Source: Oscillospiraceae bacterium
GTDB lineage: Bacteria > Bacillota > Clostridia > Oscillospirales > Acutalibacteraceae
Assembly (NCBI GenBank): GCA_009785335.1
Contig: WQWM01000016.1
Location: 1-50,408 of the forward strand
Length of the DNA stretch: 50,408 nt
Direction: 5' to 3'
Shown here: piece after piece, positions 1 to 50,408 of the stretch
Numbering within the stretch: position 1 is the first letter of the stretch
Layout of the letters: every line of letters starts with the position of its first letter
The notes under the pieces: generated by a model
Database searches by the model: none
Told to the model about the DNA's origin: nothing
What the model saw: the letters and a program-made list of their open reading frames with translations, nothing else
Program-made: the position numbers and the translations under genes

Positions 1-610
1 AGGGGATGACGTTATCCAGCATTTCGGGCCAAGTGTCGAAAGTCTTGCCAGCACCGCTGATGGCTTGATAGGTGCACACGGCCACATCTTGCACATCGGC
101 AAGGGGATACAGCGCGGGCACATAGCTTTGCAGTGAGCAGTTGCTTTTCACTGCGACGAAGCCGCGCTGTGTCCCCAATCGCTTTCGTTGCGCGGCAATC
201 ACTTCACTATGGTTAGCATTTAGCTCGGGAATAATCATCGGCACATCAGCCGTGCCGCGGTGCGCAGAGTTATTGCTCACCACCGGGCATTCGGCCAAGG
301 CGTAGGCATCTTCAAGCGCCTTTGTTTCGGCTTTGCTGATGTCTACCGCGCAAAACACGAAGTCCACCTGTGCGGCTACGGCTTGCACGTCAAAGGCATC
401 GTAGACCATCAAGTCTTTCAGGCTTTCGGGGCAGGGGGCGGCATCAATCTGCCAACGGTCAGCCATCAGCTCGCCATAGGTCTTGCCTGCCGAGCGTGCA
501 CTTGCCGCCAATGCGGTGACTTCAAACCATGGATGGTCAGCTAGCAACAGCGCAAAACGCTGCCCTACCATGCCGGTTGCGCCCAAAATTCCAACGCGAT
601 ATTGTTTCAT
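1..610 (-). CDS. asd: Aspartate-semialdehyde dehydrogenase, 3' part off the window
   Basis: Makes aspartate semialdehyde from aspartyl phosphate with NADPH, the branch point to lysine/diaminopimelate, threonine and methionine. Reading the minus strand from ATG at 610, the protein opens with a Rossmann nucleotide-binding motif (GATGMVGQRF, residues about 10-19) and reaches the active-site cysteine in VKSNCSLQSY. About 203 codons are present and the C-terminal dimerisation half lies beyond position 1. An AAGGAG ribosome binding site lies just upstream of the start. The GATGMVGQRF form resembles the branch of the family typical of archaea, fungi and some Firmicutes. It is divergent from the 2TM-domain gene. 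Identity is firm; the sub-branch is an impression. Confidence 0.93.
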   Translation of the reverse strand, partial: MKQYRVGILGATGMVGQRFALLLADHPWFEVTALAASARSAGKTYGELMADRWQIDAAPCPESLKDLMVYDAFDVQAVAAQVDFVFCAVDISKAETKALEDAYALAECPVVSNNSAHRGTADVPMIIPELNANHSEVIAAQRKRLGTQRGFVAVKSNCSLQSYVPALYPLADVQDVAVCTYQAISGAGKTFDTWPEMLDNVIP

Positions 611-623
611 GTGAAAATTCTCC

Positions 624-686
624 TTGCTTTTTTGCGTGTTATCTATTATAATCTATATTATAACATACTATGACGCTACACGTCAA
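624..686. promoter_or_regulatory. Divergent promoters for asd (-) and the 2TM protein (+)
   Basis: Plus strand: TTGCTT (624-629), 17 bases, TATAAT (647-652). Minus strand: TTGACG (681-686), 18 bases, TATAAT (657-662). The two -10 boxes nearly abut, so the two polymerases would compete for the same stretch. Confidence 0.65.
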
Positions 687-709
687 GTAAGAATTAAAGG
701 AGATTTTTT

Positions 710-1030
710 ATGCAAGAGCCAACCCCACGCATCACAGACGAAGAATTGATGAAACAAGCAAGAGCAAACGTACAACGCAAAAAGGAATTTAAAATCCACT
801 TGGCGGTTTATCTGGCGGTCAACGCATTTTTAACAGGCATCTTTTTTGTCACAAGCCGCCATGCCTTCCGCGCCTATTTTTGGCCCATGTGGCCGATGTT
901 GGGCTGGGGACTTGGTGTTGCCATCCACGGTGCAGTGGTTTATTTGGGCGGCAATAGCGCAAAAGAAGTTGACCAAGTGAAGAAGGAATATCAAAAACTC
1001 AAAGATGCGCAAGGCGAAAAGAATGACTAA
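710..1030 (+). CDS. 2TM-domain small membrane protein
   Basis: 106 residues with an AAGGAG site upstream. It has a charged N-terminus (residues 1-28), two hydrophobic segments (about 29-48 and 60-80) separated by a Trp/Pro-rich turn (AYFWPMWPMLGWG), and a Lys/Glu-rich cytoplasmic tail. This arrangement matches the 2TM-domain family (PF13239-like), which is often found alone or fused to histidine kinases and has no settled function. It is transcribed alone, divergent from asd. No charged or polar residues in the membrane part suggest catalysis. Confidence 0.75.
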   Translation: MQEPTPRITDEELMKQARANVQRKKEFKIHLAVYLAVNAFLTGIFFVTSRHAFRAYFWPMWPMLGWGLGVAIHGAVVYLGGNSAKEVDQVKKEYQKLKDAQGEKND

Positions 1031-1114
1031 TTACTATTTTGCGCAAAAGTCAAGCAAATGATTGCTTTTTCGCAGAACTTGCAGACACAGCCGCGAAGCG
1101 CATAAAAATCCCCC

Positions 1115-1143
1115 TTGACACTTACCCTATTATATGCTATAAT
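1115..1143 (+). promoter_or_regulatory. Consensus sigma-A promoter of the candidate antitoxin RNA
   Basis: TTGACA (1115-1120), 17 bases, TATAAT (1138-1143): a perfect match. No open reading frame with a ribosome binding site follows, so the product is probably an RNA. An 11-base perfect inverted repeat (CCCCCTTGACA at 1110-1120, TGTCAAGGGGG at 1149-1159) encloses the promoter. Confidence 0.85.
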
Positions 1144-1149
1144 AAGAAT

Positions 1150-1255
1150 GTCAAGGGGGCGTTGGCGCCACCGGAAACGGTCGCTACCTCCTGATTTTAA
1201 ATCAAAGACTAACCGCTCACTAGTTGCAAGCAGGGGAGCGGTTTAGTCTTTATCT
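1150..1255 (+). ncRNA. Candidate type I antitoxin RNA, convergent with the 26-residue toxin gene
   Basis: A transcript from the consensus promoter would start near 1150 and stop at the hairpin at 1204-1251, giving about 100 nt without a translatable frame. Its 3' end is complementary to the 3' end of the toxin message, including the toxin stop codon. This is the geometry of TxpA/RatA-type modules, where the antisense RNA pairs with the toxin mRNA tail. It also carries a CCTCC stretch near 1188-1192. Size and function are inferred from the layout; no expression data. Confidence 0.6.
1204..1251. terminator. Shared bidirectional hairpin terminator of the toxin/antitoxin pair
   Basis: Arms AAAGACTAACCGCTC (1204-1218) and GAGCGGTTTAGTCTTT (1236-1251) pair with a single bulge around a 17-base loop. 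It can end both convergent transcripts and makes their tails complementary. The U-tracts are weak on both sides. Confidence 0.65.
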
Positions 1256-1323
1256 TGGGTTAGATGTACTATCAGTGACCAGCAGATGAGCAAAAGACAC
1301 ATCGCCAATATAATCTCAAGCAT
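1243..1323 (-). CDS. Hydrophobic 26-residue peptide, candidate type I toxin
   Basis: Starts at ATG 1323 behind a strong AAGGGAGGTGG site (1328-1338) with correct spacing. The product begins MLEIILAMCLLLIC, continues through WSLIV and ends HLTQDKD: one membrane-spanning helix with a short polar tail, like holin-like and TxpA/Fst-type toxins. The stop codon sits inside the terminator arm. The 5' leader (about 75 nt) has CCTCC at 1360-1364, able to mask the ribosome binding site, a feature known from type I toxin messages. It has no homologue that I can name. Alternative: an ordinary small membrane peptide. Confidence 0.65.
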   Translation of the reverse strand: MLEIILAMCLLLICWSLIVHLTQDKD

Positions 1324-1404
1324 CACACCACCTCCCTTCATGACTGAATGTCACTTTCAGGAGGAAAAGACTGCGCGTCCCAAGCAGGCCACAGCACCAA
1401 AATC

Positions 1405-1433
1405 ATTTTACCACACATTTTTGCGATTGTCAA
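1405..1433 (-). promoter_or_regulatory. Promoter of the candidate toxin gene
   Basis: On the minus strand TTGACA (1428-1433), 17 bases, TAAAAT (1405-1410). The predicted start near 1398 gives a leader of about 75 nt before the toxin ATG. Confidence 0.8.
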
Positions 1434-1463
1434 CAAAAATTGCTAAAAACAGGGGGATTTGCG

Positions 1464-3092
1464 ATGAAAACCAACTACGAACAATGGGCAGTCTATCAAA
1501 TCTGGCCGCGCTCTTTTGCCGACGGCAACGGCGACGGCATCGGCGATCTGCATGGCGTGCTGGCCAAGCTCGATTATATCAAAAGCTTGGGCGTAGATGC
1601 CATTTGGTTTTCGCCGCTATATCCCAGTCCCAATGCCGACTACGGCTACGATTGCGCTGATTACAAAAACATCAACCCCGAGTACGGCGATCTAGCGCTA
1701 TTCAAGCGGGTGATTGATGAAGCGCATGCCCGTGACATTAAAGTGATCATTGATCTTGTGCTCAACCACACCAGCGACCAGCACGAGTGGTTCAAGCAAT
1801 CGAAAGATAAAAATAGCAAATATCACGACTATTATTTTTGGAGAAAAGGCAAAGGCAAAGATGGCAAAAAATCGCCCAATAATTGGTTAAGCATGTTCGA
1901 GGGCGGCGCATGGGAGTATAACGAAGATTTACACGAGTTTTACTTGCACGTGTTTGCCAAAGGTCAACCCGATCTGAACATGGCCAATCCCGCCGTGCGC
2001 GAGGAAGTTAAAGACATCATGCGCTTTTGGCTGGATCTCGGCGTGGACGGTTTCCGCGAGGATGTCATCACCTACATTGCCAAGCGCGAGGGGCTGCCCA
2101 ACGGATTTCCATTGCCCATCGCCACGGGATATAAGCACTACACCAGCCTGCCCAAAGTTAAGGATTATCTGCGTGAATTCAAGGAAGAAGTGCTTGACAA
2201 GTATAATGCCTTTACAGTTGGCGAGGCACCCATGATGACCACCAAAGTGGCCAAAGATTACATTACCGGCGATGATAAAGTGCTTGATGTCATGTTCCAT
2301 TTTCAGCACATGGAAGCCGACTGCATCATGAACGACTGGGTGGCCACGCCGTTCCGGCTGGGCAAGCTCAAGCGAGTCTTCAAGCACTGGCAGCGTGAGT
2401 TGCACGGCCAAGCTTTCAATGCCAATTACATGGAAAACCACGACCACCCACGCGTGATCGATAAGTACGGCTCACGCAAATACCGCGTTGAAAGTGCGAA
2501 GATGTTGGCCGCGCTGTTTATTTTGCAAAGCGGCATGCCGTTTATCTATCAAGGGCAAGAAATCGGCATGACGAATATCGAGCTGCAACGGCTTGACCAA
2601 TTCAAAGATGTGGTGACCTTCAACAACTTTAACTTGGCGAAAAAGTTTGGGTTGGGCGAAAAACTCTTCGTTAAATATGCAAATCGCCGCAGCCGTGAGA
2701 ACTCCCGCACACCGATGCAGTGGACTGGCGAAACGAATGCTGGCTGGGTGAATCCATGGTTCAACGTCAACGAAAACTGCAGCGAAATCAACGTGGCCGC
2801 AGCCGAGGCCGACCCGAATTCCATCTTGCACTGGTATCGTGCACTGCTGAAGTTCCGCAAAGAGAACCCAGTGGTCATCTACGGCAAGTATACGCCTTTG
2901 AAAACAAGCCGTAAAGTGTTTGCCTATGCAAGCGAGCACGAGGACAAAAAAATCGTGTTCGTGGGCAGCTTCAGCGACAAGGCAAAAGCCTTTACACCAC
3001 CGAAAAATGGCGAGCTGGTGTTCTGCAATTACCAGCAACAGCAGGAAAAATTGCAACCTTGGGAGTGCAGAGTTTATGTCATTAACAATTAG
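1464..3092 (+). CDS. GH13 alpha-glucosidase (oligo-1,6-glucosidase type)
   Basis: 542 residues. Hydrolyses alpha-glucosidic bonds of isomalto- or malto-oligosaccharides in the cytoplasm (no signal peptide). The catalytic triad is visible: nucleophile Asp200 in GVDGFREDV, acid/base Glu254 in TVGEAP, and Asp327 in MENHDHPR; spacing and length match oligo-1,6-glucosidases and trehalose-6-phosphate hydrolases of the family. I chose the ATG at 1464 because AGGGGG precedes it at good spacing and MKTNYEQWAVYQIWPRSF is the typical N-terminus; an upstream TTG at 1440 is not supported. Its 3' end overlaps the next gene by 17 bases. Exact substrate cannot be told. Confidence 0.9.
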   Translation: MKTNYEQWAVYQIWPRSFADGNGDGIGDLHGVLAKLDYIKSLGVDAIWFSPLYPSPNADYGYDCADYKNINPEYGDLALFKRVIDEAHARDIKVIIDLVLNHTSDQHEWFKQSKDKNSKYHDYYFWRKGKGKDGKKSPNNWLSMFEGGAWEYNEDLHEFYLHVFAKGQPDLNMANPAVREEVKDIMRFWLDLGVDGFREDVITYIAKREGLPNGFPLPIATGYKHYTSLPKVKDYLREFKEEVLDKYNAFTVGEAPMMTTKVAKDYITGDDKVLDVMFHFQHMEADCIMNDWVATPFRLGKLKRVFKHWQRELHGQAFNANYMENHDHPRVIDKYGSRKYRVESAKMLAALFILQSGMPFIYQGQEIGMTNIELQRLDQFKDVVTFNNFNLAKKFGLGEKLFVKYANRRSRENSRTPMQWTGETNAGWVNPWFNVNENCSEINVAAAEADPNSILHWYRALLKFRKENPVVIYGKYTPLKTSRKVFAYASEHEDKKIVFVGSFSDKAKAFTPPKNGELVFCNYQQQQEKLQPWECRVYVINN

Positions 3093-3600
3093 ATTAGCTA
3101 GAGCTGAAGATTACGAAGATGTCGCCCGTTTGCAGCGGCAAGTTGCGCAGTTGCACCATGATTGGCGCCCGGATATCTATCGCCCCGCGCAAAAGTATGA
3201 TCAAACGCGTTATGAGGAGCTGCTTGCCAACCCTGACACACCCATTCTCGTGGCAGAAAAGGGCGAAAAAGATATGTTTTGCAGTGACTTGGAGAGAACA
3301 CAGCGAAGCGATGGAGCCCCACCACAGGTGGCGGGATATGTGCTGCTACGGGTGATTACCCCGCAAAATCCGGTACAGGTGCAGCGTAGTTTCATGCATA
3401 TCGATGACCTGTGCGTGGACGAAACGTGCCGCAGGCAGGGTGTGGGTGAGGCACTGATGTGCGCTGTTATGGAACTTGCACGCGAGCGCGAACTTGACGC
3501 AGTTGAGCTAGGCGTGTGGGAATGCAATGAAGCCGCCCGTGCATTTTACAAGCAGCTGGGGTTTGTGGTGAAAACGCGCAGCATGGAGATGAAACTGTAA
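3076..3600 (+). CDS. GNAT acetyltransferase with a repeat-derived insertion
   Basis: 174 residues; starts at ATG 3076 inside the glucosidase gene, with GGGAG at 3061-3065, so the two are probably translationally coupled. The acetyl-CoA loop is visible as CRRQGVGEALM and the C-terminus shows the usual NEAARAFYKQLGF. The acceptor substrate is unknown. Residues about 66-84 (DMFCSDLERTQRSDGAPPQ) interrupt the normal beta-hairpin between LVAEKGE and VAGYVLLRV; the DNA there contains ACACAGCGAAGCGA, the core of an intergenic repeat family in this window, so a repeat seems to have been inserted in frame. Confidence 0.85.
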   Translation: MSLTIRLARAEDYEDVARLQRQVAQLHHDWRPDIYRPAQKYDQTRYEELLANPDTPILVAEKGEKDMFCSDLERTQRSDGAPPQVAGYVLLRVITPQNPVQVQRSFMHIDDLCVDETCRRQGVGEALMCAVMELARERELDAVELGVWECNEAARAFYKQLGFVVKTRSMEMKL

Positions 3601-3638
3601 ATAAAAAAGACTCTTTTAAACAATTTTTTGATGAATGT

Positions 3639-3719
3639 TGAATCGCCGCCCCTACAGGTGTATATTATCTAAATACTTGCTGCATGCCGCAACATGTAGG
3701 GGCGGCAATCTTGCCGCCC
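3639..3719. repeat. Family A TAGGGGCGG palindromic element (MITE-like)
   Basis: AATCGCCGCCCCTACAGGT at the left and ACATGTAGGGGCGGCAATC at the right form near-perfect inverted ends about 80 bases apart. The same pair recurs at 12682-12771, with variants at 17946, 25662 and 42274. No coding capacity. Confidence 0.8.
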
Positions 3720-3737
3720 GCAACTTTAAATATAAAC

Positions 3738-3764
3738 AAAAACGCCCCTTGATGTTCAAGGGGC
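3738..3764 (-). terminator. Terminator of the micropeptide operon
   Basis: Minus strand: GCCCCTTGA, loop ACA, TCAAGGGGC, then GTTTTTG. A classic rho-independent terminator just after the last micropeptide. Confidence 0.85.
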
Positions 3765-3778
3765 ATTGACTTTATTTG

Positions 3779-3892
3779 TTAAAATACGTGACGGTTCAGC
3801 AGGCCAATCACGCCCAAGATGGGCAGGGCAAAGGTCATAATACCCAGCAGCGTGCCGCCAACACTAACCAGCAATCCAGTTAAGGCTTCCAT
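3779..3892 (-). CDS. Hydrophobic micropeptide 4 (37 residues)
   Basis: Last of four tandem micropeptides on the minus strand. It begins MEALTGLLVSVGG and ends PILGVIGLLNRHVF. Two short hydrophobic stretches joined at a proline; only one acidic and one or two basic residues, so the net charge is near zero. AAAGGAGC precedes the ATG. Its start (ME-x-L) and end (GLLNR) resemble micropeptide 2, which suggests duplication. It has no leader, Cys or bacteriocin motif. Function unknown. Confidence 0.7.
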   Translation of the reverse strand: MEALTGLLVSVGGTLLGIMTFALPILGVIGLLNRHVF

Positions 3893-3923
3893 AGATGAAG
3901 CTCCTTTCGTCGTAAATGGTTGG

Positions 3924-4019
3924 TTAAAAGAATGCCCAGTTAACGGCACTGATGAGCAAATGAACCAGCGCTGTAATCATAACAACTGCGGCAGCCAAAG
4001 AAAAAAGTTGCGATAACAT
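3924..4019 (-). CDS. Hydrophobic micropeptide 3 (31 residues)
   Basis: Begins MLSQLFSLAAAVVMIT, ends LLISAVNWAFF. A single membrane-spanning helix with no charged residue except one His. CGAAAGGAAC lies upstream of the ATG at a normal distance. Third in the four-gene minus-strand operon, about 30 bases from its neighbours. Function unknown; the lack of positive charge argues against a typical leaderless bacteriocin. Confidence 0.7.
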   Translation of the reverse strand: MLSQLFSLAAAVVMITALVHLLISAVNWAFF

Positions 4020-4047
4020 GGCCAAGTTCCTTTCGTTTTTTGATTAA

Positions 4048-4143
4048 TTAGCTAAGCACGCCAAAGCGATACAGTAGACCCATTACGCCAATTGTGCTTG
4101 CAACTGCACCGATGATGGCACTGATCAGGGCTAAAATTTCCAT
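4048..4143 (-). CDS. Hydrophobic micropeptide 2 (31 residues)
   Basis: Begins MEILALISAIIGAVAST and ends MGLLYRFGVLS, a single helix rich in Ile/Ala/Gly with one Glu and one Arg. GAAAGGAGA lies upstream. It resembles micropeptide 4 at both ends. Second gene of the operon. No family recognised. Confidence 0.7.
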   Translation of the reverse strand: MEILALISAIIGAVASTIGVMGLLYRFGVLS

Positions 4144-4176
4144 GAATAATTCTCCTTTCTTCATTAACAAACTAGC

Positions 4177-4260
4177 TTATGAAACTGTGATGTATACGCC
4201 GAGAATGGACAGAAGTAGTCCTACCACGAGGAATGCAAGTGAACTAAATACGCTTGGCAT
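4177..4260 (-). CDS. Hydrophobic micropeptide 1 (27 residues)
   Basis: First gene of the operon: begins MPSVFSSLAFLVVG and ends ILGVYITVS, with no charged side chain at all. An AAGGAGG site (4269-4275) sits 8 bases from the ATG, and the promoter at 4291-4319 places the transcript start just upstream. Strong signals for so short a gene argue that it is expressed. Function unknown. Confidence 0.72.
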   Translation of the reverse strand: MPSVFSSLAFLVVGLLLSILGVYITVS

Positions 4261-4290
4261 ACGTCGCACCTCCTTCAAACTGATGCAACA

Positions 4291-4319
4291 AGTATATCAC
4301 AAATTGTTTACTTTGTCAA
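4291..4319 (-). promoter_or_regulatory. Promoter of the micropeptide operon
   Basis: Minus strand TTGACA (4314-4319), 17 bases, TATACT (4291-4296). Divergent from the purO promoter about 60 bases away. Confidence 0.85.
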
Positions 4320-4380
4320 GCACAGAAATTTACATTTATAGATAGTTGCATGACAAAATTTGCGATTTTGTGAAAAACAC

Positions 4381-4409
4381 TTGACAACACACGCACTATA
4401 TTGTAAAAT
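4381..4409 (+). promoter_or_regulatory. Promoter of purO
   Basis: TTGACA (4381-4386), 17 bases, TAAAAT (4404-4409). The leader to purO is only about 30 bases, so there is no room for a purine riboswitch. Confidence 0.85.
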
Positions 4410-4447
4410 AGCAGTATATTAAATCACGAAGGAGAGGGATTTACTGC

Positions 4448-5155
4448 ATGAAAACTGCACAGATTTACCTGCAAGGCAATGCCTACCCCGGGCGCGGACT
4501 GCTGCTGGGCATGCACAGTGATGGCCAACATGCTGTGGTGGCTTATTTTATCATGGGGCGCAGCGAAAACAGCCGCAACCGCGTGTTTAGCCCCTGCGGG
4601 AACGGCCTGCGCACATTACCCCACGACCCAAGCCGCTTGAAAGACCCCTCGTTGGTGATTTACTCGCCGGTGCGTGTGCTGGGCAACCAGGTTATCGTCA
4701 CCAATGGCGACCAAACCGACACCATCGCGGATTATCTGCGTGACGGCAAGAGTTTTGAGGAAGCATTGCGCACGCGCGAGTTTGAACCGGACCCGCCGAT
4801 TTACACACCGCGCATCAGTGGATTGCTGACAAAAAAAGGCCGCTCGTTTACATATAAACTCAGCATCCTCAAGGCCAGCGAAAGTGCGGAGAAAGTTTGC
4901 CAGCGCTTCTTTTATGAATACGAGCCTGTGCTGGGTGAGGGGCATTTGATCCATACATATCTGCGTGATGGCAACCCGGTGGTGCCCAGTTTTGCCGGTG
5001 AGCCGGTGCGTGTGGCCATCTCCGGCACCATCGACACCTACACCCGCACCTTTTGGAATGCGCTGCACGACGACAACAAAATTGCCTTGTTTGTGCGTTA
5101 CATCAACTTGCTCACCGGCGAAACCCAAACGAAGATTGAGAACAAGCACGCTTAA
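4448..5155 (+). CDS. purO: IMP cyclohydrolase, PurO type
   Basis: 235 residues. Closes the ring of FAICAR to give IMP, the last step of purine synthesis. It has the archaeal-style PurO fold (PF07826), recognisable from GNAYPGRGLLLG near the N-terminus and the FIMGRSENSRNRVF segment, rather than the MGS-like domain of bifunctional PurH. GAAGGAGAGGG precedes the ATG. It pairs functionally with the free-standing AICAR transformylase at 5724, so the two last reactions use separate proteins here. Identification is by motif memory, and strong. Confidence 0.88.
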   Translation: MKTAQIYLQGNAYPGRGLLLGMHSDGQHAVVAYFIMGRSENSRNRVFSPCGNGLRTLPHDPSRLKDPSLVIYSPVRVLGNQVIVTNGDQTDTIADYLRDGKSFEEALRTREFEPDPPIYTPRISGLLTKKGRSFTYKLSILKASESAEKVCQRFFYEYEPVLGEGHLIHTYLRDGNPVVPSFAGEPVRVAISGTIDTYTRTFWNALHDDNKIALFVRYINLLTGETQTKIENKHA

Positions 5156-5177
5156 ATGAGGTAGATGAGGAGTTGCG

Positions 5178-5354
5178 ATGAATCGTTTGCTTACCAGCAT
5201 TCTCTTATATAGCGTTCCTGTAGGTTTTCTTGTTAGTGCCATTGGCTTATTCTTCACGGGAAACATATGGGGGATATTGCTTGGCATTGCTTACTTAGTG
5301 GTGGCTGCATTTGTGGGGCTTGTGGTCAATGGGCTCATTTTTATAGGGACATAA
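5178..5354 (+). CDS. Small membrane protein, 58 residues
   Basis: ATG at 5178 behind GAGGAG, 22 bases after purO. Two hydrophobic helices: ILLYSVPVGFLVSAIGLFF and ILLGIAYLVVAAFVGLVV, joined by a TGNIWG turn. No catalytic-looking residue. Same strand and spacing as purO and the next small gene, so likely one transcript. No family recognised. Confidence 0.65.
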   Translation: MNRLLTSILLYSVPVGFLVSAIGLFFTGNIWGILLGIAYLVVAAFVGLVVNGLIFIGT

Positions 5355-5367
5355 GGGAGGTTACGCC

Positions 5368-5550
5368 ATGTTGATTCTTATCGGGCATCTCATAGCGGGA
5401 ACCGTTCCCCTTGTGCTGGGGGCAATCGCCACAATTTTTGGGGGACTTCTTGGGGGGCGTCCCGAGAGTTTAATTATTGGAGCATTTTTGTTGCTTGCAG
5501 GTGTATCCACTGTCGGGCTGGGCTTTTTGTGGAGGCACGTGTTTGGTTAA
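5368..5550 (+). CDS. Small membrane protein, 60 residues
   Basis: GGGAGG precedes the ATG, 13 bases after the previous stop. Two hydrophobic helices flank a GGRPES loop, and the protein ends WRHVFG. It matches its upstream neighbour in size and layout but not clearly in sequence. The ending RHVF also closes micropeptide 4 on the other side of purO, which may be chance. Function unknown. Confidence 0.65.
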   Translation: MLILIGHLIAGTVPLVLGAIATIFGGLLGGRPESLIIGAFLLLAGVSTVGLGFLWRHVFG

Positions 5551-5597
5551 TGACGCAATGTACGATGCTCGCACTCGCTAATTTTACAAAATAAATT

Positions 5598-5634
5598 AAC
5601 TCCTTCATTGTTCATGAGGGAGTTTTGTGTTTTT
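5598..5634 (+). terminator. Terminator after purO and the two small membrane genes
   Basis: AACTCCTTCAT, five-base loop, ATGAGGGAGTT, then TTGTGTTTTT. One G-U pair in an otherwise perfect stem. Confidence 0.75.
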
Positions 5635-5658
5635 ACATCAATCTACCGTCTTGAACCC

Positions 5659-5688
5659 TTGACAAGCCCCCGCGCAATGTGCTAAAAT
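5659..5688 (+). promoter_or_regulatory. Promoter of the AICAR transformylase gene
   Basis: TTGACA (5659-5664), 18 bases, TAAAAT (5683-5688). Leader of about 30 bases. Confidence 0.8.
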
Positions 5689-5723
5689 AAGATGGGAGAA
5701 TTTATTAAAAGGGGAATGATTAC

Positions 5724-6899
5724 ATGAACGAGTTCAAGCTTAAGTATGGCTGCAACCCAAACCAGTCACCGTCGCGCATCTTTATGGCAAGCGGCGGCGG
5801 CCTGCCCATCGAGGTGCTCAACGGCAAGCCCGGCTATATCAACTTTTTGGATGCCCTCAATGGTTGGCAATTGGTGCGCGAACTACGTGCTGCCACGGGT
5901 CTGCCGGCAGCGGCTTCGTTCAAGCACGTTAGCCCCGCGGGAGCCGCTGTTGGCTTGCCGCTGAGTGACGTGCAGCGTAAGATGTACTGGGCGCAAGACA
6001 TTGAACTCAGCCCCCTTGCTTGTGCTTATGCCCGCGCACGCGGTGCCGACCGCATGAGCGCATTCGGCGACTGGATTGCCCTGAGCGACGTGTGCGATGT
6101 GGCCACTGCGCGGGTGATTCAACATGAGGTGAGCGATGGCGTGATTGCCCCCGGCTATGACGACGATGCCTTCGAAATCCTCAAGAGCAAACGCCGCGGG
6201 GAATATAACATCGTGCAGATTGACCCGAACTACGAACCTGCTGCGTTGGAGCGCAAGCAGGTGTTCGGCATCACCTTTGAACAAGGGCAAAACGATGCAA
6301 AAATAGATGACACACTGCTGCGCAAGATTGTTACCCAGCAGAAAAACTTGCCCGAAGCTGCTAAGCGCGACCTGCTTATTTCGCTCATTACGTTGAAATA
6401 CACGCAATCGAATTCCGTGTGTTTTGTCAAAGACGGCCAATGTATCGGCGTAGGTGCGGGGCAGCAAAGCCGCATCCACTGCACGCGCATGGCGGGTGAT
6501 AAAGCCGATGTGTGGCATCTGCGCCAGCATCCGAAAGTTCTTGCTCTGCCGCTGCGCAGCGACCTTGGCCGCGCCAACACCGATAACGCCATCGACGTTT
6601 ATCTGTCCAGCACGCCGCAAGATGTGCTTGCCGATGATGTGTGGCAGAACTTCTTCACCGCAAAACCCGAGGCTCTTACTGCCGATGAGCGGGCAGAATA
6701 TCTCGCCAGCCTAAGCGGTGTGAGCTTGGGCAGCGATGCGTTTTTCCCCTTTGGCGACAATCTTGAGCGCGCAGCCCGCAGCGGCGTGACTTACATTGCG
6801 CAGCCCGGTGGGTCAATCCGCGATGACCTAGTCATCGAAACCGCCGATAAATATAACATGACGATGGCTTTCACGGGCCTTAGATTATTCCATCATTGA
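5724..6899 (+). CDS. AICAR formyltransferase, free-standing
   Basis: 391 residues. Transfers a formyl group from 10-formyl-THF to AICAR, the penultimate purine step. It corresponds to the C-terminal domain of PurH only: the catalytic Lys67-His68 pair stands in FKHVSPAGAAVG, and SNSVCFVKDGQ and GAGQQSR follow in order, as does the C-terminal SDAFFPFGDN. The cyclohydrolase domain of bifunctional PurH is absent and is replaced by PurO at 4448. AAGGGGAA lies before the ATG. Followed by purD after a 99-base repeat-bearing gap. Confidence 0.92.
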   Translation: MNEFKLKYGCNPNQSPSRIFMASGGGLPIEVLNGKPGYINFLDALNGWQLVRELRAATGLPAAASFKHVSPAGAAVGLPLSDVQRKMYWAQDIELSPLACAYARARGADRMSAFGDWIALSDVCDVATARVIQHEVSDGVIAPGYDDDAFEILKSKRRGEYNIVQIDPNYEPAALERKQVFGITFEQGQNDAKIDDTLLRKIVTQQKNLPEAAKRDLLISLITLKYTQSNSVCFVKDGQCIGVGAGQQSRIHCTRMAGDKADVWHLRQHPKVLALPLRSDLGRANTDNAIDVYLSSTPQDVLADDVWQNFFTAKPEALTADERAEYLASLSGVSLGSDAFFPFGDNLERAARSGVTYIAQPGGSIRDDLVIETADKYNMTMAFTGLRLFHH

Positions 6900-6930
6900 C
6901 CCCCTTTTGATTTTTTACAGAGCCTAGAAT

Positions 6931-6995
6931 AGGCCACAGCGAAGCGACGTAAATGTTTTTTGGTTCTTTTTTTCAAAAAAGAACAGAAAGGAATT
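6931..6995 (+). repeat. Family B GCGAAGCG element with poly-T/poly-A hairpin, before purD
   Basis: CCACAGCGAAGCGAC followed by GTTCTTTTTTTC-AAAAAAGAAC. The hairpin ends at the AGAAAGGAA ribosome binding site of purD. Other copies: 8261, 12943, 14822 (reversed), 18118, 50014 (reversed). Confidence 0.8.
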
Positions 6996-6998
6996 TTC

Positions 6999-8258
6999 AT
7001 GAAAATTTTAGTATTAGGTTCTGGTGGGCGTGAACACGCGATAATTCGTGCGTTGGCGCAGTCCCCGCGTGTGACGAAAATCTACGCCGCGCCCGGCAAC
7101 GGCGGCATTGCCCAGCTGGCCGAATGTGTGGATATTGAAGCGACGGACATCGAAAAAGTGCGCGATTTCGCCGTAGCCAATGCCATTGATTTTGCCGTGC
7201 CTGCCGGTGATCCCCCTTTGGTTGCAGGGGCAGTTGACGCTCTAGAGAGTGCGGGAATACCTTGCTTTGGACCGAACAAAGCTGCCGCGCAAATTGAGGG
7301 CAGCAAGGTCTTCTCCAAAGATTTAATGCGCAAATATAACATCCCCACGGCGGGATATGAAGTGTTTGATGATGCGAAAAAAGCGCTTGAATATCTCGAA
7401 ACCTGCGCAATTCCCACGGTGATTAAAGCCGATGGTCTCGCGCTGGGCAAGGGGGTTATCATCGCCCAAACCCGCGACGAAGCCCGCGCCGCCGTGCGCG
7501 AAATTATGCTGGAGCAGAAGTTCGGCGCAAGCGGCAATCGCATTGTGGTGGAGGAGTTTCTCACCGGCCCCGAAGTAAGTGTTTTGAGCTTTACAGATGG
7601 CAAAACGGTGGTGCCGATGATGTCATCGATGGATCACAAACGTGCGCTTGACGGCGACGAAGGCCTTAATACAGGCGGTATGGGCGTGATTGCGCCTAAC
7701 CCGTTTTATGATGCTGACGTTGCCAAGTGGTGTGAAGCAAACATCTTTACACCAACGATTGAAGCCATGGCCGCCGAAGGTTGCCCCTTCAAAGGCTGCT
7801 TGTATTTTGGGCTGATGCTCACGCCCAACGGCCCGCGTGTGATTGAATATAACTGCCGTTTTGGTGACCCCGAAGCGCAGGTGGTGCTGCCCCTGTTGGA
7901 TAGCGACTTGCTGGAAATTTTCGAAGCTGTGCAGCAAGAGCGTCTTGCTGAGCTGAACATCGCATGGAAGGATGAGCATGCCTGCTGTGTCATCATGGCT
8001 AGCGGCGGCTACCCGGAAAAATATTCGACCGGACATGCCATCACATTCGGTGACGCTGGGCATGCATTTGTTTATCATGCTGGCACGAAGTGTAAAGGTG
8101 AAGAGCTTGTCACCGCTGGCGGGCGTGTGCTGGGCATCACGGCGACCGGTTCAAGCTTGCAACAAGCGATTGACCAAGCCTATGCCGCCGTGGATATTAT
8201 CTCATTTAGCGGCGCATTTTACCGCACGGATATCGGCAAGAAAGCACTAGAATTTTAA
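6999..8258 (+). CDS. purD: Phosphoribosylamine-glycine ligase
   Basis: 419 residues. Joins glycine to phosphoribosylamine with ATP, giving GAR, the second purine step. N-terminal GSGGREHAI, the ATP-grasp segment with IKADGLALGKGV, and the metal/ATP end RFGDPEAQVVLPLL are all present in the right order and length. The ATG at 6999 follows AGAAAGGAA. Lies between the AICAR transformylase and purL in a purine run. Confidence 0.95.
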   Translation: MKILVLGSGGREHAIIRALAQSPRVTKIYAAPGNGGIAQLAECVDIEATDIEKVRDFAVANAIDFAVPAGDPPLVAGAVDALESAGIPCFGPNKAAAQIEGSKVFSKDLMRKYNIPTAGYEVFDDAKKALEYLETCAIPTVIKADGLALGKGVIIAQTRDEARAAVREIMLEQKFGASGNRIVVEEFLTGPEVSVLSFTDGKTVVPMMSSMDHKRALDGDEGLNTGGMGVIAPNPFYDADVAKWCEANIFTPTIEAMAAEGCPFKGCLYFGLMLTPNGPRVIEYNCRFGDPEAQVVLPLLDSDLLEIFEAVQQERLAELNIAWKDEHACCVIMASGGYPEKYSTGHAITFGDAGHAFVYHAGTKCKGEELVTAGGRVLGITATGSSLQQAIDQAYAAVDIISFSGAFYRTDIGKKALEF

Positions 8259-8260
8259 TA

Positions 8261-8324
8261 GCCCATCGCGAAGCGACTAAAGTTTTTTGGTTACTTTTTT
8301 TCAAAAAAGTAACAAGAAAGGAAT
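8261..8324 (+). repeat. Family B GCGAAGCG element before purL
   Basis: GCCCATCGCGAAGCGACTAA, then GGTTACTTTTTTTC-AAAAAAGTAAC, then AAGAAAGGAATCACC leading into purL. The TTCTT to TTACT change is matched by a compensating change in the other arm, so the hairpin pairing is kept. Confidence 0.8.
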
Positions 8325-8331
8325 CACCAAC

Positions 8332-11300
8332 ATGGTACATCGCATTTTTACAGGCCGACGTGAAGGCTTTGACTTGGAAGCACAAGCGCTGCTGCGCGAA
8401 TGGCGCACGCAACTGGGCGTGCAGGGGTTGCAGCGCGTTGAGGTATTCAACCGCTATGACGTGCAGGGCATTGATGAGGCTCTGTTCGCTCGCTGTATTC
8501 CCATGGTGTTTAGTGAGCCGCAGACGGATGTTACGATGCCGCAGCTGCCGGACTTCAAAGGCGCGCACGTGTTTGCCACGGAGTTTTTGCCCGGGCAGTA
8601 TGACCAGCGGGCGGACTCGGCAGCACAGTGTGTGGCGATTGTGGGTGGCGGAACGCGGCCGCAAGTGCGCACAGCCAAGATATTCGTGCTGCATGGCACT
8701 TTAAGTGATGAAGATCTTGCGCAGGTGAAAAAAGCGACGATCAACCCCGTGGAGTGCCGCCAAGCGCGCTTTGAAAAACCGAATTCGCTGGATTTAGTCG
8801 TCGATTTGCCGGACAGCGTGGAAGTTCTGACGGGCTTTGCCCTGCTGGATGATGCAGGACTTGTTGCATTTCTCAAGCAGCGCGGTCTTGCTATGGATAT
8901 AGATGACCTGCGCTTTTGTCAGGCCTATTTTGTGCGCGAAAACCGCGACCCGACCGTCACCGAAATCCGTATGATTGATACCTACTGGTCGGACCATTGC
9001 CGCCACACAACTTTCCTGACCCATCTTGAAGATATCACGATTGACGATTTACGCGTGCGGAAAACTTACGAGAAATTCTTGCAAATTAAACAAGAGTTGG
9101 GGCGCGAACACAAGCCCACCACGCTAATGGAAGTGGCGACACAGGCCATGCGCTACCTGCGCAAAACAGGTAAGCTGGACAGGCTTGACGAAAGCGATGA
9201 AATCAACGCTTGCACCGTGAAAACCGAAATTGATATTGATGGCAAGCTTGAGCCATGGCTGTTTCTCTTCAAGAACGAAACGCATAATCATCCCACCGAG
9301 ATTGAGCCCTTCGGCGGCGCGGCAACCTGCATCGGCGGCGCAATTCGTGACCCGCTGAGCGGGCGTGGCTATGTCTATCAGGCCATGCGGATTTCCGGTG
9401 CGGCTGACCCGACTGTACCCATTGAGCAAACCATGCCGGGCAAGCTGCCCCAGCGCAAGCTGGTGACCACCGCAGCCAACGGCTACTCATCTTATGGCAA
9501 CCAAATTGGGCTGGCTACCGGCTTGGTTGAAGAAATTTACCACCCTGGCTATGCCGCTAAGCGCCTTGAACTGGGCGCGGTAGTGGGTGCAGTGCCGCAA
9601 GCACAAGTGCGCCGCGAAGTGCCTGCACCGGGCGATAAAGTCATTCTGTTGGGCGGGCGCACCGGGCGCGACGGCTGCGGCGGTGCCACGGGTTCGTCCA
9701 AGTCGCACACCCTTGATTCCCTTGAGGAATGCGGTGCCGAAGTGCAAAAGGGCAATGCGCCCGAGGAACGTAAACTCATGCGCTTGTTCCGCAACCCGGT
9801 GGCGGCGATGATGATTAAACGCTGCAATGACTTTGGTGCGGGCGGCGTGAGCGTTGCCATTGGCGAGCTGTGCGACGGCCTAACGATTAATCTGGATGCA
9901 GTGCCGTTGAAATATGATGGCTTGGATGGCACGGAAATTGCCATTTCGGAATCACAGGAGCGCATGGCCATTGTGGTTGAAGCGGGCGATGTGGATGCGT
10001 TCATCGCTTTGGCGCAAGAGGAAAATCTCGAAGCCAATGTGGTGGCCGAAGTGCAAGCCGCGCCGCGCCTGCAAATGACCTGGAAAGGCAAGCAAATCGT
10101 TGATCTTTCGCGGGAGTTTTTGAACTCCAATGGAGCAACGAAAACCGCAAAAGCCCATGTGACAATGCGTAATGCGCAATGCGTAATGCGTAATGAAGAT
10201 TTACGCGAGTTAGCGGCTAATTTGAACGTGGCCTCGCAAAAAGGCTTGGTTGAGCGCTTCGACAGCACCATTGGTGCGGGCAGCGTGTTCATGCCTTTTG
10301 GCGGGAAATACCAAGCCACGCCTGCGCAGGTGATGGCCGCGAAGTTCCCCGTGCGGCATGGTGAAACCCACGCCGCTTCGGTGATGAGCTACGGCTATGA
10401 CCCCTATTTGACCGAAGCTGACCCCTACAAAGGGGCTTACTATGCAGTTGTGGAAAGCGTAACGAAACTGGCTGCTGCTGGTTGCCCGCTTGACGAATGC
10501 TACCTGAGCTTCCAAGAATATTTTCAACGCATGACCGATGACCCCGCCATTTGGGGCAAGCCATTGGCTGCGCTGCTTGGTGCGTTGCAAGCTCAACTAG
10601 ATCTTGGGCTGGCATCTATCGGCGGAAAAGACAGCATGAGCGGCACCTTTGAGCAGCTGCATGTGCCGCCCACTCTCGTGAGCTTTGCGGTTGCACTGGC
10701 AGATTGGCGTAATCTGGTGAGCAATGAGTTCAAGCAGGCGGGCAGCCAGCTTACGCTTGCCGCACCGCCCTGCGATGAGTATGGCTTGCCTATGCCGCAG
10801 CATATGCTGGAAATGTTCGCGCAAATAGCTAAACTGGCTGCCGATGGCAAAGTCCTCGCGGCGCATGCGGTGACATCAAGCGGCATTGCAGGCGCAGTGC
10901 TCAATATGAGCTTGGGCAATCGCATTGGCGCAGAATTTACGCATGAAAATGCCTTTGCGTCTATCCCCGGCGGCATTGTGCTGGAGCTGGCTGAAGGCGT
11001 GCAGTTTGGCGAAGTCATTGGCAAAACAACCGAGGAATATGCCATCAACGGCACTTGTGGGATTGAGCTTGAAGCTCTGTATAACAACAAACTTGAGGCA
11101 GTATTCCCCACGCAAGTGCAGCAGGAAAATGCAGGTGTAAAGGCATTTAGCTTTACACAACGCAGCAATGTTGCGCCTGCGATCAAAACAGCGAAGCCGC
11201 GTGTGCTCATTCCTGTGTTCCCGGGCACAAACTGTGAATATGACACCGCGCGTGCGTTTGAGCGGGCGGGTGCCGAAACCGAGATTCTCGTCATCAACAA

Positions 11301-11994
11301 CATGACCCCGCAAGGTTTGGCGGATAGCGTGCAGCGCATGGCGAAATCACTTGACGCAGCGCAAGTGTTGTTCATTCCCGGTGGATTTTCGGGCGGAGAT
11401 GAACCCGATGGCAGCGGCAAGTTTATCACGGCGTTTTTGCGCAATGCGCAGCTGGCCGAGGGCGTCACGCGTTTGCTGGATGACCGCATGGGTCTTGTTG
11501 GCGGCATTTGCAACGGCTTTCAGGCGCTGATTAAACTGGGGCTTGTGCCCTTTGGCAAAATCACCGACATGACTGCCGATTGCCCCACACTCACCTTCAA
11601 CGCCATTGGGCGGCATCAGTCTAAATTGGTGCGCACGCGCGTGGCCAGTGTGCTGAGCCCATGGCTTGCGCTGTGCGAGCCCGGCGAGATGCATCTGAGC
11701 CCGATTTCGCACGGCGAAGGCCGCTTTGTTTGCCCGCCGCAGTTGCTGAATCAGTTGATTGCGAACGGCCAAATTGCCACGCAATATGTTGACCCTGCCG
11801 GCAACCCGACGCTAGACATTGCCTATAACCCAGCCACGTCTACGCTGGCGGTGGAGGGCATAACCTCGCCTGACGGCCGCGTGTTTGGCAAAATGGCGCA
11901 TAGCGAGCGTATCGGCCCGGGGCTGTATCGCAACGTGCCCGGCGACACCGACAACAAGATGTTTGCGGCAGCGGTGGGGTATTTCAATGCGTAA
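8332..11994 (+). CDS. purL: Phosphoribosylformylglycinamidine synthase, single-chain type
   Basis: 1,220 residues. Converts FGAR to FGAM using glutamine and ATP. It is the long form that combines PurS-like, synthase and PurQ glutaminase parts. The synthase motif HNHPTEIEPFGGAATCIGG is present, and the C-terminal glutaminase has its nucleophile Cys1060 in GGICNGFQ and the HGE pair in SPISHGEGRF. At residues about 612-622 an AATGCGT heptamer array has entered the gene in frame (MRNAQCVMRNE), and the stop codon lies in a second array. AAGAAAGGAA precedes ATG 8332. The intact glutaminase contrasts with that of CarA at 20664. Confidence 0.95.
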   Translation: MVHRIFTGRREGFDLEAQALLREWRTQLGVQGLQRVEVFNRYDVQGIDEALFARCIPMVFSEPQTDVTMPQLPDFKGAHVFATEFLPGQYDQRADSAAQCVAIVGGGTRPQVRTAKIFVLHGTLSDEDLAQVKKATINPVECRQARFEKPNSLDLVVDLPDSVEVLTGFALLDDAGLVAFLKQRGLAMDIDDLRFCQAYFVRENRDPTVTEIRMIDTYWSDHCRHTTFLTHLEDITIDDLRVRKTYEKFLQIKQELGREHKPTTLMEVATQAMRYLRKTGKLDRLDESDEINACTVKTEIDIDGKLEPWLFLFKNETHNHPTEIEPFGGAATCIGGAIRDPLSGRGYVYQAMRISGAADPTVPIEQTMPGKLPQRKLVTTAANGYSSYGNQIGLATGLVEEIYHPGYAAKRLELGAVVGAVPQAQVRREVPAPGDKVILLGGRTGRDGCGGATGSSKSHTLDSLEECGAEVQKGNAPEERKLMRLFRNPVAAMMIKRCNDFGAGGVSVAIGELCDGLTINLDAVPLKYDGLDGTEIAISESQERMAIVVEAGDVDAFIALAQEENLEANVVAEVQAAPRLQMTWKGKQIVDLSREFLNSNGATKTAKAHVTMRNAQCVMRNEDLRELAANLNVASQKGLVERFDSTIGAGSVFMPFGGKYQATPAQVMAAKFPVRHGETHAASVMSYGYDPYLTEADPYKGAYYAVVESVTKLAAAGCPLDECYLSFQEYFQRMTDDPAIWGKPLAALLGALQAQLDLGLASIGGKDSMSGTFEQLHVPPTLVSFAVALADWRNLVSNEFKQAGSQLTLAAPPCDEYGLPMPQHMLEMFAQIAKLAADGKVLAAHAVTSSGIAGAVLNMSLGNRIGAEFTHENAFASIPGGIVLELAEGVQFGEVIGKTTEEYAINGTCGIELEALYNNKLEAVFPTQVQQENAGVKAFSFTQRSNVAPAIKTAKPRVLIPVFPGTNCEYDTARAFERAGAETEILVINNMTPQGLADSVQRMAKSLDAAQVLFIPGGFSGGDEPDGSGKFITAFLRNAQLAEGVTRLLDDRMGLVGGICNGFQALIKLGLVPFGKITDMTADCPTLTFNAIGRHQSKLVRTRVASVLSPWLALCEPGEMHLSPISHGEGRFVCPPQLLNQLIANGQIATQYVDPAGNPTLDIAYNPATSTLAVEGITSPDGRVFGKMAHSERIGPGLYRNVPGDTDNKMFAAAVGYFNA
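10164..10195 (+). repeat. AATGCGT heptamer array inside purL
   Basis: Four to five tandem units of AATGCGT/AATGCGC. The array is in frame and encodes MRNAQCVMRNE, a stretch not expected in PurL. The same units recur at 11986-12031. Confidence 0.85.
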
Positions 11995-12031
11995 TTCGTA
12001 ATTCGTAATGCGTAATGCGTAATGTGTAATT
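11986..12031 (+). repeat. AATGCGT/AATTCGT heptamer array at the purL stop
   Basis: Six tandem heptamers (AATGCGT, AATTCGT, AATTCGT, AATGCGT, AATGCGT, AATGTGT). The last two codons and the stop of purL lie in the first units. Confidence 0.85.
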
Positions 12032-12033
12032 AT

Positions 12034-12097
12034 CGCTCCGCGAGCCTTCCTCACCCTCCCCGAGGTCGGGAGCTCCTTCCCGAGGAAGGAGCCGAGG
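12034..12097. repeat. Family D GAGCC hairpin element
   Basis: GCGAGCCTTCCTCA at the left and CTCCTTCC-cga-GGAAGGAG-CCGAGG at the right. A second copy lies at 18023-18090 with the same ends and a different middle. Confidence 0.8.
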
Positions 12098-12133
12098 ATT
12101 AAGGAGATAACGACAGCCATTTTGGAGGATAAC

Positions 12134-12667
12134 ATGAAACACGAACTGCAAACCGCGCGGCTATTGCTGCGCCCGGTGACCATGGATGACTTCGCGGCAG
12201 TACATGCTTGGGCGAGTGTGCCCGAAAATGTGCGCTGGATGAGATTTGGCCCGAACAGCGAGGAACAAACGCGCGGCTGGTTGACTTCGGCTGCGGCCAA
12301 GCCGGGCTATGAATTTGTGGTGGTTCTGAAAAGCTCCGGGCAGGTGATTGGCTCGTGTAGGATTGACCCTGATGAGGCGGGTGATACCGGCACGCTGGGC
12401 TGGATTTTGCATCGTGATTATCATGGGCGCGGCTATGGCACCGAATTTGCCCAAGAGCTGGTGCGCTATGGCTTTGAGGATTTGCGGCTGCGGCGCATTA
12501 CTTCAACTTGTGCGGCGGAGAACATCGGCTCAAGCCGGATTATGGAGCGTGCGGGCATGCGTCGCGAGGGTTTGCGCGTGAAGGGCGTGTGGGCACGCAT
12601 TGACAAAGAATGGGTTGACCAAGCGGAGTATGGTGTGTTGGCGGAAGAATGGATGGCGAAGAGCTAG
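12134..12667 (+). CDS. GNAT acetyltransferase, RimJ/RimL-like
   Basis: 177 residues. N-terminal TARLLLRPVTMDDFAAVHAW and the acetyl-CoA loop HGRGYGTEFA, followed by RRITSTCAAENIGSSRIMERAGM, are typical of the ribosomal-protein/small-molecule N-acetyltransferase group. GGAGG stands 8 bases before the ATG. It lies alone between repeat clusters. The acceptor is unknown; many such enzymes act on amino groups of proteins or antibiotics. Confidence 0.85.
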   Translation: MKHELQTARLLLRPVTMDDFAAVHAWASVPENVRWMRFGPNSEEQTRGWLTSAAAKPGYEFVVVLKSSGQVIGSCRIDPDEAGDTGTLGWILHRDYHGRGYGTEFAQELVRYGFEDLRLRRITSTCAAENIGSSRIMERAGMRREGLRVKGVWARIDKEWVDQAEYGVLAEEWMAKS

Positions 12668-12681
12668 CAGGTTAAGGTTTC

Positions 12682-12771
12682 GGGCGGCGTAATCGCCGCC
12701 CCTACAGGTGGAGATATCTGCAATGTTGCATTAAGCCGTAACATGTAGGGGCGGCAATCATGCCGCCCGGG
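12682..12771. repeat. Family A TAGGGGCGG palindromic element
   Basis: GGGCGGCGTAATCGCCGCCC at the left and GGGGCGGCAATCATGCCGCC at the right, an inverted pair like that at 3639-3719. Part of a 338-base non-coding gap filled with repeats. Confidence 0.85.
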
Positions 12772-12812
12772 AGTTTTCACACGGCATAAAGTTATTTCCC
12801 TGCGTCTGGTGC

Positions 12813-12906
12813 TTGCCTCCAAGACCACCCCGCCGTTGCGACGGCACCCCTCCACACACCACCCCAAAAATGCAAACATTTCCGGGGACCCTGCTGAGGG
12901 GAATTG
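12813..12906. repeat. Family E element with ACCCCA-AAATGC-GCATTT core
   Basis: ACCCCAAAAATGCAAACATT followed by CCGGGGACCC. The reverse complement of 50115-50150 carries the same core (ACCCCACAAATGCAAGCATT, CGGGGACCCC), so this is a repeat family with at least two copies. Confidence 0.65.
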
Positions 12907-12942
12907 GGGCTTGCTTTTTGAATTTATTATTTTAATTCCCAC

Positions 12943-13001
12943 CGTGAAGCGGCATAAAGTTTTTTGGTTCTTTTTTTCAAAAAAGAACAAGAAAGGAATC
13001 A
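12943..13001 (+). repeat. Family B GCGAAGCG element before the deacetylase gene
   Basis: CGTGAAGCGGCATAAAG, then GGTTCTTTTTTTC-AAAAAAGAAC, then AAGAAAGGAATCACC; nearly the same as the copy before purL. Confidence 0.8.
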
Positions 13002-13005
13002 CCCC

Positions 13006-13908
13006 ATGGAAAAATATCTCATCATTAACGCAGACGATTTCGGCTCGTTTTACGCGGCAAACAAGGCAACAGAGGAATTACTCGACCGCGGCTGCATTAC
13101 CTCGGCCACGGTGATGATGCCCTGCATGTGGGCACGCATGGCTTGCCAGTGGGCGGCGAAAAATCCGCAGCACGCAGTGGGGATTCACCTAACCAACACC
13201 AGCGAATGGGCCAGTTGCAAGTGGCCGCCGGTGCTTGCCGCGGGCACGGCCAGCCTACGTGATGCCGAGGGCTATATGTGGGAAAACTGCGCCGATTTTG
13301 AGCACAACGCCGACTTGGACGAAGTGAAAGCCGAATGCTTGGCTCAGCTGAATCTTGCGAAAAAGCTGGGACTAAATCCCTCGCATTGGGACAACCACAT
13401 GGGCTCGCTTTACGGCATTGCCACCGGTCGCCTTGAACTGTTGGAGCAAACCCTTGAGCTTTCGGCTGCGCAGGGGCTGCCGTTTCGTTTTCCGCTGCGG
13501 GGCATGGAGCAAGAACAGGCCGCCAGTGACAACGACATGCCGATTTCGAAGGAAACATTGGCGTTTATGTATAAGCAAATTGCGGCGTTTGTGGATGCAC
13601 GCGGCGTGGCTTGCCCAGATTTTCTCATTCCTGCTGAGTGGACAGAAGATAACGTGAGGAATTATGAGGCCTACCGCGACTATATGTTTGAATTTGTGAA
13701 ATGCTTTCCCCACGGCGTGACGGAAACCTTCATTCACCCCTGCATTGATACGGGGGAAATCACGCAGGCCAGCAACACGGGCATTCGCCGCGTGTGGGAA
13801 TACCAGCTCTATCTGGACCCGAAATTCCAGCAGCACATGAAGGACATTGGCATTGTGAAGATTAACTATCGTGATTTGGCAAAAATGAGAGGGAAACAAG
13901 CGAAATGA
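13006..13908 (+). CDS. ChbG/YdjC-like carbohydrate deacetylase
   Basis: 300 residues. Family members remove acetyl groups from N-acetylated oligosaccharides such as chitobiose, using a metal. Metal-site segments are visible: INADDFG (residues about 7-13), GIHLT (about 57-61) and HWDNHMGSLYG. No signal peptide, so cytoplasmic. AAGAAAGGAATC, supplied at the edge of a repeat, precedes ATG 13006. The stop overlaps the next start (ATGA), so the two genes are coupled and may act together on an amino or sialic-type sugar. The substrate is not determined. Confidence 0.8.
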   Translation: MEKYLIINADDFGSFYAANKATEELLDRGCITSATVMMPCMWARMACQWAAKNPQHAVGIHLTNTSEWASCKWPPVLAAGTASLRDAEGYMWENCADFEHNADLDEVKAECLAQLNLAKKLGLNPSHWDNHMGSLYGIATGRLELLEQTLELSAAQGLPFRFPLRGMEQEQAASDNDMPISKETLAFMYKQIAAFVDARGVACPDFLIPAEWTEDNVRNYEAYRDYMFEFVKCFPHGVTETFIHPCIDTGEITQASNTGIRRVWEYQLYLDPKFQQHMKDIGIVKINYRDLAKMRGKQAK

Positions 13909-14864
13909 ATGCGTTACCCAAAGGCATTTACCCCACGATGATCACCCCGTTTACGGATGATGATCGGGTTGACTATGACCTGCTGGAGCCGTTGCTGCGC
14001 TGGTATGAAGAGCGCGATTGCACGGGTGTGTTTGCGGTGTGCCAAAGCAGCGAAATGTTTTGTCTTTCGCTGGACGAAACGCTGACCATTACCCGCAAAC
14101 TCATGCAGTTGCGTCGCCCTGAAACAGTCATGCTGGCCAGTGGCCACACGAGCTTGGAGATATCCGAAATGGTGAGCACCGCGCAGGCAATCATCGCCGA
14201 GGGCGTGGATTGCTATGTGTTCATCGCCAACCGTTTTGCTGCGCAGAACGAAGACGATGATGTGCTGCTGCATCGCGTGGAGCAAGTGACGAAGCATTTG
14301 GGTGATTTTCCACTGGGGTTTTACGAATGCCCTGCGCCTGTGTATAACCGCTTGCTTACGCCCTATGTGATTGAGCGACTGCCCAGCCTGGGCAACTTTG
14401 TGTTTCTGAAAGATACTTGCTGCGACATGACGCAACTGCGCGCCAAACTTGCTGCTGCACAGGGCACGTCCCTGCAAATTTATAATGCCAATTCTGCCAT
14501 GCTGCTGGAAAGTCTGCAGGCCGGCTGCGCGGGCTATAGCGGCGTGATGGGTAATTTTCACCCGCGATTGTATGCCAAGTTGTGCGCCTGCTGGCAGCAA
14601 CAGCCTGAGCTTGCGGCGCGCATAGCAGCTGTGCTGGGCGTAACCAGCGCCATTGAAAAACTGGCGTATCCGATTAACGCGAAATATCACATGCAGTTGC
14701 AGGGGATTCCCATGAGTTTGCACAAGCGTACACCGCGTGTAGACGCCGTCGACTTTGACGAAAACGCACGCTATGTCACACGACAAATGCTGCAACTGAC
14801 GGATGCCCTAGAGGGCGACATTTTCTGTTCTTTTTTTGAAAAAAAAGAACCAAAAAAACTTTAG
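13905..14864 (+). CDS. DapA/N-acetylneuraminate lyase family aldolase
   Basis: 319 residues. A TIM-barrel Schiff-base aldolase: Lys169 in FVFLKDTCC and Tyr140 in GFYECPAP are the family's catalytic pair. The usual TTGE motif of true dihydrodipicolinate synthase reads QSSE here (residues 47-50), so a 2-keto-acid sugar lyase role is as likely as lysine synthesis. The coupling to a sugar deacetylase at 13006 favours the former. The last 13 residues (FCSFFEKKEPKKL) are encoded by a reversed family B repeat that also provides the stop codon. Confidence 0.78.
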   Translation: MNALPKGIYPTMITPFTDDDRVDYDLLEPLLRWYEERDCTGVFAVCQSSEMFCLSLDETLTITRKLMQLRRPETVMLASGHTSLEISEMVSTAQAIIAEGVDCYVFIANRFAAQNEDDDVLLHRVEQVTKHLGDFPLGFYECPAPVYNRLLTPYVIERLPSLGNFVFLKDTCCDMTQLRAKLAAAQGTSLQIYNANSAMLLESLQAGCAGYSGVMGNFHPRLYAKLCACWQQQPELAARIAAVLGVTSAIEKLAYPINAKYHMQLQGIPMSLHKRTPRVDAVDFDENARYVTRQMLQLTDALEGDIFCSFFEKKEPKKL

Positions 14865-14884
14865 CCGCTTCGCGGTGGGCTATT
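14822..14884 (-). repeat. Family B GCGAAGCG element, reversed, at the 3' end of the aldolase gene
   Basis: GTTCTTTTTTTG-AAAAAAAAGAAC, then CTTTAGCCGCTTCGCGGTGGGC. On the minus strand this matches the copies upstream of purD and purL. Confidence 0.8.
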
Positions 14885-14963
14885 TATGAGGGTGTAAGAA
14901 AAAGTCCATTCCCCATACTAGGGTGATTATCGCGCAGCGAAAAACTTAGACAACAGGAGAAGT

Positions 14964-15716
14964 ATGAAGCTAAAACGCAAGATTGAACCGCAGGATATTG
15001 TGCGCTTTGTTGGCATTGCCATTGTGCTTGGTCTGCTGATTTGGGGTGGGATTTTTTATGCACGCACCTTTGTGGGCGCGGGCGACCAAAGCGGCAATTT
15101 TATCGAAAATTTGCAGTCATCTGGGCTGCATTTTCAGGAATTTATTGTGGACACGCAACCCGGCTGGGGCCTTGCGTTGATGATGGTGCTGCAGGTTATG
15201 CCGGTAGTAGTGGCGGCGGTGCCGTCGTCGCTGACGTCACTGGTGGGCGGCATGGTATATGGCTTTTGGGGTGGCATGGCGCTGACGATAATCGGCTCGG
15301 CCATTGGTTCCTCAATTGCGTTTTTTCTGGCGCGTTTGCTTGGTCAGCGGGTGCTGACGCTGTTTCTGAGCCGCAAAAAAATACAAAAAATTGAGGGCAT
15401 GCTTGACGGCAATGGCTCGGTATTGGTGCTGCTGTTCTTGTACGCCATTCCCAGTCCCAAAGATTTTTTCTCTTATTTTCTTGGGCTTTCCAGCATGTCC
15501 TACTGGAAATTTATCCTCATTTCTACCATCGGGCGTATTCCCGGCATGCTGGTGACGGTTTACTTCGGCACCTTAGCTTTGGGCGAAAGCCCAAACTGGA
15601 CGCTGATGATTATCGTGGCTGTGCTGGCGGCGGTGGTGTCGATATTGGTGATGATATTCAGCAAGCGCATTACCGCACTGCTTAAGCGAAAGGGGGAGAC
15701 CGTTGCAGATGCCTAA
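14964..15716 (+). CDS. TVP38/TMEM64 (VTT/DedA-related) membrane protein
   Basis: 250 residues, five or six hydrophobic segments. The VTT signature is seen in GGMVYGFWGGMALTIIGSAI and the re-entrant part FFLARLLGQRV, followed by YAIPSPKDFFSYFLGLSSM. Members flip or scramble phospholipids or carry lipid carriers across the membrane. The Lys-rich tail is cytoplasmic. GGAGAAG precedes the ATG. It overlaps the phosphatidyltransferase gene by 8 bases, which supports a lipid role. Confidence 0.85.
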   Translation: MKLKRKIEPQDIVRFVGIAIVLGLLIWGGIFYARTFVGAGDQSGNFIENLQSSGLHFQEFIVDTQPGWGLALMMVLQVMPVVVAAVPSSLTSLVGGMVYGFWGGMALTIIGSAIGSSIAFFLARLLGQRVLTLFLSRKKIQKIEGMLDGNGSVLVLLFLYAIPSPKDFFSYFLGLSSMSYWKFILISTIGRIPGMLVTVYFGTLALGESPNWTLMIIVAVLAAVVSILVMIFSKRITALLKRKGETVADA

Positions 15717-16302
15717 ACACCTGCCTAATATTCTGTCCTTTTCCCGCATTCCACTGTCGATTTTGCTGCTGTTTTTGGTTAACTACTCGGCTTGGTTTGT
15801 TGCGGTGTATGTGTTCACTGGGCTCACAGATGTTTTGGACGGGCAGCTGGCGCGCAAGCACGGCCGTTGCACCGATTTTGGTGCAAAGCTCGATGGCTTT
15901 GCAGACCTGTTGTTTATGTTGTGTTGCTTAGTGATTGTGTTTGGCCTGCAACAGCTGCATCGCTATTTTTCGATATATGTTCTGGTTGCTTTGGCTGTGA
16001 TTGTTGCACTGAAAATCTTCAATTTATTATTTGGCAGAATTAAATTTCGAGTGTGGTCTGCGATGCACACCAAGGCCAACCAGTTGACTGCGCTGCCGTT
16101 TTTTTTCGTGGTGCCAGTGCTCGTGGTGACGGGTGCGGTGACGATGTGGTTAAACGTGATTCTCATGTTGTTGCTGTTGACAGTGTTTGTTGCAAACGCG
16201 GAAGAAACACTGATTTTGCTGCGCAGCAAAGAATATGATGCGAACACCACCAGTATATTTGCGATGAACAAGTGCGAAGAAAAAGAGGTAACTGCCGCAT
16301 GA
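15709..16302 (+). CDS. CDP-alcohol phosphatidyltransferase (PgsA-like)
   Basis: 197 residues. Uses CDP-diacylglycerol and an alcohol, probably glycerol 3-phosphate, to make a phospholipid. The full family signature DG-x2-AR-x8-G-x3-D-x3-D is present in DGQLARKHGRCTDFGAKLDG and the FAD that follows it. Six hydrophobic segments. ATG 15709 lies about 10 bases from AGGGGGAG; an in-frame TTG at 15703 is a less likely start. Sandwiched with overlaps between the VTT protein and a phosphoesterase. The alcohol is not certain. Confidence 0.85.
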   Translation: MPKHLPNILSFSRIPLSILLLFLVNYSAWFVAVYVFTGLTDVLDGQLARKHGRCTDFGAKLDGFADLLFMLCCLVIVFGLQQLHRYFSIYVLVALAVIVALKIFNLLFGRIKFRVWSAMHTKANQLTALPFFFVVPVLVVTGAVTMWLNVILMLLLLTVFVANAEETLILLRSKEYDANTTSIFAMNKCEEKEVTAA

Positions 16303-17915
16303 CAAAGCCTATATTAGGTTCCACCGCTGCACCCGATCATATTATGCTTAGTCTGAACGGTTGTGCAAGCACTTGCCGTGCCATCACCTGGCGCACCTGC
16401 GAGCAAGTGCAGGCAGGCTATGTGCTTTATTGGGCGAGTGATGCCCCTGCGCAGGTGATGCGGCAAAACAGCGAAACCGCTTTGTTTGTGAGTGACATTG
16501 ACCGCAGCACCATGCATTGGGCGCACCTGCAAACGCTCAAACCAGGCACATGCTATACCTACACTTGCGGTGATGATGAGCATCGCAGTGCGGCGTTTAG
16601 CTTCACCACGGCACCTGCAAAGATTGACAAGTTCAAGTTCATTTGCATTGCAGACCACCAAAAGGGCGAGCCTTTTGAGGTGAGTGACTACAGCGTGCTC
16701 AATGGCTTTTTGAAGCAAATGCTGCGTGAACATCCCGACTGTGCGTTTATGCTCACCGGGGGCGACAACACTGATTGCGGTCAGCATGAGCAACAATGGA
16801 ATGCGTACTTCCACAGTGGCATGGCAGGTGTTTGCGAAAGCATGCCGCTGATGATGAACATGGGCAACCACGACAACCGCGGCTTTCGCGAAAGCTACAA
16901 AGAGGGCAGGGGACGCTACTACAGCGAGCCGGGCGAGTTTTGGCAAAAGCAGTTCTGGGGCGCATATCCGCTCAATGGGCCTGCCGGCTGGGAATGCGAA
17001 AACTACCACTTTACCTATGGCAATGTGCAAATTAACGTCATTGGCTTGACGGATGATATTCGCAATGATTGGCTGTTGGACACGGTGGGTAATTCCACTG
17101 CGCAGTGGAAGTTGGGCGTGTGGCATTTTCCCGTGTGCTACACTGGTGCCGACATGGAATGCAATGACCACCCGCCGCTGCAAGAGGGCCTGGAGTGCCT
17201 TGATATCCTGTTTGCTGGGCACGAGCACGCCTTTGGCCGCAGCTTTCCCATGAAAGATGGCGCGCTTTTTGAGCGGCCATCGCAGGGGACAATACACTAT
17301 GAATTGCCCAACAGCCACCGCAATCCGCCGCCGCCGGGCCAAACCGTGCCCAAAGTGTGGAACGCCGCCTACTACCCGCACGAAGAAAAGCTGTGCGCGG
17401 CAACAATCGTTGAAGTGGAAGGGCCGCGAATCACGCTCACCAGCGTGCTGGAAGACGGCCGTGTGATGGATCAATGCGTGGTTGATCAATCACTTGATCA
17501 AGTGACACCGCGCCAACTGCCGCCGTTTTTCCGCAGCACGCGCATGATGTTCAAGGGTGCAGACTTGGGTTTGATTGCCCAAGACGCCGCCTGCGAGTTG
17601 CATGACGGCGTGTGGTTTGCACCGCTGGGTACCCTTGTTGCGGCCATTGGCGGCACAGTGACAAAAACGCCCGGCCAAGTGCGTGTGGAAGTTTACGACT
17701 GCTGGGCGCAGTTTGTTGAAGGAAGTGACATCGCGCAAACGGATTTCCGCCCGATGAAGCTGCCAGCGGCGGTGTATCGCGGCGCAAAGGGGCAGCTGTT
17801 CATTCCCGTGCAGGGTTGCGAGCCGCTGCAAATGACCTGGAAATATATCGCACACAACAACTTCATGAGCTTTGAACATCCCGGCGAAGATCATCCGATG
17901 ACAGTGCAGCCTTAG
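16299..17915 (+). CDS. Metallophosphoesterase with N-terminal Fn3-like and C-terminal stalk-like domain
   Basis: 538 residues, no signal peptide. The calcineurin-type metal motifs run in order: IADHQKG, GGDNTD, GNHDNRG, and GHEHAFG. Before them, residues about 15-110 look like the Fn3-type domain of purple acid phosphatases. After them, LHDGVWFAPLGTLVAAIGG resembles the copper-amine-oxidase N-terminal (stalk) domain. ATG 16299 overlaps the previous stop (ATGA), with AAAGAGG upstream. Phospholipid head-group or phosphatase activity is suggested by its neighbours. Lacking an export signal is odd for this domain set. Confidence 0.82.
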   Translation: MTKPILGSTAAPDHIMLSLNGCASTCRAITWRTCEQVQAGYVLYWASDAPAQVMRQNSETALFVSDIDRSTMHWAHLQTLKPGTCYTYTCGDDEHRSAAFSFTTAPAKIDKFKFICIADHQKGEPFEVSDYSVLNGFLKQMLREHPDCAFMLTGGDNTDCGQHEQQWNAYFHSGMAGVCESMPLMMNMGNHDNRGFRESYKEGRGRYYSEPGEFWQKQFWGAYPLNGPAGWECENYHFTYGNVQINVIGLTDDIRNDWLLDTVGNSTAQWKLGVWHFPVCYTGADMECNDHPPLQEGLECLDILFAGHEHAFGRSFPMKDGALFERPSQGTIHYELPNSHRNPPPPGQTVPKVWNAAYYPHEEKLCAATIVEVEGPRITLTSVLEDGRVMDQCVVDQSLDQVTPRQLPPFFRSTRMMFKGADLGLIAQDAACELHDGVWFAPLGTLVAAIGGTVTKTPGQVRVEVYDCWAQFVEGSDIAQTDFRPMKLPAAVYRGAKGQLFIPVQGCEPLQMTWKYIAHNNFMSFEHPGEDHPMTVQP

Positions 17916-17945
17916 TGAAATGATTGGTGCGTTATCGATGCGTTC

Positions 17946-18022
17946 GTGTAGGGGCGGTATTGCCCGCCCGTGGATTTTTATGGCAGTGCGAGAAGCGCGG
18001 GCGGCAGATTGCCGCCCCTACA
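17946..18022. repeat. Family A TAGGGGCGG element
   Basis: GTAGGGGCGGTATTGCCCGCCC at the left (broken here by variant bases) and GGGCGGCAGATTGCCGCCCC-TAC at the right. Confidence 0.7.
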
Positions 18023-18090
18023 ATCGCCCCGCGAGCCTTCCTCAGTCACGCCCGAGGCGTGCCAGCTCCTTCCCGAGGAAGGAGCCGAGG
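18023..18090. repeat. Family D GAGCC hairpin element
   Basis: GCGAGCCTTCCTCA at the left, CTCCTTCC-cga-GGAAGGAG-CCGAGG at the right; the same ends as 12034-12097. Confidence 0.8.
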
Positions 18091-18117
18091 CTTGCTTTTT
18101 CAAATCACATAAATAAT

Positions 18118-18176
18118 TCACCGCGAAGCGGCTAAAGTTTTTTGCGCTACTTTTTTTCAAAAAAGTAGCAAAATCA
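18118..18176 (+). repeat. Family B GCGAAGCG element between two convergent genes
   Basis: ACCGCGAAGCGGCTAAAG, then GCTACTTTTTTTC-AAAAAAGTAGC. Both arms differ from other copies in a compensating way (GCTAC/GTAGC). It may serve as a terminator for the minus-strand sigG. Confidence 0.75.
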
Positions 18177-18183
18177 ATCCACA

Positions 18184-18957
18184 TCAATCCACGCATTTTT
18201 TGATGCGATCAATCGCACCTTTTTCCAGGCGCGACACTTGTGCCTGCGAAATACCGATTTCCTGTGCAACTTCCATCTGCGTGCGGCCAACCATGAAACG
18301 CAGGTGGAGGATTTTTTTTTCGCGCGCGCTGAGCGATTGCATGGATTGGCGGATCATCATTTCGGAAAGCCAGCTGTCTTCGTTGTTGCGGTCGCCCACT
18401 TGGTCCATCACATAGATGGTGTCGCTGCCGTCGGAATACACTGGCTCGTGCAGCGAAATGGGATCAACGATGCTTTCCAGGGCGAGCACTACATCTTTTT
18501 TCTTCACGCCCATTTCCGCAGCGATTTCCTCCACCGTGGGTTCGCGTTGCAAGGCGATGCCGAGGCGCTCGCGGGCTTGCATGGCGTGATAGGCAGTGTC
18601 GCGCATGCTGCGGCTGACACGGATTGCATTGTTGTCACGCAAATAACGCCGGATTTCACCGATAATCATCGGCACGGCATAGGTGGAAAAACGCACATTA
18701 TGCGCCAAGTCAAAGTTATCAATGGCTTTCATTAGGCCAATGCAGCCCACCTGAAACAGGTCGTCCATGTTTTCGTCGCGGTTGGTGAAGCGTTGCAATA
18801 CGCTGAGCACCAGCCGCAGGTTGCCGTTGACCATTTCCTCGCGGGCTTGCTTGTCACCTACACGCACGCGCTCGAGCAGTGCACGCTTTTCAGCCTCCTT
18901 GAGCACCTTGAGCTTGGCCGTGTTTACCCCGCAAATTTCCACTTTGTTAAAATACAT
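18184..18957 (-). CDS. sigG: RNA polymerase sporulation sigma factor G
   Basis: 257 residues. Directs late forespore gene expression in endospore formers. N-terminal NKVEICGVNTAKL is the SigG hallmark; region 2 contains DDLFQVGCIGLMKAIDNFDL and FSTYAVPMIIGEIRRYLRDN, region 3 SRSMRDTAY, and region 4 the helix-turn-helix EIGISQAQVSRLEK. GGGAGG lies 7 bases before ATG 18957. GCATA and an A-rich stretch lie upstream on the minus strand and could be a SigF/SigG-type promoter, but I cannot fit a clear -10. It stands away from the usual spoIIGA-sigE neighbours. Confidence 0.95.
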   Translation of the reverse strand: MYFNKVEICGVNTAKLKVLKEAEKRALLERVRVGDKQAREEMVNGNLRLVLSVLQRFTNRDENMDDLFQVGCIGLMKAIDNFDLAHNVRFSTYAVPMIIGEIRRYLRDNNAIRVSRSMRDTAYHAMQARERLGIALQREPTVEEIAAEMGVKKKDVVLALESIVDPISLHEPVYSDGSDTIYVMDQVGDRNNEDSWLSEMMIRQSMQSLSAREKKILHLRFMVGRTQMEVAQEIGISQAQVSRLEKGAIDRIKKCVD

Positions 18958-19011
18958 GGCAATCCTCCCACATTTTTTTCATATGCATAGTTAAAGTATG
19001 GGGATTTTCTC

Positions 19012-19040
19012 TTGCTTTCATGCACAAGGTGTGTTATAAT
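19012..19040 (+). promoter_or_regulatory. Promoter of the first GPH-type transporter
   Basis: TTGCTT (19012-19017), 17 bases, TATAAT (19035-19040). Confidence 0.75.
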
Positions 19041-19067
19041 GAATAGAAATAAGCAGGAGGGCACGCA

Positions 19068-20564
19068 ATGGGATTGAAAGAACAGGTGCGAAACAACAAA
19101 ATTGTTGCCAAGGCCATGGTTGTGGTGGATGAAATTCGCGACAACGAAAAAGACCCCGAAAAAATGAAGCTGAAAGAATATATCAGCTTTGCGTTGGGGC
19201 GATTGAGTTTTGGCTTGATTCGAACGTTGTCGCAAGGATATCGCCAGGAGTTTTATATGGCTGCTGGCATGCAGCCGGAGCGAGCCGGTTTGCTGGTGTT
19301 TTTGCAAACGATGTTTGATGCAGTTGCGGATCCCATCGTTGGCTCGTTTATTGACAAACGCAAAAACACAGGCAAAGGTCGCTTTAAACCTTACATTGCG
19401 CCATTGGTGCCGGTGCTTGGCGTGCTTTCGATTTTCATGTTTTTCTTGCCCGGCTTTGTTGGAGCGGGGCAGATATTCGCTTGGTTTTTCATCAGTTATG
19501 CGATATGGGAAGTTGTGAACACGGCATCGGGTGTTTCGTTTGACGCCATTGAAATGGTGATGAGTGCCGACAAACGCGAGCGCACGTTAAACACCACTAT
19601 TGGTAGCTTTGGCTTTCAGCTGTCGGGTATGGTGCCTGGCTTTATTCCTGCATTTTTGGCGTGGTTTGCCATTAGCAACGAGGAAGGCGTTTATTCTGCG
19701 GTGTCGCAGCAGACGTTTTTCACGCTCACGGCGTTGCTGTTTGCGGTGATGGGCATCGCATCCGGCATGTTCACCATTAACCTGAAAGAGCGCGTTGCGC
19801 CTGCAAAGAAAACTGAAAGCTATTTTGACAACCTGCGCATGTTCTTCAAAAACAAAGATTTGTTGCTGCTTTGGACGACTGACATTCCCCAACTGATTTC
19901 TTCTGCCGCAGGCCCTGCCAGCGCACAATTCTATACCCACAGCGTAGGCAGACGCTACATTCAATCCATTCAGTGGACGGTAGCGGGGATTCCGCATTTT
20001 TTGGCGCATGGTTTGGCGCCGTTTTTCCTCAAGCGCTTCCGTCCCAGCCGTATTATTTTGTTTGCCACGTGGGCAAACGGCATTAGCTTTATTTTGCTGT
20101 TTATCATTGGCCGCATCATCGGGTATGAAAGCTGGCCGGGTATCATCAATATTTTGATTTTCGCCTCCATCGGCTGGATACCCAGCGGCATTGCGGGCAT
20201 TGCCCGCCGCATATTGCAAATGAACACCTTTGACTACATGGCGGCCAAAACCGGCAAACGCGCCGAGGCAACTTCTCTGGCAGCCTTCAATGCAGGCAGC
20301 AAAATGCTGTGGGCAACGGCGGCACTGCTGGGCGGGTTTGCGCTTGCTTACATCGGTTTTGTGCAAGACATTGACGGCGTGATGCAAGTGCAAACGCAGG
20401 CCACGCGTGACGGCTTGTTCACGATTTTTGCGTTGTTCCCGGCCATTGGCAACCTGCTTGGGCCGCTGCCGCTGTTGTTCTATAAGCTGGAGGGCCAGGA
20501 GTTTGACCGCCGCATGGCCGAACTTGCCGCCGTGCAGCAAGAAAAAGAGATGATTGAACACTAA
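19068..20564 (+). CDS. MFS transporter of the glycoside-pentoside-hexuronide (GPH) type
   Basis: 498 residues with about 12 hydrophobic segments. Family members import sugars with a cation. The signature after helix 2 is present: FDAVADPIVGSFIDKRKNTG followed by KGRFKPYI. The N-terminal 45 residues are charged and cytoplasmic. AGGAGG precedes the ATG. It is a single-gene unit that ends in a terminator containing part of the carA promoter. A relative lies at 38840. The substrate cannot be told; no glycosidase is adjacent. Confidence 0.85.
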   Translation: MGLKEQVRNNKIVAKAMVVVDEIRDNEKDPEKMKLKEYISFALGRLSFGLIRTLSQGYRQEFYMAAGMQPERAGLLVFLQTMFDAVADPIVGSFIDKRKNTGKGRFKPYIAPLVPVLGVLSIFMFFLPGFVGAGQIFAWFFISYAIWEVVNTASGVSFDAIEMVMSADKRERTLNTTIGSFGFQLSGMVPGFIPAFLAWFAISNEEGVYSAVSQQTFFTLTALLFAVMGIASGMFTINLKERVAPAKKTESYFDNLRMFFKNKDLLLLWTTDIPQLISSAAGPASAQFYTHSVGRRYIQSIQWTVAGIPHFLAHGLAPFFLKRFRPSRIILFATWANGISFILLFIIGRIIGYESWPGIINILIFASIGWIPSGIAGIARRILQMNTFDYMAAKTGKRAEATSLAAFNAGSKMLWATAALLGGFALAYIGFVQDIDGVMQVQTQATRDGLFTIFALFPAIGNLLGPLPLLFYKLEGQEFDRRMAELAAVQQEKEMIEH

Positions 20565-20570
20565 GTTTTT

Positions 20571-20618
20571 GTGCGATATGTCAATTCTCATGTTGGGAAT
20601 TGACAGTCGCACTTTTTT
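20571..20618 (+). terminator. Terminator of the transporter gene, overlapping the carA promoter
   Basis: GTGCGA-ta-TGTCAATTC, loop, GAATTGACA-g-TCGCAC, then TTTTTT (20613-20618). The carA -35 box (TTGACA, 20600-20605) lies in the 3' arm. Confidence 0.85.
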
Positions 20619-20628
20619 GATGTATAAT
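20600..20628 (+). promoter_or_regulatory. Promoter of carA-carB/dapF
   Basis: TTGACA (20600-20605), 17 bases, TATAAT (20623-20628). The leader to carA is only about 30 bases, so there is no room for a PyrR attenuator. Confidence 0.85.
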
Positions 20629-20663
20629 GTATTGTTAGAGAACGCGAAAGGAGATTCACACTG

Positions 20664-21701
20664 ATGACTGCGGCAAATAGATATTTGGTATTGGAAAATG
20701 GCAGCGTATTTGCGGGCCAAGCGTTTGGCTCCCCGGTTTCGACTTGTGCGGGTGGTGAAATTGTTTTTTCCACAAACATGACGGGCTTCACCGAAACGGT
20801 GAGCGACCCTTCGCATTGCGGCCAAATCGTGGTGCAAACCTTCCCCTTGGTGGGCAATTACGGCGTTAATCCCGCCGATGTTCAGGCCACCCCAAAATGT
20901 GCTGGCTATGTGGTTAGCCAATTGTGTCAAACCCCCTCTCACTTTCAGAGCCAGGGAACGTTTGACGCTTTTTTTGTGCAACATGGCATCCCAGGCCTTG
21001 CGGGTGTTGACACCCGCGCGCTGACGAAAATGATTCGCAATGCGGGGCAACTGCGCGGCGTGCTGGCGGACAACCCCGCCGATGCGATGTTCCGCGCAAC
21101 GATAGATGATTTCATCGCGCAAGTGACGGTGAGTGAGCCAAAACTCGCGCCTGCTGATGCGGCGAAACATAACGTGGTGCTGTGGGATTTTGGCGTGAAA
21201 GCAAGCGAGCTGCGAGAACTAAACGCGCGTGGCTGCAACGTGACGGTGATGCCTGCAAGCAGCACTGCCGAGCAAATGCTTGCGCAACAGCCGCAGGGCG
21301 TGTTGCTGAGCGCAGGCCCCGGCAATCCCGCGCAATATGCTGCCATTGCAGAAGAAATCGCAAAGGTAGCAAAAACTGGCGTGCCGGTGTTCGCTTGGGG
21401 CATGGGTCACCAGCTTCTCGCGATGGCTTGCGGCGGCAAAACCGAGCGTCTGCCCTATGGTCACCGTGGCGGTTATTCGGTGTTTGATCACGCGGCAAAC
21501 AAAACGGTGATATACCACCAAAACCATGGCTATGCTGTGGCGATGAACGGCCTGCCCGCCAATGCGGTGGCAAGCCACACCAACGTGAATGATAAAACCT
21601 GCGCCGGACTGGACTACACGGGCATCAACGCGTTTTCGGTGCAGTTTGAGCCTGCTGCTGCACAATTCGATCGCTTTGTTAGCATGATGGGAGGGAAATA
21701 G
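20664..21701 (+). CDS. carA: Carbamoyl-phosphate synthase small subunit with a dead glutaminase site
   Basis: 345 residues. Normally splits glutamine and passes ammonia to CarB. The N-terminal domain is ordinary (LVLENGSVFAGQAFG, GVDTRALTKMIRNAGQLRGV). In the glutaminase domain the nucleophile motif GICLGHQ reads AWGMGHQ, so Cys is Gly246. The HPEASPGP segment is replaced: VQFEPAAAQFDRF has Glu329 for His and Ala331 for Glu, with about eight residues missing. Structural parts (LSAGPGNP, HRGGYSV, QNHGYAV) are kept. The subunit should bind CarB but not hydrolyse glutamine. AAAGGAG lies upstream; one base separates it from carB. Confidence 0.92.
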   Translation: MTAANRYLVLENGSVFAGQAFGSPVSTCAGGEIVFSTNMTGFTETVSDPSHCGQIVVQTFPLVGNYGVNPADVQATPKCAGYVVSQLCQTPSHFQSQGTFDAFFVQHGIPGLAGVDTRALTKMIRNAGQLRGVLADNPADAMFRATIDDFIAQVTVSEPKLAPADAAKHNVVLWDFGVKASELRELNARGCNVTVMPASSTAEQMLAQQPQGVLLSAGPGNPAQYAAIAEEIAKVAKTGVPVFAWGMGHQLLAMACGGKTERLPYGHRGGYSVFDHAANKTVIYHQNHGYAVAMNGLPANAVASHTNVNDKTCAGLDYTGINAFSVQFEPAAAQFDRFVSMMGGK

Positions 21702-21702
21702 G

Positions 21703-24700
21703 ATGCCATTAAATCTTAACTTGAAAAAAGTGCTGGTGATTGGCTCCGGACCAATCGTGATTGGTCAAGCCGCCGAGTTTGACTATGCCGGCACACAGGC
21801 CTGCCGCGCACTGCGCGAAGAAGGCTTGGAAATCGTGTTGATTAACTCCAATCCCGCCACAATCATGACAGACGCGGGCATGGCCGACAAAATCTATATT
21901 GAACCGCTGACGCTCGAAACCATCAAGCGGGTGATTCGCAAAGAAAAACCCGACAGTGTGCTGAGCACTCTGGGCGGGCAAACGGGACTGACACTTTCAA
22001 TGCAACTGGCGAAAGAGGGCTTTCTTGAAAAGCATGGCGTGAAGCTGTTGGGTGCCAAGCCAGAGACAATTGACCGTGCGGAAGATCGCCAAATCTTCAA
22101 AGACACCATGGAGAGCATCAACCAGCCCTGCATTCCCTCAGTGGTGGTAACAGATGTTGAGGAAGCCGTGGCGTTTGCTAACGAAATTGGTTACCCCATG
22201 ATTGTGCGTCCGGCGTTTACGCTAGGCGGTAGTGGTGGTGGCAGCTGTGCCGACGAAGCTGAGCTGCGTGAAATTTGTGCGGGCGGGCTGCGGCTTTCGC
22301 CCATTACCCAGTGCCTGATTGAGAAGAGCATCGCGGGCTGGAAAGAAATTGAGTTTGAAGTGGTGCGCGACGCCAGCGGCAGTGCCATTGCTGTGTGCAG
22401 CATGGAAAACTTGGACCCCGTGGGTGTGCACACTGGTGACAGCATCGTGGTTGCGCCCTGCGTGACGCTTGCAAAAAAAGAGTTCGACATGATGCGCCAG
22501 GCCTCGCTGGACATTGTGCACAGCCTTGAAGTGGAAGGCGGCTGCAATGTGCAGCTTGCATTGCATCCCACCAGTTATGAATACGCGGTGATTGAGGTGA
22601 ACCCGCGCGTGTCGCGTTCATCGGCACTGGCGAGCAAGGCGACGGGTTTCCCCATTGCGAAAGTGGCCACGAAAATTGCCATTGGCTATAACCTGCATGA
22701 AATCGCCAATGCAGTGACGGGCAAAACCATGGCTTGCTTTGAGCCAACATTGGACTACGTTGCGCTGAAGTTCCCCAAGTGGCCGTTTGACAAGTTTGTG
22801 TATGCCAGCCGCACGCTGGGCACGCAAATGAAAGCCACCGGCGAGGTAATGAGCCTTGGCGTGGACTTTGAAGATGCCCTGCGCAAAGCTGTGCGCGGTG
22901 CGGAAATCGGCCGAAATGATTTGTTTACGCCCGCGTGGTATGACATGCCGACAGAGCAGCTGCTGGAGAAAATTGAGACCCCCACGGACGAGCGCTTGTT
23001 CCAAGTGTTTGAATTGCTGCGCCGCGGCGTGAGCGTGGATGAGATTCACGACATCACGTGGATTGATCGTTGGTTCTTGTGGAAGCTGCAAGCGATGTCG
23101 CAAGAAGAAACCCCTGCCGTGGGGCAACGCGTCTTCCGCACGGTGGACACTTGCGCAGGTGAGTTCGACACCGCAACGCCTTATCTGTATAGCGTGCCAA
23201 GCAGCGAAGAAGACGAGGCAGCCAAGTTCATTGCGCAAGGCAGCGGCAAAGAAAAAGTGGTGGTGCTGGGCTCTGGTCCCATTCGCATTGGCCAAGGCAT
23301 TGAGTTTGACTATGCCAGCGTGCACTGCGTGCAGGCATTGCGCAAGCTCGGCTATGAGACCGTGATCATCAACAACAACCCTGAAACTGTGTCGACCGAC
23401 TTTGATACGGCTGATAGGCTTTATTTTGATCCATTGACCGCTGACGACGTGGACACCATCCTCAAGCTGGAAAAACCCATGGGCGTGGTGTGCGCGTTCG
23501 GCGGGCAAACGGCGATTAAACTGGCGAAGTTTTTGCACGAGAACAACTATCCTATTTTGGGTACGCAGTTTGAGGGTATCGACCGCGCCGAAGACCGCGA
23601 CCGCTTTGATGAACTGCTCGAAAAAGTGCAGGTGAAACGCCCCGCAGGCACCACGGTGATGACCATGGAAGAAGCTGTGGCTGTGGGTAACCAGCTGGGC
23701 TACCCTGTGCTGGTGCGGCCGAGTTATGTGCTGGGCGGACAAAACATGGCCATTGCCAACAACGACGACGAAATGCGCGAGTTCATGAAGATTATCCTCG
23801 ACGGCGGCGTGGAGAATCCCGTGCTTGTGGATAAATATCTGATGGGCTTTGAGCTTGAAGTGGATGCTATCTGCGACGGCGAAGATATTCTCATCCCGGG
23901 CATTATGGAGCACATTGAGCGCACTGGCGTGCACAGCGGCGATAGCATTGCCGTGTACCCTGCTATTCACATTGATGACGACATGATTGAGGAAATCGTG
24001 GGAGCAACAAAGCGCATTTCTGCAGAACTTGACATCAAGGGCATTGTGAACATTCAATATCTCATCTGGGAAGGTGAGCTGTATGTCATTGAAGTGAACC
24101 CGCGCGCCAGCCGCACCGTGCCTTACATCAGCAAGGTGACCGGTGTGCCGGTGGCGGAGCTATGCACCCGCTGCATGCTGGGTGAAAAACTCGTGGACAT
24201 CGACTTTGCTCCGCCAGAACATCGCACCGGGCTTTATCCCACCACGCCTTACCATGCGGTGAAAGTGCCTGTATTCTCCTTCCAAAAGCTGCATGGCGTA
24301 GATACCCAGCTTGGGCCCGAGATGAAATCCACCGGCGAAGCGTTGGGCATCGGCAAAACCTTGGAAGAAGCGCTATATAAAGGCTTGCTGGCTGCTGGCT
24401 TTAAGATGCACACCAAGGGCGGCGTGCTCATCACCGTGCGCAAGCAAGACAAACCGGAAATTCCCGCCATTGCGAAGAAATTCGCCGACCTAGGCTTTAC
24501 GCTTTATGCCACCGAAGGCAATGCACAAGTGCTGCGCGAAGCCGGTCTGCAAGTGGAAGCTGTGCCAAAAATTCAAGACAACCCAGAGCACAACACTGCC
24601 ACACTCATCGACAGCGGCAAGGTGCAATATGTGGTATCCACCAGCGCAAAAGGCCGCGATCCCGAGCGCGCCAGCGTGCAAATTCGCTTGCTGTGCAGCA

Positions 24701-25629
24701 AACTGGGCGTGCCTTGCTTGACCTCCATCGACACTGCCAATGCGCTGGCCGACAGCCTGCAAAGCCGCTACAGCGAAATCAACACAGAGCTGGTGGACAT
24801 CAACGCCATGCGCACCCAGCGGCAAACGCTGCACTTTACCAAGCTGCAAACCGGCGGCAACGATTATCTGTACTTCAACTGCTTTGATCAACAGCAGGTG
24901 GCAAGCCCCGAAAGCCTTGCGATTGCGCTTTGTAATCGTGACTACGGCGTGGGTGCGGATGGCATTGTGCTGATTTTGCAAAGCAAAGTTGCCGACGCGA
25001 AAATGCGCATGTTTAACCTAGACGGCAGCGAAGGCCAAGCTTGCGGCAATGGCTTGCGCTGCGTGGCGAAATATCTGCACGACAATAACATTGCCCGCAA
25101 GCGCGACATCACCATTGAAACCGCAACCGGCACAGTGAACGTGCGCGTGAAAACCGTTGAGGGTGTGGTGACCGGTGCGGAAGTGAGCATGGGCAAGCCC
25201 AACTGCGTGCGCGAAAGCATCACCCTGGCAGGCGAGCAATTTGACATCGCGCGGGTGAACATGGGCAACTTGTATGCCGTGTTATTCCCCAGCGAGCAGC
25301 TGGAGGGCTATGATGTGCAGCGCGTGGGCAAGCTGTTGGAAAACGCACGGGAGCATTTCCCTGAGCGCACGAATGTGGCCTTTGCGCAGCTGGCCAATGA
25401 AGGCACCATCAACTTGCGGGTGTGGGAGCGCGGCCAGGGCGAAACGCTCAGCTGTGGCACAGGCGCATGCGCAGCCGTGGTTGCGGCAGTTGACGCAGGC
25501 TTGCTGGCCAAAGGCCGCAGCATCTGCGCAAAGCTGCCCGGTGGCGAGCAGTTTGTGTGTGTGAGCGACGAGAGCGTAACGCTCACGGGCGACGCGAAAA
25601 AAGTCTTTGATGGGACATTGCAGATTTAG
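21703..25629 (+). CDS. carB: Fusion: carbamoyl-phosphate synthase large subunit + diaminopimelate epimerase
   Basis: 1,308 residues in one uninterrupted frame. Residues 1 to about 1,030 are a complete CarB: first ATP-grasp half (VLVIGSGPIVIGQAAEFDYA), second half from about 517 (VVVLGSGPIRIGQGIEFDYA), and the MGS-like regulatory domain (about 905-1,030). From about Met1036 a whole DapF follows: FTKLQTGGND, the two catalytic cysteines Cys1114 (ACGNGLRC) and Cys1251 (ETLSCGTGACA), and ERTNVAFAQ. No ribosome binding site precedes Met1036. CarB makes carbamoyl phosphate for arginine and pyrimidines; DapF makes meso-diaminopimelate for lysine and cell wall. Normal CarB ends near 1,070. Confidence 0.95.
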   Translation: MPLNLNLKKVLVIGSGPIVIGQAAEFDYAGTQACRALREEGLEIVLINSNPATIMTDAGMADKIYIEPLTLETIKRVIRKEKPDSVLSTLGGQTGLTLSMQLAKEGFLEKHGVKLLGAKPETIDRAEDRQIFKDTMESINQPCIPSVVVTDVEEAVAFANEIGYPMIVRPAFTLGGSGGGSCADEAELREICAGGLRLSPITQCLIEKSIAGWKEIEFEVVRDASGSAIAVCSMENLDPVGVHTGDSIVVAPCVTLAKKEFDMMRQASLDIVHSLEVEGGCNVQLALHPTSYEYAVIEVNPRVSRSSALASKATGFPIAKVATKIAIGYNLHEIANAVTGKTMACFEPTLDYVALKFPKWPFDKFVYASRTLGTQMKATGEVMSLGVDFEDALRKAVRGAEIGRNDLFTPAWYDMPTEQLLEKIETPTDERLFQVFELLRRGVSVDEIHDITWIDRWFLWKLQAMSQEETPAVGQRVFRTVDTCAGEFDTATPYLYSVPSSEEDEAAKFIAQGSGKEKVVVLGSGPIRIGQGIEFDYASVHCVQALRKLGYETVIINNNPETVSTDFDTADRLYFDPLTADDVDTILKLEKPMGVVCAFGGQTAIKLAKFLHENNYPILGTQFEGIDRAEDRDRFDELLEKVQVKRPAGTTVMTMEEAVAVGNQLGYPVLVRPSYVLGGQNMAIANNDDEMREFMKIILDGGVENPVLVDKYLMGFELEVDAICDGEDILIPGIMEHIERTGVHSGDSIAVYPAIHIDDDMIEEIVGATKRISAELDIKGIVNIQYLIWEGELYVIEVNPRASRTVPYISKVTGVPVAELCTRCMLGEKLVDIDFAPPEHRTGLYPTTPYHAVKVPVFSFQKLHGVDTQLGPEMKSTGEALGIGKTLEEALYKGLLAAGFKMHTKGGVLITVRKQDKPEIPAIAKKFADLGFTLYATEGNAQVLREAGLQVEAVPKIQDNPEHNTATLIDSGKVQYVVSTSAKGRDPERASVQIRLLCSKLGVPCLTSIDTANALADSLQSRYSEINTELVDINAMRTQRQTLHFTKLQTGGNDYLYFNCFDQQQVASPESLAIALCNRDYGVGADGIVLILQSKVADAKMRMFNLDGSEGQACGNGLRCVAKYLHDNNIARKRDITIETATGTVNVRVKTVEGVVTGAEVSMGKPNCVRESITLAGEQFDIARVNMGNLYAVLFPSEQLEGYDVQRVGKLLENAREHFPERTNVAFAQLANEGTINLRVWERGQGETLSCGTGACAAVVAAVDAGLLAKGRSICAKLPGGEQFVCVSDESVTLTGDAKKVFDGTLQI

Positions 25630-25661
25630 GTCGCGCGAGCCGTTTTGCAAGTTGAAAAATC

Positions 25662-25687
25662 ACGGGCGGCAGGTTGCCGCCCCTACA
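25662..25687. repeat. Half of a family A TAGGGGCGG element
   Basis: GGGCGGCAGGTTGCCGCCCC followed by TAC; only one end of the two-ended element is present. Confidence 0.6.
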
Positions 25688-25729
25688 CGCGGCTTGCTAC
25701 GATATTAAGTGTTTGAGAGGAGTGATGTC

Positions 25730-26293
25730 ATGATTAACGTTTATGATTTTGATCACACCATCGCTGACTTCGACAGCGGCTTCGCGTTTTTTGGCTTTTG
25801 CTTTCGGCGGCATCCGTTGCGTGTGCTGCGCTGGTTGCCGAGGCAAGTGGTTGAGCTGCTGCGCTTTGCTGCCAAACGTAAACGCGGCAGCCCTAAAGGA
25901 AATTTCTATCGTTTTGTGCGCAGCTTGCCCAACTGGCAGGCGGAGGTGGCGGCTTTTTGGGCGCGCTATGCCGATGAAAAACTCAAAGCCTTTTATCTTG
26001 CGCAAAAGCGCGGGGATGACATCATCATTTCGTGCACGGCGGAGTTTTTGCTGCGGCCGATATGCGACGAACTTGGCGTGCGCTTGATTGCCACGACACT
26101 TGACGATAACTTTAACTTGGTGGGTTGCTCTTGCTATGGTCAAGAGAAAGTGCGCAGATTGCGTGAGGAGTTTGGTGACGTGCAGGTGGCAGAATTTTAC
26201 TCGGACTCTCACGCGGATGACCCCTTGGCGCGCATTGCGCAACAAGCATTTTTTGTGCAGGGTGACGAGATTTCGCCTTGGAAATTCAGCTGA
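25730..26293 (+). CDS. HAD-superfamily phosphatase
   Basis: 187 residues. All four HAD motifs are present: VYDFDHTIAD with nucleophile Asp6 and Asp8, ISCTAE, the lysine in GQEKVRRL, and YSDSHADDPL. The cap is small and alpha-helical (residues about 20-90), as in phosphoserine-phosphatase-like and PgpB-independent lipid phosphatases. GAGAGGAG stands 8 bases before ATG 25730. Followed by its own terminator. The substrate is not clear; phosphoserine, or a phosphatidylglycerol phosphate-like lipid, are the obvious candidates. Confidence 0.85.
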   Translation: MINVYDFDHTIADFDSGFAFFGFCFRRHPLRVLRWLPRQVVELLRFAAKRKRGSPKGNFYRFVRSLPNWQAEVAAFWARYADEKLKAFYLAQKRGDDIIISCTAEFLLRPICDELGVRLIATTLDDNFNLVGCSCYGQEKVRRLREEFGDVQVAEFYSDSHADDPLARIAQQAFFVQGDEISPWKFS

Positions 26294-26318
26294 TTCACCA
26301 AAAATAATCCCAAATGAT

Positions 26319-26350
26319 TGCTGCCCTGTTCTGCAGGGCGGCATTTTGCT
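26319..26350 (+). terminator. Terminator of the HAD phosphatase gene
   Basis: TGCTGCCCTG, short loop, CAGGGCGGCA, then TTTTGCTTT. One T-G pair in the stem. Confidence 0.8.
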
Positions 26351-26390
26351 TTAACGCACAAAAAACTTTGTGAAAATTATTAATTTTTTG

Positions 26391-26419
26391 TTGACAAACA
26401 AGCTTGAGCGTGCTATAAT
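26391..26419 (+). promoter_or_regulatory. Promoter of the giant InlB-repeat protein
   Basis: TTGACA (26391-26396), 17 bases, TATAAT (26414-26419): a perfect consensus. The leader is about 27 bases and contains GGAGGAG. Confidence 0.85.
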
Positions 26420-26452
26420 GATGGTAACTAATTTTGGAGGAGTGTTTTTGCG

Positions 26453-29400
26453 ATGAAAAAGAAGGGTACGTATTTTCGGCGCAGCCTGAGTGTTTTACTT
26501 TCGCTGGTGCTGGTATTCACCATGCTGCTCATTGGGTTGACCAGTGCAGCTGGAGCTCCGCATAGCCTGGATTTTGTGCCGGGTGAACCCCCGGCGGCAA
26601 CCGAAGGCGTAGTGTTTCTTGCGCCTGAGGTCATCTATCTGCAGCCTTCAACGGCGGATGTGGGCGCGCAAGTGAACTGGCATCGCTTTGCCGACCAATA
26701 CCTTGATGGGTCGCCGCGTGCAAACGTTGCGGCACGCACAGTGGGTACATTGTACTTCAACTACGCGAATGCGGACTCAGTTGTGATTGAACTTGTGAAT
26801 AACCCCGCAGGCGTGACCGTAAACCATAGTGCGATTCCAACCGGAACGACCACGGTGAATACTAACCTGACCGGCACCTCTTCGCAGCCGGCACGGGTTG
26901 GTACTGCACCTACGTATCTCGGCGGTGGCTATTTGCTGACGTGGCGCGCCACCTATGTAGTAGATGGCGTTGCGCACACAGCCTATACATTCAGCTATGT
27001 ATACCGTCCAATTTACACGCCAACGGCATTGTTTGCAACAATTAATCGTGGTGAAAGAGGCTCACGATACATGACTGCCATGTGGACCAATGGTTTGCAT
27101 CGCAATTTTTCGGGCCCGCACAGCTTGTGGCCGCATTCCTATCATGGCACGGCTCTTCCGGGCTTTAACGCGAATGCCTATAACCAGCGTCAATCGCTGC
27201 ACACCTTGCTTGGTGCAGGGCTGCCGAACAACAGCCAAAATGCCGGCGGTGACGCAGGCCTTCAGCTGAGACGCCAACGGTGGTTTCTGCGCAACACGGC
27301 TGACAACGCGGCAGGGCACAATCATCCCGGCACGGCACACTTGGTTCATTTCCGGGGATTTGCTGACACGTCTTTGCACACCACTACCAGAACCGACCAC
27401 CATATGCAAGATTTCTATGGCAATGCTATGACGGAGAGTAATACCCCATATTTTTGGGCGTGGAATGATAGCGTTAATACGCCGCACTTATTTGTGGATA
27501 CTTCGCGCCATGCCAGCTTTGACCAAATCCCTAACCTTTCCTCCTATATGATTCAAGTGCAAGAACACAGGGGCTGGGGTGAACGCGGTGGTTCGTATGA
27601 TTTCATTGGTTGGAATGCACGCACCACCACGAACAACCTATCGGCACCTGGTTCCACAGGCACCAGAGACTTCTACCCATGGGGCGATAATAACCTGCCG
27701 ACTGCAAACACAGACCGTGGTGCCCAAACACGCGGGCTTGGTGTGGGCGGTAATAATGCTGCTCGTGCGAACAACGAGAATGCATTCATCACCGGTGCTG
27801 CGGCCACCAGCGCGCACCACTTCGGTGGAACCGGGCGGATTATGACTAACACTGCTGGTCTGCGCGGCGGTGCGTGGAATATTCCTGTTCAGTGGGATAA
27901 CACTAATCCTGCATTCCCGACTGTTGCTGCTGCAGAACGCCCAACCACAACCATTCAACCTAATCCGGTAATGCGCTCTGCGCGCTTTGCTAGCGCAGGT
28001 GGTAATAACTCTTTCTCTGACACCGCGCATTTCCGCGCACAAATGAACATTATCCATGCGCACACCAACAGACAACCGCTGCGTGATGCATTCAACGAAA
28101 CCATTGCGTTGGGCTTGCAACGAGACATGTTCCGCCCGCAAGATTGGGATATCTACTTCACGGCATTGACCAACGTAGCCATGGGGCTGATGCGTGTTGA
28201 CCACACCCCGAATGTAACCGCTTTGGTGGGTGCCCTGAACAGTGCAGTTGATGTGTTGCTTGAGGAACTGCTTGGCTTCACGCTGTCGACCACAGTGTTG
28301 GCATCGGCACGCCACATGAACATTCGCAGCACAGCCACACCAATTTTCACCGAAAACCTGACACCCGTGCGCAATGTGGGCGATTTCATCATTGGTCGTC
28401 AACAAGCGAATGCTGCTGGCAACCCAAATTCTTTCCTCAATAACCCCACTAGCACGTTTAACGATGTGCTCATCCGAACTGCTGCCGACGGCGGAGTATA
28501 CAGTTGGGTGTATGTTGAACAGTTTGACCCAACCTATGCCGACAGGCGATTTGTGCCAGCGGGCACTACCTTCCATGCCACGCATGAAAATTTGCGTGTT
28601 CCTCACCCCATGAATACCGGCAATGTTACCCTCACCTGGCGGTTCTATTACACCCCGCGTGTTCGCGTGCAATACTTGGCGAATGGCGGTGTGTTTGCAG
28701 GTGGCGGCACAACAAACAATGTTTTCTATGTGTTGCCGGCAGATAACACTGCAACGCTGCCAATCTATAACGCACCTGAAGCCAGTCAGGGCACTTATCT
28801 GCGTCCAACGCGTGCTGGCTATGCCTTTGCCGGCTGGCGTTTGGTGGCACCGGGCTGTGCTTGCGACGATTGCGAATGCAGCGACTGTGACTGTGCAGAT
28901 GACGTAGCCGGTGCTGTGGTAGACACAGCTGGTGCTCTGCAGCAAGGCACTAACCATCGCTTGATTGCGCAATGGGTGCCCGCGTTTGAACTGCGCTATG
29001 TGCTCAACAGCGGCGTGTTAGCCCCCGGTGTCTATCGCCCGGTGCAGATGGTTATCATTGATGGCAACTGTGATATTCCTGATACCCCTGAATGGGATGA
29101 TGAAATTTCGCGCATTAACAGCATACTGATCGGCTGGGATGTATATTTCCTCAACCATGAAACAGGCGAATTTGAGTTTAGTCATCACCTGTTAGGCCCC
29201 GAAGCGCATAGCATACCCAACGATCTTGGTGAGCACCACGATGTGATTGAACTGCGCGCAGTTTGGGAATCTACGCCGCACAATATCCGCTTTGTGCATA
29301 ACGATGGAACAACCAACTTTACCGATGAACGCCGCGATTATGGCGAGGAGTTGGGTCCCTTCCCAACCTTAACTAGAGCGGGCTTCCAACTGGTGGGCTG

Positions 29401-32400
29401 GTATGACACGCCGACCTTTGATGTAGAAGTGTTTGCAGACGATGTAGTGCAGGCTGGCTTGGTTGGTTTTGACTATGAAATTTTATACGACGAAATTGCT
29501 GCAAGATTCTATGCACGCTGGGAAGCCAGTAATTTCACTGTGACCTTCGACGCTAACGTTGATGATGATGCAGATGGCGATGATTACCCCGACCATGTGG
29601 TGACGGGAACCACGGCATCTCCGCAAACATTCACTTATGGTGCTCCTCCAGCACCACTCAACAGTAATGGCTTTGTACGCGTAGGCTTCACATTTGAGGG
29701 CTGGGCAACGTCGCCTGAAGGCGCAATTGCTGGCGTTGTTGATTTTGAAGATGAAGAAGAAGTGCAAGACCTCACCAATGAGCACAACGGCAATATTCCT
29801 CTATATGCCGTTTGGGCCCCCATCCAATATACCGTAACGTATAACATTGACCCGGCGCATGTTGCGAGTGTAACAGGCGACATGTCTGACGATTACACCG
29901 AACACTACTTTAATGTGCCGAAAAACCTGCGTGCAAACGCCTTTGCGCGCCCGGGCTTTGCGTTCTATGGCTGGACACTCGACCCTGACCCGGCAGTGGG
30001 AGATGTTGTTCGCGACTTCACAAATTCGCAATCCGTAGTTCGCTTGACCGCCGAGCCAGATGACATCATTCCATTGTTTGCCATGTGGACTCCGCTGCCG
30101 TTCACTGTCAACTTCATGGATGGCGATGAGTTGATTAGCAGCGAAACCGAGTACTATGGCGACGATGCAGAAATACCTGATTACACCACGCTTACTCCGC
30201 CAACACCTGGCTATGTGTTTGGCGGCTGGTGGACCTATGTCACTGAGTTCTGCGATGTCGAAGATGATTATGTCACCATTGAGACGCGCTGGCCTGATAG
30301 CGGCGATTTGCTGGTTGACAGCGCTCTGCTTAGCGCGGCTTCGCTAGCCAACAACACCGTGCCCACCAATGTTTATATCCGTTGGGTTGGGCGACAGTTG
30401 CCCGTGCACTGGAACCTCGCTGGTGGGCACTACTACGATGATGCGACCAACACGGCGAATATCGAAACAGAGCAAACGTATAGCAGCACGTTTGAGTTGC
30501 CAAACCAACCCCTGCATCCCACTCCGGGTGTTGTGTTTGTGCGTTGGGTGCGCTATTATGAACGCTCTCAGCCGATTAGCGGCACCACAGTGGTTAACGC
30601 AAACTCCTTGGATGAGCTAACAATTGAAACAGGAACTATCCCCACCATGATGATTGCAGTGTGGGCGTGGGATGGCGTGCATCATATTGAATATCATCTT
30701 GAGGGTGGCAATGTGGACGGCAACACCGGCCCGATCCTCTTTGACATGGAAGTTGGCGATGAGTTCAGAACAGTCGATGTAGAGCTTTGTGGAGAGCTGA
30801 ATTGCGAATGTGAGCTTCTTGAGCAAAACATGCCGCAAGATCCGGTGAAAACAGGCCATAGATTCCTTGGTTGGTTCAGCTTGCCGCAGCATTGCCAGGA
30901 AGACGAAGAGAATTGCGACTGCTTGATTTGCGAAAACGAAGCAGTGCAAGTTGCAGAAGGCGATATTCTCACCGAAGGCTTGGTAGTCGACCTGATGGAC
31001 GGCACAGAAGTTACTGTGTTTTTCGCGCACTGGGCGCGGGTTAATTACAACATTGTGTTTGACCTCAACGGCGGCAACATTGCTGACGACACTGAAAACC
31101 CGACAGATTCGCTATATTTCGGCGATGAAATTGAACTGCCGACCGAACCCACCCGCGACGGCTTCATTTTTGACGGCTGGTGGTTCGACGATGACGAGGA
31201 AATTGTTGACGGTAGAGAACTGGATCACCTGATTTTGAGCGTGGAAAGCCTGGAAGATCCAGACGTCGCGACAGTTTATGTTGCGCGGTGGATTCCGATT
31301 GACTTCACCGTGATATTCGACGCGCAAGGCGGTGAGTTTGATACCGCGCCTTATGACCACAGAACTGACACGGTACAGCTTGAAGACTATTTTGTGCTGC
31401 CTAACCCAGAGCCCACCAAGTATGGCTACGACTTTATGGGTTGGCATAGACAACCGGGCGGCATTGGTGGTGAAATCACAAGTAACACTGTGGCGAGTAC
31501 AGACAACATCAACATGACTGATGGTGACTACGTGTTGTGCACTTGTCCCGAGTGTCCATATGACTGCGCATGTGAATTCGAATGCACGTACAACTGTGCA
31601 TGTCCTCCAGACTGTCCGTACGACTGTGCATGCCCAATCAATTGCTTGTACGATTGCACAACATGCCCAGATCCCCTTGATTGTCAGTACAATTGCTTGT
31701 GCGAACCTGATTGCTCGTATTACTGTGAGTGCGCGCCCGATTGTTTGTACTACTGTGACTGTGAACTCGAGTGTTCGTATGACTGTGTATGCAGTGAAGA
31801 ATGCGAGCCGGTGTGGACATTTGAGCCCACAGTGTTCTTTGCACATTGGATGCCGCGTTCGTTCACACTGACCTTTGACCCGCAAGGCGGCACGCAAAAC
31901 CGCGATAATCAAAGCATCACATTTGGTGAAACACTGGGTGCATCGCAAAACGGCACATTCGCCACGGCAACCCGCGCTGGCTTCACGTTCGCTGGTTGGC
32001 ACGATATGCCGCAAGATCACGCTGATGCAGCTGATGCTGTGCTGGTAGTGCCCAGCGATGTGCTGGAAGCTGCAACAAACATGACCGTGTATGCATGGTG
32101 GACGCCGCGGGCGTTCCAGCTGCACTTTGGCTGCGCGCATGCAACGCCCAGTGTGCCGAGCATTGACACCTTGTTCGGCGAAGCATTTGGAACCTTGGCA
32201 ACTATTGAGCGCAGCGGCCATGAATTCGTGGGCTGGTTTGTGGGCGATGACTTGATCGACGAAAATTCGATTCACAACGTGCCTCGCAACATGAACGCAG
32301 TCGCACGCTGGACGACACGTGACTTTGTGTTCGACTTTATCGGCAACGGTGGCACCCCCAACACTTATGGTGTGCCGCAAACGTATGGCGTAACGGTGAA

Positions 32401-34207
32401 TCGCCCGGCGAATGCAAACCTGCCTACGCGCCTCGGCTACACGTTTACTGGTTGGAACACGGAGCCTGATGGCAGCGGCATTGCGGTTGGCAACGCCACC
32501 ATCGTCAATGCAGATATTATCAACCCGCTTGCCCTTGCAGACAACATGGTTAGCAGCGACATTCCCACGCGTATCTATGCACAGTGGGCGCGCGACACCT
32601 TTAACCTGAGATTTGACTTGCAAGGCGGCAACATTGGCGGCAACGCCAGCCACATCAACACAACGGTGGAATTAGAGCAGCGCTATGAGCAAGCACTGCT
32701 GTGGCCAGGCGAAGATCCAGCCGTGATTGTGCGCGATGGCTATGTTTTCTTGGGCTGGTATACCACGCCTCTCACCGGCGGCAGCCGCATTGTTGGCACG
32801 ATGTATGTGCCGCATGACCTTGTTCCGCCGCCTGGCGTAACCACGCTGTTTGCCCGCTGGTTCCCGGCTGGTCATTATGCTTACCATGTGCATGTGTATC
32901 TGGAAAACACAGACGGCACATTTACGCGCTACGCCTCGCAGCAATACTATGCGCACATTGACAGCATCGTAACGCGCACCGGCGATTACTGGGGCGATGC
33001 GTACTTTGTGTTTGATGCTGGCAATCCCGGCAACGTGTTGTCAGCTGCCATGACAAACGACGGTTCAACGGAACTGATCTTGCATTATCGCCGTGCGATG
33101 GTGAGTTTGTATGTGGACCTTAATGGTGAGAACGCCGTTATCGCAACAAACCCGGCAGGCGAATACCGCTGGGGTCAACAGTTGACGGTAGTAGAGCCCA
33201 CACGTCCGGGTTGGGTATTCCAAGGCTGGCGAGTGATCGGTGCAGGTTCAGAAATGACCGACGACGTGCTCACCTTGGGCCGCGTGGACACCACAATCGT
33301 TGCGCAATGGCAAACTGCACCAATCGCCGTGGTACGGCAGGTAGATAATCATGCTTACTACGACACGTTGATTGTGGAGCTTGGCATGCCGCTGAACACG
33401 CACGGCGAACCAACTGATCCCACGTTGCCCGGCTGGCACTTCATTGGCTGGTCGCAAGATTTGGGTGAAACCTTCCTCAGCGCAACCTGCCGCATTACAC
33501 GTCTTGATCCGATTGACGCAATCTTTGTGCGCGTGTATACGGTGACCTATGATGCAACCTATGGTGCAATTGCGGACGAAGGCGGTCAGACCTCCCTGCG
33601 TCAAGTATGGTACAGCGGCACATTCGGCCAAGGTTTGGGCGGCAGCTTGCCGGTGCCTGGTGCTGAGCGTCTGGGCTACCACCATGTTGGCTGGTTCTTG
33701 CAGCACAACGGTGAAGAGATTCAGGTGTTCACCAATACTGTGGTGCCGCGTCTGAATGCTTTGCCCACGCACAACCCCTCCGGCGTGCTTGCACTCAGTG
33801 GTGAAGTGATTGATACGGATTCTGTCATCGAGGCGCGTTGGGAACTCCTGCGTGACCCCAACCATCCTGAAGATCCCGATTTGTTCCCATGGTGGATATT
33901 GTTGCTGATTGGCATTCCCGCTGCACTTGTGGTCGTCATTGGGCTTGTCCTCGCACCAGTGCTAATGATTTTGGCATCGTTGGTGCCCGGTCGCCTGCTG
34001 TGTTGGTATTGGGAGAATTGTGACCCTGCCACGCAAACCGTACAATTGCAGCAACCGTTGCAAGGCGCAGTAGAGCAGTTGATTGAAGTGACACAAACCA
34101 ACAGCGTAGTTTGGGGTCTTTCCCTGCTGGTGCTGCTGATTGCTGGCGGTGCACTGACTTGGCTGCTGCTGCAACGCCGCAAACAAAGTAAAGTCGTTGG
34201 TGAGTAA
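26453..34207 (+). CDS. Giant secreted/membrane-anchored InlB-repeat protein with Cys-rich module
   Basis: 2,584 residues. Signal peptide (KKKGTYFRRS, then a 20-residue hydrophobic core, cleavage near GAPHS). Residues 40 to about 720 match nothing I recognise (rich in Asn, His, Thr). From about 760 to 2,470 there are about 17 InlB-type (Flg_new-like) repeats, each with a FxGW core such as RAGFTFAGWHD and RLGYTFTGWNT. Cys clusters occur at 802-814 and, strikingly, at 1696-1784 (27 Cys). Two C-terminal hydrophobic segments (about 2,480-2,512 and 2,551-2,574) end in RRKQSKVVGE; no LPXTG sortase motif. GGAGGAG precedes the ATG. Likely a cell-surface protein for adhesion or structure; function unknown. 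Confidence 0.88.
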   Translation: MKKKGTYFRRSLSVLLSLVLVFTMLLIGLTSAAGAPHSLDFVPGEPPAATEGVVFLAPEVIYLQPSTADVGAQVNWHRFADQYLDGSPRANVAARTVGTLYFNYANADSVVIELVNNPAGVTVNHSAIPTGTTTVNTNLTGTSSQPARVGTAPTYLGGGYLLTWRATYVVDGVAHTAYTFSYVYRPIYTPTALFATINRGERGSRYMTAMWTNGLHRNFSGPHSLWPHSYHGTALPGFNANAYNQRQSLHTLLGAGLPNNSQNAGGDAGLQLRRQRWFLRNTADNAAGHNHPGTAHLVHFRGFADTSLHTTTRTDHHMQDFYGNAMTESNTPYFWAWNDSVNTPHLFVDTSRHASFDQIPNLSSYMIQVQEHRGWGERGGSYDFIGWNARTTTNNLSAPGSTGTRDFYPWGDNNLPTANTDRGAQTRGLGVGGNNAARANNENAFITGAAATSAHHFGGTGRIMTNTAGLRGGAWNIPVQWDNTNPAFPTVAAAERPTTTIQPNPVMRSARFASAGGNNSFSDTAHFRAQMNIIHAHTNRQPLRDAFNETIALGLQRDMFRPQDWDIYFTALTNVAMGLMRVDHTPNVTALVGALNSAVDVLLEELLGFTLSTTVLASARHMNIRSTATPIFTENLTPVRNVGDFIIGRQQANAAGNPNSFLNNPTSTFNDVLIRTAADGGVYSWVYVEQFDPTYADRRFVPAGTTFHATHENLRVPHPMNTGNVTLTWRFYYTPRVRVQYLANGGVFAGGGTTNNVFYVLPADNTATLPIYNAPEASQGTYLRPTRAGYAFAGWRLVAPGCACDDCECSDCDCADDVAGAVVDTAGALQQGTNHRLIAQWVPAFELRYVLNSGVLAPGVYRPVQMVIIDGNCDIPDTPEWDDEISRINSILIGWDVYFLNHETGEFEFSHHLLGPEAHSIPNDLGEHHDVIELRAVWESTPHNIRFVHNDGTTNFTDERRDYGEELGPFPTLTRAGFQLVGWYDTPTFDVEVFADDVVQAGLVGFDYEILYDEIAARFYARWEASNFTVTFDANVDDDADGDDYPDHVVTGTTASPQTFTYGAPPAPLNSNGFVRVGFTFEGWATSPEGAIAGVVDFEDEEEVQDLTNEHNGNIPLYAVWAPIQYTVTYNIDPAHVASVTGDMSDDYTEHYFNVPKNLRANAFARPGFAFYGWTLDPDPAVGDVVRDFTNSQSVVRLTAEPDDIIPLFAMWTPLPFTVNFMDGDELISSETEYYGDDAEIPDYTTLTPPTPGYVFGGWWTYVTEFCDVEDDYVTIETRWPDSGDLLVDSALLSAASLANNTVPTNVYIRWVGRQLPVHWNLAGGHYYDDATNTANIETEQTYSSTFELPNQPLHPTPGVVFVRWVRYYERSQPISGTTVVNANSLDELTIETGTIPTMMIAVWAWDGVHHIEYHLEGGNVDGNTGPILFDMEVGDEFRTVDVELCGELNCECELLEQNMPQDPVKTGHRFLGWFSLPQHCQEDEENCDCLICENEAVQVAEGDILTEGLVVDLMDGTEVTVFFAHWARVNYNIVFDLNGGNIADDTENPTDSLYFGDEIELPTEPTRDGFIFDGWWFDDDEEIVDGRELDHLILSVESLEDPDVATVYVARWIPIDFTVIFDAQGGEFDTAPYDHRTDTVQLEDYFVLPNPEPTKYGYDFMGWHRQPGGIGGEITSNTVASTDNINMTDGDYVLCTCPECPYDCACEFECTYNCACPPDCPYDCACPINCLYDCTTCPDPLDCQYNCLCEPDCSYYCECAPDCLYYCDCELECSYDCVCSEECEPVWTFEPTVFFAHWMPRSFTLTFDPQGGTQNRDNQSITFGETLGASQNGTFATATRAGFTFAGWHDMPQDHADAADAVLVVPSDVLEAATNMTVYAWWTPRAFQLHFGCAHATPSVPSIDTLFGEAFGTLATIERSGHEFVGWFVGDDLIDENSIHNVPRNMNAVARWTTRDFVFDFIGNGGTPNTYGVPQTYGVTVNRPANANLPTRLGYTFTGWNTEPDGSGIAVGNATIVNADIINPLALADNMVSSDIPTRIYAQWARDTFNLRFDLQGGNIGGNASHINTTVELEQRYEQALLWPGEDPAVIVRDGYVFLGWYTTPLTGGSRIVGTMYVPHDLVPPPGVTTLFARWFPAGHYAYHVHVYLENTDGTFTRYASQQYYAHIDSIVTRTGDYWGDAYFVFDAGNPGNVLSAAMTNDGSTELILHYRRAMVSLYVDLNGENAVIATNPAGEYRWGQQLTVVEPTRPGWVFQGWRVIGAGSEMTDDVLTLGRVDTTIVAQWQTAPIAVVRQVDNHAYYDTLIVELGMPLNTHGEPTDPTLPGWHFIGWSQDLGETFLSATCRITRLDPIDAIFVRVYTVTYDATYGAIADEGGQTSLRQVWYSGTFGQGLGGSLPVPGAERLGYHHVGWFLQHNGEEIQVFTNTVVPRLNALPTHNPSGVLALSGEVIDTDSVIEARWELLRDPNHPEDPDLFPWWILLLIGIPAALVVVIGLVLAPVLMILASLVPGRLLCWYWENCDPATQTVQLQQPLQGAVEQLIEVTQTNSVVWGLSLLVLLIAGGALTWLLLQRRKQSKVVGE
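31538..31804 (+). repeat. Eight-copy decapeptide Cys repeat within the giant protein
   Basis: Encodes residues 1696-1784, about eight copies of a ten-residue unit of the form x-x-D/E-C-x-Y-x-C-x-C (PPDCPYDCAC, EPDCSYYCEC, APDCLYYCDC, ELECSYDCVC). Two units have one or two extra residues. 27 cysteines in 89 residues. Confidence 0.9.
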
Positions 34208-34210
34208 CCC

Positions 34211-35002
34211 ATGCGAAAACTCGTTTTGATTATGCTTACGCTTGCCCTGGCTGCGAGTCTAACCGCTTGCAGCCGGGCAGGTGATCCCTTTACTCCGCAA
34301 TTTGATGGAGAAATCATTGAAGTACAGCGGTCAAACGTGCTGCAAAGTCGCACGGTAACCCACGAAGATTTCATGCAGATGCTGCAGCGCATGTCGGATT
34401 ATCAACCGGTTTCGCGAAGTTATATCGTGCAGCGGCAGCAGGTTTTTCGTGACCACTTCAGCCGGATAGTATACTATGCCTATCCACGATTTACGACCGG
34501 TTCGCTGGAAAACCCTGCACGCAGCCAAATCAACCGTTATTATCGTGCGCGGCAGCGTGAAAACAACGCACTGCGCGACTTTGAATGGCTGCGCGAATTG
34601 CAGGAAATCACCGACACCACTGACCAAGTGATGCGCTATCGTTTGCAGGTATACACCGTGCAGCTGTTAGAGGATTACGTGGCGGTGCGTTTCCGACGCG
34701 ATAGTCACACAGGCGGTGGCGTGGTGAATATCACGTTGCTGGGCGATGTATTTTGTCGTCACACAGGCGAAAAGTTGATGCTAGAAGAAATCATCGACGT
34801 GGATGCACGCGCAGCAGAAATTAACCTTGTTGTGGCAGACTACCTGCGTGTGCGTGATATTCATGCCAGCAGGCCGTTTGACCTGCTGGATTGGGATGAT
34901 TTGCAATTCACCCTTGTGCCGCAGGGCGTTGTGCTGCTGTTTTCGCCTGGCGAATTGGCACCGCGTGCGACAGGCGTGATTGAAGTGACTATCCCCTGGT
35001 AA
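34211..35002 (+). CDS. Lipoprotein with a DUF3298/RsiV-like domain
   Basis: 263 residues. Lipobox LTAC gives a lipid-anchored Cys20. The C-terminal part (DWDDLQFTLVPQGVVLLFSP and ELAPRATGVIEVTIPW) resembles DUF3298, found in RsiV-type anti-sigma factors and other surface proteins of Firmicutes. It starts 3 bases after the giant protein's stop, so it is almost certainly co-translated and may help place or protect that protein. No N-terminal cytoplasmic domain is present, so it is not an anti-sigma factor as such. Function is inferred from position only. Confidence 0.75.
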   Translation: MRKLVLIMLTLALAASLTACSRAGDPFTPQFDGEIIEVQRSNVLQSRTVTHEDFMQMLQRMSDYQPVSRSYIVQRQQVFRDHFSRIVYYAYPRFTTGSLENPARSQINRYYRARQRENNALRDFEWLRELQEITDTTDQVMRYRLQVYTVQLLEDYVAVRFRRDSHTGGGVVNITLLGDVFCRHTGEKLMLEEIIDVDARAAEINLVVADYLRVRDIHASRPFDLLDWDDLQFTLVPQGVVLLFSPGELAPRATGVIEVTIPW

Positions 35003-35016
35003 AAATATTTTTGCGA

Positions 35017-35046
35017 ACATGTAGGGCGACCATCCCCGGTCGCCCA
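35017..35046. repeat. Short palindromic element, family A variant
   Basis: ACATGTAGGGCGACC-atccc-CGGTCGCCCA. A compact hairpin sharing ACATGTAGGG with family A. It may end the transcript of the lipoprotein gene. Confidence 0.55.
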
Positions 35047-35070
35047 TTTATTATGATTTTTGGAGGAAAC

Positions 35071-35685
35071 ATGAAAGTTCTTTTGCTCAACGGCAGCCCA
35101 AATCCTGCAGGTTGCACGTTCACCTCGCTCAATATCATCAAGGAACAACTGGCTGCGCACGGCGTGGCGGCAGAAATTCATCACATTGGCAGCGAACCCG
35201 TGCAGGGCTGCACCAACTGCAAAGCCTGTTTTAAGCTAAAGCAATGCGTGTTCAACGACCAAGTGAACGAACTAGCCTGCAAGCTCAACGATGCTGATGG
35301 CATAATCATCGGTTCGCCGGTGTATTATGCGGCGGCAAATGGTGCGCTCACCGCGTTGCTTGACCGCTTGTTTTTCAGCACGCCGGTGAATGTGAAGCGC
35401 ATGAAATTTGGGGCTTGTGTAGTGAATTGTCGCCGCGGTGGCAACAGTGCAGCGTTTGACCAGCTCAACAAATACTTCACGATTTCCGAAATGCCAGTGG
35501 TGTCGTCGTGCTATTGGAACGGCACGCATGGCTTTGTGCCCGAGGAATTGCTGCGCGACGCCGAAGGGGTTCGCATTCTCAAAGCGCTGGCGAACAATAT
35601 GGCGTATTTAATTCAATGCAAGCATACGGCCGCGCTTCTGCTGCCCGAAAAAGAGCCATTCGTCATGACGCATTTCATCAGCTGA
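35071..35685 (+). CDS. NADPH-dependent FMN reductase/flavodoxin-family protein
   Basis: 204 residues. The FMN phosphate loop LLLNGSPNPAGCTFTSL opens the protein, and GSPVYYAAANGALTALLDR is the second flavin-binding motif. CTNCKACFKLKQC (residues about 48-60) gives a four-Cys cluster as in iron-sulfur flavoproteins. TGGAGGAAAC precedes the ATG. Such enzymes reduce quinones, nitro compounds or metals with NAD(P)H; the physiological partner is unknown. It is followed after 45 bases by an unknown gene. Confidence 0.88.
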   Translation: MKVLLLNGSPNPAGCTFTSLNIIKEQLAAHGVAAEIHHIGSEPVQGCTNCKACFKLKQCVFNDQVNELACKLNDADGIIIGSPVYYAAANGALTALLDRLFFSTPVNVKRMKFGACVVNCRRGGNSAAFDQLNKYFTISEMPVVSSCYWNGTHGFVPEELLRDAEGVRILKALANNMAYLIQCKHTAALLLPEKEPFVMTHFIS

Positions 35686-35730
35686 GCACCTGCGGCGCGG
35701 CTCCCTCAGGGAAAAGAAAAGAAGGACTTC

Positions 35731-36741
35731 ATGATTAAAGCATACTGGTTCAACAATCAACAAACTGAGGCCGAAATTTTGCAGCCAGATTTTTTCACTC
35801 CCAAAACTTTATTGCGCTTGGATGCTGAATTACCTTGTATCGAATTTCCCATCAAAATCAATGTTTCTGCGTCGTATCAAAATTTAGCTGTGTTCAATAA
35901 GTCATACGTTATTAAGAGGCTTGAAGCGACGCGCGGCTTTGCGTTTGAGGTTCGCGCCAATGGCAAAGCGATGATGCTGAAAGACATTGTGGATACTTTG
36001 GAAAATAGCCCAGATCAAATAGACGTGGAAATTCAAAGTGGAAACATCACGCTTTCTCAAACTATCGCTTGTGAATATGCGACGATATCGGGTAACATAA
36101 CGGATTTCAACGGGAATCCGTTCTCAGCAGCAGTGGTTTGCCACCTTGAGCGAGGTGAAAGCGGCGTGTGGAGCGACATGGCGGGTAATTATTCCATCAC
36201 GCTGCCCAAGGGAGAGTACAACTCTATTTTTGTTGATGATGAAAGTTACGGCAAAACTTCGCTGGAAGCCTGGGGTTGGAAAATGATTGTGGACAAGGAC
36301 GAGGTTCACGATTTCAAAATAGGCAATGGCGAGGTGTATTCGCTGGATGTGTGGGCGAATAATGGTGGCTATCGCAGCTTGTTTGTGGCGTTTAGACCAA
36401 TGGCGCTTAGTTATTGTTTGCAGCAAGCAACGCACGGAGTAGCGGTAAACAGCAAAAATTATACAGTGGTTGAGGTCTGCCCTGATCTTAATATCAGCGA
36501 CATATCTGTAGAGATAAATGGCTGCAAAGCAACGAATATATCATTGCAAAAAATATTAGAAACCGGACAAGATGGCACAGCAATCCCCATGTATATCCTG
36601 CAAATTGAACGAATTGCCGACGTTGGCAAGCAAACGCTGATTTTGGAGTATGATTTTGTGGATGCAAGCGGGGAAACAATACAAAGCCAAGGAAGAACGC
36701 AATTTTATTATTCAAACTTACTTGGCTGGTCAGTGAGATAA
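35731..36741 (+). CDS. Unknown protein with carboxypeptidase-regulatory-like fold segment
   Basis: 336 residues, not recognised as a whole. No signal peptide. Residues about 105-190 (ISGNITDFNGNPFSAAVVCH followed by WSDMAGNYSITLPKG) look like a carboxypeptidase regulatory-like beta-sandwich; both sides are probably beta-rich too. AAGAAGGA lies before the ATG. The base composition looks more AT-rich than neighbours, which may point to acquisition by transfer. Ends at a terminator. Function unknown. Confidence 0.65.
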   Translation: MIKAYWFNNQQTEAEILQPDFFTPKTLLRLDAELPCIEFPIKINVSASYQNLAVFNKSYVIKRLEATRGFAFEVRANGKAMMLKDIVDTLENSPDQIDVEIQSGNITLSQTIACEYATISGNITDFNGNPFSAAVVCHLERGESGVWSDMAGNYSITLPKGEYNSIFVDDESYGKTSLEAWGWKMIVDKDEVHDFKIGNGEVYSLDVWANNGGYRSLFVAFRPMALSYCLQQATHGVAVNSKNYTVVEVCPDLNISDISVEINGCKATNISLQKILETGQDGTAIPMYILQIERIADVGKQTLILEYDFVDASGETIQSQGRTQFYYSNLLGWSVR

Positions 36742-36746
36742 ATAAA

Positions 36747-36780
36747 AAACTCGGTTGTTAAACAGCCGAGTTTAAATTTT
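36747..36780 (+). terminator. Terminator of the unknown gene
   Basis: AAACTCGGTTG, loop, CAGCCGAGTTT, then AAATTTTTG. Confidence 0.8.
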
Positions 36781-36841
36781 TGTGAGGAATTTCGCTTGCG
36801 CCAGCGACTGAATGGATAGAAAGCAAGAAAGAAGGGCGTGT

Positions 36842-37552
36842 ATGAAAAAATTGTTTGTTGCGGTGGTGTTGCTGGTTGTGTTTGCGTTGCCAACGGCGGC
36901 ATGTTGGTTGCCTCCTGAATCATTTACTGTGCAGGTGCAAGAGCAAGACCGCGTGTTCACCTTTGAGCCTGCGGCTTGGGAACCCTATGCGACTGCCAGT
37001 GTGAGCCTGAGCGAAGCGGATGGCAGCGAAATTTGGCGTATTGACGATTTCCCCAGCTTGGCTTTTGAGGAGAGCTTTGCGTTTTCGTCTAATATGAACG
37101 AGTTCGCCTTTTTTGTGGCGGATACACATGTTTATGCACTGAAGCTTTATGCGGATGGCCAGCTGCAGTTTGTGTATCGTGTGGATGACTTCATTGAAAT
37201 TGATGAAGATGGACCTGTGCTTTCCATTGGCCACCACTGGCTGGAGGAGTATGAGCTTGACGTTGAAACTAACCTGCTGACCCTCACCACCACGCAAGGC
37301 GATGTGCATGTGATAGACTTGTCGCGGCGTGCAGATACGCATATTGAGCTTATCCAGGAGATTTGCGAACTGGGGAACTACGCCACTGGTGAGCGTATGC
37401 TAGTGCTTGATGCCACCCCACGAGGCGTTGTGTATTTACTTCTGGCCATCACAACGATTATGCTTGTGATGCTTGCGCTGCGCGATAAAATAAAAAGAAA
37501 AATAAAAAAAGAGATGCGGGTGAGGAAAATTAAACCTGCGAGCGACAAATAA
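36842..37552 (+). CDS. Exported protein with C-terminal membrane anchor, unknown
   Basis: 236 residues. N-terminal signal sequence (MKKLFVAVVLLVVFALPTAAC) with a possible but poor lipobox (PTAAC). Residues 25-175 are acidic and probably beta-rich, exposed outside; VVYLLLAITTIMLVMLAL (about 197-214) spans the membrane and a very basic tail (RDKIKRKIKKEMRVRKIK) stays inside. AAGAAGGG lies before ATG 36842. No family recognised. It stands alone between two terminators. Confidence 0.7.
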   Translation: MKKLFVAVVLLVVFALPTAACWLPPESFTVQVQEQDRVFTFEPAAWEPYATASVSLSEADGSEIWRIDDFPSLAFEESFAFSSNMNEFAFFVADTHVYALKLYADGQLQFVYRVDDFIEIDEDGPVLSIGHHWLEEYELDVETNLLTLTTTQGDVHVIDLSRRADTHIELIQEICELGNYATGERMLVLDATPRGVVYLLLAITTIMLVMLALRDKIKRKIKKEMRVRKIKPASDK

Positions 37553-37601
37553 ATAGAAGCATGACGTGAAAAGTTGTGGTGCGCGGCGATTACGTTGCGC
37601 A

Positions 37602-37634
37602 GAAAAGCCCCCTTCAGTTTTGAAGGGGGTTTGT
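37602..37634. terminator. Bidirectional terminator between two convergent genes
   Basis: AAGCCCCCTTCA, loop GTTT, TGAAGGGGGTTT, with TTTGTTTG on the plus strand and CTTTTCTG on the minus strand. Serves the exported protein gene and metA. Confidence 0.8.
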
Positions 37635-37665
37635 TTGTCGCTTTGCTGTGCACTAACTCAATTAC

Positions 37666-38580
37666 TTACAGCGCAGATAAATCGAAGGGCGTTTGTTGGT
37701 ACACACAGAAGTTTAGCCAGTTGGAAAATAACAGGTGCGCCGCTGCCCGCCAGGTCATTTGCGGGGGCAGGGCAGGGTTATTGTCGGGGTAGTAATGGCA
37801 GGGCAGGGTAGCATCCAAGCCGCGTTGCAGGTCGCGGGCATATTCAAGTGCAAGCGTATCGCGGTCGTATTCTGCATGGCCGGTGGCGAAGAACTGCCGC
37901 CCGGCGTGGTCGCACACCAGCGAAACACCAGCCACAGGCGAGACACTCAGCAGTTGCAGCGCGGACACTGCGGCAATGTCTTCACGGGTGACGGTGGTGT
38001 GACGCGAATGCGGCAGCAAGAAGGGGTCATCTAGGCCACGCAGCAGCGGGTGTGTGGGGTCGGCAACATCGTGCGCAAACACACCAGAGCACTTGCCGGG
38101 CAGCGGCTGTTTATCAATGCCGTAGTGATAATATAACCCGGCCTGCGCACCCCAGCAAATATGAAACGTTGACCACACGTGTGTTTTCGTCCAAGCGAGA
38201 ATGTCGCACAGTTCGGGCCAGTAGTCCACTTGCTCAAATGGCAGGTGTTCCACGGGTGCGCCGGTGATAATCATGCCGTCGAAGCGTTGGTGCTTGATGT
38301 CATGGAAGGTTTTGTAAAATTGCAGCAGATGTTCTTTCGCTGTGTTTTTTGATTCATGCGTGGCCATTTGCACAAGCTCAATATCCACCTGTAAAGGCGT
38401 ATTACTTAACAGGCGCAACAGCTGCGTTTCGGTTTCGATTTTGGTGGGCATGAGGTTCAAAATGGCAATGCGCAGCGGGCGAATGTCTTGCTGCTGGGCG
38501 CGGTCGCGGCACATGACAAAAATATTCTCCTGCTCCAGCACGCTGCGTGCGGGCAGTTGTGGGTCAATGTTAATGGGCAT
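37666..38580 (-). CDS. metA: Homoserine O-acetyltransferase
   Basis: 304 residues. Acylates homoserine in methionine synthesis. The nucleophile Cys142 is in FHICWGAQA, at the canonical number. Residue 111 is Glu (TGAPVEHLPFEQVDYW); in this family Glu111 selects acetyl-CoA and Gly111 succinyl-CoA, so acetylation is predicted. GGAGGTGAA lies before ATG 38580. The leader carries two repeat elements and no S-box or T-box that I can recognise. Confidence 0.93.
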   Translation of the reverse strand: MPINIDPQLPARSVLEQENIFVMCRDRAQQQDIRPLRIAILNLMPTKIETETQLLRLLSNTPLQVDIELVQMATHESKNTAKEHLLQFYKTFHDIKHQRFDGMIITGAPVEHLPFEQVDYWPELCDILAWTKTHVWSTFHICWGAQAGLYYHYGIDKQPLPGKCSGVFAHDVADPTHPLLRGLDDPFLLPHSRHTTVTREDIAAVSALQLLSVSPVAGVSLVCDHAGRQFFATGHAEYDRDTLALEYARDLQRGLDATLPCHYYPDNNPALPPQMTWRAAAHLLFSNWLNFCVYQQTPFDLSAL

Positions 38581-38583
38581 GAT

Positions 38584-38625
38584 TTCACCTCCACCTGCGG
38601 TGAGCAGGTCGCTTTGCTGTGTTCT
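38584..38625. repeat. Family C element upstream of metA
   Basis: CACCTGCGGTGAGCAGGTCG, then CTTTGCTGTGTTCTAAT. Shares its GTCGC core with the copies at 38670, 48321 and 50041. Confidence 0.75.
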
Positions 38626-38669
38626 AATTGTCTCACTTCTATACTTTAGTGTCTGAGCCTAATATAACA

Positions 38670-38715
38670 CGCCTGCGGCGAGCATGTCGCTTCGCTGTGC
38701 GTTAATCGCGTTACA
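38670..38715. repeat. Family C element, second copy upstream of metA
   Basis: CGCCTGCGGCGAGCATGTCG, then CTTCGCTGTGCGTTAATCGCG. Confidence 0.75.
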
Positions 38716-38781
38716 TTAAGGCGCAACGCTCTGTGTCTATTATAACACAGAAATTGGCTTCATGCAAGCAAAAAATTCTTC

Positions 38782-38810
38782 TTGCAATTGATACAAAATT
38801 ATGATACAAT
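38782..38810 (+). promoter_or_regulatory. Promoter of the second GPH-type transporter
   Basis: TTGCAA (38782-38787), 17 bases, TACAAT (38805-38810). Confidence 0.7.
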
Positions 38811-38839
38811 GAAAGCATAATTTTTGTGGAGGTAGTGCT

Positions 38840-40483
38840 TTGGATGAACGCGAACTAAGAACCGGCTTGCGCGGGCGAATTTTAAACAGTAAGTTGGTTG
38901 TTAACAAGGTGCCAGAAACCGGGCAAGAGGAGCTTGCACACGTACTTTATACTCCGCGGGCATGGTTGAAAGGCGAACATATGTCCGAGGGGGGGCAAGA
39001 GAGGTTGTTCCCCTGGGAGAAACTGCTGTGGGGCACTGCGGCGTTTTTGCGCAACACCTCCGGCCAGTTTGACGGCCGCGATAGGCTGTGGCGCACGGTG
39101 TTTGGCGTGCAACCAACGATGATAATGGTGCAAAATGTTGCAAACACCCTTTGGGATGGTATTAACGACCCCATTGTGGGGCACTTCATGGACCGCCACC
39201 CGTTCAAAGATAACACCTACCGCTGGTTCATGCGGATTAATCATATTATTGGCCAGTTTCTAACGTTGTTCTTCATGCTGGATTTGGGGCTGACGCCATT
39301 GCAGCGCGTGGTGATGTTTGGCGTGATTCAGGCTGCACGCAATGTGTTTGGCACCATGAGTGACATTGCGGGTGAGAAATTTCATGCAGGCATTACGCCG
39401 CTTTCCGAAGAACGCGCAAAGCTGGAGGTTTGGCAGCACACCTTTCACAAAATTGCCTATCCCATTGCCAACATGCCGCAATATTTGCAGGGCTTCATCG
39501 TTGGCGAGAACCGTTATGTTTGGACAGACAAAAGAATTTTCATCACAGGCTTTACTGTGCTCATTCCCTTGGCGCTTGCAGGTGGCATCATCCACACCTT
39601 TGTGCGCAACCGCGTGCAGTTTGACCACGCAAAAAATGCCGCGCACACAAAAGAAAACGCACAAATGGATAAAGCGGAAAAACTCACCGTGCGTGAAATG
39701 CTCGCGGTGTTTAGGCACAACAAATATCTGCTGTATTGGATGATTGCAAACTTCTTCCGCACCTTCTTGCCGAGCTACGACTCCTGGTTCTATTGGCGCT
39801 ATATGGTGCCGAACACGCACTGGCCGCTGATTGGTGAAGTGGCGGGGCCAGGTCTCTCTGCGGTGATGGGGCAGTTCACAGGCATGCCCATTACGTTTTT
39901 GGTGCCGTTTATGCGCCAAATTATGCATGCGGTGGGCGGGCCGAAGAACACGCTCATCATGCAAGAGGGCGGCGGTATTTTGGTGCGCCTTGCGCAATAT
40001 TTCATTGGGCTATCAAGCCGCGGGCGAATAGTAGGTTTTTTTGCGCTAGACACCTATCGAGAAACTGTGTGGCCGATTGCGAACATGGGTGCGCGTGTGC
40101 TAAACTTTGAAATGCTGGACTACGTAGAATATAAAACTGGCATACGCAGCGAGGGCATCACCCGTGCGATCACAGGTTTTATTGACAAAATGATTAAAAG
40201 CAACATCAACACCGCCTCTGGTGAGCTGTTTCAGCAGTGGGCGCGCGTGTACGAAATTGACGGCAACTTGCCCCATCCGCCAATCCCCGAGCGTTTTGCG
40301 CGCTGGGCTTGGCCAGTGTGGATACTCGGTGATGTGGTGGCAGGATCGTTTTTCCTCATTGCACGCATTGCGTTCCCGTATCAATACGGCCAGAACGTGG
40401 AAATTGAAGCCGAACTTGCTGCTCGCCGTGCTGCGGAAGCGCAAGTGCGCGCAGAAATGGAAGATGAAACCGCCACGGTGTAA
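38840..40483 (+). CDS. MFS transporter of GPH type with TTG start
   Basis: 547 residues, about 12 hydrophobic segments. GINDPIVGHFMDRHPF corresponds to the DPIVG signature of sugar:cation symporters; it is more divergent than the relative at 19068. Start is TTG at 38840: GGAGGT lies 7 bases before, the nearby ATG at 38844 is in another frame and stops at once. The long N-terminus (about 70 residues) and the helical Ala/Glu/Arg tail are unusual. It precedes a GH2 glycosidase, so it probably imports the enzyme's substrate. A terminator separates them. Confidence 0.82.
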   Translation: MDERELRTGLRGRILNSKLVVNKVPETGQEELAHVLYTPRAWLKGEHMSEGGQERLFPWEKLLWGTAAFLRNTSGQFDGRDRLWRTVFGVQPTMIMVQNVANTLWDGINDPIVGHFMDRHPFKDNTYRWFMRINHIIGQFLTLFFMLDLGLTPLQRVVMFGVIQAARNVFGTMSDIAGEKFHAGITPLSEERAKLEVWQHTFHKIAYPIANMPQYLQGFIVGENRYVWTDKRIFITGFTVLIPLALAGGIIHTFVRNRVQFDHAKNAAHTKENAQMDKAEKLTVREMLAVFRHNKYLLYWMIANFFRTFLPSYDSWFYWRYMVPNTHWPLIGEVAGPGLSAVMGQFTGMPITFLVPFMRQIMHAVGGPKNTLIMQEGGGILVRLAQYFIGLSSRGRIVGFFALDTYRETVWPIANMGARVLNFEMLDYVEYKTGIRSEGITRAITGFIDKMIKSNINTASGELFQQWARVYEIDGNLPHPPIPERFARWAWPVWILGDVVAGSFFLIARIAFPYQYGQNVEIEAELAARRAAEAQVRAEMEDETATV

Positions 40484-40507
40484 CGAAGACTTTACAATGT
40501 TGAACAA

Positions 40508-40543
40508 GCCCCCACCTGTTTGTTGGTGGGGGTTGTATTTTTT
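40508..40543 (+). terminator. Terminator after the second transporter
   Basis: CCCCCACC, loop, GGTGGGGG, then TTGTATTTTTTT. The GH2 promoter's -35 begins directly after the stem. Confidence 0.85.
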
Positions 40544-40561
40544 TGCAGGCTGTGTTATAAT
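40533..40561 (+). promoter_or_regulatory. Promoter of the GH2 glycosidase gene
   Basis: TTGTAT (40533-40538), 17 bases, TATAAT (40556-40561). The -35 lies in the U-tract of the preceding terminator, as also seen at carA. Confidence 0.7.
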
Positions 40562-40590
40562 GATGAAAACATGACAAAAAGGAGAAAGCA

Positions 40591-42249
40591 ATGAACATTC
40601 CACGCCCGGAACACCCCAACCCGCAATGGCAGCGCAATCGCTGGCAAAACCTCAATGGCATATGGCAGTTTGGGCTCGATAACCCCAAGCTTGACCGTGA
40701 GATTCTCGTGCCCTTTTGCCCCGAAAGCCAGCTGAGCGGCATTGGTCACACCGACTTCATTAGCGATGTATATTATCAGCGCGAGTTTGCACTCACTGCC
40801 GAGCAATTGGCAGGGCGTGTGTTCTTGCACGTCGGCGCGGCGGATTACCTAACCACCGTGACCGTGAATGGGCAGCTAGCCGGGCAGCACGAAGGCGGCT
40901 ACACCAGCTTTAGTTTTGATATTACCGACCATGTGAACGAAGGCGCAAACACGCTGCATGTGCATTGCAACGACGACACACGCAACCGATTGTGGTGCAG
41001 CGGCAAGCAGAGTGACCGCTTTGTATCTTATAGTTGTCTGTATACCCGCACCACCGGCATTTGGCAAACCGTTTGGCTGGAGTTTCGTCCGAATGAACAT
41101 ATCGTGTCGGCGGTATATCACCCTGATGCGGAAAACAGTTGCATGCTTATTGAGGCGCAGGTAGAGGGCAACGCGGATTTTAGTGCCACAGCAACTTGGC
41201 AGGGAAAACAAGTTGGTCAAGCCAAAGCAAAACCCTGCGGTGGCTTTGTGCGGCTAATGTTGCCGCTGAGTGAAACGCATTTGTGGGAAGTTGGCAAAGG
41301 CGGTCTTTATGACTTGAAGTTGCAGTTTGGCGACGATATTGTCAACAGTTATTTCGGGCTGCGCAGCGTGCAGCTGGATGGATTTAAGTTCTTGATTAAT
41401 GGCAAAAGTGTGTTTCAGCGGTTGATTCTTGACCAGGGTTTTTATCCCGATGGGATTTACACTGCACCGACCAAAGAAGCCCTGGAGCAGGACATTCTGC
41501 TGGCCAAAGAGGCCGGGTTCAATGGCGCGCGCCTGCACATGAAGGTGTTCGAGCCGCTTACGCTGTACTACGCTGACCTGCACGGCTACATCACTTGGGG
41601 TGAGTTTGCCAACTGGGGTGTAGACGACAGCGATCCGAAAGTGCTGGGCAAGTTTCTGCCGCAATGGTTAGAGGCGGTGGCGCGCGATAGGAATCATCCC
41701 AGCATCGTGGGTTGGTGTCCCTACAACGAAACCAGTGAAGAACAATATAACGATAATATTTCAGTCGTGTATGAGGTCACCAAGGCGCTTGATCCAAGCC
41801 GTCCGTGCATCGACACCAGCGGCTATGTGCACGTGAAAACCGACATCTATTGCGTGCATGAGTATGGCCAAGATGCTGAGCAGTTTGCCAGCCGCTACGC
41901 GCCGTTTATCAATGGCGACACCTTTTTTGACCACAAACAGGATGACCGAAAAGTGCAGAGATATAATGGCGAAGCGATGTTCGTGAGTGAATATGGCGGC
42001 ATTGCCTGGAACGCCGTGGATGGCTGGGGCTATGGCGAAGCACCGAAGACCGAAGAAGAATACAAGGCGCGATACACGGCACTGACCACCACGCTGCTTG
42101 ATCATCCGAAGATGTTTGGCTTTTGCTACACGCAGCTTACCGATGTGGAACAAGAAAAAAATGGCGTGTTCACCTATGACCGCCAGCCGAAGTTTGACCT
42201 AAGCTTCTTCCGTGAGGTGAACAGCAAAAAGGCCGCGATTGAGGATTGA
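40591..42249 (+). CDS. GH2 glycosidase (beta-galactosidase/beta-glucuronidase group)
   Basis: 552 residues, cytoplasmic. N-terminal sugar-binding jelly roll (about 1-165), an immunoglobulin-like domain (about 166-260) and a TIM barrel. Catalytic acid/base Glu380 in GWCPYNETSE and nucleophile Glu467 in FVSEYGG are both present. AAGGAG precedes the ATG. Short for the family: no C-terminal domain 5. Next to a GPH-type transporter, which suggests uptake and cytoplasmic cleavage of a beta-linked glycoside. The specificity cannot be read from sequence. Confidence 0.88.
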   Translation: MNIPRPEHPNPQWQRNRWQNLNGIWQFGLDNPKLDREILVPFCPESQLSGIGHTDFISDVYYQREFALTAEQLAGRVFLHVGAADYLTTVTVNGQLAGQHEGGYTSFSFDITDHVNEGANTLHVHCNDDTRNRLWCSGKQSDRFVSYSCLYTRTTGIWQTVWLEFRPNEHIVSAVYHPDAENSCMLIEAQVEGNADFSATATWQGKQVGQAKAKPCGGFVRLMLPLSETHLWEVGKGGLYDLKLQFGDDIVNSYFGLRSVQLDGFKFLINGKSVFQRLILDQGFYPDGIYTAPTKEALEQDILLAKEAGFNGARLHMKVFEPLTLYYADLHGYITWGEFANWGVDDSDPKVLGKFLPQWLEAVARDRNHPSIVGWCPYNETSEEQYNDNISVVYEVTKALDPSRPCIDTSGYVHVKTDIYCVHEYGQDAEQFASRYAPFINGDTFFDHKQDDRKVQRYNGEAMFVSEYGGIAWNAVDGWGYGEAPKTEEEYKARYTALTTTLLDHPKMFGFCYTQLTDVEQEKNGVFTYDRQPKFDLSFFREVNSKKAAIED

Positions 42250-42273
42250 CTTAATTGCAATGTGTTATAGCTC

Positions 42274-42363
42274 CGGGCGGATTCGCATCCGCCCCTACAT
42301 GTTGCGGCACGCAGAGAACATTCGGGGGAGCATCTACCGGTAGGGGCGGATGCGAATCCGCCC
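42274..42363. repeat. Family A-type element with GGGCGGATTCGCATCCGCCC ends
   Basis: GGGCGGATTCGCATCCGCCC, then CTACATGTTGCGGCA; and at the right TAGGGGCGGATGCGAATCCG, then CCC. The two ends are inverted copies. It may end both convergent transcripts. Confidence 0.85.
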
Positions 42364-42421
42364 GCGCGCTTAACAGAATCACGCAACGCGCCGCCCTGCA
42401 TGCGCAAGGCGGCGTAGGTTA

Positions 42422-42985
42422 TTATTTGTGCTTCGTATCCCAGTATTTTAATTCACAATTTCCCATAAAGAAGCTAGAAAACTCAAGGGGAGACATATCT
42501 CGGTGATATGTTTCAATCATTCGGCAAACGCCTCCGTGAGATATAATCAGCACATTTTGGCCGTTATATTTTTCTTTGACATCATCAATGGCTGCGTAAA
42601 CTCGATGCGCTAACTGAAACAGTGATTCTCCAGTTTTGCCGATTCTCACGGCAAAATTCAGCTTCGCGTCTTGGAAGGTTGGCAACCCGTCAACGGAGGC
42701 ATGATGACGGTCTAAGCCTTCATATTTACCATAATCCCATTCAATCAGGCGATGGTCAACAATAACTTTTTTACCTGTTTTTTGAGCAACAATTTTTGCT
42801 GTTTCCAAGGCTCGAAGCAAAGGTGAACTTAAAATAACATCAATATCTCCGGCAGCAAAAACGTTGTCGGCAAGGTAAGCAGCTTGCTCAATTCCCTGTC
42901 GATTAAGCGGAATATCACTGATACCGCAAATCCTGTTTTCCGTGTTCCATTGTGTTTTTCCATGCCGGGTATAGTAAATCTTCAG
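42422..42985 (-). CDS. Histidine phosphatase (phosphoglycerate mutase-like) with a CTG start
   Basis: 187 residues if begun at CTG 42985. The phosphohistidine motif YYTRHGKTQWN appears at residues 4-14, then SSPLLRALETA, and the second histidine in IISHGGVCRM. No ATG, GTG or TTG lies between the in-frame TAG upstream and the RHG motif. AGGGGGA stands 8 bases before CTG, so CTG (or ATT two codons earlier) must be used. Starts 12 bases after the queA stop and is co-transcribed with it. Family members act on phosphorylated sugars or nucleotides; substrate unknown. Confidence 0.82.
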   Translation of the reverse strand: MKIYYTRHGKTQWNTENRICGISDIPLNRQGIEQAAYLADNVFAAGDIDVILSSPLLRALETAKIVAQKTGKKVIVDHRLIEWDYGKYEGLDRHHASVDGLPTFQDAKLNFAVRIGKTGESLFQLAHRVYAAIDDVKEKYNGQNVLIISHGGVCRMIETYHRDMSPLEFSSFFMGNCELKYWDTKHK

Positions 42986-42997
42986 CGCAATTTCCCC

Positions 42998-44032
42998 CTA
43001 TACAATCAACATGCAATCGCCAAACGAGTAAAAGCGATATTCCTCCGCCACAGCAGTGCGATAGGCATGCATGGTTTTTTCGTGGCCATAGATGGCACTC
43101 ACGAGCATAATCAGCGTGCTTTCAGGCAGGTGAAAGTTCGTCAGCAGGCCATCAAGACCTTTAAATTCAAACCCGGGATAGATGAAGATGTCCGTCCAGC
43201 CTTCGCAGGCTTGCATGCTGCCATGCTGCGCCATCACGCTCTCGAGCGTGCGCACGCAGGTTGTACCCACGGCAATCACACGGCCGCCGCGCGTACGGGT
43301 TTCGCGCAGCAATTGCGCCGTTTCTTCCGGCATGGCATAGTGCTCGGCGTGCATCACATGGTCGGCGATGTTTTCGCTTTTCACCGGGCGGAACGTGCCC
43401 AGCCCCACATGCAGGGTCACATAACCGAGCTTCACGCCGCTGTCTTCAATGCGCTGCAACAGCTCGGGCGTGAAGTGCAAACCCGCCGTGGGTGCCGCCG
43501 CGCTGCCTGCATGCTCAGCATAGACCGTGTTGTAGCGATCGGGGTCTTCAAGCTCCTCGGTGATGTAATGCGGCAGCGGCATTTCGCCAATTTGGTCCAG
43601 CACGGCATAGAAACTCGGCGCGTCATAGCTAAAGCGCACCACGCGGTTGCCGTCATCGCGCACTTCGATAACCTCGCCATGCAAAATGCCTTCGCCAAAG
43701 CTAAACTTGCTGCCTGCTTTGGCCTTTTTGCCAGGGCCAGCTAGGCATTCCCACACAGGGCTGTCGCGTTCGTCCAATTGGTTGAGCAGCAGAAATTCCA
43801 CGCGTGCACCTGTTTCGCTGATGCCATACAAACGCGCGGGCAACACTTTGGTGTTGTTGAGAATCAGGCAATCGCCCGGTTGCAGCACGTCGCCAATGTC
43901 GCGAAAAATCTGGTGGTCGATTTGCTCGCTATCGCGGTGCAGCACCATCATGCGGCTGCTGTCGCGGGGCTCAACGGGCGTTTGGGCGATGAGGGATTCG
44001 GGCAGGTCATAGTAAAAATCACTTGTTTTCAT
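42998..44032 (-). CDS. queA: S-adenosylmethionine:tRNA ribosyltransferase-isomerase
   Basis: 344 residues. Adds the cyclopentene-diol precursor ring to preQ1 in tRNA to form epoxyqueuosine. N-terminal FYYDLPESLIAQTPVEPRD, LILNNTKVLPARL, PTAGLHFTPELL, HVGLGTFRPV and TNFHLPESTLIMLVSA are all family landmarks in the right order, and the length is normal. AAAGGATG lies before ATG 44032. First gene of a two-gene unit with the histidine phosphatase. No tgt, the usual partner, is in this window. Confidence 0.95.
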   Translation of the reverse strand: MKTSDFYYDLPESLIAQTPVEPRDSSRMMVLHRDSEQIDHQIFRDIGDVLQPGDCLILNNTKVLPARLYGISETGARVEFLLLNQLDERDSPVWECLAGPGKKAKAGSKFSFGEGILHGEVIEVRDDGNRVVRFSYDAPSFYAVLDQIGEMPLPHYITEELEDPDRYNTVYAEHAGSAAAPTAGLHFTPELLQRIEDSGVKLGYVTLHVGLGTFRPVKSENIADHVMHAEHYAMPEETAQLLRETRTRGGRVIAVGTTCVRTLESVMAQHGSMQACEGWTDIFIYPGFEFKGLDGLLTNFHLPESTLIMLVSAIYGHEKTMHAYRTAVAEEYRFYSFGDCMLIV

Positions 44033-44073
44033 GGGTCATCCTTTATTATAATAATTTTGTCAAGAAATAAATG

Positions 44074-44163
44074 TTAGCTCCCCCGGAGGTGAGCACTAGG
44101 AAATGCATCGCATGCAACCAGAAATATAATAGGCGCGATAAGTAGCACAAATAATTTCTTCAT
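44074..44163 (-). CDS. Lipobox micropeptide, 29 residues
   Basis: Starts 10 bases after the GNAT stop, with GAAAGGG upstream. It begins MKKLFVLLIAPIIFLVACD and ends AFPSAHLRGS: a full lipoprotein signal peptide with lipobox LVAC, then only ten residues. It could be a mini-lipoprotein, a source of a pheromone-like signal peptide, or the stump of a decayed lipoprotein gene. The stop is clean and no further in-frame lipoprotein sequence follows. Confidence 0.5.
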   Translation of the reverse strand: MKKLFVLLIAPIIFLVACDAFPSAHLRGS

Positions 44164-44173
44164 GCAGACCCTT

Positions 44174-44575
44174 TCAATCTTCCATATCCGTAATGGCCAT
44201 AAAGCTTGCTTCGTCATATCGCTTAAACCCGCAGGTTTCATAGAAGCCTACCTGCGTGTTATAAGCGCCCAACACAATACGTGTATAGTTGGCATAGTGC
44301 TCGCGCATCTGTTCAATCAGCTGCCTGCCAATGCCTTGCTTTTGATAGGCTGGGTCAACCAGCAAGTAATGCACATAAGCTGTCATCACGCCATCATCCA
44401 TTGTGCAAATCATGCCGACTAAGCGGTCGCCGTCCCATGCAGAAAAAACACTGCCGTAGTTACGCATGGCTGCAACCAACTTGTCCGGGCTCTTGCCGCT
44501 GGCCCATGCAACAGATAAAAACAGAGACTGCAAGGCATGCGCAGTGAATTCCTTTGTGGTTTGGTAAGTAATCAT
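44174..44575 (-). CDS. GNAT acetyltransferase
   Basis: 133 residues. Acetyl-CoA loop is seen in YQKQGIGRQLIEQM and the C-terminal part NTQVGFYETCGFKRYDEA closes the fold. AGAAAGAGA precedes ATG 44575; a longer frame from 44644 is not supported because it runs into the promoter. Transcribed from the consensus promoter at 44656-44684. The substrate is unknown. Confidence 0.85.
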   Translation of the reverse strand: MITYQTTKEFTAHALQSLFLSVAWASGKSPDKLVAAMRNYGSVFSAWDGDRLVGMICTMDDGVMTAYVHYLLVDPAYQKQGIGRQLIEQMREHYANYTRIVLGAYNTQVGFYETCGFKRYDEASFMAITDMED

Positions 44576-44593
44576 AGTGTCTCTTTCTGTTTT

Positions 44594-44624
44594 GCTAGCA
44601 GCAAGTGCGCTTGCATGTGCACAC
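44594..44624 (-). pseudogene. Remnant copy of the 3' end of the Cys-rich protein gene
   Basis: 31 bases here match 46479-46509 at 27 positions. In frame they encode VCTCKRTCC and a stop, the same C-terminus as the 24-Cys protein. Nothing of the rest of that gene is present. It lies in the leader of the GNAT gene. Confidence 0.6.
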
Positions 44625-44655
44625 GGTGTTGTTGTCCGCGTCAAGCAATGTGCCT

Positions 44656-44684
44656 ATTATAACGCAACATGATGAATTTGTCAA
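44656..44684 (-). promoter_or_regulatory. Promoter of the GNAT gene and lipobox micropeptide
   Basis: Minus strand TTGACA (44679-44684), 17 bases, TATAAT (44656-44661): perfect consensus. Confidence 0.85.
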
Positions 44685-44710
44685 CAAAAAATCCCCTCAT
44701 TGAGGGGATT
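44685..44710 (-). terminator. Terminator of the two-lipoprotein operon
   Basis: Minus strand AATCCCCTCA, AATGA-type turn, TGAGGGGATT, then TTTTTG. Confidence 0.85.
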
Positions 44711-44720
44711 TCTTTGCTCG

Positions 44721-45284
44721 TTAAACTGGCACAAACCACTGGAATGCCATCACAGTGTGGTCTTCGTTGAAGAAAAACCGTGCGCCAAGTGCGCCCCATT
44801 CATCGGCAAAGCCGCCCCATGTGTTGTCTGCATAGGTATACAAATAGGAGAAAGAGAATGTGTCGTCATAATCACGCCGCCCGCCTGCAAAGCCAAAGTG
44901 TGCCACCACATCGTCGTAGGTTGAGCCAATGGTTAGGCCATCGAAGTGAAAACCCACAGCGTCAATGCCAACCCAGATGCTAGACAACGCTTCCACTAAG
45001 GTTCCATCGTCATTCTCCAGCCAGCCATAGCTATTCAGGGTCACCCCTGAATCAAATTCATATGACGCAGTCATGTCTTCATCATGGCGTTGCACCAAGT
45101 TGCCGAAAAATTGCTGTGCCTCGGCAAAAGGCAGCCCCAAAAGTGGCCGAATGTTGATGCCAGTGACTTCGTCGGCCTGGGTAGTGCGAGTTGTTGTTTC
45201 GCCGGGTGTTGTTTCCTGCGCCACTGTGCCGCACGCGGCCAGCAGCAATGCAAACGCTGCGAATAGAATCAGTAATTTTTTCAT
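44721..45284 (-). CDS. Lipoprotein of unknown function
   Basis: 187 residues. Signal peptide with lipobox LAAC (Cys21 in LLLAACGTV), then a Thr-rich linker (TTPGETTTRTTQ) and a globular acidic part. AAGGAGGTATTGCTT precedes ATG 45284. It starts just after the next lipoprotein gene on the same strand (13 bases) and ends in a terminator, so the two form an operon. No family recognised. Confidence 0.75.
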   Translation of the reverse strand: MKKLLILFAAFALLLAACGTVAQETTPGETTTRTTQADEVTGINIRPLLGLPFAEAQQFFGNLVQRHDEDMTASYEFDSGVTLNSYGWLENDDGTLVEALSSIWVGIDAVGFHFDGLTIGSTYDDVVAHFGFAGGRRDYDDTFSFSYLYTYADNTWGGFADEWGALGARFFFNEDHTVMAFQWFVPV

Positions 45285-45297
45285 AAGCAATACCTCC

Positions 45298-46362
45298 TTA
45301 ATAACCTGGCTCAATATCTATCCCCTCATCCCAAAACACTTCTGTTGCGCTGCCGTCCAGTCTTGTGCGCGCAATCGCAATGTTTCGGTCATCGGGATGG
45401 TAAATCCAATTGCCCACCACGGTGAAGGGAAACGCAGCCTCAACACGCCTTGCTTGAGTGCCGTCTATGCGCAGGGTATATAATTGCATCTGCCATGGAC
45501 ACATGAAGAATAGCCAATCTTCAACCACTTGTATATTGCCGAACAAAGGGAAAGGCGCATCTTCGTCCACGGTGAATTCATGTATGCGTGTCAGTGCATC
45601 ACTGTTTGGACGCATGCGATATAGCCCAAGCCCATGTCGTGGTACAAAATATACCCAATTTTCATGCACAACAAAATAGCGCACTTGCTCCATGCCAGGT
45701 AGTGTTTCCACCTGCCCTGTGCCATCGGCACGAATACGCCGTATCGGCCAAGAAGTCCAATCGAATGAAGTGAAATACAACCACCCATCCACCACATCCA
45801 CAATATGATGGTTGTCATCGGAGTCAAGCTCAAAGGGAATGGGCGTGCCACCTTGTATTGGCATACGATAAATTTGGTGCTCACTACGGTGGCGATATAT
45901 CTGATAATAAATCCAATCGTCAATCACTAGCATGCGTGCGACGTGCTCATGTTGCAACAACACTTGCTGGTTTGATCCGTCAATGCGCATGCGGTGAATG
46001 CCCAGCGAATCGCCCCAAAGTGCCGCAATCCAGTATACCCAGCCGTCCAACACGTTGATGCCTGTTGTGTAAGTGTTATCTACCAGCGTAGTGCGCTCAC
46101 TGCCATCCTCGCGCATTTTATCAAGCCGATTGCCGTAGCGCGCTTCCGAAAGAAATAGCCAGCCATCGGCATAAACGATATTACCATAAGCGTATGCGTT
46201 GTGCGGCGTTCCCCTGCGGTTTTGTGCGGGCAATATTGGCGCATTATTTGTGATTTGTGTTGTGGTGATCTCCGTAGTCGTTTCATCGTGCTGCGTTTCA
46301 ACAGGTGCACCGCACGCTGTCAGCAGCACTAACACCAAACAAGCAATCCATATTTTTTTCAT
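45298..46362 (-). CDS. Lipoprotein with DUF5050-type beta-propeller repeats
   Basis: 354 residues. Lipobox LTAC in LVLLTACGAP, a Thr-rich linker (TTTEITTTQITNN), and then about six propeller blades of the form DGWLYF..IRRIRADGTG, as in the DUF5050 family of surface proteins in Clostridia. AGGAGGAATTACTT precedes ATG 46362. First gene of a two-gene operon; the promoter at 46383-46411 has a palindrome upstream. The propeller may bind sugars or peptides, but this is a guess. Confidence 0.8.
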   Translation of the reverse strand: MKKIWIACLVLVLLTACGAPVETQHDETTTEITTTQITNNAPILPAQNRRGTPHNAYAYGNIVYADGWLFLSEARYGNRLDKMREDGSERTTLVDNTYTTGINVLDGWVYWIAALWGDSLGIHRMRIDGSNQQVLLQHEHVARMLVIDDWIYYQIYRHRSEHQIYRMPIQGGTPIPFELDSDDNHHIVDVVDGWLYFTSFDWTSWPIRRIRADGTGQVETLPGMEQVRYFVVHENWVYFVPRHGLGLYRMRPNSDALTRIHEFTVDEDAPFPLFGNIQVVEDWLFFMCPWQMQLYTLRIDGTQARRVEAAFPFTVVGNWIYHPDDRNIAIARTRLDGSATEVFWDEGIDIEPGY

Positions 46363-46382
46363 AAGTAATTCCTCCTGTCCAT

Positions 46383-46428
46383 ACTATACCACACCTGCGG
46401 AATAAAATCAAGTTACAATGTTGTAACT
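46383..46428 (-). promoter_or_regulatory. Promoter of the lipoprotein operon with an 8-base inverted repeat
   Basis: Minus strand TTGATT (46406-46411), 17 bases, TATAGT (46383-46388). AGTTACAA-CA-TTGTAACT (46411-46428) abuts the -35, the place of an activator or repressor site. The sequence is like operators of MerR-type or other dimeric regulators. Confidence 0.65.
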
Positions 46429-46441
46429 ATTTTTGGGCATG

Positions 46442-46465
46442 AAAAAGAGATGCCGAAGCACCTCT
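46442..46465 (-). terminator. Terminator of the Cys-rich protein gene
   Basis: Minus strand AGAGGTGC, TTCG, GCATCTCT, then TTTTT. A UUCG tetraloop with one G-U pair. Confidence 0.8.
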
Positions 46466-46479
46466 CATTCTTCATGACG

Positions 46480-46797
46480 CTAGCAACAGGTTCGTTTGCA
46501 TGTGCACACACAGCGGCAGCAACAGGTTCGCGGGCGCGGTTTGGGGCGACAACGCGGCTGGCAGCGCGGGCCGGCAAGCAGCGAGTTACCCATGCCAGTG
46601 AGCACATCCAGCCCACAGCAAACGCCCTTGCCAAAGCCGCCAATTACGCATTGCAGACCTTTGCAAACATCTTGCACGCCATTGTCGCGGCAACGAGGGG
46701 TTTTGCAGCGGCCGCAGGAACTAGAGCAACAGGAACTGGAACTGTTGCAGCACGAGCTATTGCAGCAGCACGAGCCGCCACCGGGAATATCCATCAT
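46480..46797 (-). CDS. Small protein with 24 cysteines
   Basis: 105 residues, 24 Cys, in clusters: CCCNSSCCNSSSSCC, CGRCKTPRC, VCKGLQC, VCC, and a basic tail with CCCRCVCTCKRTCC. AAGGAG lies 8 bases before ATG 46797, with a second ATG at once after. The middle (GFGKGVCCGLDVLTGMGNSL) is Gly-rich. A spore-coat or metal-binding (metallothionein-like) role is possible in a sporulating organism. The opposite strand has a longer frame, but it has no ribosome binding site or plausible composition. No family recognised. A 3' remnant of a second copy lies at 44594. Confidence 0.7.
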   Translation of the reverse strand: MMDIPGGGSCCCNSSCCNSSSSCCSSSCGRCKTPRCRDNGVQDVCKGLQCVIGGFGKGVCCGLDVLTGMGNSLLAGPRCQPRCRPKPRPRTCCCRCVCTCKRTCC

Positions 46798-46918
46798 CGT
46801 AAAAACTCCTTCCATGGCTATGTTCATGCCATTATATGCGGAAGGGGTTAAAGTGGTTATTGCATAGTTGATTAGCTTGAAAAAGTGTGTGATTTATAGC
46901 GACAGCAAACTTTTCGGT

Positions 46919-48283
46919 TTACACCCGCGGCAGCACGCGCATTTGCTTGCGTCGGCGTTTGTTGCGCCGCTGCAACAGCAGCAAAATCGCCAGCCCAACA
47001 GCCGCCAGCAAAATTAAACCCATGATGATTTGAAACAGCAGTGACCCTGCCACACGCCGCGCCACCTGCACCATATATTGCGTGCTGGAAAGCGCAATGT
47101 CTTCGGCTGCAATTAGGTCAACCTGTGCAAACTCCACGCCAGCAAACAGGATACGTGCCTGCCCCACCGGCTGTCCAGCCTGCACCGGTGCCGTAAGACT
47201 TTCGGGCATGGTGTCGGCGATGGGTTCAATCAGCACGTTGCCTGCATGCACGCCCTGCGGCACAAAAGCAAAGACCTCCCGTGCAGGCATCAATTGCACG
47301 TGATCCGTGCCGCGTGCAAGCTCCACGGGAATTTCCGCCACGGCGCGGTCGGTTTCGGCCACCTGCTGCATGCGGATATTCGCAAAGGCCCAGTTGATGA
47401 GCACACGAGCATCGATGAATGCACTGTTGCGCACGGGGCTGCCGCCATCTTGCCCTTGTAACACCACCGCAAGGTAGCGAAAGCCCGCCTGCTGTGCAGC
47501 AACGATGACACAACGCCCGGCTGCAGCGGTGTGCCCGCTTTTGCCTGCAAAGCTTTGCGGCATGAAGTAATGCGGGCGATAGCGATTGCTGATGTGGTTG
47601 AAGTTCACCAGATGACGCGGGCCACGCAGGTTGCTTTCGGAGATAGTGTGCCGCAAACTGCCGCTGATGCGCTCGAGCACCGCACTGCCAGGAAAATCAC
47701 GTCGCAGTGCATGGCGCACCATCAACGCCAAATCATAGGCGGTGGTGTAGTGATTGTCTTCGTCTAGGCCATGAACATTGGCGAAGTTGGTGTTTTCTGC
47801 ACCTGCACGTTGCGCAAAGTCGTTCATCAGCGGCACGAAATCTTCTGCGCTGCCTGCGATGTGCGCCGCCAAGGCTTGCGCGGCATCATTGGCATTGTGC
47901 AGCAGCATGGCCGCGATGAGGCTTTCTGCGCTGAGTTGCTCGCCATCGCGCAGGTCAGCATGTGCAGTGCCGCGCACGGGAGCCAGGTCATCAGCGTGCA
48001 CGGTAACGAGCTCGTTGATGTCCTCGAGTTGCTCCAATGTCACTGCAGCGGTGATGAATTTGGTGAGCGACGCAGGTGCCGTGCGCGTGTGCTCGTTTTG
48101 GCTGAAGATCACGCTGCCGTCATCCAAGCTCACCAACAGAAAGATCTCTGACCGCCCGGTGAGACCGGTTACGTCGCGCAGTAAGTTGTTGAATACCGCG
48201 CTGGTTGGCATGGCGAAGCCCGCACACAGCGCAGCTGTTACGCACATGGCAAAAATTTTTTTCGCAAATTTGCGTTTACCCAT
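46919..48283 (-). CDS. D-alanyl-D-alanine carboxypeptidase-like (penicillin-binding) protein with altered SxN
   Basis: 454 residues. Signal peptide (residues 1 to about 29). SxxK is present (Ser72, Lys75 in PASLTKF) and so is KSG (248-250 in AGKSGHT), but the SxN motif reads Asn130-Ala-Asn132 (LLHNANDAAQ), so the middle serine is lost. A C-terminal beta-rich domain and a transmembrane anchor (about 420-440) with a strongly basic tail follow, as in DacA/DacF. GGGGTG lies upstream of ATG 48283. If active it would trim peptidoglycan stem peptides, perhaps during sporulation. A change of activity is possible. Confidence 0.85.
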   Translation of the reverse strand: MGKRKFAKKIFAMCVTAALCAGFAMPTSAVFNNLLRDVTGLTGRSEIFLLVSLDDGSVIFSQNEHTRTAPASLTKFITAAVTLEQLEDINELVTVHADDLAPVRGTAHADLRDGEQLSAESLIAAMLLHNANDAAQALAAHIAGSAEDFVPLMNDFAQRAGAENTNFANVHGLDEDNHYTTAYDLALMVRHALRRDFPGSAVLERISGSLRHTISESNLRGPRHLVNFNHISNRYRPHYFMPQSFAGKSGHTAAAGRCVIVAAQQAGFRYLAVVLQGQDGGSPVRNSAFIDARVLINWAFANIRMQQVAETDRAVAEIPVELARGTDHVQLMPAREVFAFVPQGVHAGNVLIEPIADTMPESLTAPVQAGQPVGQARILFAGVEFAQVDLIAAEDIALSSTQYMVQVARRVAGSLLFQIIMGLILLAAVGLAILLLLQRRNKRRRKQMRVLPRV

Positions 48284-48320
48284 TTACACACACCCCAAGA
48301 TATAGTATAATACATAGTAT

Positions 48321-48359
48321 ACGCCCGCGGCGGGCAAGTCGCTTCGCTTTGTCCTAATC
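48321..48359. repeat. Family C element
   Basis: CGCCCGCGGCGGGCAAGTCG, then CTTCGCTTTGTCCTAATCC. Confidence 0.75.
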
Positions 48360-48440
48360 CTCAAGCATATAAAATCTAATGTCTAGTGTCTATTATACTA
48401 CAACTGCATGAAAAAAGTCAATGGCAAGGAGTGAGAAATC

Positions 48441-49130
48441 ATGGTTTATGTTACCGGCGATATGCACGGCGATGCCGACCGCCTGAAATCCAGCGAAATG
48501 CGCCGCCTGAAAAAAGGCGACACCCTGCTGGTGTGCGGCGACTTCGGCTTTGTGTGGGACGGCAGCAAGGGCGAGCAGGCCTTGTTGAAAAAGCTGGGCA
48601 AGCAAAAATTCCACATTGCGTTTGTGGACGGCGTGCATGAAAACTTTGCACTGCTGGAGCAATACCCCGTGGTGAACTGGAACGGTGGCCGCACGCGGCA
48701 AATCAGCGGGAATTTGTATCATCTAATGCGCGGCGAATTGTTCACCATTGAGGGCAACACCTACCTAACCATCGGCGGCGGTGTTTGCCCCGACGATGAT
48801 TATCGCACACACGATGATGCCCGCATGGCGCGCGAAACACCCAGCTATGAAGAGATGGAAAACGCCGCTGCCAATCTGCAAACCACCAATGGTCACGTGG
48901 ATTACGTCATCACGCATGAGCCGCCCATTCGCATCAAGGCGTTTTTGCAGCTGAAAAAACAGCACAACGAAAGCGTGGAATCCACTGGGTTGCACAACTT
49001 TTTTGATGAAATGCTGGCCAAGTGTACCTTTAAGCGGTGGTTTTTTGGCTCCATGCATGTGGACAAACGCATTTCCGCATCGCACATGGCATTGTTTCGC
49101 AAAGTGGTTGCGGTTGATCAACAAGAGTAG
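48441..49130 (+). CDS. Calcineurin-like metallophosphoesterase
   Basis: 229 residues. Metal motifs: TGDMHGD (6-12), CGDFGFVW (32-39), DGVHENF in place of GNHE, and THEPP near 153-157, with GSMH near the C-terminus as the last motif. AAGGAG stands 9 bases before the ATG. Family members with this pattern include small cytoplasmic phosphoesterases and nucleotidases. It may be co-transcribed with the isomerase that follows. The substrate is unknown. Confidence 0.85.
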   Translation: MVYVTGDMHGDADRLKSSEMRRLKKGDTLLVCGDFGFVWDGSKGEQALLKKLGKQKFHIAFVDGVHENFALLEQYPVVNWNGGRTRQISGNLYHLMRGELFTIEGNTYLTIGGGVCPDDDYRTHDDARMARETPSYEEMENAAANLQTTNGHVDYVITHEPPIRIKAFLQLKKQHNESVESTGLHNFFDEMLAKCTFKRWFFGSMHVDKRISASHMALFRKVVAVDQQE

Positions 49131-49144
49131 TGGTTAGATACCAC

Positions 49145-49160
49145 AATTGAATATTCAATT
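49145..49160. promoter_or_regulatory. Perfect 16-base palindrome before the isomerase gene
   Basis: AATTGAAT-ATTCAATT, one base before the TAGGAG ribosome binding site. Could be an operator or a translation-control hairpin; AT-rich palindromes may also arise by chance. Confidence 0.35.
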
Positions 49161-49173
49161 TAGGAGAAAAAAC

Positions 49174-50010
49174 ATGAAAATCGGCGTTAGCAGCTATAGC
49201 TTTTCAAAGCTGAAAAAAGAAGCCACAGAGCTTATCACACTGGCAAAGGAACTGGACTTTGCCGCCATTGAGTACACCGACATGGACTGCCCCGACAGCG
49301 ACACGGCCAAAGCCCTTGCCGAAGAAAGCGCACGCGTGGGCTTGCCCATCATTTGCTATACCATCGGCGCAGACTTTTTGCAGGCCGACAGCGTGGACGC
49401 GGAAATCACCCGCCTGAAAGACATGGTAGACATCGCGGAAATCTTGGGCGTGAAACTCATGCGCCATGATGTTACTCGCGGCTTTAGTGAAGGCGAAAAT
49501 ACACACAACAGCTGGGCACAAGCACTGCCCGTGTTGGCGAAAGCTTGCCGTGAAGTGACTGAATATGCCGCCACGAAGGGTATTGCCACCATGGTGGAAA
49601 ACCACGGTTTCTTCTGCCAAGACAGCGTGCGCGTGGCAGAGCTTGTGGGTGAAGTGAATCATCCCAACTTTGGCGTGCTAGCGGACATGGGCAACTTCTG
49701 CTGCGCTGACGAAAACCCCGCTATCGCTTGCGGCAACGTGGCGGCCATGACAAAACACGTGCATGCGAAAGATTTCCACATCAAAGCTGGCGACACTGAC
49801 CACCCCGGCGAGGGCTGGTTCAACAGCCGCGGCGGCAACTATCTGCGTGGCGCAGTCATCGGCCATGGCAATGTGCCCATTCGCCAGTGTCTAGGCAACT
49901 TCAGCCGCGCGGGCTACGACGGCTATGTGTCCATCGAATTCGAAGGCATGGAAGACCCCATGCTCGCCTTGCGCGTTGGCCGCAATAATCTGGAGCGCTT
50001 CTGCGAATAG
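49174..50010 (+). CDS. Sugar phosphate isomerase/epimerase-like (xylose isomerase-type barrel)
   Basis: 278 residues. AP-endonuclease-2/IolE-type TIM barrel. Metal ligands are seen in MVENHGFF (Glu, about residue 142), the Asp of VLADMGN, the His of HVHAKDFH and Glu in VSIEFEG near the C-terminus. TAGGAG lies 7 bases before ATG 49174. Such enzymes isomerise sugars or hydroxy acids such as inosose or hydroxypyruvate; which one cannot be told. Confidence 0.85.
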   Translation: MKIGVSSYSFSKLKKEATELITLAKELDFAAIEYTDMDCPDSDTAKALAEESARVGLPIICYTIGADFLQADSVDAEITRLKDMVDIAEILGVKLMRHDVTRGFSEGENTHNSWAQALPVLAKACREVTEYAATKGIATMVENHGFFCQDSVRVAELVGEVNHPNFGVLADMGNFCCADENPAIACGNVAAMTKHVHAKDFHIKAGDTDHPGEGWFNSRGGNYLRGAVIGHGNVPIRQCLGNFSRAGYDGYVSIEFEGMEDPMLALRVGRNNLERFCE

Positions 50011-50013
50011 CGC

Positions 50014-50083
50014 GATGTTCTTTTTTGAAAAAAAGAACCACACCTGCGGTGAGCAGTCGCTTCGCGGTGTCCTATCATGCTTG
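50014..50083 (-). repeat. Joined family B and family C elements after the isomerase gene
   Basis: GTTCTTTTTTG-AAAAAAAGAAC (family B hairpin, reversed) directly followed by CACCTGCGGTGAGCAGTCG, then CTTCGCGGTGTCCTAT (family C). Shows that the two families share the GCGAAGCG core. Confidence 0.75.
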
Positions 50084-50097
50084 CGTTAAGGTTGTTG

Positions 50098-50165
50098 CCA
50101 AGGCCTCCCCCACCGGGGTCCCCGCAAATGCTTGCATTTGTGGGGTGGGTCATTGGGGGAGGAAA
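50098..50165. repeat. Family E palindromic element
   Basis: CCTCCCCCA and TTGGGGGAGG at the ends, with CCCCGCAAATGC-TTGCATTTGTGGGG in the middle: two nested inverted repeats. Its inverse relates to 12813-12906. Confidence 0.7.
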
Positions 50166-50291
50166 GCACGTCGCTAGGCGTGCAGGTGGGGGTTCGCGAA
50201 AACATCAAACACGCACTCACGCTTGTGGGTGTGTGTTTTTTCGTCATTTTTCACAAACTTGCCGAAAACGAACAAATTAGCCTTGACAAAT

Positions 50292-50334
50292 GGGGGGGGG
50301 GGGGGGGGGGGGAAAAGCGATTTTTTTTTTTTTT
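50292..50334 (+). other. G21 homopolymer followed by a T14 tract; rest of the end has no gene
   Basis: 21 consecutive G (50292-50312), AAAAGCGA, and 14 T. TTGACA lies at 50283-50288. The last 398 bases of the window hold only repeats, these homopolymers and a GGGAGGAG without a start codon. The tract lengths may be inexact because such runs are hard to sequence. Confidence 0.7.
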
Positions 50335-50408
50335 ATTTATGAGGGAGGAGTGAGGAATAACTTATACGAAACACAACCGTAAGGGGGGCGGAAGCTATTT
50401 TTTTGGGC

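Follow-up and report, generated by a model that had tools for sequence, protein, structure and literature searches.

Many gut bacteria encode CarB, the large subunit of carbamoyl phosphate synthetase (CPS), and the diaminopimelate (DAP) epimerase DapF as one protein, and many of these proteins lack the first of the two catalytic cysteines of DapF, as if the domain had turned into a sensor. Here we describe such a gene from an Oscillospiraceae bacterium (contig WQWM01000016.1; the whole stretch analyzed, 50,408 nucleotides, is called the window) together with its relatives. Tentatively, and at a little under even chances, we propose that the fused DapF binds DAP and modulates CPS, acting as an epimerase in some lineages and as a binding-only domain in others. 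The initial annotation had regarded a CarB–DapF enzyme as undescribed, and no paper on one was found in the literature searched.

Architecture of the fused protein

The gene is a single open frame of 1308 codons separated by one base from the carA stop codon (Table 1). Both of its halves exceed their family cut-offs, CarB with 1364 bits against TIGR01369 (cut-off 1027; NF003671 also matches) and DapF at more than twice its threshold (cut-off 114.65; residues 1044–1306), bearing out the earlier reading of a complete CarB running in frame into a complete DapF. Pfam matches DAP_epimerase from residue 1046, and sequence and alignment place Cys1114 and Cys1251 where that reading had put them. The CarB tail is continuous with DapF, with no added linker in 29 aligned fusions. 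In the predicted structure, which comes with no inter-domain error estimate, the junction blocks have pLDDT values of 91 and 89 and the overall pTM is 0.87.

Table 1. Features of the carA and carB-dapF region (positions in the window)
Feature	Position	Strand	Description
carA	20664..21701	+	345 aa, CPS small (glutaminase) subunit; NCBIfam PRK12838, 330 bits (cut-off 221)
carB-dapF fusion gene	21703..25629	+	1308 aa; relatives with the same architecture
CarB half, residues 1-1035	21703..24807	+	Two ATP-grasp units, oligomerization and MGS domains
MGS allosteric domain, residues 922-1007	24466..24723	+	Pfam PF02142
Junction, residues 1027-1037	24781..24813	+	CarB tail NTELVDIN-x-[ML]R into DapF; 29 aligned fusions
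DapF half, residues 1036-1308	24808..25626	+	TIGR00652, 235.7 bits; Foldseek matches to solved DapF structures
Cys1114, first catalytic cysteine	25042..25044	+	Equivalent of H. influenzae Cys73; absent in 49/107 sampled fusions
GNLY replacing GNPH, residues 1188-1191	25264..25275	+	Alignment of 107 sampled fusions
Cys1251, second catalytic cysteine	25453..25455	+	Equivalent of Cys217; kept in 104/107 sampled fusions

All 18 positions that we take to be catalytic, by alignment to known CarB, are intact across both ATP-grasp halves of the window CarB, as they are in 95/95 fusions, and 56 of the 77 named fused loci have carA no more than 400 nt upstream. We infer that the CarB half, with CarA, forms a normal glutamine-dependent CPS.

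The state of the window's DapF half is less clear. The equivalents of the DAP-contact residues N11, N64, N157, N190, E208 and R209 are all present; the GNPH motif reads GNLY, and among the 107 sampled fusions its proline and histidine are altered only here and in the sister genome G010 (GNMY). A separate dapF, whose presence the initial annotation had left to be checked, was not detected with TIGR00652 in this genome (90.45% complete), the fusion being the sole match; a DAP dehydrogenase (Ddh) is also encoded. Epimerase activity of the window protein is thus uncertain, given both GNLY and the dehydrogenase, and it may be dispensable because the dehydrogenase offers a second route. With both cysteines in place, the protein is probably bifunctional still, or was until recently. 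Chlamydia reportedly has a bifunctional DapF/glutamate racemase (model NF038284); with 104.6 bits the window DapF stays below that model's cut-off of 350, and this assignment was rejected.

Distribution and origin of the fusion

A search for the architecture in other genomes, as suggested at the outset, turned it up in 52 genomes of a class-wide sample of 393. It is present in Treponema records too, as well as in Ruminococcus sp. FC2018, whose fusion (L080) keeps both cysteines, and in Neglectibacter sp. X58, the last two being strain-named records with no MAG tag; G010 carries the same frame at 94% identity. In a scan of named genomes, the junction lay within one frame in 80/80 kept loci, contig ends cutting some of the frames. 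Relatives sharing the fusion, G010 among them, rule out an assembly error, and its occurrence in 52/393 genomes and in Treponema records, together with its one origin in the CarB tree, argues against a sequencing error. Internal re-initiation was ruled out as well: the codon at the DapF start, read in 106 of 110 fused loci, is ATG in 78 and a leucine codon in the remaining 28, of which 27 have a non-start codon, and AGGA or GAGG precedes none of 79 ATG/TTG cases, compared with 512 of 3958 internal ATGs. The claim that no internal ribosome site exists is thereby upheld.

In the CarB tree (built, like the others, with FastTree only), fused CarBs form one clade with 100% SH support and a single unfused member nested inside; the fusion is old and arose once. 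One genome, G038, has dropped the DapF domain. The CarB of an unfused relative (L184) ends EMVDINTIR-stop, at the same place as the fusion junction, and therefore loss of the carB stop codon is the probable origin. Derivation from a carB-dapF pair that still exists is a weak candidate: the two genes are adjacent in 4 of 20 fetched unfused regions (L177, L178, L185, L192), and the CarBs of these pairs lie far from the fused clade. Five other regions selected for a match running across stops (L187–L191) contained no carB beside dapF.

Absence of the first cysteine from a conserved binding site

In 49 of 107 distinct sampled fusions the first catalytic cysteine is replaced by Ala, Gly, Ser or Phe. 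This sample (the best 80 of at least 594 junction-alignment matches together with 30 near relatives, after removal of 3 duplicates) is not random, and related loci in it are not independent; on the tree, the residue changes state at least ten times, in directions that could run either way. Among 30 class-level loci, read best-scoring first from the 52 genomes with the fusion, 26 are intact and four (L156, L157, L162, L172) lack the cysteine. Both cysteines are found in 40/40 stand-alone DapFs read.

The remainder of the site is retained. Cys217 persists in 47 of the 49 C73-less fusions, and each DAP contact in 47–49 of them, except N11 (40/49). In the 45 that are full-length, C217, H159, N190, E208 and R209 are invariant (45/45 each), and N64 and N157 are each kept in 44. 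Leaving the arginine clade aside, a comparison of 50 intact with 20 C73-less fusions shows a clear difference in the C73 column alone; the divergence between the two groups is JS 1.0 at C73 and 0.43 at the next most divergent column. CarB is the slower-evolving half throughout, the DapF:CarB divergence ratio being 1.35 in C73-less and 1.41 in intact proteins. The dN/dS of the DapF half is well below 1 in three C73-less pairs (0.11–0.21), against 0.13 for the window's own pair and 0.02–0.08 for five other intact pairs, so that constraint in the C73-less pairs looks looser than in the other intact ones. A few proteins depart from this pattern: L101, L122 and L205 have neither cysteine, and G041 (L008) keeps Cys73 and has Ser for Cys217, with no other meso-DAP route found in that genome when sought. 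Judged by their residues, the 49 C73-less fusions should be unable to epimerize DAP, and a working bifunctional enzyme can therefore not be generalized from the window.

Gene neighborhood and other routes to meso-DAP

Across the 77 named fused loci, dapL lies downstream in 18/41 intact and 0/36 C73-less cases, and arginine genes lie upstream in 0/41 and 13/36, respectively (the argF match at L115 may be another carbamoyltransferase). Hence all 18 fusions followed by dapL retain the first cysteine, and none of the 13 behind arginine genes does. In the arginine clade (25 rows), the MGS effector pocket is rewritten and the DapF pocket is intact.

Another meso-DAP route was detected in 43/49 C73-less and 18/31 intact genomes, and none was found in the other 13 of the 31; the Ddh search covered 80 genomes, all 49 C73-less and 31 hand-picked from 58 intact, and two of the stand-alone dapF genes counted (G385, G412) are partial, both in genomes that also have Ddh. 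The notion that the cysteine is absent only where another route exists holds for those 43 of 49 and was rejected, given the exceptions and a tree-corrected association that is not significant (of 8 pairs, a mean of 3.4 favor it and 0.0 oppose it; median p 0.25). Five C73-less genomes (G349, G377, G399, G379, G401) have dapB and neither a stand-alone dapF nor Ddh; they may be incomplete, have no need of meso-DAP, or retain residual activity. One Treponema genus also keeps C73-less fusions, which is awkward for a DAP sensor because, according to PMC5104382, ornithine replaces DAP in treponeme peptidoglycan.

Discussion

Why would an epimerase domain lose one catalytic thiol and keep its binding site? 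CPS is a textbook allosteric enzyme that responds to UMP, IMP and ornithine. We propose that DapF packs against the regulatory MGS domain of its own chain and binds DAP, its occupancy or conformation modulating CPS, which would tie carbamoyl phosphate (for UTP and hence UDP-sugars, and for arginine) to the DAP, lysine and cell-wall branch. In cells that require the activity, the domain would also epimerize LL-DAP to meso-DAP, with two cysteines and often beside dapL; where meso-DAP comes from another source, the first cysteine would often be dropped, leaving a binding-only domain. Allosteric cross-talk, raised in the initial annotation, is a possibility that fits the repeated absence of C73 alone, the conserved pocket and the confidently modeled junction. 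Its proposed link between carbamoyl phosphate and lysine or peptidoglycan synthesis stands insofar as the two halves share a chain; general bifunctionality does not, in view of the C73-less fusions and of Ddh in the window genome. A more specific version, which we consider unlikely, is that removal of one thiol made DapF an amino-acid-sensing allosteric domain through which DAP sets carbamoyl phosphate, and that in the arginine-operon branch it took over from the rewritten MGS site.

A plain bifunctional enzyme is a real possibility, if on balance a doubtful one. The fusion would then only fix the stoichiometry and co-expression of two independent enzymes, and dead DapF domains would be retained for CPS folding or assembly. 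The intact cysteines beside dapL, the 13 intact genomes with no other route found, the confidently predicted junction and the looser constraint in C73-less pairs are consistent with it, as is the known dimerization of DapF (PMC5296763); yet a relic need not keep the DAP contacts and Cys217 (44–45/45) in many separate C73-less lineages. New one-base chemistry, in which the C73-less domain would use Cys217 on DAP or a relative (for instance in proton exchange or elimination), seems improbable to us. PhzF and hydroxyproline dehydratases share the fold with altered catalytic residues, Cys217 endures although the epimerase pair is broken, and the five dapB genomes yielded no DapF other than the C73-less domain; against this, position 73 holds no common new catalytic residue and the distal DAP contacts are unchanged. 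That an assembly error deleted a stop, or that cleavage or re-initiation yields two ordinary enzymes, is scarcely credible even for a draft of 58 contigs with relatives that often have ATG at the DapF start, considering the 52 class-level genomes and two strain-named records with the fusion, the missing ribosome site and the 27 non-start codons.

If our proposal of a DAP-responsive CPS is correct, a DAP-binding domain would represent a new control of CPS, coupling the supply of nucleotides and arginine to that of cell wall and lysine. The absence of one cysteine from an otherwise intact pocket in many lineages is a natural mutagenesis series in which the choice between catalyst and sensor can be tested directly. 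Annotation alone can mislead on DapF-positive genomes, as 49/107 sampled fused copies should be epimerase-dead.

Compared with E. coli CarB (1bxr; 44% identity over the aligned part of the fusion model), the window protein has all domains, identical residues at the 18 catalytic positions and an adjacent carA, but lacks a stop after the MGS domain and continues for 273 residues as DapF. Its C-terminal half has the fold of solved DapF structures (2otn, 1gqz, 5m47), along with their two cysteines and the DAP contacts examined; it differs in being the C-terminal part of a CarB, in having GNLY for GNPH and in having fused relatives that lack the first cysteine. E. coli DapF likewise acts on another enzyme independently of epimerization, activating RppH with both cysteines changed to Ala (6d13; PMC4227774); there, however, the chains are separate, the partner is another one and the excerpted text mentions no ligand-sensing role. 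Two jobs in one chain are also known for other lysine-pathway enzymes, aspartate kinase–DAP decarboxylase and dihydrodipicolinate reductase–DAP aminotransferase (PMC2705460), whereas a CPS partner is, among the descriptions compared, particular to CarB–DapF.

Results

The fusion of CarB, the carbamoyl-phosphate synthase (CPS) large subunit, to the DAP epimerase DapF is real and widespread. As the initial annotation had described it, CarB runs in frame into DapF as a single chain carrying both catalytic cysteines, and this holds: one open frame contains a complete CarB in residues 1–1035 (TIGR01369, 1364 bits; cut-off 1027) and a complete DapF in the remainder (TIGR00652, 235.7 bits; cut-off 114.65), with Cys1114 and Cys1251 corresponding to C73 and C217 in H. 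influenzae numbering. A separate dapF, which had been proposed as a check, was not found in the genome (90.45% complete), the fusion being its sole DapF match.

Features of the window at and around the fusion gene
Feature	Coordinates	Strand	Remark
carB-dapF fusion gene	21703-25629	+	single open frame, 1308 codons
carA	20664-21701	+	stops 1 base short of fusion gene
SigG, sporulation sigma factor	18184-18957	-	near carA-carB-dapF genes
2584-aa protein with List_Bact_rpt repeats	26453-34207	+	near carA-carB-dapF genes
GNPH motif, reading GNLY	25264-25275		window DapF half

The other proposed check, a search for the fused architecture elsewhere, found it repeatedly. The same frame occurs in the sister genome G010 at 94% identity. 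A scan of named genomes with a 29-sequence junction alignment, one of whose two patterns is general to DapF, returned at least 594 related stretches; in the best 80 of these, taken as loci, the junction lies within one frame in all 80. Two have titles with a strain name and no MAG tag (Ruminococcus sp. FC2018, Neglectibacter sp. X58), and the 80 also include many Oscillospiraceae-type and Treponema/Spirochaetaceae MAGs. In evenly drawn samples of genomes with completeness of 90% or more, both including the window's own, the fusion occurred in 52 of 393 genomes at class level (26 family codes; frames of 644–1393 aa, four below 1200) and in 15 of 299 at phylum level (E <= 1e-55). Both the open frame and its spread are shown. 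At L085, L091 and G212:C11 a stand-alone dapF directly adjoins the fusion as a tandem pair.

On the CarB tree (95 fused sequences, 15 unfused), the fused CarBs form one clade (100% SH support), showing a single origin on that tree. The DapF tree matches it only loosely, with 132 of 135 fused DapFs grouping with one stand-alone protein on a very short branch. The CarB of an unfused relative (L184) ends in EMVDINTIR-stop where fused CarBs have NTELVDIN-x-[ML]R and read on into DapF, from which we infer that the fusion arose through loss of a stop codon. The suggestion that no internal ribosome site intervenes extends to the family: where DapF begins with ATG or TTG, AGGA or GAGG lies upstream in 0 of 79 cases (internal ATGs, 13%), and this position is a non-start Leu codon in 27 of 106. 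The single unfused CarB nested in the fused clade, L183 of genome G038, has lost its DapF half; a stop is followed by a terminator-like hairpin (judged by eye), and no dapF was found in that genome. At L185 (genome G009, of the window's genus) a distant CarB precedes a stand-alone dapF that encodes both cysteines and groups within the fused DapFs, possibly reflecting replacement of the CarB half. Fusions also occur in Treponema/Spirochaetaceae (L082, L113, L132, L139, L196–L198, L200). The four of these that the CarB tree contains occupy two separate places, one of them next to Oscillospiraceae-type sequences, a placement suggestive of horizontal transfer.

Residues 500–1308, modeled with AlphaFold (82 sequences; mean pLDDT 88.7, pTM 0.87, no inter-domain error given), match both E. 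coli CarB and known DapF structures. Together with pLDDT values of 91 and 89 for the junction's two ten-residue blocks, this suggests that the modeled joint is fixed rather than a floppy tether.

The two halves differ in the conservation of their active sites. Eighteen CarB positions picked from an E. coli alignment, which we take to be catalytic, are unchanged in all 95 fusions compared. One DapF cysteine is selectively absent: once three duplicates are removed from 110 loci, 107 distinct fusions remain, of which 58 have C73 (intact) and 49 a replacement (C73-less: Ala 27, Gly 14, Ser 7, Phe 1), with at least 10 changes of state forced by well-supported tree branches. Reactive-centre and distal DAP contacts have been reported for the DapF enzymes of C. 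glutamicum and H. influenzae (PMC5296763, PMC8225329), and these persist in C73-less fusions: of 45 full-length proteins, all keep C217, H159, N190, E208 and R209, 44 keep N64 and N157, and 39 keep N11. Outside the arginine clade described below, column 73 is the sole separator of 50 intact from 20 C73-less sequences (JS 1.0; next 0.43). Both cysteines are kept in all 40 stand-alone DapFs read (26 in L033–L061, four from Treponema, L185 and nine more). The fused domain, in contrast to free DapF, thus tolerates or favours loss of one thiol with its binding site retained. Not every fusion fits this pattern. L008 (genome G041) shows the opposite replacement, Cys73 being kept and C217 being Ser, and no other meso-DAP route (stand-alone dapF or DAP dehydrogenase) was found in that genome; L101, L122 and L205 lack both cysteines.

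C73-less and intact pairs have similar DapF:CarB divergence ratios (1.35 and 1.41, respectively). Estimates of dN/dS for the DapF half, made with partly saturated synonymous sites, are near 0.11, 0.21 and 0.14 for three C73-less pairs; the window's own pair gives 0.13, and five other intact pairs give 0.02–0.08. Judged by these ratios, selection in the first two groups is still purifying, if looser.

Genomic settings also differ. At 77 named fused loci counted by script (41 intact, 36 C73-less; close relatives not independent), with each neighbouring gene identified from one representative by NCBIfam and Pfam, dapL (LL-DAP aminotransferase) lies downstream of 18 intact versus 0 C73-less fusions (at least 1.5 kb available in 39 and 30), pyrG on either side of 15 versus 0, an ANTAR regulator upstream of 10 versus 2, and glnA beside 4 versus 3. 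Arginine genes (argJ, argB, argD, argF) lie upstream of 0 intact versus 13 C73-less fusions (at least 2.5 kb available in 26 and 29). A 25-row clade accounts for nearly all arginine-gene loci; at eight of its MGS columns, located between residues 979 and 995, it has no residue in common with intact fusions, the K993 equivalent occurs in only 8 of 25, and the DapF pocket is intact. In the window, a scan of seven neighbouring genes identified neither dapL nor arginine genes; two of the seven matched nothing.

Of 49 C73-less genomes, 43 have a stand-alone dapF or DAP dehydrogenase, compared with 18 of 31 tested intact genomes (Fisher p 0.003); counting only stand-alone dapF, the figures are 26 of 49 and 12 of 58 (p 0.0006). 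With correction for the tree, informative pairs nearly all point in one direction but are too few (on average 3.4 for and 0.0 against, of 8; median p 0.25). In six C73-less genomes no other route was found: Treponema G349, G377 and G399, together with G379, G401 and G410, the last a fragmentary Synergistaceae copy. All except G410 have dapB; of these five, G377 has no LysA-like match, and in the other four the only such match is below the cut-off. Among 39 genomes of the genus of G399, 18 have the fusion (two as partial frames), four a stand-alone DapF, one fragments and 16 no match, and the five fusions read there (L139, L196, L197, L198, L200) all have Ala at position 73.

Discussion

From family knowledge, the CarB half is predicted to make carbamoyl phosphate and the two-cysteine copies to epimerise DAP. 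In the window itself, the epimerase may still be intact, or it may be weakened or no longer needed: all checked DAP contacts and both cysteines are kept, but GNPH is altered (GNMY in G010; the remaining 105 of 107 fusions retain P and H), and the genome encodes a DAP dehydrogenase (290 bits; cut-off 180.6) in addition to dapB and lysA.

What, then, might the fused DapF domain do? The best explanation as a whole, which we hold tentatively and at somewhat under an even chance, is that the DapF half would sense DAP and act on CPS. The looser dN/dS and the G041 fusion slightly lower its standing. Treponeme peptidoglycan contains ornithine in place of DAP, according to one report (PMC5104382); retention of the fusion in Treponema speaks for an epimerase-independent role, and DAP as the ligand is not clearly favoured. 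Alternatively, the DapF half may be purely structural, or C73-less halves may carry out a new, one-base reaction. DAP sensing is helped by a known system: DapF is reported to activate RppH (PMC4227774) even with both cysteines changed to Ala, and by analogy this catalysis-independent action on another enzyme would provide a precedent for a fused DapF acting on CPS.
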